64,000 nt of DNA, from NCBI GenBank assembly GCA_017535315.1, contig JAFXUD010000067.1:1-64000 (forward strand), given 5' to 3'. Positions within the stretch are counted from its first letter, which is position 1. Each line of letters starts with the position of its first letter. Position numbers and translations under genes: made by a program. The notes beneath the pieces are model-generated. The model made no database searches. It was given only the letters and a program-made list of their open reading frames with translations, and had not been told where the DNA came from. The stretch is from Victivallales bacterium (GTDB taxonomy: Bacteria > Verrucomicrobiota > Lentisphaeria > Oligosphaerales > Oligosphaeraceae). Positions 1 to 64,000 of the stretch are shown here, in pieces.

Positions 1-115
1 ACCATCCCTGGCGCAAGCCCTGAAGGCCCCCGGGAGACTACCGGGTCGACAGGCCCCAGGCGCAAGCGTGGCGACACGCTCAGCCGAGGGGTTCTGATGG
101 GCCGTGAGGCTTGTC
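1..115 (+). rRNA. 23S rRNA, 3' end (partial)
   Basis: The segment matches the closing helices of bacterial 23S rRNA. The stretch around 80-113 (GATGGGCCGTGAGGCTTG) corresponds to the conserved 3' terminus that reads AATGAACCGTGAGGCTTA in E. coli. It is followed after a short spacer by a 5S gene, as expected for an rrn operon. The 5' part of the gene lies outside the window and the exact 3' end is uncertain by several bases. Confidence 0.88.
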
Positions 116-240
116 CGCTGCATCCCGCCGCGGTGTCCGCTCCAGCGGGCGCGACGGCGGGGCGCATTCGGGACGCAGGCAGGCGCAAGCGTTGGCGCCT
201 GCGAAGACTGGCCTTCATGCGTTTTCCTGCCGAAACCATT

Positions 241-358
241 TGGTTGGCGACCCTTGCCGGGCTGAAACACCCGTTCCCATCCCGAACACGGCCGTTAAGG
301 GCCCGCGCGGCGATGATACTGCGCCCAGGAGCGCGGGAAAGTAGCGCGTCGCCAACCT
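241..358 (+). rRNA. rrf: 5S rRNA
   Basis: About 118 bases with the 5S fold. The terminal helix is formed by GGTTGGCGAC (242-251) pairing with GTCGCCAACC (348-357). The internal conserved CCCATCCCGAACACGG block lies near 277-292. It sits about 125 bases downstream of the 23S end and is followed directly by a terminator, so it closes the rrn operon. Confidence 0.93.
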
Positions 359-367
359 CCCTTTCAC

Positions 368-405
368 AGCCCCCTGCGCGGACAACCGCGCAGGGGGCTT
401 TTTTC
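368..405 (+). terminator. Rho-independent terminator of the rrn operon
   Basis: A 13-bp perfect stem (368-380 with 387-399) with a 6-base loop is followed by a run of six T. It lies about 10 bases after the 5S gene. The next gene (479-2119) is convergent, so the stretch 406-478 is only a spacer; I see no gene in it. Confidence 0.93.
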
Positions 406-478
406 TGCGCGCGAACCAGCCCATGCGGCGCGCGGAGCGCGCCGTGCAGAACCGCGCCGTAGGGACGGGTGAGGGGCA

Positions 479-2119
479 TTAGCAAGATGCAGCGGAAACG
501 AAACCAGAGCCGCCAGGGGGGAGGGTGCCGTTTTCGCCAGGCAGACAATCTGCTGCAAAGATTTGTTTCGCAGAAGCAATATGCAACGTCTTGTCTGAGA
601 GATTCATGACCCAGGTGTTTTTATGGGGAGTTCCCAGGGCATCAGCCAAGGTGTTGCCGTCTGCAAGAATGACAAGCCTCTCTGTGGCGTCTTCGGCGAT
701 AGCGGCGGCGATTTCCGTTTGGGAAAACAGGACAGACCATTTGCCGTGATTGATCAGCATCCTGTGCTGATTATAAAAATCCAAATAATGGCGTATGATA
801 CGCCTTTCGGTCTCTGTGAGGGTTCGCAAATCCATGGAGAGCATCGGAACGCCCACAAGCATGGCCATGAGATGCCTGGAGATGTTTTCTGGCAGTTCTC
901 CTGGAGCCCAGTAGGCAGGGTCGGCATGAACGGGACCCAAGTTGCCGATGTTCAACCTGATTTCAACAAGCCTGCCAAAGTTCAGACGCCAGTCAAAGGG
1001 GGCGTCGCCTGCACGGAATTGCGTTCCCCATGGCAGCATGGCGGGCGTTGCGTAGGATTGCCTGAACTCAATGAGCGCATCGGGGTTGTCAGCCTTAAGA
1101 CCACCGCATATCTTTTCGATGAAATGAAGGGTATTTCTGGCGTTCGGTTGATTCACATTTGGTGAAACAATGTCCAGAAAATCGATTTTCAGACCATCGA
1201 GGGAATACTCTTTTGCCAGAGTGCGGAGTTTGTCAACGAGAACATCGCTATTAGCGGTATTCACATCCATTTTGTAGTAGCCTTCGACGTAATCAGGCAG
1301 TATTTGTTCCCTGTAGGCTTCCAGCATCTTGGAGTGCCTGCCGAAGAGGTGTGGAGCCACCCAGAGGAGATAATTCATCCCCATTGCCTGGATTCTCTTC
1401 ACATGCTCCTTGAAATGGGGGAATTTGACAGGGGAGACATTCCAGTCGCCAACGGATTCATACCAGTTGGTGATGGTCTTGGGACTCACCCGCTTGTATT
1501 CGTCATAGCACCAGCCGTCGTCAACAATCAAGGTGCCGAAGCCCAGTTCCTTGGCAATAGGGCAGGTCTCCTCCACGAATGTCTGATTGACCTCGCCATG
1601 CACCACATACCATGTGCAATAAACAGGCTCGTATGCACCAGCGGGATAGTTGAGTTTTGGAAGATGCAGTTTGTCGCGCCATGCCTTCAGTGAATCGGTC
1701 AAGAGTCTTGATTTCAAGTCAAGAAGGATGCTGAAAGGTTGTGTTTCAGTTGAAAGTGCAAATGAGAAGGCCAGTTCTCCTGTGCATTGTTCCTGATTGA
1801 TGGCAAAGCTGATTTCGCAGTCGTCAATGAGGTTTGTGGAACTGAACGCGGCCTTGACGCGTCCCGACCTGCTTAACAGCGCATAGAATGGGAAGTTCTT
1901 TTGTGCGCCGCAGGGGATTTTCTCCACCCAGGGGATGCGTGGTGTCAGTCCAGGCGTCAATGCGCTATGCCAGCAGGAAAAGACATCAATGAGCGGAATC
2001 TGCACGATGGCGGAAACCAGTGTGTCAGTTTTCGTGGGCGTTACCTTGATTTCCGTAAATGATTCGCTTACGGGATGGTTTTCAATTCTGTCATTGGAAT
2101 ATTCAATCTTGATATCCAT
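479..2119 (-). CDS. GH36-like alpha-galactosidase
   Basis: About 546 residues, cytoplasmic by appearance (no signal peptide). The (beta/alpha)8 part carries clan GH-D/GH36 hallmarks: LIVDDGWCYDEY at the start of the barrel, GLKIDFLD with the likely nucleophile Asp, and FRAGDAPFDW with a likely acid/base Asp. The expected role is hydrolysis of alpha-galactosides released by the secreted partners. The open frame extends up to 2197, but I chose the ATG at 2119: it lies just inside the end of the upstream DUF4091 gene (17-base overlap, translational coupling), and the protein then begins MDIKIEYSND. It is the last gene of the minus-strand operon led by the regulator at 5286-6431. Substrate specificity (alpha-galactose versus other alpha-sugars) cannot be read from the sequence. 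Confidence 0.82.
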   Translation of the reverse strand: MDIKIEYSNDRIENHPVSESFTEIKVTPTKTDTLVSAIVQIPLIDVFSCWHSALTPGLTPRIPWVEKIPCGAQKNFPFYALLSRSGRVKAAFSSTNLIDDCEISFAINQEQCTGELAFSFALSTETQPFSILLDLKSRLLTDSLKAWRDKLHLPKLNYPAGAYEPVYCTWYVVHGEVNQTFVEETCPIAKELGFGTLIVDDGWCYDEYKRVSPKTITNWYESVGDWNVSPVKFPHFKEHVKRIQAMGMNYLLWVAPHLFGRHSKMLEAYREQILPDYVEGYYKMDVNTANSDVLVDKLRTLAKEYSLDGLKIDFLDIVSPNVNQPNARNTLHFIEKICGGLKADNPDALIEFRQSYATPAMLPWGTQFRAGDAPFDWRLNFGRLVEIRLNIGNLGPVHADPAYWAPGELPENISRHLMAMLVGVPMLSMDLRTLTETERRIIRHYLDFYNQHRMLINHGKWSVLFSQTEIAAAIAEDATERLVILADGNTLADALGTPHKNTWVMNLSDKTLHIASAKQIFAADCLPGENGTLPPGGSGFVSAASC

Positions 2120-4529
2120 TTGCTGGAGTCCTGCTGAGCAATTCGCCAAGTGCATTTCGAGTTTTAACGAGTGACACTGGCTCGATATTGGGCTCATCGT
2201 CAGGAGAGGCGAGCGGGGCGATCATGGCCTCCACCTGACGCCACTGCTCAGGTGAGAGTTTTTCTTTGGCCATCGCCAGATAGTCATAGTCGTCGATGCC
2301 GTCCCTCATCACCGCCAAGCGGACAGAGGCGATGGGCTGTCCTTCCTTTTCGGGCGGATAGAACTTCCAGTTCAGGCCATTTGCGCTGAAATTGCCTTTC
2401 CACTGGTAGTCCATCGTCCAGTAAAGGAATCCCGTGAGACCTATGCCCCAGCATCTCCAGGCGAGGATTCGCGTCGATATGAAGGGCAAGATGGGCGAGA
2501 TGGAACCGTTTTGGTAAACCCAAACCTCCTTGCCCTCCTGACGTGCCTCTTCTATGCGTTTTTTTGCAATGGTCCCCCACCAGTTGCAGGGGTCGCCCGC
2601 AACCGTGATGTCGCTGTATTTTAGCACGCCTTCATCGGGTGCTCCCACGGTCAGGACGCGAATGTCTGGCGATACCTCCTTGCAGATTCTGGTGGTTTTG
2701 GCCACGGCCTCATACATGGGCTTTGTGACCTCATCCCACATATAGGCATTGAGGTTCTTGTCGATGCCGAGTTCCTTGAACTGTTTGACGCAGGCGGTCA
2801 GATATTCCTTGACCTTGGGTTCAAAATCAGGCGAATCGATCATGAGGTCGCAGAAATAGACCTTTTTGTCAGGTGTCCAGTTCCAGGCGCCCATGAAGAA
2901 GTAGGGAATCGGAGTGGTTTTGAAATTGAGTTTCTCTATGGCGTATTTTGCAAGTTCGAATTCGTCTGTGTTTGAGAAGGAGCCGTCTTGGTAATTCTTT
3001 TTGAAATCGGCTCGTCCGCCAAAGAAAACAGTTGTGGTATGCCTGTATCTTGAGGCGAGTTCCATGGTTGCCTTGCGTATATCTTTGGGTGTTTCCCAGA
3101 GGAGGCCGTATGCGGTGTAGTTCGGCTTGTCAGGCAAGGTGAAATCCCAGATATTAACCTGGATTGGGATGTCTGCCTGACTGTTTTGGGAGTTATGCCA
3201 TTTTAGGGAGAGGGTTCCGTTATAGGTGCCAGGCTTCTGTGTTTTCGGGCAGGTGATGGTCAGCCAGAGTACCTGATTGCGCTCCTTGACGGGGCAGGGG
3301 AATTCCAAGGGAATCAACTTGTCACCCGACATGCAGGACATTCCCTGCGCGGTGTATTTGTTGTGCATCTCCTGATATTCAAGAAATTGGATTTCAATGT
3401 TTGAAGGCGCAAACGTCTCATTTGCACCGTTGCTCAACGGGGAGATTGAAATGCCGTCAATGACGGTGTTGTCGTCGCAGTTGAGAGCCAATTGAACGGA
3501 TTCCGCCTCGTTTTTCGCGAGGTTCACCTTAACGCAGGGCAGGGAATTGGAAGGCAATGCCGTTTCTGGGTGGACGCGCTTTGAGGAGAGTTCCTGCCAG
3601 AGGACAACACCTGCCCCCCTGTGCAGGATGCCTGCCATCTCCGAGGGAAGCAATTGGTTCTCGTTGATGCCGTGCATCTTGAACTTGGGTGACTTGAAGC
3701 CAAGGTGTTTTGCTATCTTCCTAGCTTTTGCCTTCATGTCGTCTGTGAGTGCATTGCCCTCGAATACGGCCATTGCGCACTCGAAAACCTGCTTGTCACC
3801 AGCACGTTTGAAATTGACGAGGGGATGATAGAGGTGAGTGAAGGAGAGATTCTTGCACCAGTTGGCGTTGCTGAATGTGGTTGCAAGGCCAGCCAGTTCG
3901 CCGTTTGAAAGCGGCGCATTCAGGTTTGGGATGACCAGAATGGTGCGGTTCAGCGAGCTGCTATGCAGAAAAACCAGATGGGCGCGTGCCAGCTTGTCCG
4001 CCGAAGGCTTTGCCTCCGTGGCATAGGCATCCTCGGAGCCTTCCAGATTGTATGACACGGAATCGACCTCCTTGACGACCCGCATGATGGGGAAGTTGAC
4101 ACTGGCGTACATCCTTGTCTCCAGCGCAAACAGCTCATATTTAAGGTGCAGGGCTTCACCGTCCTCCAGGAGACCGATGGTACGGGTCAGGGAAAACTCA
4201 TTGTTCTTGCTTTGAAGGACAAGCTGCTTTCCAGCATGGCCTTCCTTCTCCTGTATGTCAAAGACAGGCCAATTGCTTTCACTCTGGTCAAGATAGAAAT
4301 GCTCCGCCTCGTTGGCATTGCGTCCATGATACCACACAATAGTGCTGAAGATGCTCATATTGCTGGTGGCATCTTTGAAATTGAAATTGTAGTTCTTGGC
4401 AGCCTGCAGATTGCATATGAAGTTCTTGCCTTTGATGAGCGCGTATGCATCCGTGCGGGTGATGCCTGCCTCGCCGTAGGCAAAAACAGCCAGGGCCAAT
4501 AATGACAATGCAAGGGTTTTCTTCATCAT
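2103..4529 (-). CDS. Secreted DUF4091 glycoside-hydrolase-like protein
   Basis: 808 residues with an N-terminal signal peptide (MMKKTLALSLLALAVFAYGEA). An N-terminal beta-rich half (about 20-430) precedes a TIM-barrel-like segment with the motif NAYMWDEVTKPMYE (about 600-620). The C-terminus fits DUF4091: GFLYWTMDYQWKG, then a segment ending MRDGIDDYDYLAM. This family is common in Lentisphaerota and Planctomycetota polysaccharide loci and is presumed to act on glycans outside the cytoplasm; its activity is not established. The gene is in an operon with the upstream pilin-like gene (31-base gap) and overlaps the downstream GH36-like gene. Start ATG 4529 is followed by a second ATG at 4526, and either could be used. 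Confidence 0.8.
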   Translation of the reverse strand: MMKKTLALSLLALAVFAYGEAGITRTDAYALIKGKNFICNLQAAKNYNFNFKDATSNMSIFSTIVWYHGRNANEAEHFYLDQSESNWPVFDIQEKEGHAGKQLVLQSKNNEFSLTRTIGLLEDGEALHLKYELFALETRMYASVNFPIMRVVKEVDSVSYNLEGSEDAYATEAKPSADKLARAHLVFLHSSSLNRTILVIPNLNAPLSNGELAGLATTFSNANWCKNLSFTHLYHPLVNFKRAGDKQVFECAMAVFEGNALTDDMKAKARKIAKHLGFKSPKFKMHGINENQLLPSEMAGILHRGAGVVLWQELSSKRVHPETALPSNSLPCVKVNLAKNEAESVQLALNCDDNTVIDGISISPLSNGANETFAPSNIEIQFLEYQEMHNKYTAQGMSCMSGDKLIPLEFPCPVKERNQVLWLTITCPKTQKPGTYNGTLSLKWHNSQNSQADIPIQVNIWDFTLPDKPNYTAYGLLWETPKDIRKATMELASRYRHTTTVFFGGRADFKKNYQDGSFSNTDEFELAKYAIEKLNFKTTPIPYFFMGAWNWTPDKKVYFCDLMIDSPDFEPKVKEYLTACVKQFKELGIDKNLNAYMWDEVTKPMYEAVAKTTRICKEVSPDIRVLTVGAPDEGVLKYSDITVAGDPCNWWGTIAKKRIEEARQEGKEVWVYQNGSISPILPFISTRILAWRCWGIGLTGFLYWTMDYQWKGNFSANGLNWKFYPPEKEGQPIASVRLAVMRDGIDDYDYLAMAKEKLSPEQWRQVEAMIAPLASPDDEPNIEPVSLVKTRNALGELLSRTPANGYQD

Positions 4530-4560
4530 AGCAGTACCTGGACCTTCCTATCGTCTATCA

Positions 4561-5289
4561 TTACGGGAACACCATGGTTGCCGAATAACCGTCATTGCTG
4601 AGGATGGTAATCTCGATTTGCGCCCTATCGACCCATTTCTGCGTCTCGACGTGGCCGTCCGTCATGAGGAAATTGGCAGAGCCGATATGCCGTCTGCCGC
4701 AGACCTTGTCCAGCCCGCCAGCGAAGACCGCCATGTTTTGGTTGTTGGCGTTCCAATAGATAAAGAAATAATCGACCGAGCCGCTGGTTGGGATGCATCT
4801 GTCCAGGGAGCATACAGTGCTTGAGGGATTTTTGACAAGGGAGTTCATTCCTCCGCTGAGGCGCTTGTTGTAGGCGTATCCAACCGATACCAGGTCAGAC
4901 GCTCCCGCAGTTGTGGCTCCCCATGCGGCGCACTGGTCTGCCTGGATGGATGGGCACACCAGCGAGGGGGCATTGGTCTTATAGTTGTTCCAGTTTCCCG
5001 CCGTGTCTGATACAATGTGCGGCTTGATAAGGTTGAACCATTGGATGGATTTCTGGAGCACGGCGGCACCCGCGTTCCAGCTTTTGCCTCCGATTGGATA
5101 GCAGTCCTCATTGTCATTTTCGTAGGTCAGGAAGGCCAGGCCAAGCGTCTTCATGTTGTTTGTGCAGGAGATGGCCCGTGCCTTTTCACGCGCCTTGGCC
5201 AGGGCTGGCAGCAGCATGGCGGCCAGAATGGCGATGATGGCGACGACGACCAGCAGTTCAATGAGCGTAAAGGTTCGTGAATGTTTCAT
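4561..5289 (-). CDS. Pilin-like protein, type II N-terminal methylation domain, H-X9-DG
   Basis: 242 residues. Residues 7-32 form the class III signal and hydrophobic helix of type IV pilin-like proteins ([20 protein letters not shown]), with the conserved Glu after the cleavage site. The C-terminal domain ends with the H-X9-DG signature ([12 protein letters not shown]) of the DUF1559-type family. Its start codon overlaps the stop of the regulator upstream (ATGA at 5286-5289), so the two are co-translated. Such proteins are very numerous in Lentisphaerota and Planctomycetota. Their partners are unknown, but the location inside a glycoside operon suggests a surface or periplasmic role linked to that substrate (inference). 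Confidence 0.87.
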
Positions 5290-6431
5290 TTTGCCCTCCT
5301 TTTCTGAGGCGTTTTTCCTACTGGGATGGTTGATTTCCCAATAAAGAGTTGTGGTTTTAATATGACTGTTTTGTTCTTAATCAGATTGGTATCGTCGATG
5401 TCGCCGAGGAGCAGGTTCAACGCTTCGCGGCAGAGCTCCTCCAGCCTGTCGTCCAGGGCCGTGTACCTCAAGCTGTTTTCCTTGTTGATGTTGAAGCCCC
5501 CCACCAGTGAAATCTCCTCTGGTACTCGGAGACCGACCTTGTTCAGAGTGTATTCCGTGGAGGCTGCACGGAAGTTGTCCGCACAGATGAATGCCGTGGG
5601 CTGTTCCGACTTGACCTCAAAGGCTTTTTTCAGATAGTCCCAGTAGTCGATGTTGAGTTTTTCCGAAAGAAGCAGGCCATTTACCCTTGGGCGCTGCCAG
5701 TTGATAATCCAGCGCGGGTTCACCTTCAGGTTGAACATCTCCATGGAGCGGAGATAGCCGTCAAAACGCTCCGCGGTCAGCCTCTGCTCGCTTTCGTTGG
5801 AGACAAAGCCGATTCGCGTGTGCCCGAGGCTGTGAAGGTATTGGACGGCCTTGTAGGAGCGCGAGAAGTTGTCAATCTTGACCCAGTTGCAGTCGATTTC
5901 AGGCGTGTCGTACTGGAGGCCGACAGCGGGCAGGGGGTTGATGTACTTTTCCCAGAACGGCACGGGCATCCTCCCATGAAAGACGACACCGCAGATGTCG
6001 TGGTTCAGAAGGCTGGCTGGCGGTTTGTAGTCCAGATCTACGCTGGAGTACAGGATGTTGAAGCCTTTGGTTGCCAGCATGCTGGCTATCCTATCGAATA
6101 TAGGGACAAATGTGCTATGGGCGCAATAGTCGCTCAACTCAGTCTCCATGGAGAGGAAGAGTATCTGGCGCCGCGAAATGGGATTGTCCAAAAGTTGTTC
6201 CTGTATTGGGGCAACGTATGTGCCGCTGCCCTGTACGCGCCTCAGAAGCCCCTGTGCCACCAGGGAGTCGATTGCCTTTCTGACACTGTTTCGGCTGATG
6301 TTGTAGTTGTTGGCTAGCTGCGTTTCCGTCCGTATGGCCGCGCCTGTCGGAAGCCTGCCGCTCAGGATGTCGTTTCGCAAGTCCTTTGCCAGCGCATCCC
6401 ATGCTCTGTTGTTTATGCGTGTCAGGTTCAT
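5286..6431 (-). CDS. GntR/LacI-type transcriptional regulator
   Basis: 381 residues. Residues about 8-75 are a GntR-type winged helix ([20 protein letters not shown], then the wing [11 protein letters not shown]). From about 85 onwards it is a LacI-type periplasmic-binding-protein effector domain, with typical elements such as [14 protein letters not shown] and [20 protein letters not shown]. This arrangement is that of AraR-like sugar-responsive regulators. It is the first gene of the minus-strand operon and divergent from the GH20-like gene at 6610, so it probably controls both directions in response to a sugar. A near-consensus promoter lies at 6474-6501. Confidence 0.88.
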
Positions 6432-6473
6432 TGTGATTCTTTAATTCATTCCTATTTTGTTCCTTTATTTGTT

Positions 6474-6501
6474 ATTATATCCCCAAAAAAGTGTGAAGCA
6501 A
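6474..6501 (-). promoter_or_regulatory. Predicted sigma-70 promoter of the regulator/pilin/DUF4091/GH36 operon
   Basis: On the minus strand, -35 TTGCTT (6496-6501) and -10 TATAAT (6474-6479) are separated by 16 bases. The start codon at 6431 lies about 43 bases below the -10 box. Confidence 0.6.
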
Positions 6502-6534
6502 GGATGAAAAGTGAAAAAACTTAGATAACTTGAT

Positions 6535-6590
6535 TTGAAAAAACAAAAAGGTGGTAAATTATAGAGGTTTTTCCATATTGATAGAGGTTA
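6535..6590 (+). promoter_or_regulatory. Possible promoter and operator of the GH20-like gene
   Basis: A TTGAAA at 6535 is followed after 17 bases by ATTATA (6558), a weak promoter match. The 9-mer ATAGAGGTT occurs twice, at 6561-6569 and 6581-6589, exactly 20 bases (two helical turns) apart. The pair overlaps the likely -10/+1 region and would suit a dimeric repressor such as the divergent regulator. Both the promoter and the operator role are inference. Confidence 0.4.
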
Positions 6591-6609
6591 TTTACAGGAG
6601 AATCATCAG

Positions 6610-7647
6610 ATGGGCGAAAAGAATAAAAACAATGGATTTAAGGACGGCGGTATCAAGGCGTTGCTGCTTCATCTGGGTCACAATATGTGGTGTGATTATC
6701 TTCCAGAGGACATGGACAATTCGCTGCTGGATGCTGGACTGCCTGCTGGAAAGGGTGTGCCTGACACGGTTCTGCGCAGCAAGGATGAACTCTGGAATCG
6801 GGCGATTGACCACATGGTGGATCAGAAGATGAATATGCTGATCATCGACCTCGGTGAGGGGCTGGTTTACCCAAGTCATCCCGAACTCGCCATCGAAGGC
6901 AGTTGGACGCCAGAGAAGATGCAGTCGGAAATCAAGCGGCTCAAGTCGCTTGGCATTGAGGCGATTCCCAAGTTGAATTTCTCCACGACGCACAATGGCT
7001 GGCTGAAGCATTACCGTCGCATGGTCTCCACCAGGGAATACTACCGCGTCTGCGAAGATGTCATACAGGATACAGGGGAGATATTCGGTACGCCACGTTT
7101 CTTCCACATCGGCTACGACGAGGAGACGACCTCTCATCAGGAAGGCAGTGGTTATGTCAGGTTTATCTGCATCAGAAACCGCGAACTCTGGAAACATGAT
7201 TTCCTCCATATCGTGGGAGCCGTCGAAAAGTGCGGAATGAGGGCCTGGGCCTGGAGCGACTATGGCTGGGACCATGAGGATTTCTATGAATGGTGTCCGA
7301 AGAGCGTTTTGATGAGCAACTGGTACTATGATGAAAGCAACGGTGGCTTTGAATTGGCTGAAAACCATACTTCGGACCACAAGAGGCTCAAGGGATTCTA
7401 CGACCTTGAAAAGGCGGGCTTCGAGCAGGTGCCATGCGGAACAAATTGGACAGGCTGGGCACGCAAAAAGGCCAACATCGGCGCCGACGATGTCATCGGT
7501 CGCCTTGTCGGCGTCTGCCGCCGCGACTTGAATCCGACGTTGCTCAAGGGATTCATGATGGCCCCATGGGCATCCTGTGACACGGAGGCGCATCTGGCAT
7601 ATATCAACCATGGGACGGACCTTTTTGCGGAGGCACTTCGGCAGTGA
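6610..7647 (+). CDS. GH20-like TIM-barrel hydrolase
   Basis: 345 residues without signal peptide. The sequence reads as a compact (beta/alpha)8 barrel: IDHMVDQKMNMLIIDLGEG, then RLKSLGIEAIPKLNFSTTH, then FFHIGYDEETTS. The last has the shape of the GH20 catalytic HxGxDE motif (residues 166-172, Asp170/Glu171). This supports a glycosidase distantly related to beta-N-acetylhexosaminidases, but the usual C-terminal Trp-rich end is only weakly recognisable. Related proteins are often annotated only as hypothetical. The RBS CAGGAG (6595-6600) lies 9 bases before the ATG. The gene diverges from the regulator at 5286-6431 and probably belongs to its regulon. Confidence 0.6.
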   Translation: MGEKNKNNGFKDGGIKALLLHLGHNMWCDYLPEDMDNSLLDAGLPAGKGVPDTVLRSKDELWNRAIDHMVDQKMNMLIIDLGEGLVYPSHPELAIEGSWTPEKMQSEIKRLKSLGIEAIPKLNFSTTHNGWLKHYRRMVSTREYYRVCEDVIQDTGEIFGTPRFFHIGYDEETTSHQEGSGYVRFICIRNRELWKHDFLHIVGAVEKCGMRAWAWSDYGWDHEDFYEWCPKSVLMSNWYYDESNGGFELAENHTSDHKRLKGFYDLEKAGFEQVPCGTNWTGWARKKANIGADDVIGRLVGVCRRDLNPTLLKGFMMAPWASCDTEAHLAYINHGTDLFAEALRQ

Positions 7648-7705
7648 TTTTTTGCTTCGTGTGATTAGTGCGTTGGCAAAAAAAGGGAAACGTGGTATTT
7701 TATTT

Positions 7706-7946
7706 GGTAATTATATACTTGAGTTTCCTGATGAAATTATCCCTCACTGGTCGATAACCAGGACGCGCCTTGCCGCTTCGCTATGCTACGCGGCAAGGCG
7801 CACGGGGACTGGGTTGGGCATCTGACCGTGGGTTTCGCTTCGCCGCTGTCGCGGCTTCGCTCCACCCACGGCTATCCTCTTGCCGCCGCTTACGCGGTTC
7901 TTCTCTGTTGGTAAAGTCCAATCGGCAACTAAAGTATATAATTTCC
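7706..7946. mobile_element. MITE-like element, family A copy 1 (241 bp)
   Basis: The element has terminal inverted repeats (GGTAATTATATACTTGAGTT on the left; the right end, reversed, reads GGAAATTATATACTTTAGTT). It is flanked by a perfect 8-bp duplication TTTTATTT (7698-7705 and 7947-7954). Near-identical copies lie at 15294-15695 and 47463-47703. The GC-rich interior contains a perfect 12-bp hairpin (7765-7776 with 7790-7801). There is no credible ORF. It fills the gap between the genes ending at 7647 and starting at 8003. Confidence 0.88.
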
Positions 7947-8002
7947 TTTTATTTCGTAAAAGTTTTATCAAATCATCTCCAATGACAATTTAAGGTACGA
8001 AA

Positions 8003-9445
8003 ATGAACAAGAAAGAGTTGACGGCTGCGTTGAAGAAGTTGGGAATCAAGCGCGGTTCCATCGTGATGCTGCATAGTTCGTATGTCGGCATGGAGCCGAT
8101 GGATGGCGGACCCGATGCGGTGGTGGATGCGTTTCTGGATGCCGTTGGGCCGACAGGAACCCTGATGGTGCCTGCGTTTGGTTCATTGGGCATTATCGCC
8201 GAGAAGGTGAAGGCGCGCCCGAACGCGGTGTTCAGCCCTTGTCCGCGCGGGACCATCGCCGCGATTGGACCGAAAGCGGAGGAGATCGGGCGCGACCATT
8301 GGAAGGCGCCGACGGCGCATGGCGAAGGCACGCCCTTTACCCGTCTGCGCGACTTGGACGGCTACATCTGCCTGCTGGGAGTTGACCAGGACCGCAACAC
8401 GACGTTGCACTCCATCGAGGCTCTGCTGGAACTTCCCTATCTCAATGACACGACGGCGACATTCAAGACGCCTGATGGGAAGGAGCGCACAAAGACCTGG
8501 AAGTACTATCCAGGACCGCACCGCGACTTCATCGGTCTTGAACACTACATGCGTCACGAAGGTATCATCAAAATCGAGCGCATCAACAATGCGATGGTGC
8601 GCCTGATGAGGGTCAGGGATTTGTTTGATTTGATGCTGGAGATTGGCGAGCATGACCCCGCATTCGCCCTTTGCGACAATCCCGCCTGCGCCGACTGCGT
8701 GAAGCAGCGTGCTGCCATCTATGCGGATATGATTTCCAAGGAGCTCTTCAAGCTGACGGCCTCCTCACGTCTGGCTGGACGCTATGTGCCTGAGATGATC
8801 GAAAACCTGAAGGCTGCTGGCATTTCAAACATCGAATTGGACTACATCCAGGGGAAGGCCTGCGCCAAGATGTCGGTGGACAAACTGAAGAAGGCGGTCG
8901 GGGAGTTTGCCGAGGAGGGCATAGCCGTCAGTGCTCTGCGCCTCTTCTATCTGCCCGAGACACCTGCGGACGTGGTGAAACTTGCCAAGGGTGCAGGCAT
9001 CAAGAGAATCATCTTCCCGCTGGGCGAGAACGCGGCGGAGGCTGTGGCCGCCGCAAAGGCCGCAAAGATTGCGGTGGCATTTGCAAACAACGGGCAGGGC
9101 GGCATCCTGGCTGCAAAGACCTTCAAGGAGGCGGCGGCAGGCTACAAGGCGGCCAGCTTTGCACTGAATCCGCCTGGATTTGTGCGTGCGACGGAATTCC
9201 CCTTCCTGACCTCCTACAAGAAGGGGCGCATGGTGCGCATCTGCGGGCAGCTTGACTTGGCGGACGCCACCTGGGACGGTTGCGCGACGCGTCTGGCGCA
9301 GGGCAATGGCGAAGTCAAGGAGCTGCTTTCGATTTTGCGGTGTGAGACCTTCAGCGGCTGGGTTTGCCTTGGCGGTGGAGCCGCCTACCCAGGCAGCTTG
9401 TCGGATGCCGCCAATGATCTGACGCGTCTTCTTGAGAACATGTAA
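8003..9445 (+). CDS. AAC(3)-family N-acetyltransferase fused to a TIM-barrel (sugar isomerase-like) domain
   Basis: 480 residues. Residues 1 to about 242 match the AAC(3)/YokD antibiotic N-acetyltransferase fold, with early VMLHSSYVGM and the family motif GVDQDRNTTLHSIEA (126-140). Residues about 250-480 look like a xylose isomerase/AP-endonuclease-type TIM barrel: YVPEMIENLKAAGISNIELD, then VVKLAKGAGIKRIIFPLG, then an ending GAAYPGSLSDAANDL. AAC(3) members usually stop near 270 residues, so the extra domain is notable. Many chromosomal AAC(3) homologues do not confer resistance; acetylation of an amino sugar is equally plausible. It is followed after 14 bases by the vWA gene, probably in one operon. 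An element of family A lies just upstream. Confidence 0.72.
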   Translation: MNKKELTAALKKLGIKRGSIVMLHSSYVGMEPMDGGPDAVVDAFLDAVGPTGTLMVPAFGSLGIIAEKVKARPNAVFSPCPRGTIAAIGPKAEEIGRDHWKAPTAHGEGTPFTRLRDLDGYICLLGVDQDRNTTLHSIEALLELPYLNDTTATFKTPDGKERTKTWKYYPGPHRDFIGLEHYMRHEGIIKIERINNAMVRLMRVRDLFDLMLEIGEHDPAFALCDNPACADCVKQRAAIYADMISKELFKLTASSRLAGRYVPEMIENLKAAGISNIELDYIQGKACAKMSVDKLKKAVGEFAEEGIAVSALRLFYLPETPADVVKLAKGAGIKRIIFPLGENAAEAVAAAKAAKIAVAFANNGQGGILAAKTFKEAAAGYKAASFALNPPGFVRATEFPFLTSYKKGRMVRICGQLDLADATWDGCATRLAQGNGEVKELLSILRCETFSGWVCLGGGAAYPGSLSDAANDLTRLLENM

Positions 9446-9459
9446 TGGGTTGAAAAGGG

Positions 9460-10398
9460 ATGAGCTTTGAAGCTCCATCGGCATTATGGCTGTTGCTGTT
9501 GCTTATGCCAGCGGCAGCCATTTGCTTTGCCAGGCTGACGCCTGACGGCATAGTGCCCTCTAAACTGCTTTATAATGGACGCAGGAGGCGGCTAAACAGG
9601 CGGTTGATGGCAAGGCTATGCATTCTTTTGGCGATGGGGCTGGTGATTGTTGAACTAGCAAGGCCTCGCTTGCAGAGAAGTGGAGAGGATGGCAGAGGGA
9701 GTGCTTCGGTGGCATTGCTTCTGGATTTGTCTGGCAGCATGGAGGCGAGAGGATTGAAGTCTGGGGCAGAAGTTCCAGACGAGGAGAATCTGACGGGGAC
9801 GCGTCTGGAGTTAGCCAAGAAAGTCACGCTTGACCTGCTGGAAAAACTGCATGGGCGAAATATTGCGCTCATCGCATTTGCGCGTCGTGCCTACATGGTG
9901 TCTCCGTTGACGAAAAGCACGCCGAGCCTGAAAGAGCGTCTCTCTGAATTGGAGATTCTTGAGTATGAGGATGGAACCGCCATAAGTGATGCGCTGATCT
10001 GTGCTTGCCGCACGATGGAGCAGAGCCATATTTGGGGTGCAAAGCGCATCTATCTGATTTCCGACGGGGCGGACCATTCGGAAGCGGAATCACGAAAAAA
10101 GGCGGTGAAGATGCTTCAAAAGGCTGAAATTGCAGTCTATCCCATTATCGTCGGAGCGGATTATCTCTATCATCCTATGCGCGACAGCAGGGGTAAGCTC
10201 TCATGGCAGGCCAATGGAGAGAAGGCAGATGGCACGATGATTGAGACACTTGCAACTGAAACTGGCGGGCGAATTGTCACGTCTGATGAGCTTACTGATA
10301 CAGGCCAGCGTCAGGGAAAGACCTTCGACTTGAATGGTATCTGTCTTCTTGTGGCTATCCTCTTTCTGACCTTGGCTGGCTTGTTGAATTTTTTGTAG
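9460..10398 (+). CDS. von Willebrand factor A domain membrane protein (BatA-like)
   Basis: 312 residues. Two N-terminal transmembrane segments (about 8-25 and 49-65) precede a vWA domain from about 80 to 270. The MIDAS motif is DLSGS (about 89-93), followed by LLEKLHGRNIALIAFARRAY and IYLISDGADHS. A C-terminal transmembrane helix (about 292-311) closes the protein. This topology is that of BatA/BatB proteins of aerotolerance-type operons, but no MoxR ATPase is nearby, so the partner is unknown. It lies 14 bases behind the AAC(3)-fusion gene, with the weak RBS AAGGG before the ATG. Confidence 0.8.
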   Translation: MSFEAPSALWLLLLLMPAAAICFARLTPDGIVPSKLLYNGRRRRLNRRLMARLCILLAMGLVIVELARPRLQRSGEDGRGSASVALLLDLSGSMEARGLKSGAEVPDEENLTGTRLELAKKVTLDLLEKLHGRNIALIAFARRAYMVSPLTKSTPSLKERLSELEILEYEDGTAISDALICACRTMEQSHIWGAKRIYLISDGADHSEAESRKKAVKMLQKAEIAVYPIIVGADYLYHPMRDSRGKLSWQANGEKADGTMIETLATETGGRIVTSDELTDTGQRQGKTFDLNGICLLVAILFLTLAGLLNFL

Positions 10399-10490
10399 AG
10401 GTGTTTTTCTTGACAAGCTCTGTTGCAAAATTGAGAATCTGTATTAGGTTTATTGTACGAGGTAATCGTATTGCCTCTGTATGAGAAATC

Positions 10491-10651
10491 GTAACTATTC
10501 AGAAGGGTAAGCCGCGTTAGCGGCGGCAAGAACATAGCCGTGGGTGGACGATACTCCCAGTTCCTTTGCGCCGTGCCGCGTAGCGTAGCGGAGCGGCAAG
10601 GCGCAGAAAACCAAGCGGCTTATGCCAATATGTCCCCTTCTGAATAGTTAC
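10491..10651. mobile_element. MITE-like element, family B copy 1 (161 bp)
   Basis: Terminal inverted repeats of about 17 bp start with GTAACTATTCAGAAGGG, and the right end is CCCCTTCTGAATAGTTAC. It is flanked by near-identical 8-bp direct repeats GAGAAATC (10483-10490) and GAGCAATC (10652-10659). A GTAA terminus plus an 8-bp duplication is what IS66-family elements produce, so an IS66 transposase supplied in trans is a reasonable guess. It fills most of the 352-base gap before the first kinase gene; the rest of that gap shows nothing recognisable. Confidence 0.8.
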
Positions 10652-10750
10652 GAGCAATCAAGTATGGAAAATATCGTCATGTGTAAACAAAAATGTGCTG
10701 ATTATGTTCCCATGCATTCAATTGATTGCAATAAATAAGAAGAGTGAGCT

Positions 10751-13207
10751 ATGCAAGACGATAATGGGCAGATAGTTAATGATGCGGTTCACGATGACGG
10801 AAAGCGTGAAAGAACGGTTGTCATGGGAGATGAACCGATTGCCTCGCATGTCGTGAACATCCGACCTGGAATGCTCATCGCAGGGAAGTATGAAGTGTTG
10901 GAGCTACTTGGACAGGGAGGCATGGGGGCGGTTTACCGCTGTTTGGACACGGCAGGCGGCATCCAGGTCGCTTTGAAAACAGTTCCTCTCCTTCTTTCGC
11001 ATAGTCCCGCCGAAATGGAGGATTTGAAGAACAACTATCATCTGGTCTCAAAACTTATCCACCAGAACATCGCAGCATATCGTGCCTTGGTGCAGGACAA
11101 TGCCACGGGAGCGTATTTCTTGGTTATGGAGCTTGTAGAGGGAGTGGAGCTGAAACAATGGATGAAGAAAAAGTGGGATGCAGGTGAACTGACCTTTGAT
11201 GAGGTCCTTGCCGTCCTGCGGCAGGTAGCGGCAGCCCTGGACTACGCGCATGGTTTGAAAATCATGCACAGGGACATCAAGCCTGGCAACATCATGGTGA
11301 TGTCGAACGGGATGGTGAAGGTGCTGGATTTTGGACTTGCCGCCAACATCCGCAGCAGCATGTCCTATATCTCTGGGGAGTTTAACGAGCAGTCTGGCAC
11401 CTGCCTGTACATGGCGCCAGAGCAGTGGCAGGGGATTCACCAGGGAGCTGCTACCGACCAATATGCCCTGGCCGTGACTGCCTACGAAATGCTGGCAGGA
11501 CATCGCCCTTTTGAAAACGACGACATCAAAAGCCTGTATCAACTTGTGATGACGCAGCGTGTGCCGCCGCTTCCCAGGATGCCGAGATTTGTGAACGCAG
11601 CTCTTGCCAGAGGGCTAGCCAAGGATAGAAACGAACGTTTTGCCACTTGCGATGAGTTTGTTCGTGCCTTGTCGGGCGAGAAGTTGGCAAGGCTGAAAAC
11701 GATAAGCAAAGGCACTAAAAGGCTACTTCTGATTGCCTCCCTAGTGCTTCTTTTGTGTTTGATTCTTGCAGGTGGCTTCTGGAGAATCTCTCGACAACAG
11801 AGGGGGCAAGGTCCCAGCGTGGCTTCTGCCGACATATCCAAGAATACTGCGTCTACTGAAGCGTCTGATGGTTCTGCAAACGTTGAACAGAAGCCTGTGG
11901 AAGCTGAAACGTTACCTGCCGAGAAAACTGTAGTAGCCCAAAAAGCCTCTGCAGAGAATACAGTGCCAGCCGAAACATCATCTGCTGAGAATTCTGCGAA
12001 AGCTACTCCTGCAACTGCCGCTGCTTCTGGTGAGCAGAATGATGCCATTTCGGCTGCCTCTGGTGAGCAGAATGATGCCATTTCGGCTGCCTCTGGTGAG
12101 CAGAATGCTGCCATTTCGGCTGCCTCTGGTGAGCAGAATGCTGCAACTGCGGTTGTTGCTGGAGGGAAGAATGCAGAGACCATGGCTGCCACTGGGGAAA
12201 AGAGTGTTTCCCATGGACAAAACGGCAATACACAAGGTTCTGGCAGAGTAACTGCCACGGAGAACACCAAACCCAAATTGCCTTTGGTACCAGCCAATGA
12301 CAGACGTGAGGCCAGGAAGAAGCTGCTAGCCAAGGAGACGGTTTACATGGTGGTGAATCTTGAGACGGGGAAACTGCGGTGTACGTTCAAGCCGCCCAAG
12401 CTGGAAGATGACCAGTGCCGCACAAATGAGCTATGGTTGCGTCGTATTCCGAAGGGGAAATGCGTTTTGGGACGATCTTGGGATATAAAAAGACAGCGGG
12501 AAGTTACGTTGTCGAAGGATTATTACATAGGCATCTTTGAGGTCACGCAGAGTCAGTGGATGAATGTCATGGGCGACAATCCCTCATTTTTTAAAGGCAA
12601 CCATCTTCGTCCAGTCGAGCGGGTTTCCTACAATGATATCTGCGAAGGAGAGGAGTGTTTTCTTAAGAGGTTGAATGTAATGAGTGGACTGGAGTTTGAT
12701 CTGCCCACCGAGGCACAGTGGGAGTATGCATGCCGTGGTGGAAGGGATGCAGACAAGGATAAACAGGAGAAGTTGATCTTCAACCAAAGTCAGGATAATG
12801 AGTTGTTTAGTGAAGAACTGGACAAGATAGCCTGGTATTTTGGAAATGCGGATGAAGGTTATAAGCCTAATGAAGGAAGGCCATTACTCGATATTCCGTC
12901 AAGAAAGAATCGCCGTGCAGAATGGAGCGGAACGCATCCAGTGGGAATGAAGCGTGCCAATAGATGGTATCTGTATGACATGTATGGAAATGTCTCTGAG
13001 TGGTGCAAGGATTTTTTTGCGGATGATTTGGGTACTATTAGCGTGAAAGATCCCATTAGATTGGATGGGGGAGACAATGGGTTGCGTGCTGTGCGCGGAT
13101 CCTGCTATCCCTACAGTGCAAAGTTTGCACATCCTTTCACTCGCGGACCACATGCATCAGGCGAGAAATCATTTCTTAATGGTTTTCGTCTGATTTGCAT
13201 TCCATAA
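10751..13207 (+). CDS. Receptor-like Ser/Thr protein kinase with C-terminal FGE-sulfatase domain
   Basis: 818 residues. The PknB-like kinase domain spans about 44-310: glycine loop GQGGMG (54-59), catalytic loop HRDIKPGN (173-180), DFG (193-195), APEQ (222-225). A single transmembrane helix lies at about 324-344. The linker (350-515) is Ala/Glu/Ser-rich and contains four 11-residue repeats (AASGEQNDAIS type, 424-466). The C-terminal domain (about 520-818) is FGE-sulfatase (SUMF1)-like: EVTQSQWMNVMGDNPS, DLPTEAQWEYACRGG, LYDMYGNVSEWCKDFF, and a terminal GFRLICIP. The layout suggests a cytoplasmic kinase with an extracytoplasmic sensor domain. FGE domains in such kinases usually lack enzymatic function, and activity here cannot be judged. 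A paralogue follows after 28 bases. Confidence 0.9.
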   Translation: MQDDNGQIVNDAVHDDGKRERTVVMGDEPIASHVVNIRPGMLIAGKYEVLELLGQGGMGAVYRCLDTAGGIQVALKTVPLLLSHSPAEMEDLKNNYHLVSKLIHQNIAAYRALVQDNATGAYFLVMELVEGVELKQWMKKKWDAGELTFDEVLAVLRQVAAALDYAHGLKIMHRDIKPGNIMVMSNGMVKVLDFGLAANIRSSMSYISGEFNEQSGTCLYMAPEQWQGIHQGAATDQYALAVTAYEMLAGHRPFENDDIKSLYQLVMTQRVPPLPRMPRFVNAALARGLAKDRNERFATCDEFVRALSGEKLARLKTISKGTKRLLLIASLVLLLCLILAGGFWRISRQQRGQGPSVASADISKNTASTEASDGSANVEQKPVEAETLPAEKTVVAQKASAENTVPAETSSAENSAKATPATAAASGEQNDAISAASGEQNDAISAASGEQNAAISAASGEQNAATAVVAGGKNAETMAATGEKSVSHGQNGNTQGSGRVTATENTKPKLPLVPANDRREARKKLLAKETVYMVVNLETGKLRCTFKPPKLEDDQCRTNELWLRRIPKGKCVLGRSWDIKRQREVTLSKDYYIGIFEVTQSQWMNVMGDNPSFFKGNHLRPVERVSYNDICEGEECFLKRLNVMSGLEFDLPTEAQWEYACRGGRDADKDKQEKLIFNQSQDNELFSEELDKIAWYFGNADEGYKPNEGRPLLDIPSRKNRRAEWSGTHPVGMKRANRWYLYDMYGNVSEWCKDFFADDLGTISVKDPIRLDGGDNGLRAVRGSCYPYSAKFAHPFTRGPHASGEKSFLNGFRLICIP
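12020..12148 (+). repeat. In-frame 33-bp tandem repeats (about 3.9 copies)
   Basis: Four nearly identical 33-bp units encode AASGEQN(D/A)AIS in the extracytoplasmic linker of the kinase. The unit length is a multiple of three, so copy-number changes would alter linker length without a frameshift. Confidence 0.9.
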
Positions 13208-13235
13208 TGGTGTTTTTGATGACGGTTGTTTCGCG

Positions 13236-15245
13236 ATGACTGATTTGCAGAATACACAGAGCTTGAACAGTGAAGAAGGCAGGCTCCTGTTGGGAAAATA
13301 CCAGATTCTAGAGAAGCTGGGACAAGGGGGGATGGGGGCGGTTTACCGCTGCCTGGATGTTTTGAGCGACGTCGAGGTTGCGGTGAAAACCATTCCCGTA
13401 GAACTAGTCAGAAGTCATGCCGACATGGAGGAGTTGCGGGCAAACTTCCAACTGACGGCAACCCTTATCCATCAGAACATCGCCGCCTGTCTGAACCTGG
13501 AGGAAGACAAGGCGACTGGGAGCTACTATATGGTGATGGAGCTTGTGGAGGGCAAGGAACTACGTCAATGGCTGCGGGAAAGGCGCAATTCAAGTGGATT
13601 GTCACTTGGGGAGACTATCCCGATTTTGCGTCAGGTGGCCTCCGCCTTGGACTATGCCCATGCCATGGGCATCATGCATCGGGACATTAAACCTGGTAAT
13701 ATTATGGTGAAGCCTGATGGTACAGTCAAAGTATTGGACTTTGGGCTCGCTGCACGTATATCCAACCATGCCGAGGCATTCAATGCAAGGTCGGGAACAA
13801 GCATGTATATGGCACCCGAGCAGTGGCAGAAGCAGCCCCAAGGGGTCGCCACAGACCAGTATGCCCTCGCCGTGACTGCATACGAAATGCTGGCAGGACA
13901 TCTGCCTTTTGACTGCATTGATACGTCTGTGATGCTCAATATGGTTCTGAACGTGGAGCCGTCGCCGATTCCAGAGATGCCAAAGCCTGTTAATGATGCG
14001 CTTGTGCGGGGAATGGCCAAGAGTCCGATAGAACGGTTTGCGAGCTGCGAGGATTTTGTAAATGCCCTTGCCAGTGGGGCGTCAAAGGCGAAGTCGGCAC
14101 GTTTCTCTTATTTCAACTTCTTGCTGGTCATCGGTCTGGTGGTGCTGGTTTTGTTGTCAGCTGTTTATGGTATTATGAGTCTGCAGCACAGACCCTGGGA
14201 CAAGGCAACTGCTGTGTCTGCTGTGGAGATGGTTGAGCCGCAGTCTCCAAATACACAACCATCGGAGTATAACAAGTCGTTGGAGAATGTGGCAAAGTCT
14301 CAAGACAAGCAGGTAGAGGGTGTGCAGGTTTCTGTTTCTAGTTCCGCCGTGACGACTGGCGTGGCGGTTGAGGTCGAAACAGCCTATTTGGTAGTTGAGC
14401 TTATGTCGGGAAAACACCGCTACTCTGTCACGCCACCAGACCTGGACAACGATCTCTGTCGCACAAGCGAATTGTGGCTGCGGCATATATCGAAAGGCTC
14501 TTTTATCATGAGAATGGCGGGGAAAACAAAGGCACCAATCCAGCGCAATGTAACCTTGACAAAAGATTTTTACATCGGGATATTCGAGGTGACACAGAGG
14601 CAATGGGAGATGATGATGGGACACAATCCCGCTGTATTTAAGGACAGTGCTGGCACGTGCCCCGTGGAAAAAGTCACATACAATGATATTTGCGAGGGTG
14701 AGGGATGTTTCCTAATGAGGCTGGCGGGCAAAACAGGTTTAATATTTGATTTGCCGACGGAGGCGCAGTGGGAGTATGTCTGCCGTGCGGGTACTCCTGC
14801 AAACGAGGAAGTCGTTTTTTTCAAGCCTGACCAGGATCCATACAACTGTCCCGAGTTGGATGAGGTTGCCTGGTATGGAGGAAACAGCGAAAAGGACTAC
14901 GATCTTTCCAACGGCTACGACATGTCCAAAATCAGGAAGGATTTGCGAGAGGGAACCCTTGGAGGCCCTCATCCCGTGGGGAGGAAAAAGCCGAACGCAT
15001 GGGGAATTTATGACATGCATGGGAATGTCACTGAATGGTGCAGAGATTGGTATGTGCGGTTTTGGGAGAATAAAGAGGTGACAGACCCGACGGGTCCCGT
15101 CATGGGCGAAGATGGCAAGCGTGTCATTCGTGGAGGACAGTGGGTACAGGGAGCAACGCAGTGGTATCACAGGGCACGCAGTAGTTATGCTCCCACCGAC
15201 AGCTCCTTGAACCTTGGTTTCCGTTTGGTTTGTATGCCGAAGTAA
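13236..15245 (+). CDS. Receptor-like Ser/Thr protein kinase with C-terminal FGE-sulfatase domain (paralogue)
   Basis: 669 residues with the same architecture as its upstream neighbour. The kinase spans about 20-282 (GQGGMGAVYR at 29-38, HRDIKPGN at 148-155, DFG at 168-170, APEQ at 193-196). A transmembrane helix lies at about 293-314. A short linker without tandem repeats precedes an FGE-sulfatase domain from about 385 to 669 (EVTQRQWEMMMGHNPA, LPTEAQWEYVCRAGT, IYDMHGNVTEWCRDWY, final GFRLVCMPK). The kinase domains are strongly similar, so this is a local duplication with divergence of the linker and sensor. The 28-base gap suggests one transcript. Family A and C elements lie downstream. Confidence 0.9.
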   Translation: MTDLQNTQSLNSEEGRLLLGKYQILEKLGQGGMGAVYRCLDVLSDVEVAVKTIPVELVRSHADMEELRANFQLTATLIHQNIAACLNLEEDKATGSYYMVMELVEGKELRQWLRERRNSSGLSLGETIPILRQVASALDYAHAMGIMHRDIKPGNIMVKPDGTVKVLDFGLAARISNHAEAFNARSGTSMYMAPEQWQKQPQGVATDQYALAVTAYEMLAGHLPFDCIDTSVMLNMVLNVEPSPIPEMPKPVNDALVRGMAKSPIERFASCEDFVNALASGASKAKSARFSYFNFLLVIGLVVLVLLSAVYGIMSLQHRPWDKATAVSAVEMVEPQSPNTQPSEYNKSLENVAKSQDKQVEGVQVSVSSSAVTTGVAVEVETAYLVVELMSGKHRYSVTPPDLDNDLCRTSELWLRHISKGSFIMRMAGKTKAPIQRNVTLTKDFYIGIFEVTQRQWEMMMGHNPAVFKDSAGTCPVEKVTYNDICEGEGCFLMRLAGKTGLIFDLPTEAQWEYVCRAGTPANEEVVFFKPDQDPYNCPELDEVAWYGGNSEKDYDLSNGYDMSKIRKDLREGTLGGPHPVGRKKPNAWGIYDMHGNVTEWCRDWYVRFWENKEVTDPTGPVMGEDGKRVIRGGQWVQGATQWYHRARSSYAPTDSSLNLGFRLVCMPK

Positions 15246-15293
15246 TTTCAAAACTGGGGCATTTTTATAACTAGTGCGAAATGCACCTCTTTG

Positions 15294-15695
15294 GGGGAAT
15301 TTATATACTTGAGTTTTCTGATGAAATTATCCCTCACTGGTCGATAGTCAGGATGCGCTTTGTCGCTTCGCTGCGCTACGCGGCAAGGCGCACGGGGACT
15401 GGGGGGCATCTGACCGTGGTTTTCGCTGCGCCGCTGTCATGGCTTCGCTCCATCCACGGCTATCCTCTTGCCGCCGCTTACGCGGCTCTTCTTTGTTGGT
15501 AAAGTCCAATCGGCAACTAAGGAGATGTAACAAAATAACTGCAACATTTTGATTGCGTATTTGGGTGCTTTCCTACACAATTACACGTTACATAGTTTAC
15601 TATGCGCCTAGTAATTGCATAGCAAAATCAATCCAAATCCCCTAATCAAATATGTTGCATTTATTTTGTTACATCTCCTAAAGTACATAATTTCC
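15294..15695. mobile_element. MITE-like element, family A copy 2, interrupted by element C
   Basis: This is a diverged copy of the 241-bp family A element (left end GGGGAATTTATATACTTGAG, right end CTAAAGTACATAATTTCC). It is split by the family C insertion at 15521-15678. Removing the insertion and its 3-bp duplication restores about 241 bp. No clear target duplication remains, consistent with an older copy. Confidence 0.8.
15521..15678. mobile_element. MITE-like element C (158 bp), nested in family A copy 2
   Basis: The 18-bp terminal inverted repeats GGAGATGTAACAAAATAA are perfect (15521-15538 and 15661-15678) and extend to about 28 bp with one mismatch. It is flanked by TAA on both sides (15518-15520 and 15679-15681). 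The uninterrupted copies of element A show a single TAA at the same site, so the target duplication is proven. A 3-bp TNA duplication is typical of the IS1031 branch of IS5-type transposases. There is no ORF. Confidence 0.9.
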
Positions 15696-15715
15696 TTTTT
15701 TTTGCTCCTAATCCA

Positions 15716-15743
15716 TTGAATTCTTCGTTGAATAGAATACATT
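15716..15743 (+). promoter_or_regulatory. Predicted sigma-70 promoter of floA
   Basis: TTGAAT (15716-15721), a 16-base spacer, then TACATT (15738-15743). It sits 52 bases before the floA ATG and right after the family A copy 2 element. Confidence 0.45.
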
Positions 15744-15795
15744 AGGCATATGTAGATTCTTGAAGTTCTTGTATTAAATAGAAGGAGTGTTAACA

Positions 15796-16848
15796 ATGGG
15801 TCCGATTATCACGTTGCTGTGCATCCTCGCCATACTGGTTGGGATAGTGTTTCTTTTTGTCTTCATGATGTACTTCGGCATCTGGATGCAGGCGAAGGCG
15901 TCTGGGGCAGGGGTAAGCCTCTTCAGCCTGATGGGGATGTTCTTCAGAAAAGTGAATTCCATGCTGATAGTCCGTTGCTACATCAAGTTACACAAGGCAG
16001 GCCTCTCGAATGTGGGGATTGACGAACTGGAGAGTCATGCAATGGCGGGCGGCAACGTGGAGAACGTGGTCGATGCACTGATTGCCGCCAACAAGGCGAA
16101 TATCCAACTAAGCTTCAAGCAGGCCTCTGCCATTGACCTGGCGGGGCGCAATGTGCTGGAGGCTGTCCGCATGTCCGTCAACCCGAAGGTGATTGACTGT
16201 CCCGACCAGTCGCAGGGGCGCAAGACCATTGATGCCGTCTCCAAGGATGGCATCCAGGTGAAGGCGAAGGTGCGTGTCACCGTGAGGGCGAACCTGGACC
16301 GACTGGTCGGCGGCGCCACGGAGGAGACCATCGTCGCGCGCGTTGGCGAGGGCATCGTCACGACCATCGGCTCGTCGGAGACCTACACGGCGGTTCTGGA
16401 GAATCCCGACAGTATCTCCAATACTGTGCTGAAGAAGAGTCTGGACAGCGGGACCGCCTTTGAGATTCTCTCGATCGACATTGCGGATGTGGATGTCGGC
16501 GAGAACATCGGTTCGCGCTTGCAGGCAGACCAGGCGCAGGCGGACATGAGGGTTGCGGAGGCGAAGGCGGAGATGCGCCGCGCCGCGGCAGTCGCCGCCG
16601 AGCAGGAGATGCGTGCCAAGGTGCAGGAGATGCAGGCGAAAGTGATTGAGGCGCAGGCGCAGGTGCCTCTGGCGATGGCGCAGGCGTTGCAATCTGGCAA
16701 GCTGGGCGTGATGGATTACTACAGGCTGGAGAACCTCAAGGCGGACACCGAGATGCGCCAGAAACTGGTGGATCCTATGCAGGGGGGCGAGGCGGAGAGC
16801 GCTGCTCCTAAGAAGCCCGTGCCACCATCGACGCCGCATCAGGGATAA
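15796..16848 (+). CDS. floA: Flotillin-like protein FloA
   Basis: About 350 residues. An N-terminal membrane segment (about 5-28) is followed by an SPFH-type region with typical FloA wording: [22 protein letters not shown]-like [44 protein letters not shown] long Ala/Glu-rich coiled coil (about 245-300) precedes a short variable tail. FloA organises membrane microdomains in many bacteria. I start at ATG 15796, which has AAGGAG (15782-15787) 8 bases upstream; an in-frame GTG at 15787 overlaps that RBS and is rejected. The small membrane protein gene starts 23 bases downstream, probably co-transcribed. Confidence 0.93.
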
Positions 16849-16871
16849 GGCAGATTTAGAGAGATTGAGCG

Positions 16872-17429
16872 ATGCAATACGCTGGTGATCTAGTTGGCCT
16901 TGTCATTTGGGTCGGAATAATCTTGATTAGTTTTATTTATAGAGCAGTCAAGGCTAGCGGCGGCAGTGCGGCCATGCCACCGAAACAAGGCAACACGCCA
17001 CATTCCTCTAGGCAGAACCAGGGAGAACGGAGGAATGCACATGGCAATGTGCCGCCTGTCGCGTCACATCGTGCGCAGACTAAACAACATGAGATAGAAC
17101 AGGCCAGGCAGGCTCTTTTGAATGAACTAAAAAGGCAGAGGGAACTAGCTGGATACGAGGAACCCATCGATGTGCCTGTTGTTGCCCCTGTTAACACCCC
17201 TGTTGAAGTTCGGATTCAGGAGGCGGAAAAGCTGCATGACGCGACTGTTCCTGCAAAGCGTAAGCGTCAGTATATTTCCCGTTTCGATGATGGGAAAGAT
17301 GAGACGCAGGAAGATGCTTCGGCAATTCCTCGGCTGGCGACGGAGTATGCCTTGCAGCGGAGCAGACGCCTGCGTGAGGCTTATATGTTGACTGAGTTGA
17401 TCGGGCGTCCCCGCGCGTATGACATTTAA
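16872..17429 (+). CDS. Small single-pass membrane protein of unknown function
   Basis: 185 residues that I cannot assign to a family. Residues about 5-26 (YAGDLVGLVIWVGIILISFI) form one transmembrane helix. The rest is hydrophilic, Gln/Arg/Glu-rich and probably partly disordered or helical (about 60-105), with a basic C-terminus. The position directly after floA and the N-terminal anchor suggest a FloA-associated membrane protein (inference only). Confidence 0.65.
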   Translation: MQYAGDLVGLVIWVGIILISFIYRAVKASGGSAAMPPKQGNTPHSSRQNQGERRNAHGNVPPVASHRAQTKQHEIEQARQALLNELKRQRELAGYEEPIDVPVVAPVNTPVEVRIQEAEKLHDATVPAKRKRQYISRFDDGKDETQEDASAIPRLATEYALQRSRRLREAYMLTELIGRPRAYDI

Positions 17430-17474
17430 ATTTTTTGAATAAGACAACCATTTACCCATCAAGGAGAGTGTAGT

Positions 17475-18803
17475 ATGATGAAAACTTTCGCGAAAAGTAC
17501 CACGCATCCTGTCACGCATGACATTGTGAACTTGGCTTTGGTCGGGGCTGGCGGCATGGGGCTTCATGCCCTCCAGAAGTTCGTCGATTTGCCAGATGTG
17601 AAGATAGTCGCCATCGCGGATCCGTTCCCGAGTTATCAGGATGATTTCTTCTACAAGACGCCCGTTGGGCGCTTCCCTGTGGCCGAGGCGATGGAGAAGG
17701 CGCAGGCGGAGAAGTTCCCTGGCATCAAGATTAAGACATACGAGGACTTCCGCGTGATGCTGGACGAGATGCCCGAGATTGACGCCGTGGTCTGCGCCAC
17801 GCCCGACCACCTGCATGCCTATGTCTCCATCTACTGTATGAAAAAGGGCAAACACGTCTATTGTGAGAAGCCTTTGGGACACAATATCCGTGAAGTGCGT
17901 CTAATGGCGAAAGTTGCGGAGGAGACAGGTATGGCTACCCAAATGGGCAACCTTGGACATGCCCGCGACGGGATGCGCCAGGCGTGCGAATGGATTTGGG
18001 ACGGTGCCATTGGTCCCGTGCACGAAGCGTGCTCCTGGGTGCGTGCGACCCGTTGGAACAAGGGGATGGTTACGCCGCCGACGGATACGCCGCCAGTTCC
18101 CGAGGGCGTGAACTGGGACCTCTGGCTTGGTCCGCGCCAATTCCATCCGTATCATCCCTCCATGGCCCCTGTGCGCTGGCGTGACTATTGGAATTTTGGT
18201 CTTGGTGCCATCGGCGATTTTGTGTGCCATGACATGGACGTGATTTGCTGGGCGCTGAAACTGGGTGCCCCGACGACGATTGAGGCGTGCCAGGCGGGTC
18301 AGACCTCGCCTGAGCTGATTCCCTACGGCAGCATTTGCCGCTATTTCTTCAAGAGCAGCGGACGTCGTCCCGCCGTGAAGGTCACCTGGTATGACGGCGG
18401 CATTCGCCCCGAGACTCCCGAACACTGGCCCAAGGACATGGAATGGCCGCACCGCGGCACGATGTTCACAGGCGAAAAGGGTATTCTAGTTTGCCCTGGC
18501 TTGGGGGCAACGCCGTTCCTGATGCCTGAGAAGCTGGAGAAGAACTATGTTCGCCCCGAACCCTCGATACCACGTAGCCCAGGGCATCACCGCGAGTGGA
18601 TTGATGCCTGCAAGGGCGGGCGTCCTGGCGGAACGAATTTCGCCTATTCCGCGATTCTGACGGAGATTGCGCTCTGTGGCGTGCTGGCTCTACGCACGGG
18701 CAAGAAGATTACCTGGGACGCGAAGAACATGAAAGCCGTTGGTCTGCCCGAGGCCGATGCCATCATCAACGGCGAGCCCTACCGCGAAGGCTGGGAGATT
18801 TGA
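17475..18803 (+). CDS. Gfo/Idh/MocA-family oxidoreductase
   Basis: 442 residues. The N-terminal Rossmann domain starts NLALVGAGGMGLHAL (about 16-30), with IVAIADPFPSYQD next. The family motif HVYCEKPLGHN (about 125-135) carries the conserved Lys. The C-terminal alpha/beta domain includes a WRDYWNFGLGAIGDFVCHDMD segment typical of the family. It is an NAD(P)-dependent sugar or cyclitol dehydrogenase; the substrate is not deducible. The RBS AAGGAG (17460-17465) precedes the ATG. The hairpin at 18816-18839 separates it from the amidohydrolase gene. There is no Tat signal, so it acts in the cytoplasm. Confidence 0.88.
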   Translation: MMKTFAKSTTHPVTHDIVNLALVGAGGMGLHALQKFVDLPDVKIVAIADPFPSYQDDFFYKTPVGRFPVAEAMEKAQAEKFPGIKIKTYEDFRVMLDEMPEIDAVVCATPDHLHAYVSIYCMKKGKHVYCEKPLGHNIREVRLMAKVAEETGMATQMGNLGHARDGMRQACEWIWDGAIGPVHEACSWVRATRWNKGMVTPPTDTPPVPEGVNWDLWLGPRQFHPYHPSMAPVRWRDYWNFGLGAIGDFVCHDMDVICWALKLGAPTTIEACQAGQTSPELIPYGSICRYFFKSSGRRPAVKVTWYDGGIRPETPEHWPKDMEWPHRGTMFTGEKGILVCPGLGATPFLMPEKLEKNYVRPEPSIPRSPGHHREWIDACKGGRPGGTNFAYSAILTEIALCGVLALRTGKKITWDAKNMKAVGLPEADAIINGEPYREGWEI

Positions 18804-18815
18804 TACGATGGATAG

Positions 18816-18841
18816 AGGCACTTGCGAGCGCAAGTGCCTTA
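18816..18841 (+). terminator. Hairpin, possible weak terminator
   Basis: A perfect 10-bp stem (AGGCACTTGC / GCAAGTGCCT) with loop GAGC is followed only by TTATTT. It lies between two co-directional genes and may attenuate rather than stop transcription. Confidence 0.5.
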
Positions 18842-18864
18842 TTTGAATGGAGTTTTGATAAAAG

Positions 18865-19776
18865 ATGTTCATCGACATACATGCGCATTGTTACCGCCAT
18901 CCTGTTCCGTTCGGATGCCGCTTCTGCAACCCCGAGGAGCTGATCAAGCTCTATGATGAGCAGGATATTGAGCGTGGCTTCCTGCTGCCTGTGGTCAGCC
19001 CCGAGATTTACCTTCCACAGTCCAACGAGGACATCCTGGAGATATGCGAAGCGTATCCCAAGCGTTTCATCCCCTTCTGCAACATCGATCCGCGCGCGTT
19101 GACGAACGCGGTGGATGCGCCGCTCTACAAGGTGATGGAGTACTATAAGGAGCGCGGCTGCAAGGGAATTGGTGAAATCATGCCGAATATGCCGATGAGA
19201 CATCCTATGGTGCAGAATCTTTTCAAGCATGCCCAGGCCACGGAGATGCCTGTGACATTCGACGGCTCCGATCAGCCCGACGGCGACTTCGGCCTCTATG
19301 ACGAGCCTGGCCTGCCGCAATTGGAACACTCGCTTCAGCGCTTCCCGAAACTCAAGTTTATCGCACATGGACCGATTTTCTGGATGGAACTGGAGCGTCT
19401 GAAGACTCCTGCGCAGCGTAAGCCCGCCTTCTTCCCCGACGGCGGGCAGACGCCGCGCTGGCCGCGCACCTCCTACCTCAAGGGCCCCATTACGGAGCCA
19501 GGCGTGGTGCCGCTCTTCTTCAGAACCTATGAGAACCTGTACGGTGAACTCTCCGATGCGGCGTTCACTCTTGGACGCGACCCTGATTATGCGTGTGCCT
19601 TCCTGACGGAGTTCCAGGACCGCCTCTTCTTTGGGACGGACTGCTGCGGCCCCAAGCACTACTCTTCTCTGCGCCCGATGCTTATCGAATGGCGGGACAA
19701 GGGCAAGTTGCCGCAGGAGGTATTCGACAAGATAACCCGTCAGAATGCCATCAAGTTCTTTGAGCTGGAAGAGTGA
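18865..19776 (+). CDS. Amidohydrolase-family (PF04909-type) metal-dependent hydrolase
   Basis: 303 residues forming a TIM-barrel amidohydrolase. The N-terminal metal-binding HxH is in MFIDIHAHCY (residues 6-8). A barrel segment reads LKFIAHGPIFWME, and the C-terminal signature FGTDCCGP with KITRQNAIKFFEL closes the barrel as in amidohydrolase-2 proteins. Members hydrolyse lactones or decarboxylate small acids. Next to a Gfo/Idh/MocA dehydrogenase, a sugar-lactone hydrolase is a reasonable guess. The start at 18865 follows the weak RBS GGAG at about 18847. Confidence 0.82.
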   Translation: MFIDIHAHCYRHPVPFGCRFCNPEELIKLYDEQDIERGFLLPVVSPEIYLPQSNEDILEICEAYPKRFIPFCNIDPRALTNAVDAPLYKVMEYYKERGCKGIGEIMPNMPMRHPMVQNLFKHAQATEMPVTFDGSDQPDGDFGLYDEPGLPQLEHSLQRFPKLKFIAHGPIFWMELERLKTPAQRKPAFFPDGGQTPRWPRTSYLKGPITEPGVVPLFFRTYENLYGELSDAAFTLGRDPDYACAFLTEFQDRLFFGTDCCGPKHYSSLRPMLIEWRDKGKLPQEVFDKITRQNAIKFFELEE

Positions 19777-19779
19777 ATA

Positions 19780-19853
19780 GTGGCTAGTGACTAGTGGTCA
19801 GTGGCTAGTGACTAGTGGTCAGTGGCTAGTGACTAGTGGTCAGTGGCTAGTGG
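19780..19853. repeat. 21-bp tandem repeat, 3.5 copies
   Basis: The unit GTGGCTAGTGACTAGTGGTCA is repeated exactly at 19780, 19801 and 19822, with a partial fourth copy. It lies between the amidohydrolase stop and the SGNH gene. It is rich in CTAG and does not look like coding sequence or CRISPR. Confidence 0.93.
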
Positions 19854-19890
19854 GTTTCATGGATGTTGTTGCCTTGACAAGGAATTGTTG

Positions 19891-21039
19891 ATGATGAAAA
19901 TTGCCAGATTTGCGTTGATGATAATGGCTGTGGCTTCGATGGGTCTTATGGCGGTGGAGCCGAAAGATGTGGCGGGGAAGCAGATAGAACTGTGCATGAT
20001 AGGGGACAGCATCACCTGGGCGCAGGAGGGGGACTACTTCAGAAAGCATCTGGTCGCGAAGGTTCCAAATCTGGCGTTTGTGGGCGTCCACACGGCGAAG
20101 TTCGGGTACAGCCATGCTGGGGAGGGGGGCAACCGTACGGGGAACGTGCTGGCCAGGCTGAATGATGTCAATAACATCCCAGACAGCCGCTACTACCATC
20201 TGCTCATTGGAATTAACGACAGCAATTCAGCCAAGGACGACAACACTGTGCCAATCATCGCGCGGGGCACGGCAGACCGCATCCTCCAGATCATCGAAGG
20301 GCTGCTGGCACGCAAATGCACGGAGAAGGTCTTCTGGGGAACGATACTTCCTGCTGCCTCCGTGAAGAATGCCAAGCCCGAGGCGGTAGAGCACATGAAG
20401 TACCGCGACAAGGCTGGCTCTGCGACCAACGTGATTCTACGCAAGGAGATACCCGAGCGTTTTGGTGACAAGGTCGTCATCATTGAATATGAGAAGCCGT
20501 TGCGGCAGCGTCCCGACTGGCCTGAAATCATTGTGCTCCACCCGACGCCATACGGTTATGATGTGGTAACGGACATCACGGCGGAGTATATCCGCAAGTT
20601 TGCAACGCCCGCCAATACACCGATGGAGAAGTTTGGTGTCGAGGTGACGAACCTGTGGAATGACGAGGAGAAATGCACGTCGCCGCTGATTGCAGGGTGG
20701 TATGTGCTGTCGTTTGTAGTGCAGGCCGATGCGCCAGAGGTCAAGTTGACGCTGAAGAGCAGGAATCCTGAAAAGTTGAAGGCTCCGCTGAACATGACCT
20801 TCACCATCAAAGGGCCCTTCAAGGCAGGTGAGCGTGCCGAGGTGATGTTCATGACAGGGTACGAGGGCTACAAGTACAACAAGTCCAACCTGGAGATAGC
20901 GGAGTGCAGCGTGGGCTTTGAAAAGGTGATGATAGAGAAGATGCGTCCGAGCATGAAGGCCTCCATCTACGGCAAGGGGATGTTTGTTGACAGCAGCAGC
21001 CCGATGGCACTTGGAGAGCGTTTTGTACCTGTCAAATAG
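19891..21039 (+). CDS. Secreted SGNH/GDSL-type hydrolase
   Basis: 382 residues with a signal peptide (about 1-21). Block I is CMIGDSITW with the catalytic Ser about residue 40. Block III is GINDSN. The C-terminal catalytic block is LHPTPYGYD, a variant of DxxH. After about residue 245 an additional beta-rich domain of some 130 residues extends beyond the usual SGNH length. The likely activity is esterase or deacetylase action on a polysaccharide at the surface. I start at ATG 19891 (AAGGAA at 19879-19884); the frame is open from 19843, but that part lies in the tandem repeat. It ends 2 bases before lptD. Confidence 0.78.
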   Translation: MMKIARFALMIMAVASMGLMAVEPKDVAGKQIELCMIGDSITWAQEGDYFRKHLVAKVPNLAFVGVHTAKFGYSHAGEGGNRTGNVLARLNDVNNIPDSRYYHLLIGINDSNSAKDDNTVPIIARGTADRILQIIEGLLARKCTEKVFWGTILPAASVKNAKPEAVEHMKYRDKAGSATNVILRKEIPERFGDKVVIIEYEKPLRQRPDWPEIIVLHPTPYGYDVVTDITAEYIRKFATPANTPMEKFGVEVTNLWNDEEKCTSPLIAGWYVLSFVVQADAPEVKLTLKSRNPEKLKAPLNMTFTIKGPFKAGERAEVMFMTGYEGYKYNKSNLEIAECSVGFEKVMIEKMRPSMKASIYGKGMFVDSSSPMALGERFVPVK

Positions 21040-21041
21040 TT

Positions 21042-23372
21042 GTGAACGCGATGGTTATCAGAAAGAATATGCGGCTTGTCGGTTGTTTTTGCGTTGTGTT
21101 GCTTCTTCTCTCTTTGATTGGCTACGCCAAGGAGAAGGATGTCATTGAGAATATAGTCGGCGAGGCGGAGGAGCTGGAAATCTCCGCCGACGAGATGCAG
21201 CAGGAGCTGGAGACGGGACTGTTCAAGGCGACTGGCAATGTGAAACTGAACTACGGGAAGTTGCACCTCACGTCGAACGAACTTTCCGTGAACAGGGAGA
21301 CCACGGATTTCAAGGCTGCAGGGAACGTACATATCACCTCCGATGATGGGAGCAGTTGGGAGGCTCCCGCCGTGAGCGGGAACCTGGAGAAACGCCAGCT
21401 GCATTTTGGCCCCTATCGCCTGGATTCGCCTGTATGGCATAGCGCAGGGGAGGGCGGCACTACCGACGACCAGGGCAGCATGAAGATGAGCAAGGTATGG
21501 CTTTCCACCTGCGACAGGCATGAGCCGCACTACTGCCTCTACGCATCCAGCGTCAAGTACAACGAGGACAAGACCTTCTCGGCAAAGCACGTCATGCTGA
21601 AGTTTGGCGGGGTGCCCGTCTTCTACTTTCCCTATCTTGCTGGCAATGCGGACGGGACAAGCGGGTTCATCATCCGCCCTGGCTATTCAGGAAAGCGTGG
21701 CGCCTACCTGCGTCTTGGGCGCATCTGGCATCCAGTGCCGAATTCATCAGCCAACCTCTACATCGATTTGATGAGCAAGCGCGGGGTTGGTCTAGGCAGC
21801 GAGAGTGAGTATGCCTCTGAGAAGCGGGATGTTGAAACCCTGCTTTACGGCCTGAAGGACAGCGACCCGCCTGAGACGGAGCGGGGCTACAACAGGCGCT
21901 GGAATACGAAGGACGAGCGCTGGCGCATCAACGCCTACTGGCGGGAAAAGATTGCCGATGGACTGACTTTACGTGCGAATGTCGATAAGTTGAGCGACAT
22001 CGACATGCTTGAGGATTGGTTCAAGAGCGACTACAGGCGCAAGCAACAGCCAAAGTCGTTCGTGGATTTCACATACGACAGTGAGGTTTTCAGTCTGGGG
22101 CTGGCGGTGCGCCCGCGCGTTAATGACTTCTACACGGTGGTGGAATCCCTGCCAGAGTTGCGTCTGGAGGTGCCGAGGTGGACAGTTCCCTACACGCCAA
22201 TCCAGTATGCATCCTCCACGCAGGCGGGATACTATTCGTTGAAATGGCGGAAGTTCGACAGGGAGAGGCAGAGCCTCATCCCCGACATCTATGTCGAGGG
22301 ACTATATGACGACCCGCACAACTATGAAAGCTGGAGGCTTCACTCGCAGCATTTCCTCTATCTGCCGATTTCGCTTTGGGACAAGGTGACTTTCACGCCG
22401 CGTGGCGGCTTTGCGGCGACCTACTACAGCCGTTCCAGCAGGAGGCGCGTCACGAAGAACGATCTGGCGGACATGCTGGAGGTAGATAACCCTGACAAGC
22501 CCTACGCCAAGGAACGGGTGGCATATTACGATGCAGACGGTGGAGAGATTATGCGGATGGCGTTTGAGACGGGTGCGGAACTGCGTAGCAGTTTGTATGG
22601 GGACTGGTTCGCAGTCACGAATGATTCATTGGAGATAAACGGGCTTCGCCATGTCTTGGAGCCATACGTGAACTACACGTATGCGCCAGACCCCTCGCAT
22701 GACCGCGACCACATCTACTATTTCGACGACATTGACCGCCTGGAAAGGCAGCATTTCATCCGCCTTGGCGTGGACCAGCGGTTGCTGACGCGTCGTGAGC
22801 AGGGAACGGCGCCGATTCTGCGCCTGCAGTCCTATATCGACTTCCATTTTGACCGTGGCGAGGAATCGGAGCGTCATCCAGGTGATTTGGGGAATCGACT
22901 GGACTTCATCCCAAGGGAGGACTTGAGTTTCTGGGCTGGTTTGGTGCATGACATCGGCGAGGGAGATATCCAGCGTGGCGAGTTCGGTTATCGCATCGGC
23001 AAGGAGGATGAACTGAACTTCAGCACGCGCTATATCTACAGGAACGAGCATATTTCGCGTAGCGTCTGGTCAATGGGCAGTTCACTGGTCGATATCTCTG
23101 GCGAAAGCAGCTACCTAAAGAAGCGGTTTGAGGCGGCGGATGTGATTGTGGCGGATTTATTCATCCCGTTGAACAGCATTACCTCGCTGGAGGTTTCGGC
23201 AGAGTATGACTTTGAGAAGAGTAGGCTCTCCGAACATCGCTATGTCTTGCGTCGACAGCTTCACTGCTGGACGATGGCGGTGGGCGTCGGCTGGGACAAC
23301 AACGATTTCGAGGCGATGATAATGTTCCAGCTCACCGCCTTCCCGAAGATCAAGATCGACTTGAACATGTGA
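21042..23372 (+). CDS. lptD: LPS-assembly outer-membrane protein LptD
   Basis: 776 residues. The N-terminal signal or anchor (about 10-28) precedes an OstA-like beta-jellyroll (about 45-130; ISADEMQQELETGLFKATGNVKL, then DFKAAGNVHI). A long beta-barrel segment follows (KHVMLKFGGVPVFYFPYLAGN, GRIWHP, and many alternating aromatic strands) to the C-terminus. This is the outer-membrane LPS translocon and implies a Gram-negative envelope. The start may be GTG 21042 or ATG 21051; no good RBS is visible, so coupling to the upstream SGNH gene (stop at 21039) is likely. No lptE or lptA is adjacent. Confidence 0.87.
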   Translation: MNAMVIRKNMRLVGCFCVVLLLLSLIGYAKEKDVIENIVGEAEELEISADEMQQELETGLFKATGNVKLNYGKLHLTSNELSVNRETTDFKAAGNVHITSDDGSSWEAPAVSGNLEKRQLHFGPYRLDSPVWHSAGEGGTTDDQGSMKMSKVWLSTCDRHEPHYCLYASSVKYNEDKTFSAKHVMLKFGGVPVFYFPYLAGNADGTSGFIIRPGYSGKRGAYLRLGRIWHPVPNSSANLYIDLMSKRGVGLGSESEYASEKRDVETLLYGLKDSDPPETERGYNRRWNTKDERWRINAYWREKIADGLTLRANVDKLSDIDMLEDWFKSDYRRKQQPKSFVDFTYDSEVFSLGLAVRPRVNDFYTVVESLPELRLEVPRWTVPYTPIQYASSTQAGYYSLKWRKFDRERQSLIPDIYVEGLYDDPHNYESWRLHSQHFLYLPISLWDKVTFTPRGGFAATYYSRSSRRRVTKNDLADMLEVDNPDKPYAKERVAYYDADGGEIMRMAFETGAELRSSLYGDWFAVTNDSLEINGLRHVLEPYVNYTYAPDPSHDRDHIYYFDDIDRLERQHFIRLGVDQRLLTRREQGTAPILRLQSYIDFHFDRGEESERHPGDLGNRLDFIPREDLSFWAGLVHDIGEGDIQRGEFGYRIGKEDELNFSTRYIYRNEHISRSVWSMGSSLVDISGESSYLKKRFEAADVIVADLFIPLNSITSLEVSAEYDFEKSRLSEHRYVLRRQLHCWTMAVGVGWDNNDFEAMIMFQLTAFPKIKIDLNM

Positions 23373-23495
23373 TGTTGGAACATACGTCGCTGAATTCTGT
23401 CTAAAATGCAATCAAATACCTGTTGCATGGAGTTACGGGAAACGGCTTCCAAACAGGGTGACATATAGGTTTCCCAAAGGAAAAGAAGGCTTATT

Positions 23496-25442
23496 ATGAC
23501 AGAACCACGTCCATTTAAAACCGAAGTACAAAAGCTATTGGATCTAGTCATCCACTCTCTTTACTCGAACAAGGAGATTTTCTTGCGCGAACTGATATCG
23601 AACGCATCCGATGCCATTGACCGTGCGCGCTTTGCATCGTTGACGGGACAGGATGGAATTGAGAAGGATACCGAGTGGAAAATCAAGTTGATACCCGACA
23701 AGGATGCAGGTACCCTGACCATCCGCGACAACGGCATTGGCATGAGCGAAAAGGAGCTGGAGGAGAATATCGGTACTATCGCCAGTTCAGGCACCAAGCG
23801 GTTCATGGAGCAACTTCAGCAGAATAAGGATGCCTTGTCGCCCGAGTTGATTGGCCAGTTCGGCGTGGGCTTCTACTCCGCGTTCATGGTCGCCTCTGAA
23901 GTGACCATCATTACCCAGAAACAGGGTGGGAAGGCGTTTCGCTGGAACTCCAAGGGCGATGGCTTCTTTAGCATCGAACCTGCCGAACGTGACGGGCGCG
24001 GCACTGACGTCATCCTGAAGCTGACCGATGAAAACAAGGAGTTCTTGGACGAGTGGAAAATACGCAAGACCGTCGAGCGCTTCTCCAATTATGTCGAGCA
24101 TCCGATTTGCATGGACATACGTCGCGAGGAGCGCAAATACGATGATGACGGCAAGCCCGTTGAAGGTGCGGAGCCGACCGTCACCATCAAAGAGGAGACG
24201 CTGAACTCCATGAAAGCCATCTGGCAGAAGGCGAAGTCCGAGGTCAAGGAAGAGGAGTACAACGAGTTTTACCGCCATATCAGCCATGATTTCATGAATC
24301 CGCTAGAGACTATCCACTGGAACGTGGAGGGGCAAACGGAGTTCCGCGCGTTGATTTTCATCCCAGAGAAGCCCGCGTTTGACATGTTCATGCCAGACTT
24401 GAAGGACAAGGGAGTGCAGCTTTACGTGCGCCGCGTCTTCATCACTGACAAGTGCGAGGAGCTGGTGCCCAGTTATATGCGCTTCCTGCGCGGTGTGGTG
24501 GATTCCTCCGACCTGCCGTTGAATGTCTCGCGTGAAATCCTCCAGGAGAACAGGACGGTTCGGCTCATCCAGAAGAACCTGGTCAGCAAGGTGCTAGCCA
24601 CGCTGGCCGACATGAAGGAGAAGAATTTCGACAAGTACCTCAAGTTCTGGGATGCCTTCGGTCCCGTACTGAAGGAGGGGCTGCACACCGACTTTGCCAA
24701 CCGCGAGCGTTTGAGTGACCTGCTTCTCTTCTCCAGTTCCACGACGGAGAGCGGCAAGAAGACCACCTTGGCGGATTATGTCTCCCGTATGCCTGATACG
24801 CAGAAGGAAATCTACTATCTCTTTGCGGACAACGAGCAGGCGGCGGCCAGCTCCCCGCAGTTGGAGGCCTTCAAGGCGAAGGGCTATGAGGTGCTTTTCT
24901 GCACCGATCCCGTCGATGAGTGGATTATGGTCGATTTGCCCGATTACAAAGAGAAGAAATTCCGCATGATAGGCAACGGCGACGTTGACCTGGACACGGA
25001 GGACGAGAAGAAGGCGAAAGAGGAGCAGCGCAAGGCTGATGCAGAGGAGAACAAGGACCTGCTGACCGCCATCAAGGAAAGACTTGGTGACAAGGTCAAG
25101 GAGGTACGCCTCTCCAATCGCCTGACGGAGAGCGCCTGTTGCCTGGTCGGCGACGAGGGCGCGTATGGTGTCCAGATGGAGCGGATGATGAAGAGCATCA
25201 ATCCTGATTTGCCGCCGTCCAAGCGGATTCTGGAAATCAACGCAACCCATCCGCTGATTGTCTCCATGCGCAAGCTGGTGGCGAAGGATGCCAAGAACGC
25301 GAAACTGGACGAATACGCCTCCATGCTTTACGGCGAGGCGCTGCTGACGGCGCAACTGCCACTGGAGGACCCGCTGGCCTTTGCCAAGGCCGTCAGCGCA
25401 CTGCTGGTCAAGGACAGCGAGGCGGAAGTCGAGAAGCTGTAA
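23496..25442 (+). CDS. htpG: Molecular chaperone HtpG (Hsp90)
   Basis: 648 residues, the usual length for bacterial Hsp90. The N-terminal GHKL ATPase carries FLRELISNASDAIDRAR, DNGIGM and GQFGVGFYSAFMVA. The middle domain has YVRRVFITD and LRGVVDSSDLPLNVSREILQ. The C-terminal dimerisation domain ends near PLAFAKAVSALL. It is a cytosolic ATP-dependent chaperone. The RBS AAGGAAAAGAAGG precedes ATG 23496. The gene downstream starts 31 bases after the stop but is functionally unrelated. Confidence 0.97.
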   Translation: MTEPRPFKTEVQKLLDLVIHSLYSNKEIFLRELISNASDAIDRARFASLTGQDGIEKDTEWKIKLIPDKDAGTLTIRDNGIGMSEKELEENIGTIASSGTKRFMEQLQQNKDALSPELIGQFGVGFYSAFMVASEVTIITQKQGGKAFRWNSKGDGFFSIEPAERDGRGTDVILKLTDENKEFLDEWKIRKTVERFSNYVEHPICMDIRREERKYDDDGKPVEGAEPTVTIKEETLNSMKAIWQKAKSEVKEEEYNEFYRHISHDFMNPLETIHWNVEGQTEFRALIFIPEKPAFDMFMPDLKDKGVQLYVRRVFITDKCEELVPSYMRFLRGVVDSSDLPLNVSREILQENRTVRLIQKNLVSKVLATLADMKEKNFDKYLKFWDAFGPVLKEGLHTDFANRERLSDLLLFSSSTTESGKKTTLADYVSRMPDTQKEIYYLFADNEQAAASSPQLEAFKAKGYEVLFCTDPVDEWIMVDLPDYKEKKFRMIGNGDVDLDTEDEKKAKEEQRKADAEENKDLLTAIKERLGDKVKEVRLSNRLTESACCLVGDEGAYGVQMERMMKSINPDLPPSKRILEINATHPLIVSMRKLVAKDAKNAKLDEYASMLYGEALLTAQLPLEDPLAFAKAVSALLVKDSEAEVEKL

Positions 25443-25473
25443 CTTTGGATTTCACCACAAACAAAGGATGACT

Positions 25474-26523
25474 ATGAAAAAACTGCGTTATGGCATCATC
25501 GGTGCAGGTGGTTGCGGGCAAGGCAAGCACCTCTCTTCCTATTCGCTGTTGTCCGACGACGTGGAACTGGTTGCGGTCTGCGACCTCATTCCAGAGCGGG
25601 CTAACGCGGCGGCGGACCGCTTCAACGTGGAGGCCGCCTATACGGACTACAACGAGATGCTCCGCGAGGAGAAACTCGACTTGGTGAGCGTTGCGACACC
25701 GAATGACGTGCATGCCCCTGCGACTATCGCGGCGCTAAAGGCGGGGTGCAACGTCCACTGCGAGAAGCCTGCGTCGCTGACGCCTGCGCTGGTGCAGTCC
25801 ATGATTGATGCCCGCGATGCCTCTGGCAAGAAGCTGATGATTGGGTTGAACAATCGCTTCACCAACTGGGCGCAGTTTGCGAAGAAGCTCGTCGATGATG
25901 GCGGTCTGGGTGAAATCTACCACGCCAAATGCGGCTGGAAGCGCCGCCGCGGCATCCCTGGCAAGGGTGGCTGGTTCACCACGAAGGCGCGTTCGGGTGG
26001 CGGTCCGCTTATTGACCTGGGCGTGCATTTCATCGATGTCACCAACTACATCATGGGATTTCCGACGCCTGTGACCGTCACAGGGGAGACCTACAGCAAG
26101 TTCGCCGACGGGCAGCCCTTCAACCCGAAGGCAAGCTCCTACACGGGTACCTATGACGTGGAGGACCTCGCCATCGGCATGGTGCGCTATGAGAACGGTT
26201 GCTCGATGGAACTGGAGTTCAGTTGGGCCAGCAACATCGAGTGCGAGTACAGGTTCTGCGAACTTTACGGCACCAAAGGTGGTTTGCGTTATGCGAATGG
26301 CGAGTTGACCATCTTCACCCAGGTGAATGGTGTCTCCGTTGACAGCACGCCGAAACTGGCGAAGGATTCCGCCTGGGGCAACGCGGAGACGCGCTATTAT
26401 GTCGATTGCATCCGCAAAAACAAGGAGCCGCTCGCCCGTCCCGAGGAGGCCGTGGTGATCATGAAGATTATCACCTCGCTCTACAAATCCGCTGAAAAGC
26501 ACAAGGAAGTCACCATCAAATAA
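25474..26523 (+). CDS. Gfo/Idh/MocA-family oxidoreductase
   Basis: About 349 residues. The Rossmann motif GIIGAGGCGQ is at the start, then VAVCDLIPERANAAADRF. The motif NVHCEKPASL holds the conserved Lys, and GPLIDLGVHFIDVTNYIMG is the characteristic catalytic-His segment. It is an NAD(P)-dependent sugar dehydrogenase of unknown substrate. The frame is open from 25381 inside htpG, but ATG 25474 is preceded by AAAGGA (25463-25468) and gives the family-typical start MKKLRYGIIGAGG. Confidence 0.9.
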   Translation: MKKLRYGIIGAGGCGQGKHLSSYSLLSDDVELVAVCDLIPERANAAADRFNVEAAYTDYNEMLREEKLDLVSVATPNDVHAPATIAALKAGCNVHCEKPASLTPALVQSMIDARDASGKKLMIGLNNRFTNWAQFAKKLVDDGGLGEIYHAKCGWKRRRGIPGKGGWFTTKARSGGGPLIDLGVHFIDVTNYIMGFPTPVTVTGETYSKFADGQPFNPKASSYTGTYDVEDLAIGMVRYENGCSMELEFSWASNIECEYRFCELYGTKGGLRYANGELTIFTQVNGVSVDSTPKLAKDSAWGNAETRYYVDCIRKNKEPLARPEEAVVIMKIITSLYKSAEKHKEVTIK

Positions 26524-26547
26524 ATTGCAATTCTAATTGCTAATTAA

Positions 26548-27840
26548 ATGAAAGTCACTGCCACACCGAACGACTGGCGGGAAATCATCTACTGCGGGCT
26601 TGAAAACCAGCAGATCGATTTCAAATCGCCCCAGGACTGGGTCAAGATTGGCCGCAGCGGACGGGCAAAATTCGCCCGTCATGCCATTGCGCTGGCCAAC
26701 ACGAATGGCGGCTATGTGGTGGTGGGCGTGGCGGAGGACAACGACGGCAACCCAACGAAGTATATCGGGATGACCGAAGAGGAGGCCGCCTCCTTCGACC
26801 CGAGCACCGTCGGGCAGACCATCAGCCGCAGCGCGGACCCGCCTGTCTCCATTGACATCGTGCGTCCCGTTGTGGATGGCAAACGGTATGTAGTGTTGGT
26901 TGTCTATCCCTTCAAGGATATGCCCCATGTGTGCAGCAACGCCTTCCCCGATGAACTGCGGACAGGCGTCTTCTATGTGCGTACGCCCGATGCCCGCAGC
27001 CATCCTGCGGAGAAAGCCTCCGAGTTGCATCAACTGATACAGCGTGCGCTTCGCAACCAGCGCCAGATGCTGGGTCGAATGCTGCGCGGCATTTTGTATG
27101 AGGAGCGTCAGGTGGACAGCAACGAAAGCATCGTGTTTCCTCCCTTCCTAGAGCGTAGCCGCCGCCAGGCGCGCGAACAGCTTGGCAACAACGTTGTGCG
27201 TAGCAAGCCGTTGTTCGAGGTGATTTGCCGCCCCACGGCCCCCTTTGACGATCTCACACTGACAAAGGTGCGTCAGGCTCTGCATGGCATAGCAACCCCC
27301 AGATTGTCGGATTTGCCGTGGGGAAACGCAAGTCTTACCTCCACGATTCACGCCACGAATGAATCGGTGTGCGGGAAGCAGGTTCTCGGTGACGGTACGC
27401 CAGTCTGCTTCTGGGAGTTTTTCATGAACGGTCTCTTTTTTTCGTCGATACTGCTTCCGTTGGAGGAGGGCAAGGAAAAGTGCATCCAGTCAAAGCATCT
27501 AATGCGGCTCTCCATCGTGGCGGTTTCGATGTTAGGACAGTTCTATTCAATGTTGCAGCATGACGATGCGCTACTGGACATTACCTTCCGCGTGGTCAAC
27601 AGTTTTGAACTGGAACTGGTGGGACTGCGGAATGCGCGTGAGGGAGAACACTACGTCAGTGGAATCATGGACATCGAGGTGACGAAGCAGCGTTCCGCAG
27701 GCGATTTGGAGGGCGGAGCTGCTTCCGATGCGGCGGCCCAGCTCTATGCTGAACTATGCGAACGCTTCAACGTGCCTTTTGACGATGCGAATGTAACGGA
27801 ACTTCGCGCACGCTACGAATCCTTCCTGGAACAGGGGTGA
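26548..27840 (+). CDS. AlbA_2 (Schlafen-type) domain protein
   Basis: 430 residues. Residues about 15-150 match the Schlafen AlbA_2 putative nucleic-acid-binding domain: QQIDFKSPQDW, then KFARHAIALANTNGGYVVVGVAED, then YPFKDMPHVC and a conserved VRTPDARSH-type strand. The remaining 280 residues are unassigned and have no wHTH that I can see. A regulatory or defence-related role is possible but not shown. No Shine-Dalgarno is visible before the ATG. A short inverted repeat (GCAATT...AATTGC) lies between the genes. Confidence 0.72.
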   Translation: MKVTATPNDWREIIYCGLENQQIDFKSPQDWVKIGRSGRAKFARHAIALANTNGGYVVVGVAEDNDGNPTKYIGMTEEEAASFDPSTVGQTISRSADPPVSIDIVRPVVDGKRYVVLVVYPFKDMPHVCSNAFPDELRTGVFYVRTPDARSHPAEKASELHQLIQRALRNQRQMLGRMLRGILYEERQVDSNESIVFPPFLERSRRQAREQLGNNVVRSKPLFEVICRPTAPFDDLTLTKVRQALHGIATPRLSDLPWGNASLTSTIHATNESVCGKQVLGDGTPVCFWEFFMNGLFFSSILLPLEEGKEKCIQSKHLMRLSIVAVSMLGQFYSMLQHDDALLDITFRVVNSFELELVGLRNAREGEHYVSGIMDIEVTKQRSAGDLEGGAASDAAAQLYAELCERFNVPFDDANVTELRARYESFLEQG

Positions 27841-27973
27841 GGGGCAGAGGACGCGCTACGCGCACCCCAGCTTGCCCTTTTGCCTTTGACCTCTAGCAGT
27901 TGTGGCACTGTATGCGCCATGGGAGGAGAAGGGTGCGCTTCGTGCGCCCCAGTTTATTACAACGAGGAATACA

Positions 27974-30262
27974 ATGGCAAAAAACATCATCCAATTCACT
28001 GCTTTTTCGTTGCTTATGGTGCTCTCGACTTTATATGCCCAGGAGGTGATTGTCCACGCCAACGCCCAGTTTGCAGCGTCGGAGCTGTATGTGCATCTTA
28101 AGAAAGTGTTTGGGCGCGAGTTTTCCATTGTTACCGAAGAGGAGTTTGCGGGAGACAAGCCTGCGTTTTATGTGGGGCAGACCGCCTTCGCGAAGAAGCA
28201 GGGGATTGAGTTTGCGTCCTTTGCGCCAGAGGAGTGGCTCTACTGCACGAAAGACGGCAGCATCATTCTCACGGGGCATGAACTCAACGGAGCCGAATAT
28301 GCCGTGTGGCACTTCCTGGAAGAAGAACTGGGCGTGCGCTGGTTCACTTTCGAATCGACATATATTCCCAAGAGGGAGAAACTGGTCTTCGGTGAACTCA
28401 ACAAACGCGGCAAACCCGCCTTTCTGGAGAGGCAGATTTATTCGGCGTCATGGAGGCATGGGCTGCAGAAAGAGTGGTTGACGAAGAATATAGAGTTTGA
28501 GAGGCGAAACCGCCTCAATGAGCGGTGGTCGCCTGTGAGACTTTCGCGGCAGGTCAACCACTGCCACAGCTTCTACGACTACGTCAGCCCTGAAAAATAC
28601 TTCAAGGAGCACCCCGAGTACTTCAGCATGAACAAGGAAGGGAAGCGCTACCACGGCAAGGGCAGGGCATACGGCCAACTCTGCCTGAGCAACCCCGAGG
28701 TTGCGCAGGTTGCCGTTAAGCACCTGCGGGAGTATATCGCCAAGGACAGAACCACTCTCCCAAAGGAAAAATGGCCCGTCATGTATGACATCTCCCAGTT
28801 GGACAGCACCGATGACATCTGCCAGTGCCCCGAATGCAGGAAAATCATCGATGCGGAAGGCGGCGACAGTGCCTTGGTAGTGCTCTTTGTGAACAGGGTG
28901 GCCGAGGCCATTGCCGACGAATACCCCGATATTCTCCTGCGCACCTTCGCCTATGTTTCGACAGAGAAGGCTCCCAAGACCTTCCATCCCGCGAAGAATG
29001 TGCTGGTGCGATGGTGCGACGTCTATACGCGAAGCGACTGTTTCCGTCCACTTACTTCCAAGTTCAACGACAGGCAGCGGGCACTGGTCGAGGGGTGGCG
29101 CAGGCTGGATGCGCATCTGGTGCTGTGGGACTACTGGAACATGGACATCGAAGGTCCTTACTTCACGCCGCCTCGCGTCGAGACCATGGTCGATGCCATT
29201 GCGCCTGATATGCCGTATTTCCTTTCGTCGGGCTTCGACATGATTTTCATCGAGGCAGAGACCGCCCAGTTCAAGAATCCGCAGAACTTCTATGACCTGC
29301 AGTACTGGCTCGGAACACACTTGATGGAAGATCCTGACTTAGATGTAGAGGCCCTCATTGCAGATTTTATGGAGAAGCACTATGGCCCTGCCGCCGCAAA
29401 GATGCGCGATGCGCTGGAGATGGTCCGCACCGCTGTGCGCGATGATTCCGAACCCATGTTCTACGTCATCCGCTCATTGCGCCAGTACCAGACGGCCTCG
29501 TTTGTCAACAGATTCTACGGCCTGCTTAAGGAGGCCCGCGCTTTGACGCCAGATGGCTCCGACTACAGGATGCGCGTTGAGAAGGAGCTATTGACACCTC
29601 TGGCCGTAATGATGACAAACTCGGGCTTTGTGCCTGCTGGGCACCGCAAGGAACTGCTCGACGAGTACAGAACCTACAAAATCGCACGGCTTGACAAATA
29701 TGCGGCGCCCGACAAGAGGCCTGCCTTTGAAAAGGCCTTGAAGGAGGATTTGGAGAAATATGGCTTCGAGATGAAAGTCCCTGAACAGTTCGCTAAATAC
29801 TCAGCCGACCAGATACGTCTGCTGGCCTACCCGCAATTTGCATCCACCGAACCAGACACCGATTCTGTGACGGGACGCGCCATGGTCTCGCCTCCTGAAG
29901 GAACAAATACTAAGCACGTCATGAAGCAACAGGCGGGGAATCTGAAGCCTACCTGGTTCGGTGCATACGACTATTCGAGCAAGCGCAGCATCCAGATCAA
30001 ACTAGACGACATTCCACAGGACGAGAAGTACCATTGGTATCGTATCGGCAAGTTTGAAATCGGGACACGTTCCATCATCTGGGGCTTCTTCTGGCGCATG
30101 GAGGTCAAGCTCGATTCGTTCTGGACCCCTGCCGACGGTGCGCCAGGCTACAACACATGGACAGTCTGGATTTCCGCCAAAATCACAGGCCCTGCATACG
30201 TCAAGGACTCGCAGAAGGAAAACCGAATCTTCCTTGACCAAGTCGTTCTGCTCAAGGAGTAG
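27974..30262 (+). CDS. Secreted DUF4838 protein
   Basis: About 762 residues with a signal peptide (MAKNIIQFTAFSLLMVLSTLYAQ). The N-terminal 100 residues resemble the alpha-glucuronidase-type N-terminal domain (ELYVHLKKVFGREFSIV, then ILTGHELNGAEYAVWHFLEEELGVRWF). The DUF4838 barrel follows at about 180-480, with ECRKIID-type Cys pairs (CQCPEC) and VLWDYWNMDIEGPY. The C-terminal 200 residues are beta-rich. Members are suspected glycoside hydrolases of Bacteroidota, Planctomycetota and Lentisphaerota. I start at ATG 27974 with AGGA at 27965-27968 rather than at 27902. Its gap upstream (27841-27973) shows only short GC-rich palindromes. Confidence 0.82.
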   Translation: MAKNIIQFTAFSLLMVLSTLYAQEVIVHANAQFAASELYVHLKKVFGREFSIVTEEEFAGDKPAFYVGQTAFAKKQGIEFASFAPEEWLYCTKDGSIILTGHELNGAEYAVWHFLEEELGVRWFTFESTYIPKREKLVFGELNKRGKPAFLERQIYSASWRHGLQKEWLTKNIEFERRNRLNERWSPVRLSRQVNHCHSFYDYVSPEKYFKEHPEYFSMNKEGKRYHGKGRAYGQLCLSNPEVAQVAVKHLREYIAKDRTTLPKEKWPVMYDISQLDSTDDICQCPECRKIIDAEGGDSALVVLFVNRVAEAIADEYPDILLRTFAYVSTEKAPKTFHPAKNVLVRWCDVYTRSDCFRPLTSKFNDRQRALVEGWRRLDAHLVLWDYWNMDIEGPYFTPPRVETMVDAIAPDMPYFLSSGFDMIFIEAETAQFKNPQNFYDLQYWLGTHLMEDPDLDVEALIADFMEKHYGPAAAKMRDALEMVRTAVRDDSEPMFYVIRSLRQYQTASFVNRFYGLLKEARALTPDGSDYRMRVEKELLTPLAVMMTNSGFVPAGHRKELLDEYRTYKIARLDKYAAPDKRPAFEKALKEDLEKYGFEMKVPEQFAKYSADQIRLLAYPQFASTEPDTDSVTGRAMVSPPEGTNTKHVMKQQAGNLKPTWFGAYDYSSKRSIQIKLDDIPQDEKYHWYRIGKFEIGTRSIIWGFFWRMEVKLDSFWTPADGAPGYNTWTVWISAKITGPAYVKDSQKENRIFLDQVVLLKE

Positions 30263-30274
30263 GGGAGCTTCACT

Positions 30275-30372
30275 AAAAAGGGACAGGAGGGACAGGAGGG
30301 ACGGGAGAGACGGGAGGAACAGCGAAATTGCGCTAGGTCTTTCCCGTCGCTCCCGTCTCTCCTGTCTCTTTA
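30275..30372. repeat. 9-bp purine repeat forming a long imperfect hairpin
   Basis: Units GGGACAGGA, GGGACAGGA, GGGACGGGA and GAGACGGGA (30280-30315) are followed, after about 25 bases, by a pyrimidine-rich complement (30341-30371). Together they make an imperfect stem of roughly 30 bp after the DUF4838 gene. It could act as a bidirectional terminator, but no T-run follows. No gene lies in 30263-30517. Confidence 0.7.
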
Positions 30373-30426
30373 GTCGTTAAAGGAGTACTGGCGGCAGCAG
30401 AGCGAAAAGAAAAACAGTTGTTTGAG

Positions 30427-30454
30427 TTGATTTCGCGAGAAAAACTGATACATT
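30427..30454 (+). promoter_or_regulatory. Predicted sigma-70 promoter of the phosphofructokinase gene
   Basis: TTGATT (30427-30432), 16 bases, TACATT (30449-30454), ending about 63 bases before the ATG. Confidence 0.45.
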
Positions 30455-30517
30455 TAAAAGAAAAGAGTTTTATTAAGTGAAAGGCATTGCACAACCAATC
30501 ATAAGGAGATTAGCCTG

Positions 30518-31846
30518 ATGCTTCCGCAGAACATGAGTATGGGCATTGAGGAGATTACCGATCTGGACTTTTCCGTGAAACGTGTCGGGACTCCCACGCT
30601 GGAATCCACATTGAAAGATGTCATTTTTGTGGATGACAACGAGACGGTCGCGTACTGTGCGGACCCCGCCGTGAACGCGGAGATTCTGGCAAAGGGGAAG
30701 AAGGTGCCCGCCTTTCTGGCGGCAGGACCGCGGCGGCAGCTCTACCACGATGCATCCTGGACGCGTGCGGCCATCGTCACCTGCGGCGGCATCTGCCCTG
30801 GTTTGAACGATGTCATCAAGGCCCTCGTCAACACCCTCTACTACACATACGGCGTGGATAACATCTTCGGCATTCAGTACGGATACAGCGGGCTCATCCC
30901 GTCGTATGGGCTGAAACCCGTCATCCTGACGCCTGACGTGGTGGATGACATCCATACCACGGGCGGCACCATCCTTGGCTCGTCGCGCGGCGCGCAGGAC
31001 GAGGTGGAGATGGTCAAGACCCTGGAGCGACTCAACATCAACATCCTCTTCACGATCGGTGGTGACGGCACGCAGCGTGGCGCACACGCCATTGCACAGG
31101 AAATCCAGAAGCGCAAGCTCCCGATTTCGGTGGTCGGCATCCCGAAGACCATCGACAACGACCTCAACTTCATGGAGAAGACCTTCGGCTTCGAGACGGC
31201 TGTGCAGACGGCCTCGCCCATCATCAGTTGCGCCCACAATGAGGCGAAGGGGTGCTATAACGGCATTGGCCTCATCAAACTCATGGGGCGTGACTCTGGC
31301 TTCATCGCCGCATACGCCAGCCTGGCGAATTCACTGGTGAACTTCTGTCTGATACCCGAGGTGCCCTTTACGCTGATGGGCGAGAAGGGATTCCTGCCTG
31401 CATTGGAGAAACGCCTCTCCCAAAAGCACCATGCCGTGATTGTTGTGGCAGAAGGCGCAGGCCAGCAACTTTTCCAGGAGTCGGAGGCTGTTCTGGACAA
31501 ATCAGGCAACAAGCTTCACAACGACATTGGTGTCTTTTTGAAGGATTCAATCGTCAAATACTTTAAGTTCAAGAATATCGAATGCGGCGTAAAGTACTTT
31601 GACCCCAGTTACAACATTCGTAGCACCCCCGCAAACGGCATGGATTCCATCTTCTGCCTGCACTTGGCGCAGCACGCCGTGCATGCCGCCATGGCGGGCA
31701 TGACGGACATCGTCGTGGGCAACTGGCAAGGCTACTTCACCTACGTCCCAATTGCGCTTGCCACCATGTACCGCCGCAAAATTGATCCGCGCGGGCAACT
31801 TTGGCAGAGCGTCTTGCTGGCAAACCGTCAGGACAGGTACTGGTAG
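30518..31846 (+). CDS. 6-phosphofructokinase (PfkA superfamily)
   Basis: 442 residues, longer than E. coli PfkA and similar to the plant/protist-like long group. Motifs include IVTCGGICPGLNDVI (nucleotide site), FTIGGDGTQRG, VGIPKTIDNDL with the catalytic Asp, and LMGRDSGFIA. The Gly in GGDG favours ATP over pyrophosphate, while the Lys in PKTIDND is typical of the pyrophosphate-type branch. The same combination is known in ATP-dependent enzymes of trypanosomatids, so ATP use is the best guess. The RBS AAGGAG (30503-30508) precedes the ATG. The APH-type kinase gene starts close behind the stop. Confidence 0.9.
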   Translation: MLPQNMSMGIEEITDLDFSVKRVGTPTLESTLKDVIFVDDNETVAYCADPAVNAEILAKGKKVPAFLAAGPRRQLYHDASWTRAAIVTCGGICPGLNDVIKALVNTLYYTYGVDNIFGIQYGYSGLIPSYGLKPVILTPDVVDDIHTTGGTILGSSRGAQDEVEMVKTLERLNINILFTIGGDGTQRGAHAIAQEIQKRKLPISVVGIPKTIDNDLNFMEKTFGFETAVQTASPIISCAHNEAKGCYNGIGLIKLMGRDSGFIAAYASLANSLVNFCLIPEVPFTLMGEKGFLPALEKRLSQKHHAVIVVAEGAGQQLFQESEAVLDKSGNKLHNDIGVFLKDSIVKYFKFKNIECGVKYFDPSYNIRSTPANGMDSIFCLHLAQHAVHAAMAGMTDIVVGNWQGYFTYVPIALATMYRRKIDPRGQLWQSVLLANRQDRYW

Positions 31847-31863
31847 AGGATTTGGCGTCGTTT

Positions 31864-32886
31864 ATGGACGAGTGCAGGGAGATACTCGAATCGTGCTACC
31901 CCGACATAGGCATTCCTGTTTCCATTGAGGAGGGGGGCGGCACGGCGGGACACTGCTGGCGCATTGCAACGACTGGTGGTAAATATCTGCTTCGCCGTCG
32001 CGGCAGACGCACCAGCGAACCAAGTTTGGTGCAGCGCGACCACGCCTTCCGTCGCTTTTTGGTAGCAGGCGGCATTCCGACGAGCTGTGCGCTTCCTGGG
32101 CGAGGCGGGGACTGTTATTTCATCGCCAACGGCTTTGCCTACGAACTGCATCCATTTGTCGAGGGTCGTTTCATGCAGGCGGATTCCGCAGATGAACTGC
32201 GGAACCTGGCAAGTTGCCTGGCGCGTTTTCACAAGGTGGCGGCTGGTTTTCGCAACCAGTGTTCTCCGTTAGAGTTCAATCAGTTCGGCGCGGCTTTGCC
32301 CGACTATGCCAAACGGAGCTCGCGTATTGACGATCCTGAAGGGATGTTTTGGGCACTGAAGGGGTTTTATGATTCGCTGGATTCCGATGGGCGTGAAAAG
32401 GTTGCATTTGTCCTCTCGCTGGCGGAAAAACTGGCTGCGGAGTATGGCTCGGACATCTATGCGCAGGTGGATGACGGCTTCATCCACGGAGACCTGAATC
32501 TGACGAACATCCTGTTCGCGGAGGACGGTTCTGTCGCGGGGCTGTTTGACTTTGACTGGGCGATGCCTGGTGCGCGCATCCGCGATGTGGCGGATGCCCT
32601 GCATTTCTTTGCAGGTGGCCTGCCAAAGCCATTCTCCAGCAACGATATCTGGGGACTGACGCAAATTCCGCGTTTCAATGGGAGGCGAACGACTCTGTTT
32701 TTGGATGCGTATAATGCCAACTATCCGCTATCCAATTTAGAGCGCAAGCTGCTTCTTGCCGCCTGGGAGGCGCGTGTTTTGGCGTTTCACATCGAGGGGA
32801 TGGCGAAGGTCCCGCTTGAACGTCGCATCGAGTTTTTGACACGCGAGATGCCTGATTTCGTGCATCACGCGCAAACTCTTTTTTGA
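31864..32886 (+). CDS. APH-family phosphotransferase
   Basis: About 340 residues with the aminoglycoside-phosphotransferase/choline-kinase fold: WRIATTGGKYLLRRRG (nucleotide Lys region), the Brenner-type motif IHGDLNLTNILF, and GLFDFDWA with the metal-binding Asp. Family members phosphorylate homoserine, choline, sugars or aminoglycosides, and the context (directly behind a phosphofructokinase) favours a metabolic sugar or amino-alcohol kinase. The open frame begins with TTG 31801 inside pfk. ATG 31864 and TTG 31852 are also possible starts; I take the ATG, although its RBS (GAGG at 31846) is distant. Confidence 0.75.
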   Translation: MDECREILESCYPDIGIPVSIEEGGGTAGHCWRIATTGGKYLLRRRGRRTSEPSLVQRDHAFRRFLVAGGIPTSCALPGRGGDCYFIANGFAYELHPFVEGRFMQADSADELRNLASCLARFHKVAAGFRNQCSPLEFNQFGAALPDYAKRSSRIDDPEGMFWALKGFYDSLDSDGREKVAFVLSLAEKLAAEYGSDIYAQVDDGFIHGDLNLTNILFAEDGSVAGLFDFDWAMPGARIRDVADALHFFAGGLPKPFSSNDIWGLTQIPRFNGRRTTLFLDAYNANYPLSNLERKLLLAAWEARVLAFHIEGMAKVPLERRIEFLTREMPDFVHHAQTLF

Positions 32887-32890
32887 ATCT

Positions 32891-33033
32891 GGAATTGTTC
32901 AAAAGGGGAGCAAATAGGCACTATTTGCAAGGCGCAAAGGAACTGGGGAAATCGCCTGCTCGTGGGTTTCGCTCGCGCCACCCACGGCTATGCTCCTGCC
33001 GCCGCTATGCTGCTTACCTTTCTGAATAGTTAC
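32891..33033. mobile_element. MITE-like element, family B copy 2 (143 bp, degenerate)
   Basis: The right end (CTTTCTGAATAGTTAC) matches family B. The left end GGAATTGTTCAAAAGGGG matches at about 14 of 18 positions. The interior shares the CCACCCACGGCTATGCTC and TGCCGCCGCT blocks with the other copies. No target duplication is visible, so it is probably old. It accounts for the gap before the pilin-like gene. Confidence 0.65.
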
Positions 33034-33075
33034 AAATATGATTTCAACCCCAATAGATTTTGTCTGGAGATGTCT

Positions 33076-33786
33076 ATGAAAAGGAAACGATTTTTTACGC
33101 TGATTGAGCTGTTAGTGGTGATTGCCATTATCGCAATTTTGGCGGCCATGCTACTCCCTGCCCTTGCTAAGGCCAGGGAGAAAGCTCGCGCCATCACGTG
33201 CGTCAACAACTTCAAGCAACTGGGCATTGTGGATGCCCTCTACAACTCCGACTATGAGGATTATTTGTCGCCAGGCACTATCGGGGACACGACCCAGGTC
33301 TATTTCCTCAAATGGCCCTTTGCAAATTACACCAACGAAGTACTGCATCTTGGCTTGCCCACCAACAAATACGGGGTGACGGGGCCCACGGACGCCAAAG
33401 TCGCTGGCCCGCTTTTCTGCCCTTCGGACAGCCTGAGGCTGGAGCATCCTAACAACGCGCATGTCTCCTACTCGAAGAACTACTATGGCTGCGGCGACTA
33501 TCGGCGTGCCGACACCTCGGATTACATCCTGACCCTTCATGAACTCAAGAAGCCATCCTCCAAACTCATACGGGCCGATGGGGGCCATAATGACGAAAAC
33601 GGAAAATACTGCAATCTGGCTGGCACTGGATATCCATTCAGGATGTCTGGAAACATCATTGGAACGGCAATTGATTTCCGTCATAACAACAGGGGGAATG
33701 TCCAGTGGTTTGACGGGCATGTCAGCAGCGGTACTCTTCAGGAGTTCGCACTCCAGACAAATCTGACCCTGCCAGCCAGAGACTAG
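33076..33786 (+). CDS. Pilin-like protein, type II N-terminal methylation domain, H-X9-DG
   Basis: About 236 residues. [20 protein letters not shown] forms the prepilin signal and helix. The C-terminal signature is [16 protein letters not shown], a canonical H-X9-DG. The start at ATG 33076 follows CTGGAG (33064-33069); another ATG at 33070 overlaps that RBS. The open frame back to 32962 is within the family B element. The stop codon (33784-33786) forms part of the CTAG at the edge of element D, and without the element the downstream DUF4838 gene would begin only some 15 bases later, so the two were an operon. Confidence 0.88.
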
Positions 33787-33940
33787 TGCTCTGTTTCAAT
33801 TTAAAACCAACATAGTCGCGCATTTTTCGGCTGTTTCCTTGTGAGTTGCTTCTTACATAGGAAACTATGCGCGGTGCAACTCTCAAACAAACATCTCGAA
33901 AACTTCATCAGCTCTGTTTGTTATCAATTGAAACGGAGCA
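33787..33940. mobile_element. MITE-like element D (154 bp) with CTAG flanks
   Basis: Inverted ends TGCTCTGTTTCAATTT (33787-33802) and, reversed from the right edge, TGCTCCGTTTCAATTG match at 14 of 16 positions. CTAG flanks both sides (33783-33786 and 33941-33944), either as a 4-bp target duplication or as a palindromic tip. The centre contains TTACATAGGAAACTATGCGC (33853), which closely matches the centre of element C. There is no ORF. Confidence 0.8.
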
Positions 33941-33958
33941 CTAGTGGAGGGTAGGCCA

Positions 33959-36772
33959 GTGAAACGGTTCCTTTGTGTTGCTTTCCTTATTGCCAACGCG
34001 TCGCTTTTTGCGGCGCAGGACGAGTTTGATCCGAAATCTCCGCGTCGAATCCAAATTGGTGAAACGCCCTTGGTGACGTTGGCTCTTGGCGGTAAGCCGC
34101 TTTTTGACATTGTGCATGGGGGCACTCCTTCAGCCAAGTTTGCTGCCACTGAACTAGCGGATGTGCTGGCGCTGGCACTGGAGGCACGCCCCAAAGTCAT
34201 CGCGGAGCCATCAGGGGACAGGCCCTGCATCATGGTTGGCGTACGGCAGGCTGAGGGAATCGACAGAGACGGTTTCATTATCCGCACAGAGGACAATAGA
34301 CTCCATATCTATGGCAAGGACGACCCGACACGACGCCTGATAAAGGACTCCTTTGGTTATCGTGAATCCCCAGACAGGGGAACCCTCAACGGAGTCTATG
34401 ATTTTCTGGAGCGTTTCGCTGGAGTCCATTTCTTCTTCCCTGGTGAAATGGGCACCATCGTGCCTCGTCTGCAGGATTGGTCGATTCCCACCATTGATAT
34501 CATGGACCGTCCTGACTTTACATACCGCCATTTAAAAATGCCTGACGAATGGAGTGCGGAGGAGGCGAAGCGTGCTTCGTTCCGCCTAAGGAGCTCCAGT
34601 ACGACCATTCCCAACTGCCATGGCCTGGCCTTTCTTGGGCTTATCCAGCGGTTCAAGGAGAGCCACCCCGAATATTTTGCATTGATGGACAATGGGCTTC
34701 GCCACTATGATACGAATGCGGCGCGCCGTTCATCGAGAATGGGGCATATTTGCCTGTCCAGTGGGGTTCGGGAGGTCATTGCGGAAGATGCCATAGCCTT
34801 TTTGTCTGGGCACCCTGCGGCGGAACGCGGGGTTTGTCCCCCGAATGGGAAGATTGGCTGGTCGCACTCTCGTTTTCCTGCTGGAATGCCCTATTTTAAC
34901 ATCATGCCCAACGACAGTTATTACAGATGTCGTTGCGAAAACTGCTGGCCGCACTACTCGCAAGGCGCCCAGGAGACCAGCAATTTCACCTGGGCATTCT
35001 TCAATGAGATTGCCCGCAAGGTGAAGGCATCTGGTGTTCATGGACGGTTAACCACGATGGCATACGACGGCTATCGTCTTGTGCCTGACATGCCTATTGA
35101 GGACAATATCCTAGTCATGCTTGCTCTGCGGGGACCCTGGAACGAACAGAATCCAACCGCGCAAAAGTGGGGACTGGAGTTGCTTCAGGCATGGAACAAA
35201 AAAATCAACCGCAAGCTTTGGCTTTGGACATATCCATCCAAATTCCACCTGGACATGCCTGGACTTCCCAATGTCGCGCCACGCGCCTTCTATACATTCT
35301 ACAAAAGCTGCCAGCCCTGGATTTTTGGTGCCTACCTTGAGGCGGAGACTGACAGCGCCGCATTCACCTACCTTAACTTCTACGTTTTCAGCCGCCTCGC
35401 TTGGGACAACTCCATTTCCTTAGACAGTATCCTCTCGGATTACTACCAGACCATGTTCGGTCCAGCAGGCGATACCCTCAGACTCTTTGACGAGAATCTG
35501 GAGGCAAACTGGATGAAGGTTGTGACGCCCTTTGTGGATACGGACGAAGGTCCTGTTGCGCACCCACCCGCCACCTCCGTCATCTGGAATGAAATCTACA
35601 CGCCTGATTTCCTTGCTGAACAGGGGAGCCTCCTTGACAAGGCTGCAGATATTCTGAAGAACCATCCCGACGAGGCAAAGCGACTGCTTTTTTACCGTCA
35701 GCAATACCACGAACCCATTTTAGTCCAGCGGGAAGCCTGGCTTGCCGAAAACCGAACACGTGACCATTGGGTCGCGTACCCGCCTTGCAAGCTCACCCTT
35801 ATCCCGAAGGGAGGGAAGGCGGAGGTCAGAACAACGGTTTCAATCACCGAAGAGGAAAATGACTGGCATTTTTCCTTTGACGCGGAAGAGCCATTTGTCG
35901 AAAAGATACCGCTAGTCAATCGTCCGCATGATGACAGAAATGTCTGGGCCGATGGTTGTCTGACCATCTTTTTGGACCCCGCGTGCTCCCGTCAGGACTA
36001 TTTCCAAATCGAGTTTTCTCCTTCTGGAAGTTTGACGGATCTGCGTCATTTTGGGGGCAAAAGCGATTATGGATGGGAGAGTCAAGCGAAGGTCACATGC
36101 ACGATTCAGCCAGGAAAAGGGTGGCTAGCTGACATCCGTATTCCGAAGGCTGCAATTGGAACCGTTTTGCCTGATGGTATGGGCATGAACTTCATGCGCT
36201 ATCGCGTCATACCTGGTGTGAGCGTCCAGACGACCACCTACCAATGGAATCCATCTGGTAAATCCCCCCATGCGCCAGTCAATTGGGGGCGGCTTTTGCC
36301 TGGGGCCACCGAGCCGCCGTCTCTGATTCTGAATGGCGATTTTGATGGGGAACCCAGGCCTGGCTCGCGGTCGCTTGGCAAGGAAAGAGCCTGGTTTAAT
36401 GCAAGCGAATTTCGTCTGGACAAGGAGGAGTTTATCACGAATGGCCAATGCCTTGTCATGTTGCCGAATGACAAGGTCGCACAGTATATGCCTGCCTTGA
36501 AGCCCAATGCGAAATATCGACTTAGTTTCTACGCCAAGGTGGCGGATGTTGAGGGCACTGGACTTTATGTCAAGCTTGACGAAGGCAGCGGATATGTCAC
36601 TACGTGGCCAAAGGTTCCGCTAAAGGGAGGATCGCCTTGGCGACGATACGAGACGATCTTAAGCACAAACGACAATATTGGACGTGATTCACGTCCATAT
36701 CTCCGTTTCCAGTTTCCCGCCACCAACGGCAAGGCATGGGTGGACCATGTTCGAATGGTTGAATTGCCCTAA
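33959..36772 (+). CDS. Secreted DUF4838 protein with C-terminal carbohydrate-binding modules
   Basis: About 937 residues with a signal peptide ending near SLFAAQ. An alpha-glucuronidase-type N-terminal domain (residues 30-140) leads to the DUF4838 barrel (about 190-500; ECRCENCWPHYS-type Cys pair as CRCENC, then NRKLWLWTYPSKF). Residues about 600-760 resemble a CBM9-like domain (VWADGCLTIFLDP, GWLADIRIPKAAIG). The final 150 residues resemble a CBM4/9-type jellyroll (LILNGDFDG, YRLSFYAKV, WVDHVRMVE). A polysaccharide-active surface enzyme is likely. I start at GTG 33959 with GGAGG at 33946-33950; GTG 33944 is the longer alternative. The RBS begins 2 bases after the CTAG flank of element D. Confidence 0.82.
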   Translation: MKRFLCVAFLIANASLFAAQDEFDPKSPRRIQIGETPLVTLALGGKPLFDIVHGGTPSAKFAATELADVLALALEARPKVIAEPSGDRPCIMVGVRQAEGIDRDGFIIRTEDNRLHIYGKDDPTRRLIKDSFGYRESPDRGTLNGVYDFLERFAGVHFFFPGEMGTIVPRLQDWSIPTIDIMDRPDFTYRHLKMPDEWSAEEAKRASFRLRSSSTTIPNCHGLAFLGLIQRFKESHPEYFALMDNGLRHYDTNAARRSSRMGHICLSSGVREVIAEDAIAFLSGHPAAERGVCPPNGKIGWSHSRFPAGMPYFNIMPNDSYYRCRCENCWPHYSQGAQETSNFTWAFFNEIARKVKASGVHGRLTTMAYDGYRLVPDMPIEDNILVMLALRGPWNEQNPTAQKWGLELLQAWNKKINRKLWLWTYPSKFHLDMPGLPNVAPRAFYTFYKSCQPWIFGAYLEAETDSAAFTYLNFYVFSRLAWDNSISLDSILSDYYQTMFGPAGDTLRLFDENLEANWMKVVTPFVDTDEGPVAHPPATSVIWNEIYTPDFLAEQGSLLDKAADILKNHPDEAKRLLFYRQQYHEPILVQREAWLAENRTRDHWVAYPPCKLTLIPKGGKAEVRTTVSITEEENDWHFSFDAEEPFVEKIPLVNRPHDDRNVWADGCLTIFLDPACSRQDYFQIEFSPSGSLTDLRHFGGKSDYGWESQAKVTCTIQPGKGWLADIRIPKAAIGTVLPDGMGMNFMRYRVIPGVSVQTTTYQWNPSGKSPHAPVNWGRLLPGATEPPSLILNGDFDGEPRPGSRSLGKERAWFNASEFRLDKEEFITNGQCLVMLPNDKVAQYMPALKPNAKYRLSFYAKVADVEGTGLYVKLDEGSGYVTTWPKVPLKGGSPWRRYETILSTNDNIGRDSRPYLRFQFPATNGKAWVDHVRMVELP

Positions 36773-36773
36773 T

Positions 36774-37015
36774 ATAGCTTTTGTTCAGCGCTATATCCCT
36801 CACGAGGGTAGGTAACGGCAACGTTTTTGTTGCACCTTTGCGGGCGCGGATTCTAGGGGGCGTGACATCCGCAGACTGCGCGCCCTTTCGGGCGCTTGCC
36901 AGCGGTTACGTATGGTCGCGCACTTCGTGCGCTGCCGCTTCGCGGCTTCCGTAAACTACCCTTGGGGACAGGGCATTGTTCAGAGTTATTTGTATTCGGC
37001 CATCTGTCCCCACCC
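36774..37015. repeat. Cluster of hairpins between two operons
   Basis: No gene is seen in this stretch. It contains an inverted repeat of ATATAGC, then GCGCCC/GGGCGC, GCGCAC/GTGCGC and GCCGC/GCGGC stems with TTTC or TTCG loops (36880-36950). It also has an outer inverted pair GGGTAGGTAACGG / CCGTAAACTACCC and GGGGACAG (36964) / CTGTCCCC (37004). It may be another degenerate element or a bidirectional terminator region. Confidence 0.55.
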
Positions 37016-37033
37016 TAATTCCACATGGAATTA
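37016..37033. repeat. Perfect 18-bp palindrome at the end of the pilin array
   Basis: TAATTCCACATGGAATTA is self-complementary and includes the stop codon of the last pilin-like gene (37031-37033). No T-run follows on the minus strand. Confidence 0.75.
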
Positions 37034-37717
37034 ATATTTGGTTCGCCACATGATGTTGTTGTATGCGCTGTCTGTCTTTGCCTCGACATGGGCGTCCATC
37101 ATGAGGGCGTTGTAGGCGTTGTTGTGACGGAATTTGACGTTGCAGCTGGAATCATTCTTATTGACGTACTTGGGGTATTGGTCGCTGTCTGATTTGCCTT
37201 CATCTGTTGTGAGCCAGGCGTATGTAAAGCAACTGCCGTCGCTGGCGCTGATGGTCTGGGAAGGTTTTTTGAAGGAGTTGAGTTTTTTTGCGGTTCCACT
37301 TGAGGAAGGGGTGCCGCAAAGCCACCAGGCGCGCCCGTAGGAGTACTCCAGAGTGGACTCATAGGTGACGGAACTTGTGGATGGCGGACGATAGGTATTG
37401 TAGGTGTTTGGCACGTCCGAATCGCAGAGATAGCACTTGATGTCCCCGACATAATTGGTGAGGACATCATACCAGGTGTACATGAGACTGTCGTCACCGC
37501 CCGATTGTTTCGAGTAAGTATAGGCGTAGCAGTTGTAGTTCTTGAAGTCGCCAGAGTAGCTGACCATCGCCAGACCGAGCTGTTTCAGGTTGTTGATGCA
37601 GCTGATGGCTTCCGCTTTTTCGCGTGCCTTGGAGAGGGCTGGGAGGAGCATGGCGGCCAAGATGGCGATGATGCCGATGACGACCAACAGTTCTATCAAA
37701 GTGAATCTCTTTTTCAT
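37031..37717 (-). CDS. Pilin-like protein, array member 1 (distal)
   Basis: About 228 residues. It starts [20 protein letters not shown] and has the array's conserved framework: four Cys (in SCINN, NYNCY, LCDSD and SSCNVKF), [20 protein letters not shown], and the C-terminal [15 protein letters not shown]. The last is an H-X9-DA variant of the usual H-X9-DG. I use ATG 37717, preceded by AAGGAC at 9 bases; the ATG at 37726 directly abuts that RBS. It is the last gene of the seven-gene unit and has the most divergent loops. Confidence 0.9.
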
Positions 37718-37750
37718 GCTTGGCATGTCCTTTTTGATTTGGTATTGGGA

Positions 37751-38422
37751 TTAGTATTTGGTTCGCCACATGATGTTGTAGTAGTTGCTGTCCGTCTTGG
37801 CCTCGACATGGGCGTCCATCATCAAGGCGTTGTAGGCGTTGTTGTGTCGGAATTTAACCAGGCAGTTGGCGTTCCCCTTGGTGACGGAGGGGGCGTATTC
37901 ATCGCTGACATCCTTGTGTTCATCCGTGTCATGCCATGCATAGGTGAAGGAGCCGCCGTCGCAGGCGCTGATGGTCTGGGATGGCTTCTTGAAGGCGTTC
38001 AGCTTCTTCATGCCATGAGCATTTTCGCATCCACCAAGCCACCAGGCGCGCCCGTAGGATGCCTCCAGGGTGCTTTCGTAGGTGACCCTGTCTGTGGAGG
38101 TTGGACGGAGTGTTGTGACAGTATATGGCACGTCGGAATCGCAGACATAGCATTTGATGTCGCCGACATAGTTGGTCAGGGCGTCAATCCAGGTGTAGCG
38201 GACGGTTTGGTTTTCCGCATATGTGTATGTGTAGCAGTTGTAGTTTTTGAAGTCGGAAGAATAGCTGACCATAGCCAGTCCGAACTGCTTGAGGTTGTTG
38301 ATGCAGCTGATGGCCTCCGCTTTTTCGCGTGCCTTGGAGAGAGCGGGGAGGAGCATGGCGGCCAAGATGGCGATGATGCCAATGACGACAAGAAGCTCGA
38401 TGAGCGTGAATCTCTTTTTCAT
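37751..38422 (-). CDS. Pilin-like protein, array member 2
   Basis: 223 residues with the same prepilin N-terminus and H-X9-DA ending ([15 protein letters not shown]). It is closest to array member 3: both have the short first loop [10 protein letters not shown] / [10 protein letters not shown] and the [13 protein letters not shown] block. The RBS AAGGAT lies 10 bases before the ATG. It is separated from member 1 by 33 bases. Confidence 0.92.
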
Positions 38423-38444
38423 GCTTTACAGATCCTTTTTTAGG

Positions 38445-39116
38445 TTAGTATTTGGTTCGCCACATGATGTTGTAGTAGTTGCTGTCCGTCTTGGCTTCGA
38501 CGTGGGCATCCATCATGAGGGCGTTATAGGCATTGTTGTGTCGGAACTCAACATTACAACTGCTATTGCCCTTGGTGACGGTCGGTGCGTATTTGTCGCT
38601 GACTTCCTTGCCTTCATCAGTGGTTTGCCATGCATATGTGTAATAATTTCCATCGCATACGCTGATGGTCTGGGATGGCTTCTTGAAGGCGTTGAGTTTC
38701 TTCATGGACTTGGAACTTTCGCAGCCGCCAATCCACCATGCACGTCCATAGGATGCATTCAGGGTGCTTTCATAGGTGACCCTGTCCGTGGAGGTTGGAC
38801 GAAGGTCTGTGATAGTATATGGCACGTCGGAATCGCAGACATAGCACTTGATGTCACCGACATAGTTGGTCAGAACGTCAATCCAGGTGTAGCAGACGGT
38901 TTGGTTTTCCGCGCGGGTATAGGTGTAGCAGTTGTAGTTCTTGAAGTCGGAAGAGTAGCTGACCATAGCCAGCCCGAACTGCTTGAGGTTATTGATGCAG
39001 CTGATCGCCTCCGCCTTTTCGCGCGCCTTGGAGAGTGCGGGGAGGAGCATGGCGGCCAGGATGGCGATGATGCCGATGACAACCAGAAGCTCAATCAGAG
39101 TAAATCTCTTTTTCAT
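38445..39116 (-). CDS. Pilin-like protein, array member 3
   Basis: 223 residues. ATG 39116 has AAGGAA 6 bases upstream; the frame is open to 39266 only because it reads through the end of member 4. The conserved four-Cys framework and the C-terminal NIMWRTKY are present. It differs from member 2 mainly in the loop [14 protein letters not shown] and in RPTSTD-flanking positions, which suggests a recent duplication. Confidence 0.92.
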
Positions 39117-39129
39117 GCTAGATTCCTTC

Positions 39130-39816
39130 TCAGTTTTTCGTTCGCCACATGATGTTGTAGAAGTTGCTGTCTGTCTTGGCTTCGACGTGGGCGTCGAACA
39201 TGAGAGCGTTGTAGGCGTTGTTGTGGCGGAACTTGACTTTGCAACTGGCATTGTCTTTTGTGACATATTGGGCGAAGACGTCGCTGGTCATCGACTGTCC
39301 GTTTGTGTCCCATGTAGTCCAGTCCGAATAAGAGTAGGTGCTTCCGTCGCAGACGCTGATGGTCTGTGAGGGCTTTTTAAAGGCGTTCATCTTATACATG
39401 TTGCCTCTGCCGCTACCGCCGAGCCACCAGGCGCGTCCGTAGGAGGATTCGAGGGGATTGTCGTAGGTGGTAGAGCTGGTGGATGGCGGGCGCATGTCAC
39501 TGTATGTATTGGGCACCTCCGAATCGCAGATGTAGCTTTTGGAATCGCCGACGTAGTTGATGATGCCGTCCATCCAGACGTAGCGAATCTGATCATCGCC
39601 AGCGGTACCAGAATAGGTATAAGTGTAGCAGTTGTAGTTTTTGAAGTCGCCAGAGTAGCTGACCATGGCGAGTCCAATCTGCTTGAGGTTGTTGATGCAG
39701 GCGATAGCCTCCGCCTTTTCACGGGCCTTGGAGAGGGCGGGGAGAAGCATGGCGGCCAGGATGGCGATGATGCCGATGACAACCAGAAGTTCAATCAGGG
39801 TGAATCTTTTTTTCAT
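39130..39816 (-). CDS. Pilin-like protein, array member 4
   Basis: 228 residues. It belongs to the second subgroup of the array ([41 protein letters not shown]). Loop 1 is [13 protein letters not shown] and loop 3 is [12 protein letters not shown]. An AAAGGA lies just before the ATG. Same fold and presumed export route as its neighbours. Confidence 0.92.
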
Positions 39817-39847
39817 TGTCCTTTACCTTGTCACAATCAGAAATAAT

Positions 39848-40528
39848 TTATTTTGTACGCCACATGATATCGCTGTAGTTGCTGTCCATTTTGGCTTCGA
39901 CATGTGCATCGAACATAAGGGCGTTGTAGGCGTTGTTATGGCGGAATTGCAGATTGCATGAGGAATGGCCCTTGGTGACATAGGGGGCGAAGACGTCATT
40001 TGGGATGATTCTGCCGTTGTCTTTCCAGATAGTCCAGCTTGCATACGAGTAAGCGTTTCCATCCGTGGCGTTGATAGTCTGCGACGGTTTTTTGAAGGCG
40101 TTCATCTTGAGCCTGTTGGCAGTGCAGTCACCGCAGAGCCACCAGGCGCGCCCATAGGAGTATTCGAGGGGATTGTCGTAGGTGGTGGTACTGGTGGATG
40201 GCGGACGCATGGTAGTGACGGTTTTGGGTACATCGGAGTCGCAGACATAGCTTCTTGAATCGCCGAGATAGTTGATGATGCCGTCCATCCAGGTATAGCG
40301 GATTGCATCTGAACCAGACCCCGAACTGGAGTAGATATAGCAGTTGTAGTTGTTGTAGTCGGAGGAATAGCCGACCATTGCGAGTCCAATTTGCTTGAGG
40401 TTGTTGATGCAAGCGACGGCCTCCGCCTTTTCGCGTGCCTTGGAGAGTGCGGGGAGGAGCATGGCGGCCAGGACGGCGATGATGGCGATGACAACCAGAA
40501 GCTCAATCAGAGTAAATCTCTTTTTCAT
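39848..40528 (-). CDS. Pilin-like protein, array member 5
   Basis: About 226 residues. The start is taken at ATG 40528 ([13 protein letters not shown]), not at the upstream ATG 40564 that only extends the frame. Loop 1 is [12 protein letters not shown] and loop 3 is [12 protein letters not shown], with two additional Cys. The ending is [18 protein letters not shown], again H-X9-DA. Confidence 0.92.
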
Positions 40529-40560
40529 TTTGTGGTTTCTTCCTATTCTTTTCCAGACAA

Positions 40561-41253
40561 TCATTTTTTAGTGCGCCACATGATGTCGTTGTAATTGCTG
40601 TCCATCTTGGCCTCGACGTGTGCGTCGAACATGAGGGAGTTGTAGGCGTTGTTGTGGCGGAATTTGACGTTGCAGGTGGAGCTGGTCTTGTTGACGAATG
40701 GTGCGAAGGCGTCATTTGGGATGGTTCTGCCGTTGGTGTCCCAAGTCGTCCAGGTGGCGTAGGTGTATGTGCTCCCGTCAGTGACGCTGTTGGTCTGGGA
40801 TGGTTTTTTGAAGGCGTTCATCTTCAGCATAGTGGCTGAACTGCCTCCAAGCCACCAGGCACGCCCGTAGGAGTATTCGAGGGGGTTGTCGTAGGTTGTG
40901 GAGCTGGTTGATGACGGGCGTCTGCTGGAATGGGTGTTTGGCACCTCCGAATCGCAAAGATAGATTTTGGAATCGCCGACATAGTTGATGAGGGCATCCA
41001 TCCAGGTATATTGAATGGCATCGCCATCACTGTCGCCATCGACGCCAGAATAGACGTACGTATAGCAGTTGTAGTTTTTGAAGTCGGAGGAGTAGTTGAC
41101 CATGGCGAGGCCGATTTGCTTGAGGTTGTTGATGCATGCGACAGCCTCCGCCTTTTCGCGTGCCTTGGAGAGTGCGGGGAGAAGCATGGCGGCCAGGATG
41201 GCGATGATACCGATGACGACAAGTAGTTCAATGAGAGTGAATCTTTTTTTCAT
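40561..41253 (-). CDS. Pilin-like protein, array member 6
   Basis: About 230 residues. The start is at ATG 41253 with AGGAG 6 bases upstream. Loop 1 is long and acidic ([15 protein letters not shown]) and loop 3 is [11 protein letters not shown]. It is very similar to member 7 from [10 protein letters not shown] to the C-terminus, so these two form the most recent pair. Confidence 0.92.
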
Positions 41254-41299
41254 TATTGACTCCTGCTTGGAAGGTTGTGATTTAGTGAAGGCTGGAACG

Positions 41300-41992
41300 C
41301 TATGGATATTTGGGACGCCACATGATATCGTTGTAGTTGCTGTCCATTTTGGCCTCGACATGTGCGTCGAACATGAGGGAGTTGTAGGCATTGTTGTGGC
41401 GAAACTTAACTTTGCAGGTGGAACTGCTCTTGTTGACGTATGATGCGAAGGCGTCGTTTGGGATGGTTCTGCCGTTGGTGTCCCAAGTCGTCCAGGAAGC
41501 GTAGGAGAAGGTGCTTCCGTCGGTGACGCTGTTGGTCTGGGAAGGTTTCTTGAAGGCGTTCATTTTCAACTGACGGACGAAGTCACCGCCGAGCCACCAG
41601 GCACGCCCATAGGAGTATTCAAGCGGGTTGTCGTAGGTGGTGGAGCTGGTGGAAGGGGGTCGTCTAGTTGAAAGGGAGTTTGGCACCTCTGAATCGCAGA
41701 CGTAGATTTTGGGATCGCCGACGTAGTTGACGAGGGCGTCTAACCAGGTGTAACGTGGGGCTTCGTCGCTATCGTCATCGCTTCCCGAATAGACATATGT
41801 GTAGCAGTTGTAGTTTTTGAAGTCGGCGGAGTAGCCGACCATGGCGAGGCCGATCTGCTTGAGGTTGCTGATACATGCGACGGCCTCGGCTTTTTCGCGT
41901 GCCTTGGAGAGTGCGGGGAGGAGCATGGCGGCCAGGATGGCGATGATGCCGATGACGACCAGAAGCTCAATGAGGGTAAATCTTTTTTTCAT
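41300..41992 (-). CDS. Pilin-like protein, array member 7 (promoter-proximal)
   Basis: 230 residues and the first gene of the minus-strand array. Loop 1 is acidic ([14 protein letters not shown]), loop 2 NSLSTRRPP and loop 3 [11 protein letters not shown]. The C-terminus is [11 protein letters not shown] near-consensus promoter lies 46 bases upstream (42038-42065). The Shine-Dalgarno is weak, with only GGA before the ATG. Confidence 0.92.
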
Positions 41993-42037
41993 GGTTCCAG
42001 CGGAGGTTTTATGGGGTCAAATTACGCTTGTACAATA

Positions 42038-42065
42038 ATTATACGTATAGATTCTATTTTTTCAA
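42038..42065 (-). promoter_or_regulatory. Predicted strong sigma-70 promoter of the pilin array
   Basis: On the minus strand, TTGAAA (42060-42065), 16 bases, TATAAT (42038-42043). It is the only good promoter seen for all seven genes; the intergenic gaps are 13 to 46 bases. A-rich sequence lies upstream of the -35 box (42075-42098), resembling an UP element. Confidence 0.65.
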
Positions 42066-42104
42066 GGGAATTACGGAAAAAAATAAAAAAAAATAAGAAT
42101 CGAT

Positions 42105-42132
42105 TTGCAATATTTGAGGTCCCGTGTATATT
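42105..42132 (+). promoter_or_regulatory. Predicted sigma-70 promoter of the exosortase-substrate gene
   Basis: TTGCAA (42105-42110), 16 bases, TATATT (42127-42132). It diverges from the pilin-array promoter only about 40 bases away. A leader of about 95 bases precedes the ATG at 42234. Confidence 0.5.
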
Positions 42133-42233
42133 AGTTTTATCTTTGATTCAAAATAACGGTTTTAGTTGAAATAATTGTTCTGAAAATGGGTCCCCATGTA
42201 ATCGGGACTGGCATTCAAGGAGACACAAACACG

Positions 42234-43082
42234 ATGAAAAAGCTTTTAATGTCACTATTGCTAATGGTTGGATTTGCCTCCTTTGCTGGTGTAGTGGAGC
42301 CCTTTAAGCAGTTTACGCAAAATGATTATACTTTCAATCCTCGGACAGAGGAGGGACAGAACAATTATTATCAATCAATGATGACACTTAGCGTTAGCTC
42401 TGGTTCGGGTGTTTGGCTTTCGAATTTTGTCGATCATTGGGATTTGTCTGCTTATGAGTACAATCCTGTTGTAGATCTGCACGGTTTTGCATACGATATG
42501 AAGGGCAACCAGAAATATGGCTATATCGATCAAGCAGATCTGGCGAAACTTGCCGAAAAGAAGGGGGTTGACTTACATGATTTGCAGAAAGAAGACTATC
42601 AAGGCATTATCAAATGGGCGTCGAATAACAACGATCCTATTATGATCCAATATAATGATGATGCGGGACATACCAACGAGACTCAAGGCTATTTCTTGGA
42701 CTATTTTGAAAAGGATACGAATATTTACCTTGTTCTCACGACTCTTGAAGCTGATGGTGGTGAGGTTGTTGATGCCTACCAGTATGTGCAGGGTGGGGAT
42801 CCAAATGCCTATGATACTACTCTAGTCTCGCGTCAGATTACCGCGAATCCACAACTCGACCTTGCGGGTAATGTTAGAATCAATTACGGCCTTGACACCA
42901 CTCAACCTACCACTGGTCGTGAGTTTGTCTCAGTCTATGACAATGGCACTTACTCCAAAGATTTGGAGCGAGCCAGATATTCCTCCACAGGTGGACCGCT
43001 TCCAGGTGTCTTTTTTGCAGGTCTGCTTTCACTGGGCACGGTTTTCGGTGCTTCCAAGGTTAAGAGGCAGAAGCGTGCATAA
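42234..43082 (+). CDS. Secreted protein with PEP-CTERM-like C-terminal sorting signal (probable exosortase substrate)
   Basis: About 282 residues. The signal peptide MKKLLMSLLLMVGFASFAG is at the N-terminus. The centre is acidic and Asn/Tyr-rich with no family I recognise. The C-terminus reads GGPLPGVFFAGLLSLGTVFG and then a KVKRQKR basic tail: a short Pro/Gly motif, a hydrophobic helix and a positive cluster, which is the tripartite plan of exosortase-sorted proteins. The exosortase is encoded two genes downstream. I start at ATG 42234 with AAGGAG at 42217-42222. A terminator-like hairpin follows, so the substrate is probably made in excess of the sorting machinery. Confidence 0.75.
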   Translation: MKKLLMSLLLMVGFASFAGVVEPFKQFTQNDYTFNPRTEEGQNNYYQSMMTLSVSSGSGVWLSNFVDHWDLSAYEYNPVVDLHGFAYDMKGNQKYGYIDQADLAKLAEKKGVDLHDLQKEDYQGIIKWASNNNDPIMIQYNDDAGHTNETQGYFLDYFEKDTNIYLVLTTLEADGGEVVDAYQYVQGGDPNAYDTTLVSRQITANPQLDLAGNVRINYGLDTTQPTTGREFVSVYDNGTYSKDLERARYSSTGGPLPGVFFAGLLSLGTVFGASKVKRQKRA

Positions 43083-43115
43083 GTTAGTTGACAGCTTCAC
43101 ATAATTGAGCTTATG

Positions 43116-43156
43116 ACAGACTTCCTCCTAAACAGGTGGAAGTCTGTTCTGTTTTA
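43116..43156 (+). terminator. Intrinsic terminator/attenuator between substrate and sorting genes
   Basis: A 10-bp perfect stem ACAGACTTCC / GGAAGTCTGT (43116-43125 with 43138-43147) is followed by TCTGTTTT. The TPR gene starts at 43162, so transcription of the sorting genes would depend on read-through. Confidence 0.7.
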
Positions 43157-43161
43157 GCATT

Positions 43162-45342
43162 ATGAAAAAAAAGAATTTTTTTATCCTTTTGCTTCTTTCA
43201 GGTGTTGTGGTCGTTGTGGGCTTATGCATCCTGATGACGATCATGGCGCATCGTCGCCAGAAACATACCGCCCTGTATAGGCAGGGTGAGGCTGCCTACA
43301 AGCAGGGTAACTATGAGTTGGCAAGGAAAAAACTCTCCGAGTATCTGTGGCGGGACCCCAATCATGAGAATGCATGGCGTTACCTGGCGGAGATTTATGA
43401 AACAAAACGTCTGTGGCCTGATGCATCGTATGCCTGGCGTCATCTTGTCAGCCTGAATGTTCTCAACAACGATTATGTTGCGCGCTGTGTGAGGGCTACC
43501 TATCGGGCGCATAACTACAAGGGTCTGGATCGTTTTTTCAAGACGCTTCCCGAGGAAAAACGCAAGGAGTTTTCGGAGATATATGCACTGACGCAGTTTT
43601 GGGTGAAGCCAAATGATGAGGCGACGGAGAAAGCACTGGCAGCGATACCGAAGGACGGGGCGACTGCGCGCTTGATCCAGGCGATAACGAGCCAGGGACC
43701 TCTTTCAGAGTTTGAGGCCTTGGAGAACAATGAAGATCCCGTGATTCAGGTGGAGGCGTTGATTCAGGATGGCTATTTATCAGAGCAAAAGGAGAAGAAT
43801 CTGGAACGTGCCGAGCAGGCGTTTCGAAAAGCGGTTTCCATCAACCCTGACCTGTGCCGCGCTGAACTGGCAAACTTCTTTTTCCGTCAAATACGCTACA
43901 AGGAGGCCAATGAAGTCTATAGGCGTATCCGCAATTCTATGATGTCGGATAACTGTTTTCTAAATTATGCGGAGGTGTTGTTCTATTTCAAGGATGAGGA
44001 GGCGCTTCATCATGTGGAAAGTGAGATTCCACGAAAAAACCGTTTTGCCGTTCCGTTGCGTGCCTATATCCAGAGTCTGAACGCCTATCTGCGCAAGGAT
44101 TCCAAGACGATGGTGAAGAACTACAATGTGGCGCAGCAGAATCGGACCACCCCGATGGGGCTGCTTCTCAGCTATGCTGTAGCCGTGGAGGATGCGGACA
44201 TCCCCCTGATGATGTCGGTGCTTGCGCACTGGCGGCGTTCCAAGTTATACAAGGAAAAGCTTCCTGAAATCCTTGTAAATGTGCGTGCGGTCATTGCAAA
44301 GGCCTTGAAGGAGAACAAGCTGGATGAGGCTTCCATGCTGGCGCAGCAATTTTTGCGGTATGAACCTCCTGAGCTGATATGCTGGAGGGCGGTTGTTCTG
44401 GAGCAGATGGCGCATAAGAGTCTGTCAATGAGTACGCTCCAGCAAGCCAGCAAGTTGTTTCCAAAGGAATTGTTCTTTCGTAATCTGGCATTGCGCCTTG
44501 CCCTTTCCAGGGGGAACCGTGAGGAGGCGCTTGCTCTATATGATCAAATGATTGAAATGAGCGATGACCCTGCACGCGACCGCTATAGCAAGGTACTATA
44601 CCTGGAACGGGAAATGCAGTTGGATGAGGCTTTTCAGGAGATTCAGAAACTTTTGAAGACAGAACATTCCATGGCTTCGGGAAAGCACTGTCTGGCCTTT
44701 GGCATCCGCACGGGAAACAGCGAAGCCCTGCGATTGGCAAGCGAGTTCCCTGAACTGGCGCAAATAGCACGCTTTGAGACGGAACGCCGTTTTGGCAATC
44801 TGGAGACTGCCACGAAGATGCTTAAGGAGAACTTTCTAGAGGCGGGGCTTTCTGCAGAGAAAAGCGAAGACAGGGAGATTCTTCTTCCGCTGGGGATCTA
44901 TCTGGCTCTGGTACGTGAATTCGAGCGAGCCAAGGCCATCTACAACGCCTTGCTGCCTTTCGGCGGGAAGGATGCCCTCATTGAACTCAATCTTTCGGAA
45001 ATCTATTCCGCAGAGGGGGATGCAAAACAGGCATTGAAATATGCGGCTGATGCCTATAAGAAACTCCCTGAGTCGCTGCTTGTACAAACCGTCTATGGTC
45101 TGCGCTATGCGGAAATGGAGGACTACGAGCAAGCGGCTACCTACATTCCAGACGATACCATGGATGAGAATGCCAAGGCGGTGCTTCTGACCTGTCTGGA
45201 GAAGAACATCGAGATTGCCTTCACGCAGGGGCGCAATGCCACCTGCCGTACAATCATCAAGCGTCTTCAATCGCTTCAACCAGACAACCCATGCGCCAGG
45301 GAGTATCTGGAGAAGTTGGACGCGCCAGCCAAGCAGCCATAG
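43162..45342 (+). CDS. Membrane-anchored TPR-repeat protein of the exosortase locus
   Basis: 726 residues. One N-terminal transmembrane helix (about 5-28; FFILLLLSGVVVVVGLCILM) anchors a long tetratricopeptide solenoid. Repeat-like segments include LYRQGEAAYKQGNYELARKKL (about 38-58), NLERAEQAFRKAVSINPDL (about 214-232) and NLSEIYSAEGDAKQALKYAADAY near the C-terminus. Large TPR proteins (PrsT type) are regular partners of PEP-CTERM/exosortase systems. It ends 3 bases before the exosortase gene. No clear RBS is visible upstream. Confidence 0.8.
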   Translation: MKKKNFFILLLLSGVVVVVGLCILMTIMAHRRQKHTALYRQGEAAYKQGNYELARKKLSEYLWRDPNHENAWRYLAEIYETKRLWPDASYAWRHLVSLNVLNNDYVARCVRATYRAHNYKGLDRFFKTLPEEKRKEFSEIYALTQFWVKPNDEATEKALAAIPKDGATARLIQAITSQGPLSEFEALENNEDPVIQVEALIQDGYLSEQKEKNLERAEQAFRKAVSINPDLCRAELANFFFRQIRYKEANEVYRRIRNSMMSDNCFLNYAEVLFYFKDEEALHHVESEIPRKNRFAVPLRAYIQSLNAYLRKDSKTMVKNYNVAQQNRTTPMGLLLSYAVAVEDADIPLMMSVLAHWRRSKLYKEKLPEILVNVRAVIAKALKENKLDEASMLAQQFLRYEPPELICWRAVVLEQMAHKSLSMSTLQQASKLFPKELFFRNLALRLALSRGNREEALALYDQMIEMSDDPARDRYSKVLYLEREMQLDEAFQEIQKLLKTEHSMASGKHCLAFGIRTGNSEALRLASEFPELAQIARFETERRFGNLETATKMLKENFLEAGLSAEKSEDREILLPLGIYLALVREFERAKAIYNALLPFGGKDALIELNLSEIYSAEGDAKQALKYAADAYKKLPESLLVQTVYGLRYAEMEDYEQAATYIPDDTMDENAKAVLLTCLEKNIEIAFTQGRNATCRTIIKRLQSLQPDNPCAREYLEKLDAPAKQP

Positions 45343-45345
45343 TCA

Positions 45346-46242
45346 ATGTGTAAATTGCTCCAAACAGACAGCTGGTGTACTATTCGTCAGAATCTTCGTG
45401 TCGTGAAGAGTAGTGCGGGCATCCTTTTATGTGCCATCCTTTTTGGCCTGGTCGAGTTTCTTCTATGGGGAAGGGCGCATTGGGAGGATGGGCTTCTGCT
45501 TTTGGCCCTGCTTTTGCTGGCCTCTTTCGATCAGTTCAAGATCAAGCTCTCCCACAATATAACCTTGCACGCACGCTTGTACAGCTGGGGGATTCTTTTG
45601 ATTGCAGGGGGACTGATGCTGCTTGCGTCCTGCCATTCTTCGGAAGATGGTTCCCATGAACTAGGGCGGGCACTGTGTAAAAACGGTGCCTTTTTCTTGC
45701 TGGCACTTGCGATATCGATGCGTTTTGACGGTGTGAAAACGGCTCTTTCATTTCTGCCTCTTTATTTGCTTTCCATTGTCATTCTCCCCTTGTACGAGTA
45801 TCTTCTGCTGGAGATCAGTTATCCGATGCGTCTGGTCTCGACAGCCGCCGCCTGCTATTTGCTACGAATCTGCGCCGTGACGGTGAGCTTTGAGGGAACC
45901 ACCCTTTTCTGGAATGACCAGGCCATTTCCATTACCGATGCCTGCAGCGGTATCTCTCTTCTAAGCTTCATGTTTTTCCTGGAATATCTGATTGCGCGGA
46001 AAATCCAGGCCCCCTCTTGGAAAAAATGGTGTTGGAGCTCCATGGTACTGATTTGGATCATCCTCGCCAATGCCTTGCGTCAATTGCTGACATTTTTACT
46101 CTTTACGGTCATGGGGGAGAAGGTCCATGAACAGACGCCGCATTTCCTGCTTGGCTGCTTCTTCATCGTTGCTGCTTCGCTTCTGATATGGTTCAGTTCC
46201 TTCCTGTTCCAAATGGACTCACCAAAACAGGATGCGGCATGA
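45346..46242 (+). CDS. Exosortase-family membrane transpeptidase
   Basis: 298 residues with about eight transmembrane segments. The catalytic triad pattern of exosortases is present: Cys200 in ITDACSGISLLS, Arg245 in ANALRQLLTF and His261 or His266 in HEQTPHFLLG. The enzyme should cleave the sorting tail of its substrate and pass it to an acceptor at the inner membrane's outer face. It is a stand-alone exosortase without the fused EpsI domain found in many others; an EpsI-like protein is encoded next, with an ATGA overlap (46239-46242). I cannot assign it to a named exosortase subgroup. Confidence 0.85.
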   Translation: MCKLLQTDSWCTIRQNLRVVKSSAGILLCAILFGLVEFLLWGRAHWEDGLLLLALLLLASFDQFKIKLSHNITLHARLYSWGILLIAGGLMLLASCHSSEDGSHELGRALCKNGAFFLLALAISMRFDGVKTALSFLPLYLLSIVILPLYEYLLLEISYPMRLVSTAAACYLLRICAVTVSFEGTTLFWNDQAISITDACSGISLLSFMFFLEYLIARKIQAPSWKKWCWSSMVLIWIILANALRQLLTFLLFTVMGEKVHEQTPHFLLGCFFIVAASLLIWFSSFLFQMDSPKQDAA

Positions 46243-47402
46243 AGAGAAGCCATTCTATTGTTTTACTATGTGCGTCGTTTCTGCCTTTTCTATTTGAACT
46301 GCCTTACTGTTTTCATGCGATGCGGATTTCTTCTGCGGAACGCTGGAACTGGGGCTTTGGGCTCTGGGCGATTCTGCTGGCCGCTCTCGCCGTCTTTTTT
46401 CGGTTGAAAACGTCGAGAACGCCAGCGAGGAAGAGGGACGCAGGAGAATCCAATTGCCAAACTGAGACTTGCAGACTTGATGAACATGCTCAGGATGCTG
46501 AAAAGGAACCTTCTGACGTACTCTGGCGTTTTGCCAGTCTAGTATTTCCTCTCTTTCTCTTGTTGTTCGGTTATGCGAGGCAAATCCATCTGGCCATACT
46601 TCTCGGGGGAATTAGCCTGCCATTTACTCTGGCAGGCTGTCTGTTCGGCTGGCGGAACATTCTGCTGCTATTGCCGAGTTGTTGCACGCTTGTGCTCTTC
46701 TGCCCCAGTGTTGGCATTCTGCTTTCCGCTCTACTCAATCTTGATGGTGTCCTGCTGAAGCTACTTTGTGCTCTTGGGTTTTTAGTATTGCTGCCTTGTC
46801 TGCTCTATTGCAAAAAGTCCAAAATAAACCTGGAGGCGTTTCTCTTCAGTGGAATTGCCCTGATTGTTGCGGCAGGGTATTGGATGCGTAGCGGAGCCGT
46901 GTCACGTCATCCAGCACTGCTGCCTGTTTTTGACGGCCTTGTCTCTCCCCATTTTCGTGGTGTCCAGGAGAGTGTTTCTGCAGCCGACAGGCAATTCTTT
47001 GGCGACAGTGACGTCAAGCGTTTCCTTTTCAACGACCAGAATGGCAACGCCATTCAGGTATTGGTTGTCAGCAGGATAGACAATGTCCACCAGGTCCATC
47101 CAACGGCCTACTGCCTGCGCGTTGGCGGCTTTCAAATGTTGCACGAGCACGCCTATCGTCTGCCGCAGGCAGGTGAGGCAGTTGAGGTACTGGAGACCCT
47201 TGGGGAACGCTCTGGCGAAAAACGCCTTTTCTGGCAGTGGTTCAGCAACTCCAGTTATTCAACATCTAATTTTATGCTTTTCCGTACTCTTTATTCTTCA
47301 GCAACTGACTGGAGCGTCTTTATCGTCGATATGCCCTTTGATGGCACCCAGGAAGAAGGGCAGGAGATTCTTTTCAGCCTCATTTCCGAGTTCACACCAT
47401 AA
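46239..47402 (+). CDS. Polytopic membrane protein with EpsI-like C-terminal domain
   Basis: About 387 residues. Some six to eight hydrophobic segments (about 5-240) are followed by an extracytoplasmic domain. That domain contains VHPTAYCLRVGGFQ, comparable to the conserved His...Cys...GG(W) strand of EpsI/exosortase-associated proteins. A polar 35-residue insertion lies between helices 2 and 3. The start is ATG 46239, overlapping the exosortase stop; the frame is also open from 46188. The membrane half (FGWRNILLLLPSCCTLVLF) looks somewhat like an exosortase N-terminus without the catalytic residues, so a degenerate exosortase fused to EpsI is possible. Confidence 0.65.
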   Translation: MKRSHSIVLLCASFLPFLFELPYCFHAMRISSAERWNWGFGLWAILLAALAVFFRLKTSRTPARKRDAGESNCQTETCRLDEHAQDAEKEPSDVLWRFASLVFPLFLLLFGYARQIHLAILLGGISLPFTLAGCLFGWRNILLLLPSCCTLVLFCPSVGILLSALLNLDGVLLKLLCALGFLVLLPCLLYCKKSKINLEAFLFSGIALIVAAGYWMRSGAVSRHPALLPVFDGLVSPHFRGVQESVSAADRQFFGDSDVKRFLFNDQNGNAIQVLVVSRIDNVHQVHPTAYCLRVGGFQMLHEHAYRLPQAGEAVEVLETLGERSGEKRLFWQWFSNSSYSTSNFMLFRTLYSSATDWSVFIVDMPFDGTQEEGQEILFSLISEFTP

Positions 47403-47462
47403 TGTGGCTTCTTGCCGCTTAATAGCGGCGGAGGACCTCCCTGGAAAAAAGGCGAATAACAA

Positions 47463-47703
47463 GGAAATTATATACTTGAGTTTCCTGATGACATTATCCC
47501 TCATCGGTCGATGGCCAAGATGCGCTTTGCCGCTTCGCTGCGCTACGCGGCAAGGCGCACGGGGACTGGGGTGGGCCTCTGACCGTGGGTTTCGCTTCGC
47601 CGCTGTCGCGGCTTCGCTCTACCCACGGCTATGCTCTTGCCGCCGCTTACGCGGCTCTTCTCTGTTGGTAAAGTCCAATCGGCAACTAAAGTATATAATT
47701 CCC
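47463..47703. mobile_element. MITE-like element, family A copy 3 (241 bp)
   Basis: It is the same 241-bp length and interior as copy 1, with ends GGAAATTATATACTTGAG and CTAAAGTATATAATTCCC. It is flanked by AATAACAA (47455-47462) and AATAATAA (47704-47711), an 8-bp duplication with one change. It fills the gap between the exosortase locus and feoA. Confidence 0.88.
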
Positions 47704-47818
47704 AATAATAAGGCCTGCCTAAAAAGATTAAGGCAAAACTAATGCTTGGTTTGGGCTCTTTCACCATTTAAGTCCTATGTCACCCCCCTTAGGGAATAGG
47801 GCGATATTGAAAGATGGC

Positions 47819-47846
47819 TTGAATTCGTGAATAATTCTGCTAAATT
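47819..47846 (+). promoter_or_regulatory. Predicted sigma-70 promoter of feoAB
   Basis: TTGAAT (47819-47824), 16 bases, TAAATT (47841-47846), 51 bases before feoA. The imperfect palindrome GAATTCGTGAATAATTC lies between the boxes and could be an operator, for example for an iron repressor. I do not see a clear Fur-box consensus. Confidence 0.45.
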
Positions 47847-47897
47847 AATGGCATGGACAAATTGGATTTTGTTTTAACTAATAAAAGGAGTTTTTGA

Positions 47898-48119
47898 ATG
47901 ACACTGAAGGATGCGGTGATTGGTCAGACGGTAAAGGTTGTCAAGTTGCAGTGCACGGGACCGTTCAAGCGTCGGATCATGGACATGGGCATCACAAAGG
48001 GTGTTGAGATAACCGTACGAAAGGTAGCGCCGCTGGGCGATCCTCTGGAATTGACGGTTCGCGGATACGAGCTTTCCATCAGGAAAGCCGAGGCGGAGGC
48101 CATCGAAGTCGAGGCATAA
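47898..48119 (+). CDS. feoA: Ferrous iron transport protein FeoA
   Basis: 73 residues with the SH3-like FeoA fold: MTLKDAVIGQTVKVVKL at the start, RRIMDMGITKGVEITVRKVAPLG in the middle and the final GYELSIRKAEAEAIEVE. It is a cytoplasmic accessory protein of FeoB. The RBS AAAGGAG precedes the ATG by 8 bases. feoB starts 30 bases later. Confidence 0.96.
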   Translation: MTLKDAVIGQTVKVVKLQCTGPFKRRIMDMGITKGVEITVRKVAPLGDPLELTVRGYELSIRKAEAEAIEVEA

Positions 48120-48149
48120 TGGCAAGTTGACACTTGGAATTTCGAGACT

Positions 48150-50315
48150 ATGGCTATAAAAATCGCATTGGCGGGGAATCCGAACTGCGGGAAGACGACG
48201 CTCTTCAATGATTTGACTGGCAGCAACCAGTATGTCGGCAATTGGCCAGGCGTAACGGTTGAGAAGAAGGATGGTCAGCTGAAGGGGCACAAGGATGTCA
48301 TCATTCAGGATCTTCCAGGCATCTATTCGCTTTCGCCCTACACGCTGGAGGAAGTGGTATCGCGCCGCTACCTCGTCAACGACAAGCCCGATGCCATCAT
48401 CAACATCATCGACGGCACGAACATCGAGCGCAACCTCTATCTGACGACGCAGTTGCTGGAGCTGAACATTCCGACGGTCGTGGCCATCAACATGATGGAT
48501 CTGGTGGAGAAGAATGGGGACAAGATCAACCTCGACAAGCTGGCGGAAACTCTCGGTTGCACTGTGGTGCCCATCAGTGCACTCAACGGCAATGGTTGCC
48601 GTGAAATCGCGGAGAAGGCAATAGAGGCTGCTGAAGCCAAGAAGCACATCGAGTGTCCGCACGTCTTTTCAGGTTCTGTCGAGCATGCGCTTGCCCACAT
48701 TGAGGAATCGATCGAAACGAAGGTGGACAAAGCGAAGCTGCGCTGGTATGTTGTCAAGGTCTTCGAGCGCGACGAGAAGATTTTGGAGGAACTGAAGCTG
48801 CCGTCGGAGCTGCTTGAACATCTGGATGAGCACATCAAGGACTGCGAGAAGGAGATGGACGATGATGCCGAAAGCATCATTACGGATCAGCGATATAGGT
48901 ATATTCAAAAGGTGGTTGAGCAGACCGTCAAGAAAAAGGCGGCTCCTGGCAGCCTGACCTTTTCAGACAAGATTGACCTGATTGTCACGAACCGTGTTCT
49001 GGCGCTGCCCATCTTTGCAGTTGTCATCTGGTTCATGTACTGGGTTTCCGTCTCCACCATCGGTACTTGGATGACGGACTGGGCGAATGACGGTATGGCC
49101 TTTGTGCGCCTTGCTTTGGAGGCGATGCTGGACAAGTGCGGTGCCAGTGGTTTTATCAAGAGCCTGATTTTGGATGGCATCATCGACGGTGTCGGCACCG
49201 TGATTGGCTTTCTTCCACAGATTATGATTGTATTCCTTTTCCTGGCGTTTTTGGAGGACTGCGGGTACATGGCACGTGTGGCGTTCATTATGGACCGAAT
49301 CTTCCGCCGTTTCGGCCTCTCTGGCAAGTCCTTTATTCCGATGCTGGTCGGTACGGGGTGCGGCGTGCCCGCCGTATTGGCGACGCGTACCATCCAGAAC
49401 GAAAACGACCGCCGCATGACCATTATCCTGGCGACTTTCATTCCCTGCGGCGCCAAGCTGGCCATCATCGCGATGATGGTGGCGGCATTCTTTCCCGACA
49501 GCAATCTGATTGGCCCGAGCATGTATTTCGTCGGCATCGCCATCGTTATCTTGGGCGGACTGGCGCTGAAGAAGACGAAACTGTTTGCAGGGGAGAACTC
49601 ACCCTTTGTGATGGAGCTCCCCGCCTATCACCTGCCCAGCCTCAAGAGCGTGCTCATCCATACCTGGGAGCGCGGCAAGGGCTATGTCATTAAGGCAGGC
49701 ACCATCATTTTCTCTGCGTGCGTTGTCCTGTGGTTGCTGATGCACTTCGACTGGCACTTCAACCTGCTTGACCCCAAGAGCGCGGAAGGCTTGGAGCAGT
49801 GCATGCTGCACGACATCGGACAGTGCTTTGCTTGGATTTTCAAACCTCTGGGGTTTGGCTGCTGGCAGGCCACCGTTGCCTGTGCCTCCGCTGAAATCGC
49901 CAAGGAGCAGGCGACTGCCACGCTGGCACTGCTCTCGCCCGATGTGGCGGGTGGTACGATCAAGGGTATCCAAATGCTTTTCGCCGACATGGTGCCTGCT
50001 TCTATTGCGGAACCGACCATGCGCGAGATTTATGCCAAGGTCATTGCGTTCAGCTTCATGGTCTGCAATCTCTTCTTCCCACCTTGTCTGGGGGCCATTG
50101 CGGCCACCTGGAGCGAGATGGGGAGCGCGAAATGGGGGTGTATCGCCATTGGCTTCCAACTGCTTGTCGGCTATTCTTTAGCGCTGGTTTGTTTCCGACT
50201 TGGTGTTCTCATCTATGCGGGCGCATCCTTTGGTATTGGCCAGGTTGCTGCCATCCTCATCATTCTGGCAGTTCTGTACGCCGTATTCCGTCCTTCGCCA
50301 AAGATAAGGGTGTAG
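48150..50315 (+). CDS. feoB: Ferrous iron transporter FeoB
   Basis: 721 residues. The N-terminal G domain has G1 GNPNCGKTT (9-17), G2-region WPGVTVEKK, G3 DLPG (54-57) and G4 NMMD. A helical GDI-like region follows to about 260. The transmembrane part includes the conserved GCGVPAVLATRTI and a second Gate-type repeat towards the C-terminus (FFPPCLGAIAATWSEMG). It imports Fe(II) across the inner membrane and is typical of anaerobic or microaerobic life. It is in an operon with feoA and probably with the small membrane genes downstream. Confidence 0.97.
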   Translation: MAIKIALAGNPNCGKTTLFNDLTGSNQYVGNWPGVTVEKKDGQLKGHKDVIIQDLPGIYSLSPYTLEEVVSRRYLVNDKPDAIINIIDGTNIERNLYLTTQLLELNIPTVVAINMMDLVEKNGDKINLDKLAETLGCTVVPISALNGNGCREIAEKAIEAAEAKKHIECPHVFSGSVEHALAHIEESIETKVDKAKLRWYVVKVFERDEKILEELKLPSELLEHLDEHIKDCEKEMDDDAESIITDQRYRYIQKVVEQTVKKKAAPGSLTFSDKIDLIVTNRVLALPIFAVVIWFMYWVSVSTIGTWMTDWANDGMAFVRLALEAMLDKCGASGFIKSLILDGIIDGVGTVIGFLPQIMIVFLFLAFLEDCGYMARVAFIMDRIFRRFGLSGKSFIPMLVGTGCGVPAVLATRTIQNENDRRMTIILATFIPCGAKLAIIAMMVAAFFPDSNLIGPSMYFVGIAIVILGGLALKKTKLFAGENSPFVMELPAYHLPSLKSVLIHTWERGKGYVIKAGTIIFSACVVLWLLMHFDWHFNLLDPKSAEGLEQCMLHDIGQCFAWIFKPLGFGCWQATVACASAEIAKEQATATLALLSPDVAGGTIKGIQMLFADMVPASIAEPTMREIYAKVIAFSFMVCNLFFPPCLGAIAATWSEMGSAKWGCIAIGFQLLVGYSLALVCFRLGVLIYAGASFGIGQVAAILIILAVLYAVFRPSPKIRV

Positions 50316-50390
50316 CCAGTGGGGTGCGCTTTGCGCTCCCCTGAAGTTTGAAATTACCTCAGCATCTAAAGTCAACAGGGAGTTTTGTTT

Positions 50391-50552
50391 ATGATAGCGA
50401 ACATCATCATCGGTCTAATCATCGTCTGCCTGTTTGTACTGGCTGTCCGTTATGCTTTGAAAAAGCATCACTGTGATGGTTGCTGCAACTGTGGTTGTGG
50501 GAGTCGCTGTTGCGACGGCAAAAAGGTTGAAAAAAACAAAACAGTTGTTTGA
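50391..50552 (+). CDS. FeoB-associated Cys-rich membrane protein
   Basis: 53 residues, short enough to be missed by many gene callers. MIANIIIGLIIVCLFVLAVR is a transmembrane helix, followed by a seven-Cys tail (C28, C31, C32, C34, C36, C40, C41) and a Lys-rich end. This fits the small FeoB-associated Cys-rich membrane protein family, thought to take the place of FeoC and possibly bind metal. CAGGGAG at 50376-50382 gives a good RBS 8 bases from the ATG. It is 75 bases after feoB. Confidence 0.88.
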   Translation: MIANIIIGLIIVCLFVLAVRYALKKHHCDGCCNCGCGSRCCDGKKVEKNKTVV

Positions 50553-50696
50553 CAAATCATAGTGGCTGTATATAGTAACAGTAAAACATTTTTGGCATGA
50601 AGCCAAAAGGGGAGCGCTGAAGCGTTGTTTTGGAGAACAATACCTTAATTGGACAAGTATGTGAGTGCCTGTCCTGAATAAACTAAGGAGACAATT

Positions 50697-51068
50697 ATGG
50701 CCTGTTTTGTAGTTCCAGTTGCGGAAGCTGTTGTGACAACTATCGCTTCGAAGGTGATCGCTTCCCGTGAACCCAAAGAGGACAACGGCAAAATCAAATT
50801 CTCCACCAAGCTTGGCTGGTTGAACAAACTTCTGTGGGGCGGCTCTGCTCTGCTTGCGTTTGAGCATGTTTGGCATGGTGAAGTCATTCCCACCTTCCCC
50901 TTCCTGACGGCGGTGAAGGATGGCGAGACCTCGGAAATGCTTCGTGAAATGGCCACCAATGGCGTGGGTATGGCCCTGTTGGTGACATTGATTTGGGGTG
51001 TCATGCTGGCTGTTACCCATATGAAGGAAAAGGCTCAGGAAACGCCCCAGCTTGCCAAAGAGAACTGA
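50697..51068 (+). CDS. Small membrane protein near feoAB, unknown function
   Basis: 123 residues. Residues about 1-22 (MACFVVPVAEAVVTTIASKV) and two hydrophobic stretches (about 42-57 and 90-107) suggest two or three membrane passes. His and Trp occur between them (FEHVWHG). I recognise no characterised family. A clear RBS AAGGAG (50685-50690) precedes the ATG. The position between the FeoB-associated protein and another membrane protein suggests a Fe(II)-related role (inference). Confidence 0.7.
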   Translation: MACFVVPVAEAVVTTIASKVIASREPKEDNGKIKFSTKLGWLNKLLWGGSALLAFEHVWHGEVIPTFPFLTAVKDGETSEMLREMATNGVGMALLVTLIWGVMLAVTHMKEKAQETPQLAKEN

Positions 51069-51301
51069 AGTAGTCTTGTTCTCACTGTAACCTCTAAACC
51101 AGCTAGTAAACGACAGCGCAAAACCAGAAGGCTCTTGTAGCTGTTCTTTCCTTTATTGTGCCTGAGGCACGGATGGTTGCCATTTAGTGTTTTTGCTGGC
51201 TCGAGGGTGGTGTGTGCCTGTTTTTTCTCTGTTAAAGGGTACTTTGTGCCTATAAGGGGTATTTTGTGCCTGAAACTATGCTTTTTTCAAGGAGTTTGAA
51301 T

Positions 51302-51616
51302 ATGACATTGTTGTTGACTGCTTTTGCCGCCATTCTTTCCACCATTGCCTGGTATGTCATTGGAAGCAGGCGGAAGTTGATGATTGGTACGCTGTGCTGG
51401 ATGTTCTGGGGGGCTTCCCTGATGTGGCTGGTCGATGCCATCGCCGAATACATGGAAGTCGGTGCTGAATACTTTACCCCTTCGGCGCACGACATGCTGA
51501 ACGACGCATTTCTGGGGGCGACTGTGATTGCCCTTGCGATGGTCATCTGGCTGGTTGTTTTGCTTTGCAAAGACCCCGAGGGTGTTGTCAAAGCCGCTTT
51601 GGGCAAGAAACAGTAA
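51302..51616 (+). CDS. Small three-helix membrane protein near feoAB, unknown function
   Basis: 104 residues from ATG 51302, chosen because AAGGAG (51288-51293) lies 8 bases upstream; the frame opens at 51266. Three hydrophobic segments occur (about 1-20, 27-50, 70-92), the second containing WMFWGASLMWLVDAI. There is no recognised domain. It ends 18 bases before the beta-barrel protein gene, so the two are probably co-expressed. In the upstream gap 51069-51301 I see only a short hairpin (GTGCC/GGCAC) and a direct repeat GGGTAYTTTGTGCCT. Confidence 0.65.
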   Translation: MTLLLTAFAAILSTIAWYVIGSRRKLMIGTLCWMFWGASLMWLVDAIAEYMEVGAEYFTPSAHDMLNDAFLGATVIALAMVIWLVVLLCKDPEGVVKAALGKKQ

Positions 51617-51634
51617 CCATTACGAGGGGAGAAA

Positions 51635-52435
51635 ATGAAACTGAACAATCTTGCTATATGTGTATTGAGTGGGATGTTGCTGGCTGGCACTGTAATGGCG
51701 CAGGACGCGGAGGAGGCCGAGGAGCGTCCAGCGTGGCTACCATCCCTGGAGCTGAGCCTTGACCGCACCTCACGTTACATGTCCGAGGGAAATGTTGGTA
51801 ATCCCGACCCCATCGACACTCTCAGCCTGACAGCTGAATGGGGCATCACGGATGAGTTCTCCTTCCACATCGGCGGCGTCGCCATCTACGACGAAACGAA
51901 TGCCTGCGACCACGATGACAACGTCGAGGAGTGGGACTGGCTGGCTGGCGTGACCTTCACACTGCCTGGCGGCATTGAGGTCAATATCGACTACATCTAC
52001 TACAACTACCCCTGGGACGAGCACAAGCACAACGTTGACACCAAGGAGTACGAGATCGACGTTACGGCGACAGAGTTGCTCCTCAGCCCTGGAATCGTCT
52101 TCGTACACGACTTCGAGAACGACACCATCAAGGCGAACGTGAATGTCACCTACGTGCAGGCGCTGGAGTTCATCTCCGAGAAGCTTGGCTTCGAGTGCCC
52201 CGTCGAACTCTGGGCGGGCAACCACCAATATACGGGATGCACGCACCACACTGCCGTCTATAGTGTCTGTGTTCAGCCCACGCTGCTCTATGAAATCAAC
52301 GAAAACTTCTCCGTTGGCACCTACCTCCAGATGGGGTGGGCCATTGATGGTGGCGTTCGCCGTGATTGGAGAGAGGACGAAAACAACAGCGCCTTCAACA
52401 TCTGTTGGGGACTGAACCTCACAGCCACATTCTAA
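51635..52435 (+). CDS. Outer-membrane beta-barrel protein (porin-like)
   Basis: 266 residues with a signal peptide (MKLNNLAICVLSGMLLAGTVMAQ). The mature part consists of alternating strands (LELSLDRTSRYMSEGN, then VEVNIDYIYYNYPW-type, then FSVGTYLQMGWAID) and ends in Phe (CWGLNLTATF), as in outer-membrane barrels. Pairs of Cys and several His/Asp clusters (ACDHDDN, DEHKHN, CTHH) are in predicted loops. It resembles small putative porins. Its location at the end of the feo cluster suggests outer-membrane passage of Fe(II) or another metal (inference). Confidence 0.75.
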   Translation: MKLNNLAICVLSGMLLAGTVMAQDAEEAEERPAWLPSLELSLDRTSRYMSEGNVGNPDPIDTLSLTAEWGITDEFSFHIGGVAIYDETNACDHDDNVEEWDWLAGVTFTLPGGIEVNIDYIYYNYPWDEHKHNVDTKEYEIDVTATELLLSPGIVFVHDFENDTIKANVNVTYVQALEFISEKLGFECPVELWAGNHQYTGCTHHTAVYSVCVQPTLLYEINENFSVGTYLQMGWAIDGGVRRDWREDENNSAFNICWGLNLTATF

Positions 52436-52453
52436 GTATCTTTTTATCGTAAA

Positions 52454-52493
52454 ACGAGGCGCCTGATCAGTATTGATGAGGCGCCTTGTTTTT
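52454..52493 (+). terminator. Rho-independent terminator after the porin-like gene
   Basis: ACGAGGCGCC (52454-52463) pairs with GGCGCCTTGT (52480-52489) with one G-T pair, followed by five T. It ends the feo-associated transcript. Confidence 0.85.
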
Positions 52494-52513
52494 AATACTC
52501 TGTTCCTGGTAAG

Positions 52514-52726
52514 TTAGTTAAGCATTGTTTTTTTGTTGCATTGTTGGTTAATAAGTTGCAGATGCGCAACATATGTAATGCTGTCTTTCCCGTAGCCAAT
52601 GAATTGCGCGTGGTAGTAGATGACGAGGGTTTCTGTCTTGGTGGCGACACGTTTGACATGCATGTTGAACTCGTCGATTTCAGCGTTGAGGGCATCGCAT
52701 TTTGCAGGAGTGTACTTTTTACTCAA
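52514..52726 (-). CDS. Possible small ORF or gene remnant behind the large glycosidase gene
   Basis: In one minus-strand frame the 213 bases after the glycosidase gene encode about 70 residues that look protein-like rather than random (KCDALNAEIDEFNMHVKRVA, then YYHAQFIGYGKDSITYVAHL). The only possible start covering it all is a TTG at 52726 that overlaps the upstream stop, with no RBS. An internal ATG (FNMHV) would give a shorter product. It may be a translationally coupled small gene or the tail of a decayed gene. No family is recognised. Confidence 0.3.
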   Translation of the reverse strand: MSKKYTPAKCDALNAEIDEFNMHVKRVATKTETLVIYYHAQFIGYGKDSITYVAHLQLINQQCNKKTMLN

Positions 52727-55700
52727 AGTCGAAGATAAAAGAGCTGAAGGATTCGGTTTCAGAGAAACCTTTTTGGCAGGGGGACCAGGTGGAGTATTCG
52801 GTTTCTGGCTTGAGCCTGGCGCGGCAGAGGTTTGCCTTGACGACAACGGGTGTCCGCTGCATGTCGAAGCCGAGGTCATTGACGGGGACGGCGAGGAAGA
52901 GCATCCACCCCTTGCCTGGAACGGTCGTCGCCTTGCAGATGATTCCCTCTGGAGCGGCTTCAATGCCACCGAGAAAGAGGGCGGTCTTGCCTGAAGCGTC
53001 GGCTAGAACCTGGTAGAGCTTTTTGTCGGGGCGAACGATGTGCAGTTCAATGCGTTCATTGCGCCACGGGGCAGCATCCTTGCATTCGGGGGCGCGCCCT
53101 GGCTCTGCGGCCTCTACGGCAAGGTAGATGTACTCGTAGTCGTGGGCAAGCCATGCACGGGTGGCAGAACGAATGAGCGCGGCGGGGTCAGTGCCAAGGG
53201 GCTGGAGGCGTTCAAACGGACTCCACTTCTGCCATTCGGCGGCATTGAGCGTTCCCGTCAAGGAGGCTGGCTTTTGGGTGAGGCGCTTGGAGCGTAGTGC
53301 ATTTGGCATGGTGCGGGCACCTGCGGCTATAGGCTGTTCAGGCATCAGGAAGTCACTGGCCTCTTTGTCGTTGAAGCCAAGGATGCTCACCGCAAGGCGG
53401 CGGTTAGGCAGGATGCGTGCTGTGCCGATGGAGAAGAAGAGCGTACCATCCCAATCCTTTGGGGCCAGCGGTTCAAGATCCAGGGAGAAGACACGTTCGG
53501 CTGGGCCGTCGATGAACTCGCCCAGCTCAAGGACGGCATCGGGCTTGCCGCCACTTCCCCAGTGCGGTGGGTCTGGATTGGCGTATTGCGTATGGTAAAG
53601 ACCTGTGGAGATGGCGACGCGCTTTGCGTATTTGCCATTGACACGGAAATCCAGAACGAAGCCTGTGAAATTGGTCTCGGGGTGCGGGGCTCCTTTGCGG
53701 ACATGCCGAAGCGCGATGGATTGAGGCTCAAGGAAAGTGTGCTGGAAACGGAGGCGGATTTGACGTGCGCCATTCAGTTCCAGTCCCGCGAAGGCGCGCT
53801 GGGCAAGGTTTGCACCTCCGTCGCGGCGGGTGGTGCCCGCCAGAAGAGTCAGTTGCTCTGGATTCGCTTCTGCAACGGAGGGCAAAAGGTTGCGCTGGAG
53901 ACCGACGACATCCTCGAAGCGGCCAATCCATTCTGCTTTTCGGGTGACAGTCACATCACCATGTTTGACCGAAACCTCTTCCTGTGTTGTGGTTTCGGGA
54001 TGGAAATAGAAGGAGTACATGGGAACATTGGAGCCTTTTCCGCCACCGAGCGTGAAATCGCGTGCTTCTGAACTTCCCGCAAAGCGCAGTTTATAGGCTC
54101 CGTTCTCACGTTGTGGCGGCAACTTGATGGGGGATGTTCCTGTGCAGATGGTGCGCCCGTGGTGGTCGATGGCGAGAAGGGTGCCGTCTGGACCAGCGGA
54201 GAGAAGGCCATTGGCAATGATCGGCTGGTCGGGGCCTCCATTTTGAGGGGGGACTGCTGACTTCTCTACCCATTGGAGGTGGTGGGTTCCTGCGGGGAGG
54301 GAGACAAGCGTGCCGATGACGCCGCCAATGTCAATCGGGCGTACTTTGGCGGGGGTGCCATTTGTGGTGACATCGGTAAAGGAGTGTTCGCGGTCGATGA
54401 GAAGAATCTCCGACGGGCGTTCGAGAGTAGCCGTCTTCCCGTTGATTCGTGCATTCTTGACGGCTGTGTAGAAGTAGTTTTTGGGGAGGCCATCCACCGT
54501 TCTGATGGAGGCGGGGCCTGGTGCAAAGAGGAACTGTACCATCGCATTCGGGGCAAGTTGCTCAAGTACCTGTTTGAACTCGCCGACAGCTGGACCGCTG
54601 TAGGCAAGTTCGGGAACCATCATGGCATTGCCGTCATCCCATCCATATGTACGCCAGTTCTCTTTGAGTTCACGGTCGGCTAGGCAATAGTTTCGCTTGG
54701 AGGCGGTGTCGTAGCGCGGTGTGAGACGCCATACGTTGATGCGGGTGTCGGGGGCATAGCCGAGGCTGCCCAGGTCGATGGTGACAGGGATGTCCTGCGG
54801 ATTGGCGGCGCGGGAGATGTAGCTGACAAGACGCTCGTTGGAGGATGGACGTTCCATGGTGTGCGATTCGACCTCAATGGAAAAGTCCTGCATCCAGTCG
54901 GGGGAGTGCCTGATGCGCATGGGGAGGAGGTTGCCTGTCTCATATTCTGCGCGCATGGGGGGGATGGTTGCAGAATAGACCATGGGAGCTGGAATCCATC
55001 CCAGTGCCAGGAAGCGGTTGACATAGTCCGTTTTAGCACTCCAATAGAGCGGAACGGCGCGGTTGCCTGGCTTGAGGCGGTTCATCATGCCGATGCCCCA
55101 GGCAACTCCCACCCAGTCGCGCCAGCGGTCGGAAGCCATTTCATGGGGGGATTCCATGTAGTTCAAGTCGGCATAGGGATTTCCCGAACCGTTGAAGAAG
55201 AGCAGGAGGTTTTCCTTTGAAGCACGTTCCTTGAGAGCCTTCCAGAAGAGGACGGTGTGGTCGTCGCGCGTCAGGGCGAGGCGTTGCCAGTCAATGGTGT
55301 TGGTCATCTGCGCTTCGTCAAGGTAGATGGAACGCTGCCCTGTGATGTGGGTATATTCAAACAACGTGTCGATGAGGAACTGGCGGCACTCGGGGTAGTT
55401 GAACATGGTTTGGTAGTTGCCGCGAAGCCCAGGGAAAAGGGAATCGGTCTTGCCCGCACGGTCAAGAGGACGGAACCAGCTGGGGTGCTCTGCAACAACT
55501 GGCGCGTCCTGGGTGGCAGAAATGACGATATGGTAGGTGGATGGATAGGCACGTGGAGTAATGGAGCGCTGAAGGGCAAAGTAGTCAAGAACCTCCTGCG
55601 GGGTGATGGCGCCGCCTTGTGCCATCGGGAGAAATGAACGCCCTTGGATGCGGTAGTCTGTCCAGACGGAGAAAGTGGTGGTCAGTCCCAAGAAAATACC

Positions 55701-56609
55701 ATCATCGATCATCTCGGAGAGCCAGCGTATGTAGTCCAGGACATCGTAACTGCCGTTCATGAAAACATCATTCAACCAGGCGGGGCCTTTGAGGATGGAG
55801 TTGATTTCGTTCATCACCTCGCCGTCCTTGGCGAAGATCTCCTCAAAGAATGTGTAGGGGTCGCCTGGGAAAGGGCGCAGGAAGTCTGTGACGGAGATAT
55901 CTTCCCCTGGTTTCAGGTCGAGGGTGCCAAGCCCCATGCGGTAGCCGTCGGGGAGATACCAGAGGCGGTCGGCATACTCGCGATAGTGGCCGATTGTGGA
56001 GTGGAACCAGGGGAGGACCACTGTGTCGTTGATCTTGACGCGGTAGTGGCAAAGGTTGGGTGCCTTGCCGTCAGGGTGGACGAAGACCATTCCCTTGCTG
56101 CTCTGGCGGTATTCGTTGACTGGACGTGGCTTGTCAACCTTCGGGAAGGGCTTGTATGGACCGATGTAGCCTGCTCCCAAGTGCCAGAGATTCTGACGAA
56201 ACGTCTCAGGAAAGTGTAGTTCGGTGAAGGTAAGGAGGAAAGCGATGCTCTGACCGTTGTTGTGGTAGGTGATAGTACGGCGCAGTCCGCCATTGTAGGG
56301 GAAATAGCGTTTGGTGACGATGATGTTTGGGAGTTTCGGGTTGGTACAGGCAAAGACAAGCGAACCGTTTTGGTTGGCTGTTTTTATCACGCTGTCGCTG
56401 CTCTCGTATGCGGTGACGTCGCCTCCTGGAGTCATAAGAAGATAGTGGTTTTCGGTGGAGGTGACAAGTGGTTCTCCAGATGGAAGCGATGCTATGGATA
56501 CGATGCCGCCCGTCTTCTCGTTGAGCGTGTAAATCGCATCTGATGTACGAAAATCTGCGGCATTGAGGAGGAATGAGACGCAAATAAAGGTTATAAGGAG
56601 TTTTTTCAT
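52719..56609 (-). CDS. Large secreted glycosidase-like protein with C-terminal CBM9-like domain
   Basis: 1,296 residues with a signal peptide (MKKLLITFICVSFLLNAADF). The N-terminal 260 residues are a beta-sandwich like those preceding GH barrels. Residues about 290-640 read as a TIM barrel (GIFLGLTTTFSVWTDYRIQG, RSIYLDEAQMTNTIDW with candidate catalytic acids, LLLFFNGSGNPY). Several beta domains follow. Residues about 1110-1296 resemble a CBM9-like module (AAEWQKWSPFERLQP, WRNERIELHIVRP, final FSSFIFDFE). It probably degrades a complex polysaccharide outside the inner membrane; the family is not one I can name securely. A promoter lies at 56660-56687. Confidence 0.75.
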   Translation of the reverse strand: MKKLLITFICVSFLLNAADFRTSDAIYTLNEKTGGIVSIASLPSGEPLVTSTENHYLLMTPGGDVTAYESSDSVIKTANQNGSLVFACTNPKLPNIIVTKRYFPYNGGLRRTITYHNNGQSIAFLLTFTELHFPETFRQNLWHLGAGYIGPYKPFPKVDKPRPVNEYRQSSKGMVFVHPDGKAPNLCHYRVKINDTVVLPWFHSTIGHYREYADRLWYLPDGYRMGLGTLDLKPGEDISVTDFLRPFPGDPYTFFEEIFAKDGEVMNEINSILKGPAWLNDVFMNGSYDVLDYIRWLSEMIDDGIFLGLTTTFSVWTDYRIQGRSFLPMAQGGAITPQEVLDYFALQRSITPRAYPSTYHIVISATQDAPVVAEHPSWFRPLDRAGKTDSLFPGLRGNYQTMFNYPECRQFLIDTLFEYTHITGQRSIYLDEAQMTNTIDWQRLALTRDDHTVLFWKALKERASKENLLLFFNGSGNPYADLNYMESPHEMASDRWRDWVGVAWGIGMMNRLKPGNRAVPLYWSAKTDYVNRFLALGWIPAPMVYSATIPPMRAEYETGNLLPMRIRHSPDWMQDFSIEVESHTMERPSSNERLVSYISRAANPQDIPVTIDLGSLGYAPDTRINVWRLTPRYDTASKRNYCLADRELKENWRTYGWDDGNAMMVPELAYSGPAVGEFKQVLEQLAPNAMVQFLFAPGPASIRTVDGLPKNYFYTAVKNARINGKTATLERPSEILLIDREHSFTDVTTNGTPAKVRPIDIGGVIGTLVSLPAGTHHLQWVEKSAVPPQNGGPDQPIIANGLLSAGPDGTLLAIDHHGRTICTGTSPIKLPPQRENGAYKLRFAGSSEARDFTLGGGKGSNVPMYSFYFHPETTTQEEVSVKHGDVTVTRKAEWIGRFEDVVGLQRNLLPSVAEANPEQLTLLAGTTRRDGGANLAQRAFAGLELNGARQIRLRFQHTFLEPQSIALRHVRKGAPHPETNFTGFVLDFRVNGKYAKRVAISTGLYHTQYANPDPPHWGSGGKPDAVLELGEFIDGPAERVFSLDLEPLAPKDWDGTLFFSIGTARILPNRRLAVSILGFNDKEASDFLMPEQPIAAGARTMPNALRSKRLTQKPASLTGTLNAAEWQKWSPFERLQPLGTDPAALIRSATRAWLAHDYEYIYLAVEAAEPGRAPECKDAAPWRNERIELHIVRPDKKLYQVLADASGKTALFLGGIEAAPEGIICKATTVPGKGWMLFLAVPVNDLGFDMQRTPVVVKANLCRARLKPETEYSTWSPCQKGFSETESFSSFIFDFE

Positions 56610-56659
56610 GGTGTTATAGAGGTGGCTATTCTGCCTTGTGGTTTAAGCCCAACAAGTTT

Positions 56660-56687
56660 ATTATATCTTATTCCAGGCGATACTCAA
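56660..56687 (-). promoter_or_regulatory. Predicted sigma-70 promoter of the large glycosidase gene
   Basis: On the minus strand, TTGAGT (56682-56687), 16 bases, TATAAT (56660-56665), about 50 bases before the ATG. Confidence 0.6.
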
Positions 56688-56721
56688 ACCAGTTCCTTCA
56701 CTTTTTATTTTTCTGTCCAGA

Positions 56722-56749
56722 TTGTTTTTTTTTGAACTGCTGGTATATT
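56722..56749 (+). promoter_or_regulatory. Predicted sigma-70 promoter of the sugar ABC transporter operon
   Basis: TTGTTT (56722-56727), 16 bases, TATATT (56744-56749), 59 bases before the ATG at 56809. It is divergent from the glycosidase promoter, so joint regulation is possible. Confidence 0.5.
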
Positions 56750-56808
56750 TGTTCCAATTACTTCAATATAACAAGCAACGTTTTTTGATAGGCCTTAATC
56801 GAACCACC

Positions 56809-57798
56809 ATGAACCGATACAATCTCTTTTTCACGTTGTTGCTGGCGGTCTCCGCCGTTTTGTTTACCTTAGGCGTCATCAAGAAGGTGCGTCATACGCA
56901 GGCAAAATCTGCAGGCGGGCAGCATTCCGTCATTGCCGTCATCCCCAAAGGCACCATCAACATGTGGTGGGATGTCGTGCGCCAGGGAGCAGTGAAGGCA
57001 GGGGAAAAGTATGGTGTAGAAATCCGCTGGAATGGCCCTGAGGTTGAGACCGACCGCGAGAAGCAGATTCAGGCGGTGCGCGATGCCCTCGTGCAGAACG
57101 TCGATGCCGTTGTACTCGGCCCCAATGACTTCAAGGCACTGGTGCGCCCCATCGAGGAGGTCCACGAAAAGGGCATCCCCTGCGTCATCATCGACTCCGC
57201 CGCAGACACCAATATCTATGACGCTTTTGCCGCCACCGACAACATTGCAGGCGGCGCCGATGCTGCGCGCCTGCTTGGCAAGGCTATGGGGGGCAAGGGC
57301 AACGTTCTGCTGGTCAAGTATGTCCCCAACTCTGCATCCACCGATGGACGCGCCCAGGGCTTCCGCGAAACCATCCAGAAGGAGTTCCCAGGTATCACCA
57401 TCCTCGCCGAGGACTACACGGACGGCACGGTGGAGGGCGCGCGCCAGAAGGCCAGCGATCTGCTGACGCGTTTTCCAAACACGAACGGCCTTTTTGCGGT
57501 CAATCAGCCCAGTGCAGTGGGTGCCTACAAGGCCATCCAGGCGCATGGACAGGCGGGCAAGATTAAGTATGTCGGCTTTGACTCGGACTCCCTGCTGGTG
57601 CAGGCTATCGAAGACGGTTCCTGTGTAGGCCTTATCGTGCAGGACCCGCTTCAGATTGGCTACATTGGCGTGGAGACGGCGGTGAAGCTGCTCCGTGGCG
57701 AAAAGCCGCCGCGCGACATCCCCGTGCCCAGCATGGTCGTCACCATCGACAATCTGGCAGAGAAAAAGAAAACCCATGCTGCAGCCCTCGGACTCTAG
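56809..57798 (+). CDS. Sugar ABC transporter substrate-binding protein (RbsB-like)
   Basis: About 329 residues. An uncleaved-looking signal or anchor (YNLFFTLLLAVSAVLFTLGV) is followed by a periplasmic-binding-protein type I fold: SVIAVIPKGTINMWWDVVRQ, NVDAVVLGPNDFKALV, TDNIAGGADAARLLGKAM, and the C-terminal QDPLQIGYIGVETAVKLLRG. It binds a pentose or related sugar in the periplasm. The start ATG 56809 gives a normal signal sequence; the frame opens at 56722. It is the first gene of an operon with the ATPase and permease. Confidence 0.9.
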   Translation: MNRYNLFFTLLLAVSAVLFTLGVIKKVRHTQAKSAGGQHSVIAVIPKGTINMWWDVVRQGAVKAGEKYGVEIRWNGPEVETDREKQIQAVRDALVQNVDAVVLGPNDFKALVRPIEEVHEKGIPCVIIDSAADTNIYDAFAATDNIAGGADAARLLGKAMGGKGNVLLVKYVPNSASTDGRAQGFRETIQKEFPGITILAEDYTDGTVEGARQKASDLLTRFPNTNGLFAVNQPSAVGAYKAIQAHGQAGKIKYVGFDSDSLLVQAIEDGSCVGLIVQDPLQIGYIGVETAVKLLRGEKPPRDIPVPSMVVTIDNLAEKKKTHAAALGL

Positions 57799-57813
57799 TA
57801 CCTATTTGCCACT

Positions 57814-59313
57814 ATGTCACAGAATACACCAGATTATCTCCTCCAGATGGAGGGCATTACGAAACGCTTTGGCCCCGTCACCGCCTTGAGCAACGTGACC
57901 TTCTCAGTGCGCAGAGGGACGGTCTGCGCCCTCTGCGGCGAAAATGGCGCAGGAAAATCGACGCTGATGAAGGTGCTGGCTGGTGTCCATCGTCCTGATA
58001 GCGGACGCATCCTCCTGGATGGCAAGGAGATGGTTTTTGCGGGACCGAAAGACGCTCTGGCGGCGGGTATCTCCATGCTCTACCAGGAGGTGGAACTGGC
58101 TGGCCACTTGACCGTCTATGAAAACCTCTTTCTTGGACGTGAAATCCTGCGCGGCGGTCTTTTCAAGTGCATCGACAGCGATGCGGAGATTCGGCAGGTG
58201 CAGGAACTCATTGCGAAGAACCACTTCCAGCTCGATCCGCTGGCCACCGTGGCGGAGCTTTCGCCAGGTCAGTGCCAGCTCGTCGAACTGCTGAAGGCGA
58301 TGCTCTCGGGCGCACGGCTGATTGTGATGGACGAGCCGACCTCCTCCCTCTCCGAGGGCGAAGCCGCCACCCTCTTTCAAATCATCCACCAGCTCAAGGC
58401 ACAGGGCATCACCATCATCTACATCTCCCACCGCCTTGAAGAGGTGCTTGCCCTTGCGGACGATATCTGCGTGCTGCGCGATGGCGCGGTGGTATTCGGG
58501 GCTCCCGCTTCCGAACTCACCGTGGATACATTGGTGCGCCAGATGGTCGGTCGCGAACTATCGCAATATTATCCGCCACGTTCCTCCAAGCCAGGCGAAG
58601 TGCTCTTCGAGGCACGTAACTTGACCACCGCTCGCATCTACGACGTCTCCTTCCAGGTGCGCGCTGGCGAAATCGTGGGCATGGCGGGGCTGGTTGGCGC
58701 GGGCCGCAGCGAGACCGCCCAGGCGATTTTCGGCATCGACCCGCTCATTTCAGGAGAATGTCTGCTGGACGGCAAAAAGGTTACCGTGCGCCGTCCCACC
58801 GAGGCGATTGCGGCGGGCATCGGCTTCTTGACAGAAGACCGCAAGCGCACGGGGCTCTGCACGGAACTGCCTTGCAGCTGGAACATCACCCTGCCCAATT
58901 ACGAACGCCTCGGGATGGGGCATATCCTCTCACTGCCACGCGAACGCGAGGAATGCCTCGCACTTGGCGAGAAGATGCACCTGAAGTGGCGCCAGCCAGA
59001 AGACCCCGCTTCCTCGCTTTCTGGTGGAAATCAGCAGAAGCTGCTGGTTTCGCGATGGCTACAGGCCGATTCGAAGTTCCTCATTGTGGATGAACCCACG
59101 CGCGGCATCGATGTTGGTGCAAAGGCCGAAATCTACGCGCTGCTTAATGACCTCGCCGCCGCAGGCAAGGCTATCCTGCTGATTTCCTCTGAACTACCTG
59201 AGATTCTCGGGATGTGCGACCGCGTGCTCGTCATGCGCGAAGGCCGCCTCACCGCCGACCTCAAAGCCTCCGAAACCACCGCCGAAGAAATCATGCACAA
59301 GGCCGCTGTATAA
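57814..59313 (+). CDS. Sugar ABC transporter ATP-binding protein (RbsA/MglA-like)
   Basis: 499 residues with two tandem ABC domains. The first has Walker A GENGAGKST, signature-like LSPGQCQ and Walker B LIVMDEPTSS. The second has a degenerate Walker A (GLVGAGRSE), signature LSGGNQQKLLVSRWL and Walker B FLIVDEPTRGIDVG. This is normal for the carbohydrate uptake type 2 family (ribose/galactose/xylose). It couples ATP hydrolysis to uptake with the adjacent permease. Confidence 0.95.
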   Translation: MSQNTPDYLLQMEGITKRFGPVTALSNVTFSVRRGTVCALCGENGAGKSTLMKVLAGVHRPDSGRILLDGKEMVFAGPKDALAAGISMLYQEVELAGHLTVYENLFLGREILRGGLFKCIDSDAEIRQVQELIAKNHFQLDPLATVAELSPGQCQLVELLKAMLSGARLIVMDEPTSSLSEGEAATLFQIIHQLKAQGITIIYISHRLEEVLALADDICVLRDGAVVFGAPASELTVDTLVRQMVGRELSQYYPPRSSKPGEVLFEARNLTTARIYDVSFQVRAGEIVGMAGLVGAGRSETAQAIFGIDPLISGECLLDGKKVTVRRPTEAIAAGIGFLTEDRKRTGLCTELPCSWNITLPNYERLGMGHILSLPREREECLALGEKMHLKWRQPEDPASSLSGGNQQKLLVSRWLQADSKFLIVDEPTRGIDVGAKAEIYALLNDLAAAGKAILLISSELPEILGMCDRVLVMREGRLTADLKASETTAEEIMHKAAV

Positions 59314-59376
59314 AAGCTAGAGCTTCTAGAGCTTCTAGAGATTCCACGTTTATTCTCCCAAAAGCATTTTCCCACC

Positions 59377-60354
59377 ATGAACAAGCTTGCCAAACAACTG
59401 CTACCGTTTTCATCGTTGCTCTTCATCATATCGTTGTGGACGTTTCTGGAGCCAGACACCTTCCTGACCTTCCAGAACTTCAAGAACGTCCTGAGCAGTA
59501 CGGCTGCGAACGGCATCATCGCCGCAGGAATGACCTTTGTGATCATCACGGCGGGCATCGACCTCTCGGTGGGTTCGATGTTGGCCATGTGCGGCATCCT
59601 CGGCTCTATTGTGATGCTGGTGCTTTCTGGCGCGGGCTGGACGCAGATTTCAGGCGGCGCAGCGGTGCAGATGGGAGGCTTCGCCATGTTGGTCGGCACA
59701 CTGGCGGGCATGGCGGTCGGCGCGTTGTGCGGCTTCCTGAACGGTGCTCTCGTCACACGCCTCAAGTTGGCACCCTTCATCGTGACGCTCGGCTCGATGA
59801 GCATCTTCCGCGGCGTCTCCCACATCATCAACTCCAGCCGCCCCATCTCCGTTTCCGCCTACAGTTGGCTGGACACGGGCAGCATCCTGGGCATCCCCGC
59901 CTCCGTCGTCATCTTCGCGCTCGTGCTCGTGGCTATGGGCTATGTCCTGAAATACACGCCCTTCGGACGCTACACGTATGCCATCGGCTCCAACCCGCAG
60001 ACCGCCTATCACGCGGGCGTGGACGTCGATAAGACGCTCGTTTGGATTTACACCATCCTCGGTGCGCTGGTGGGCCTTGCCGCGATGATTATGACCTCCC
60101 GTGCTTCCAGCGCACAGCCTTCGGCGGGCCTCTCGCTGGAGCTGGATGTCATCGCGGCGGTCATCATCGGCGGCTGCTCGCCAAGCGGCGGCAAGGGCAC
60201 GATGCTTGGCACCCTCATCGGCTGCCTGCTCATCAGTTTCCTGCGCAACGGCCTCACCCTCTTGGGCGTGGTCGCGCAAATCCAGCTTGTCGCCGTTGGC
60301 CTGATCATCATCATCGCCGTCACCAGCGACCGCCTCGCTGCCAAGAAGAACTGA
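59377..60354 (+). CDS. Sugar ABC transporter permease (RbsC-like)
   Basis: 325 residues, about ten transmembrane segments. Family-typical motifs are GMTFVIITAGIDLSVGSMLA near 50-69, LNGALVTRLKLAPFIVTLG in the middle and ELDVIAAVIIGGCSPSGGKG followed by GTLIGCLLI towards the end. It forms the inner-membrane channel with the preceding ATPase. Short repeats of GAGCTTCTA lie between the two genes (59320-59340). Confidence 0.95.
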   Translation: MNKLAKQLLPFSSLLFIISLWTFLEPDTFLTFQNFKNVLSSTAANGIIAAGMTFVIITAGIDLSVGSMLAMCGILGSIVMLVLSGAGWTQISGGAAVQMGGFAMLVGTLAGMAVGALCGFLNGALVTRLKLAPFIVTLGSMSIFRGVSHIINSSRPISVSAYSWLDTGSILGIPASVVIFALVLVAMGYVLKYTPFGRYTYAIGSNPQTAYHAGVDVDKTLVWIYTILGALVGLAAMIMTSRASSAQPSAGLSLELDVIAAVIIGGCSPSGGKGTMLGTLIGCLLISFLRNGLTLLGVVAQIQLVAVGLIIIIAVTSDRLAAKKN

Positions 60355-60380
60355 CAACCTTTATTCCCCTTGTTTCACAG

Positions 60381-61382
60381 ATGTTAGATTGCCTCTATGA
60401 AGGAAAACTCGTGGACGGACGCAGCGTGCGCATAACCCGCATCGTCACACCCGAGTCCAATGTACCATCCCGTGCCATCCGCTATCTCATGGGCTCATTA
60501 AGTTATGAGAAGTACCGCCAGTATGTAAAAGACCAGGCCTACTGGCGCCTATACTACAGGGAGGCGCTGGACGGCCATACCGCCGACTATGTTACCGACT
60601 ACCTCTATTTGGCCGAGGTGGATGGACAGTTTGCCGCACGCCTTTGGTTTGCCTACAACAAGCACTCTGGCTTCGGCAACTTCGGCAACGTCTATACGGA
60701 GGCTGAGTTCAGGCGGTTAGGCCTAATGACCATGCTTCTGAAACCCTGCGCCGAAGACTTTCACGCCAGCGGCGCCAAGATGCTCTGCTGCGCAACTGGA
60801 AATGTGTTTGCTGCAAACAGCTACCGCAAGGTTGGCTTCAAGACCATCTACGGCGGCGAGACGGGGCCCATGACCATCACCAAGGTGGATTTCTTCGAGG
60901 AGGACGCCAAGGCCTTCCCTGGCAACGAGCCGCTCACCATCAGGCCTGGCACTCCTGGCGACCAGTTCGATATTGACAAGTTCCTCGCCTACTCGAAGGC
61001 CATGTACGGCTTCCGTCGCTGCCATCACGTTGGCCTCTCCACGCACGTCTCCGATTATCGCATCGCCTTTCAGGAGCATCTCTCTGGCAATGGCCCCATC
61101 AATGTGGCCGTCACCCCGTCGGGCTATGTCGTGGGCTTCGCATATGCGCTGAACTATTATGGCGAAACCGTCATGGATTTCACCACCCATCCCCTCTACA
61201 CGGAGAACGCCGCCGAACTCCTCAAGCGCACTGTAGCAGAGTTCGAGGGACAGCAACAGCCCTTGCTCTATATCCATATCGATGACACGGAACGCCACGT
61301 CCTCGCCCTCAAGGCTGGCTTCTCCAATGTTGCAATCGTGCCTGGAAGATATGTTGTTTATTCTCTTGCAGAAAAGAAATAA
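60381..61382 (+). CDS. Tandem GNAT-type acetyltransferase
   Basis: About 333 residues from ATG 60381; the longer frame from 60042 runs antiparallel to nothing and overlaps the permease, so it is rejected. Residues about 10-170 form a GNAT domain (GFGNFGNVYTEAEFRRLGLM corresponds to the acetyl-CoA loop, then NSYRKVGF). Residues about 185-333 look like a second, more degenerate GNAT unit (LTIRPGTPGDQFDIDKFL, ERHVLALKAGFSNVA). The position in a sugar uptake operon suggests acetylation of a sugar or amino sugar; the substrate is unknown. Confidence 0.72.
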   Translation: MLDCLYEGKLVDGRSVRITRIVTPESNVPSRAIRYLMGSLSYEKYRQYVKDQAYWRLYYREALDGHTADYVTDYLYLAEVDGQFAARLWFAYNKHSGFGNFGNVYTEAEFRRLGLMTMLLKPCAEDFHASGAKMLCCATGNVFAANSYRKVGFKTIYGGETGPMTITKVDFFEEDAKAFPGNEPLTIRPGTPGDQFDIDKFLAYSKAMYGFRRCHHVGLSTHVSDYRIAFQEHLSGNGPINVAVTPSGYVVGFAYALNYYGETVMDFTTHPLYTENAAELLKRTVAEFEGQQQPLLYIHIDDTERHVLALKAGFSNVAIVPGRYVVYSLAEKK

Positions 61383-61432
61383 AGCACTTTATCCTTTCTC
61401 TTTGAGGACATAACGTTTTTAGGAAACGGACA

Positions 61433-62260
61433 ATGCAAACAAAACGAGTGGCTGTCATAACAGGTGCGGGTGGTGGCATAGGCCTGGCGGTCTGCCGACG
61501 CCTGGCAAAGGATGGTTTTTTCGTCGTCGTGACGGATGTGACGCGAGAGCGTGCCGCGACTGTTGCCGACGAATTGGTCAGCGCGGGGTATGATGCGCTT
61601 GCCGTCGCTCTTGATGTCTGTCAAGACGAGGCGGAGGTGACCTCTGTCTTCGCTGATATTTTCCAGCGTACAGGACGGATTGACCTCCTTGTGAACAATG
61701 CTGGAGGCAGCGCGCAGCTCATTGACAAGCGGACGGATTTCGTCCAGTCCGAGGAAAGCACGTGGCAATTCGTATTCAACCTTAATTTGCTGGGCACGAT
61801 GCGCTGTGTCCGTGCCGTGCTGGGCTACATGATGGCGGCTGGCTATGGGCGCATCATCAACACTGCCTCCATTGCAGGTAGGTGCGGCCTGCCTGGCTGG
61901 GCAGATTATTCGGCGGCAAAGGCGGGCATCATCGGCTTTACGAGAACGCTTGCCATGGAGGTCGGCCAGTGCGGCATCACCGTCAACAGCATCTCGCCTG
62001 GCCTCATCGAGCGGATGCGTCCTGGAGAGGACGGCAAACTTCCGCAGGACTGCCAACGAAAAACAACGCACGGCAACTGGCTGGGGCACACGGGAACACC
62101 GCAGGACGTTGCCGCGCTTATTGCGTTCCTCGCTTCCGAGGAGGCTGGCTACATCACGGGCGAGGATTTTCTCATCGATGGTGGACGCGCTCTTGGTCCG
62201 ACATCACAGGCTGGACGACAGGATTTATTCAAAACGCAGGATGGAGAAAACAAACTATGA
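61433..62260 (+). CDS. Short-chain dehydrogenase/reductase
   Basis: 275 residues with all classical SDR marks: GAGGGIG (cofactor loop, about 11-17), NNAG, catalytic Ser in TASIAG, YSAAK (catalytic Tyr and Lys) and a C-terminal GEDFLIDGG. It is an NAD(P)-dependent alcohol or sugar dehydrogenase; FabG-like wording should not be read as fatty-acid synthesis here. The stop overlaps the start of the next gene by ATGA (62257-62260). Confidence 0.9.
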   Translation: MQTKRVAVITGAGGGIGLAVCRRLAKDGFFVVVTDVTRERAATVADELVSAGYDALAVALDVCQDEAEVTSVFADIFQRTGRIDLLVNNAGGSAQLIDKRTDFVQSEESTWQFVFNLNLLGTMRCVRAVLGYMMAAGYGRIINTASIAGRCGLPGWADYSAAKAGIIGFTRTLAMEVGQCGITVNSISPGLIERMRPGEDGKLPQDCQRKTTHGNWLGHTGTPQDVAALIAFLASEEAGYITGEDFLIDGGRALGPTSQAGRQDLFKTQDGENKL

Positions 62261-63378
62261 AGCGGATTGGCATTGTCTATGATACCAGTATTCCTGGACG
62301 TGGAGGACATGGCACGCATTTTGCGTTCAAGGGGCTGCCAGATGTCGAAATCGCTGCACTGGCGGATTCAAATACCCAGAACCTTGCGGAGCGCATGGGC
62401 AAGTTGGATGCGAAACGCCATTATGCCACTTGGCAGGAGATGCTTGACAAAGAACCGCTTGACATCATCGACGTCTGTTCGCGTCTGCCTGGGGACCATT
62501 TTGAGGTGATTTGCGTGGCGTTACGTAGAGGCATCAGCGTTCTCTGCGAAAAGCCACTGGTCTCCACCTTGGAGGAGGCCGATGAAATCGTGCGTCTCGT
62601 CCGCGAGAATAACTGCCGCGTCTGCGTGGCGCATCTTGCGCGCTATGCCCTTGTCTTTAGGACGATGAAGACATTGATTCAGCAAGGGAAGATCGGGCGT
62701 CCGCTGACCTTCTACGGGCGCGGCAAGGAGGATGGCCGCGGCGGTGGCGAAGACCTGCTCGTGCTGGGTACGCATATCCTTGACGTCGGTTGTTTCCTTT
62801 TTGGGCACCCGACCTCCGTCTATGCGGAAATCACGCAGAATGGCGCTCCTCTCGCCAGGACTGACCGCATCAAGACAACAGAGCCGCTGGGCATTGTGGC
62901 GGGAACCGATTTGTTCAGCACCTTTGCTTTCGCCGATGGCGTGCGTGGATTCTTTGAATCGCGGCGGGGACTCTACAAGGGAACTGTCCGCATGGGCGTG
63001 ACGGTTGCGGGCACAGAAGGTTGCCTGAGCATGAGATATGACGATTGCCGCGACTTGCGCTTCACGCCATCCCCCTATCCGCCCGAAGACGAGGCGCACT
63101 ATGAAATCATCCCCTTGACGGAGACACGCGAGATTCCCAATGCCGTGCCGCTGGATTTCAGTCAGATGCCTGGCGGGGGCGTTAACAGGTACTTCACCAT
63201 CAACAACCGCTTCGCTGCATATGATTTGATTCAGGCGATGGACGATGGGCGCGAACCCGTCGCAAGCGCTGCCGAGGCTGCCGTCACCATGGAGCTTATC
63301 AACGGCATGTACGAGTCCGAGTTCAGGCACGAGCGCATCCAGCTGCCGTTGATGGAGAGATGCACGCCTTTTAGGTGA
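62257..63378 (+). CDS. Gfo/Idh/MocA-family oxidoreductase
   Basis: 373 residues. It starts MKRIGIVYDTSIPGRGGHGT, a variant of the usual GxGxxG region in which the classical nucleotide motif is altered. Then come VEIAALADSN and the conserved GISVLCEKPLVST and EDLLVLGTHILDVGCFLFG segments. The C-terminal domain is of normal length. It is translationally coupled to the SDR and probably acts on the same imported sugar. The altered glycine-rich loop may change cofactor preference. The frame is open upstream to 61882 within the SDR gene and that part is not real. Confidence 0.85.
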   Translation: MKRIGIVYDTSIPGRGGHGTHFAFKGLPDVEIAALADSNTQNLAERMGKLDAKRHYATWQEMLDKEPLDIIDVCSRLPGDHFEVICVALRRGISVLCEKPLVSTLEEADEIVRLVRENNCRVCVAHLARYALVFRTMKTLIQQGKIGRPLTFYGRGKEDGRGGGEDLLVLGTHILDVGCFLFGHPTSVYAEITQNGAPLARTDRIKTTEPLGIVAGTDLFSTFAFADGVRGFFESRRGLYKGTVRMGVTVAGTEGCLSMRYDDCRDLRFTPSPYPPEDEAHYEIIPLTETREIPNAVPLDFSQMPGGGVNRYFTINNRFAAYDLIQAMDDGREPVASAAEAAVTMELINGMYESEFRHERIQLPLMERCTPFR

Positions 63379-63390
63379 GTTGAGTGTTTT

Positions 63391-64000
63391 TTACTTTCGC
63401 AAGTATTTTGTGCTTCGTCCTTTTCCGATGGTGATGATTTGTCCTGCACGGTGGAGCCTTCCCAGGACGACCTCCACAGTAGTGGGGCTGACATCGGGAA
63501 GGATGCGACAGATATCGGCTTTTGAGAGCGGGGTGAGGGCATTCAAGATAGTGGCTTCGATGCGTCCTTTTTTGGTAATGCGCGAGGAGTTCACGACGGC
63601 AAAGCGCTTGTCTAGTTCGGTATAGCATGCATAAAGGGTCATGATGAAGTTCATCATAAAGGGGAAGTATCGGCAGAGATTTGTATGCCAGTTTTCCGAG
63701 GAATCCTTCAACGCCTGATAATACTCAACTTTATGGTTGCAAATCTGGTTTTCAAAAGAGATGTATTTGCCCGCATCAAAACCATTTCTGTAAAGAAGCA
63801 GAAGGGAGAGCAGCCGCGAAATACGTCCATTTCCATCGGCAAACGGATGTACGCAGAGAAAATCCAGAATGACGCAGGGAATGAGCAACAGTTTGTTGAT
63901 GGATGCATTGTCGCGGGCAATTTGGTAGGCAAGAGTTAGTTGTTCCATAGCTTTGGGCGTATCGGCAGCCGAAACAGGGATGAATCTGACGACATTCCTT
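63391..64000 (-). CDS. Fic-domain protein (5' end beyond window)
   Basis: At least 202 residues; the reading frame stays open to the window edge (NVVRFIPVSAADTPKAMEQL before the first internal Met at 63948), so the N-terminus is missing. The Fic motif HPFADGNGR is intact, preceded by IPCVILDFLCV. The C-terminal part (about the last 65 residues) looks like a winged helix (LSKADICRILPDVSPTTVEV, LHRAGQIITIGKG). This Fic plus wHTH layout is that of AMPylating proteins of the Fic/DOC class in many bacteria. The inhibitory helix cannot be checked because the start is outside. It converges with the preceding operon, 12 bases away. Confidence 0.88.
   Translation of the reverse strand, partial: RNVVRFIPVSAADTPKAMEQLTLAYQIARDNASINKLLLIPCVILDFLCVHPFADGNGRISRLLSLLLLYRNGFDAGKYISFENQICNHKVEYYQALKDSSENWHTNLCRYFPFMMNFIMTLYACYTELDKRFAVVNSSRITKKGRIEATILNALTPLSKADICRILPDVSPTTVEVVLGRLHRAGQIITIGKGRSTKYLRK

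Follow-up and report, generated by a model that had tools for sequence, protein, structure and literature searches.

A candidate dedicated exosortase sorting cassette with a GxPLPG-tailed substrate in a rumen Lentisphaerota bacterium

On the outer side of the inner membrane, exosortases process proteins whose tails combine a motif, a helix and a basic end, and many unrelated proteins are usually served by an exosortase. Several described systems resemble the locus analyzed here. The XrtA/PEP-CTERM/PrsT/EpsI system (PMC1569441) shares with it an 8-TM exosortase with a Cys/Arg/His site, an EpsI downstream, a PrsT-related TPR protein and a tripartite tail. In Methylobacillus, a stand-alone EpsI adjoining EpsH is the type arrangement (PMC1569441). 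The XrtD/VPLPA-CTERM system (TIGR04152) has a reminiscent Pro-Leu-Pro motif. Rhombosortase/GlyGly-CTERM pairs (PMC3237569) also consist of one enzyme and one adjacent tailed target, but rhombosortase is a rhomboid serine protease unrelated to the exosortase described here, and the tail motif is GlyGly. LPXTG/sortase systems likewise use a motif, a TM helix and a basic tail; in contrast, no sortase (PF04203) was found in the genome holding our locus. Since dedicated one-target sorting is a recognized concept (PMC3237569) and a separate EpsI beside EpsH is known, the dedicated state itself is not new. As judged from sequence, the new elements are a GxPLPG tail signal, whose motif is described by no library searched, an exosortase subfamily that is as yet unassigned, and an EpsI partner that is probably half an exosortase.

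The window, a stretch of 64,000 nucleotides, belongs to a 4.9 Mb MAG (96 contigs, 95.6% complete) to which Victivallales MAGs from goat rumen are the nearest named relatives; the host is a rumen Lentisphaerota bacterium. Four plus-strand genes, encoding a tailed substrate (42234–43082), a TPR protein (43162–45342), an exosortase (45346–46242) and an EpsI-like partner (46239–47402), form one directional block at 42234–47402, each lying where the first-pass annotation had placed it. In a comparison with a genus mate (G034), dN/dS was 0.12–0.22 for each of the four genes, a rough estimate given synonymous distances near saturation; these values indicate purifying selection on all four. We consider it very probable that the block is a dedicated exosortase sorting cassette. 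Just upstream, on the minus strand at 37751–41992, five or more similar pseudopilin-like genes stand in tandem, with an N-methylation motif and DUF1559/SBP_bac_10.

The exosortase matched both superfamily models, PF09721 with 75.4 bits (cut-off 25.7) and TIGR04178 with 40.3 bits (cut-off 23), and its eight hydropathy segments correspond to predicted TM helices. Cys200, Arg245 and His266 were invariant in 39/39 exosortase relatives, which confirms the stand-alone enzyme with a Cys200/Arg245/His site proposed earlier. As tested for the exosortase/archaeosortase superfamily, a cognate tripartite C-terminal signal is present in the same genome. When compared with the NCBIfam exosortase subfamilies (XrtA, XrtD, XrtN, XrtV, XrtW and others), the window enzyme scored under every cut-off, the nearest models being XrtA (48.1 bits, cut-off 208) and XrtD (47.3 bits, cut-off 400). 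Three exosortases from family f11 likewise fell under all subfamily cut-offs. Twenty exosortases from family f1 hit the same range of subfamily models, with similarly weak scores (best E 5e-23), and TIGR04152 matched 20/20 scanned exosortases weakly, as well as some EpsI partners. The enzyme is best regarded as a member of an unnamed exosortase subfamily that has a sorting signal of its own.

The substrate has an N-terminal signal peptide and an acidic body (35 Asp/Glu versus 16 Lys/Arg). Its sorting tail at 42978–43079 (+), detected by both tail profiles (A1 and A5), consists of GGPLPG at protein positions 253–258, a hydrophobic helix and a KVKRQKRA end. The tail and the acidic body were thus as first described, as was the lack of a known family, since nothing scored above cut-off in Pfam/NCBIfam scans. 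An iterated search with the body recovered 15 further homologues at E<1e-3, giving a family of 16 detected members in f1 and f11. Single-linkage clustering grouped 45/59 substrate bodies together, whereas only 16 were kept when iteration from the window was strict; we therefore do not claim a single family for all substrates. The AlphaFold model of the substrate was poor (pLDDT 44.7) and its fold was left uninterpreted; profile matches to the PDB were noise.

In an alignment of 36 tails, the typical sequence was (S/T)GQPLPG, with a hydrophobic helix and then basic residues after it; G, P and P were invariant and L and G near-invariant. No Pfam or NCBIfam C-terminal model reached cut-off on the tailed proteins scanned. 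VPLPA-CTERM, the signal of the XrtD system, had no match on the window substrate (E<=1) or on six other tailed proteins (E<=10), and the LPXTG anchor model reached a sub-cut-off 13 bits solely in the substrate of a relative. In G155 (L126:1313-2050), one protein with a GQPLPG tail came close to the DUF4114 cut-off. G040 has five tandem GQPLPG-tailed paralogues (L133:292-6531), with the exosortase on another contig.

The genome contains one exosortase. A1, a profile of 12 tails built without those of G034 and G029, found the window tail at 52.9 bits (E 2.1e-13), the next best match being noise at E 1.65. With A5, the 36-row profile, the window tail scored 47.5 bits and everything else was noise at <=12.9 bits. 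The sensitivity of A1 was adequate, since it found the G034 and G029 tails, both outside the profile, at ~1e-12. PEP-CTERM (TIGR02595) had 0 matches in the genome. The single tail, together with the absence of PEP-CTERM matches and of a sortase, supports one substrate, a count that holds within a 95.6%-complete MAG in which a second substrate could be missed. The statement that no other protein in the window has such a tail thus extends genome-wide. Of the two outcomes that the first-pass annotation had named as counter-evidence, many PEP-CTERM-like substrates in the genome or an enzyme failing the exosortase models, neither was observed. The exosortase and the tail are ~2.45 kb apart in the window, and 0.7–2.7 kb apart in 23 loci with both on one contig. 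A single tail was also found in G033 and G034, of the same genus, and in G028 and G029. The suggestion of a one-substrate system therefore stands for this genus and a few relatives; elsewhere the same machinery accompanies 2 to ~7 tailed proteins per genome.

These larger sets would fit a general sorter whose further tails diverge too far for the profile to detect, in which case the one substrate would reflect a detection limit. A divergent SPIPTG tail, used by a paralogous cassette (L045) in G035, points the same way. However, A1 recovers tails outside its own profile with strong E-values, and neither the 36-row profile nor the PEP-CTERM model finds anything beyond noise elsewhere in the window's own genome. 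We consider a general sorter unlikely. The G035 genome holds two cassettes, L045 with SPIPTG and L046 with GQPLPG tails, and so offers a natural test of enzyme-tail specificity.

The cassette recurs beyond this genus. The TPR-exosortase-EpsI block is conserved across f1 genera and is found again in f11 and f12, and so in three families of the class, mostly accompanied by a GxPLPG protein; in f11 and f12, one or two such proteins are usually encoded immediately 5' of the TPR gene. Per genome there are 1 to ~7 tailed proteins. Among 29 f1 genomes, 17 had exosortase and tail, 1 the enzyme only, 3 the tail only and 8 neither; presence agrees in 25/29 (Fisher p 3e-4, an optimistic value since related genomes share ancestry). 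The exosortase was present in 23/23 tail-positive f11/f12 genomes and in 0/11 tail-negative class genomes among those listed (ten f11/f12, one f13). In G032, which has a tail and no detected exosortase, the contig stops within the neighboring TPR gene, so that an assembly gap is likely; the genome with the enzyme and no tail, G024 of f1, is 75% complete.

The tail could in principle be an ordinary C-terminal membrane anchor, with the exosortase and EpsI acting on something else, since a helix and a basic end would suffice for anchoring. Such an anchor would not account for the invariant G, P and P in 36 diverse tails, for the genome-level co-occurrence and the adjacency in many genera, or for the loss of enzyme and tail together in the eight f1 genomes with neither, and we regard this explanation as very improbable.

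Canonical PEP-CTERM proteins, up to 137, are present in several other families of the order, where no GxPLPG tail scored above noise. In f1, PEP-CTERM is essentially absent, the three matches there being weak and confined to genus g4. The switch from PEP-CTERM in those families to GxPLPG in f1 thus follows the exosortase type. We give hardly any credence to the idea that the cassette is what is left of a larger PEP-CTERM system in decay, now down to one target: the large sets of the other families were lost in f1, but the four genes are under purifying selection, the enzyme keeps its catalytic residues, and several families conserve the cassette together with a motif of its own.

The EpsI-like partner has ~7 TM segments and a C-terminal EpsI/DUF3485 domain with an HPxxxC motif. 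It matched PF11984 (DUF3485) with 28.5 bits (cut-off 26.1); TIGR02914 gave 20.6 bits, under its cut-off of 42.8, and 33.8 bits with one relative. The gene likely starts at 46239 rather than 46188, where its start codon and the stop codon of the exosortase overlap in ATGA, as they also do in several relatives (e.g. L033, L040 and L044). In the C-terminal domain, His287 and Cys292 were kept in 32/32 sequences. The AF2 model of the partner had a pLDDT of 83.8; a Foldseek search gave weak DcrB/EagR-like matches (best E 5e-3), which we did not use.

The membrane half of the partner resembles part of the exosortase. The N-terminal half of PF09721 matched it in G038, G037, G311, G360 and G180 (E 1e-5 to 9e-4), where the partners are 371–404-codon reading frames adjoining the exosortase. 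Alignment of the membrane half with the exosortase profile by hhalign was collinear (E 5e-5, probability 68%), and the real score of 39.7 was close to the best block-shuffled control, 38.4; homology is consequently likely but not proven. The membrane half is likely an exosortase N-half without the catalytic half. A 658-residue protein in G016 (L035:2974-4950), in which exosortase and polytopic EpsI partner are fused, supports a physical partnership of the two. The separation of EpsI from the exosortase had been taken as a departure from the norm. The split itself is not unusual, as Methylobacillus illustrates (PMC1569441), whereas the polytopic membrane half, resembling an exosortase N-half, is. 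It sets the locus apart from XrtA systems and, in most genomes, together with the split, from XrtD. Further differences from XrtA are the GxPLPG tail, which PEP-CTERM does not match, and the 1 to ~7 substrates. Tentatively, the two proteins may form an obligate pair, in which an active exosortase works on a single substrate together with a catalytically inactive half-exosortase joined to an EpsI domain; we hold this possibility to be somewhat less probable than its opposite. To our knowledge, no function has been assigned to EpsI, and if the obligate pair is real, the cassette would be a minimal natural system for working out its role.

The TPR protein has an N-terminal signal anchor and is a neighbor conserved in relatives. 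Its best named relative is PrsT (TIGR02917), at 45 bits against a cut-off of 312. No PrsK or PrsR genes were recognized by eye in the window. The substrate and TPR genes are separated at 43115–43155 (+) by a terminator- or attenuator-like hairpin (CAGACTTCC...GGAAGTCTG, then a T-rich run). The hairpin with its T-rich run is shared by the window, G033, G034, G032 and G035a and shows one compensated pair; G028, G029, G035b and G038b have analogous hairpins. It is single copy genome-wide and had no match in Rfam. Partial termination, with more substrate than enzyme made, is its natural reading.

From the properties of the exosortase/archaeosortase family, a path for the substrate can be proposed. 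The substrate would be exported via its signal peptide and stay in the inner membrane through its C-terminal helix, with the basic end on the inner side. The exosortase would recognize G-x-P-L-P-G at the outer face, cut at or near the motif with its Cys/Arg/His site, and hand the substrate to an acceptor, anchoring it for display on the cell envelope. The EpsI-like protein may be the membrane partner of the exosortase, with its HPxxxC domain probably periplasmic, and the PrsT-like TPR protein probably acts as a receiver or guide for the substrate. The hairpin 3' of the substrate gene would keep the substrate in excess over the machinery. Unlike in XrtA systems, no conserved exopolysaccharide locus was recognized beside the cassette. 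With four genes, one substrate and an adjacent partner, the questions of the acceptor and of EpsI function are reduced to one testable reaction. Across much of a class associated with gut and rumen, the locus further brings in a sorting signal not described before and a putative exosortase subfamily, neither of which is annotated by current models.

A further group of proteins carries a related segment. Small secreted proteins at L046:3766-4173, L049:12723-13166, L051:11156-11578, L138:1625-2092 and L139:1791-2585, encoded beside substrate or TPR genes, have an internal GQPxPG-TM-basic segment. After the segment comes a conserved extension of ~40 residues ending in WQRVELRL, WQKTVLRL or SPGPDLFCQRE. 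These proteins are possibly a second, specialized target or an accessory of the exosortase.
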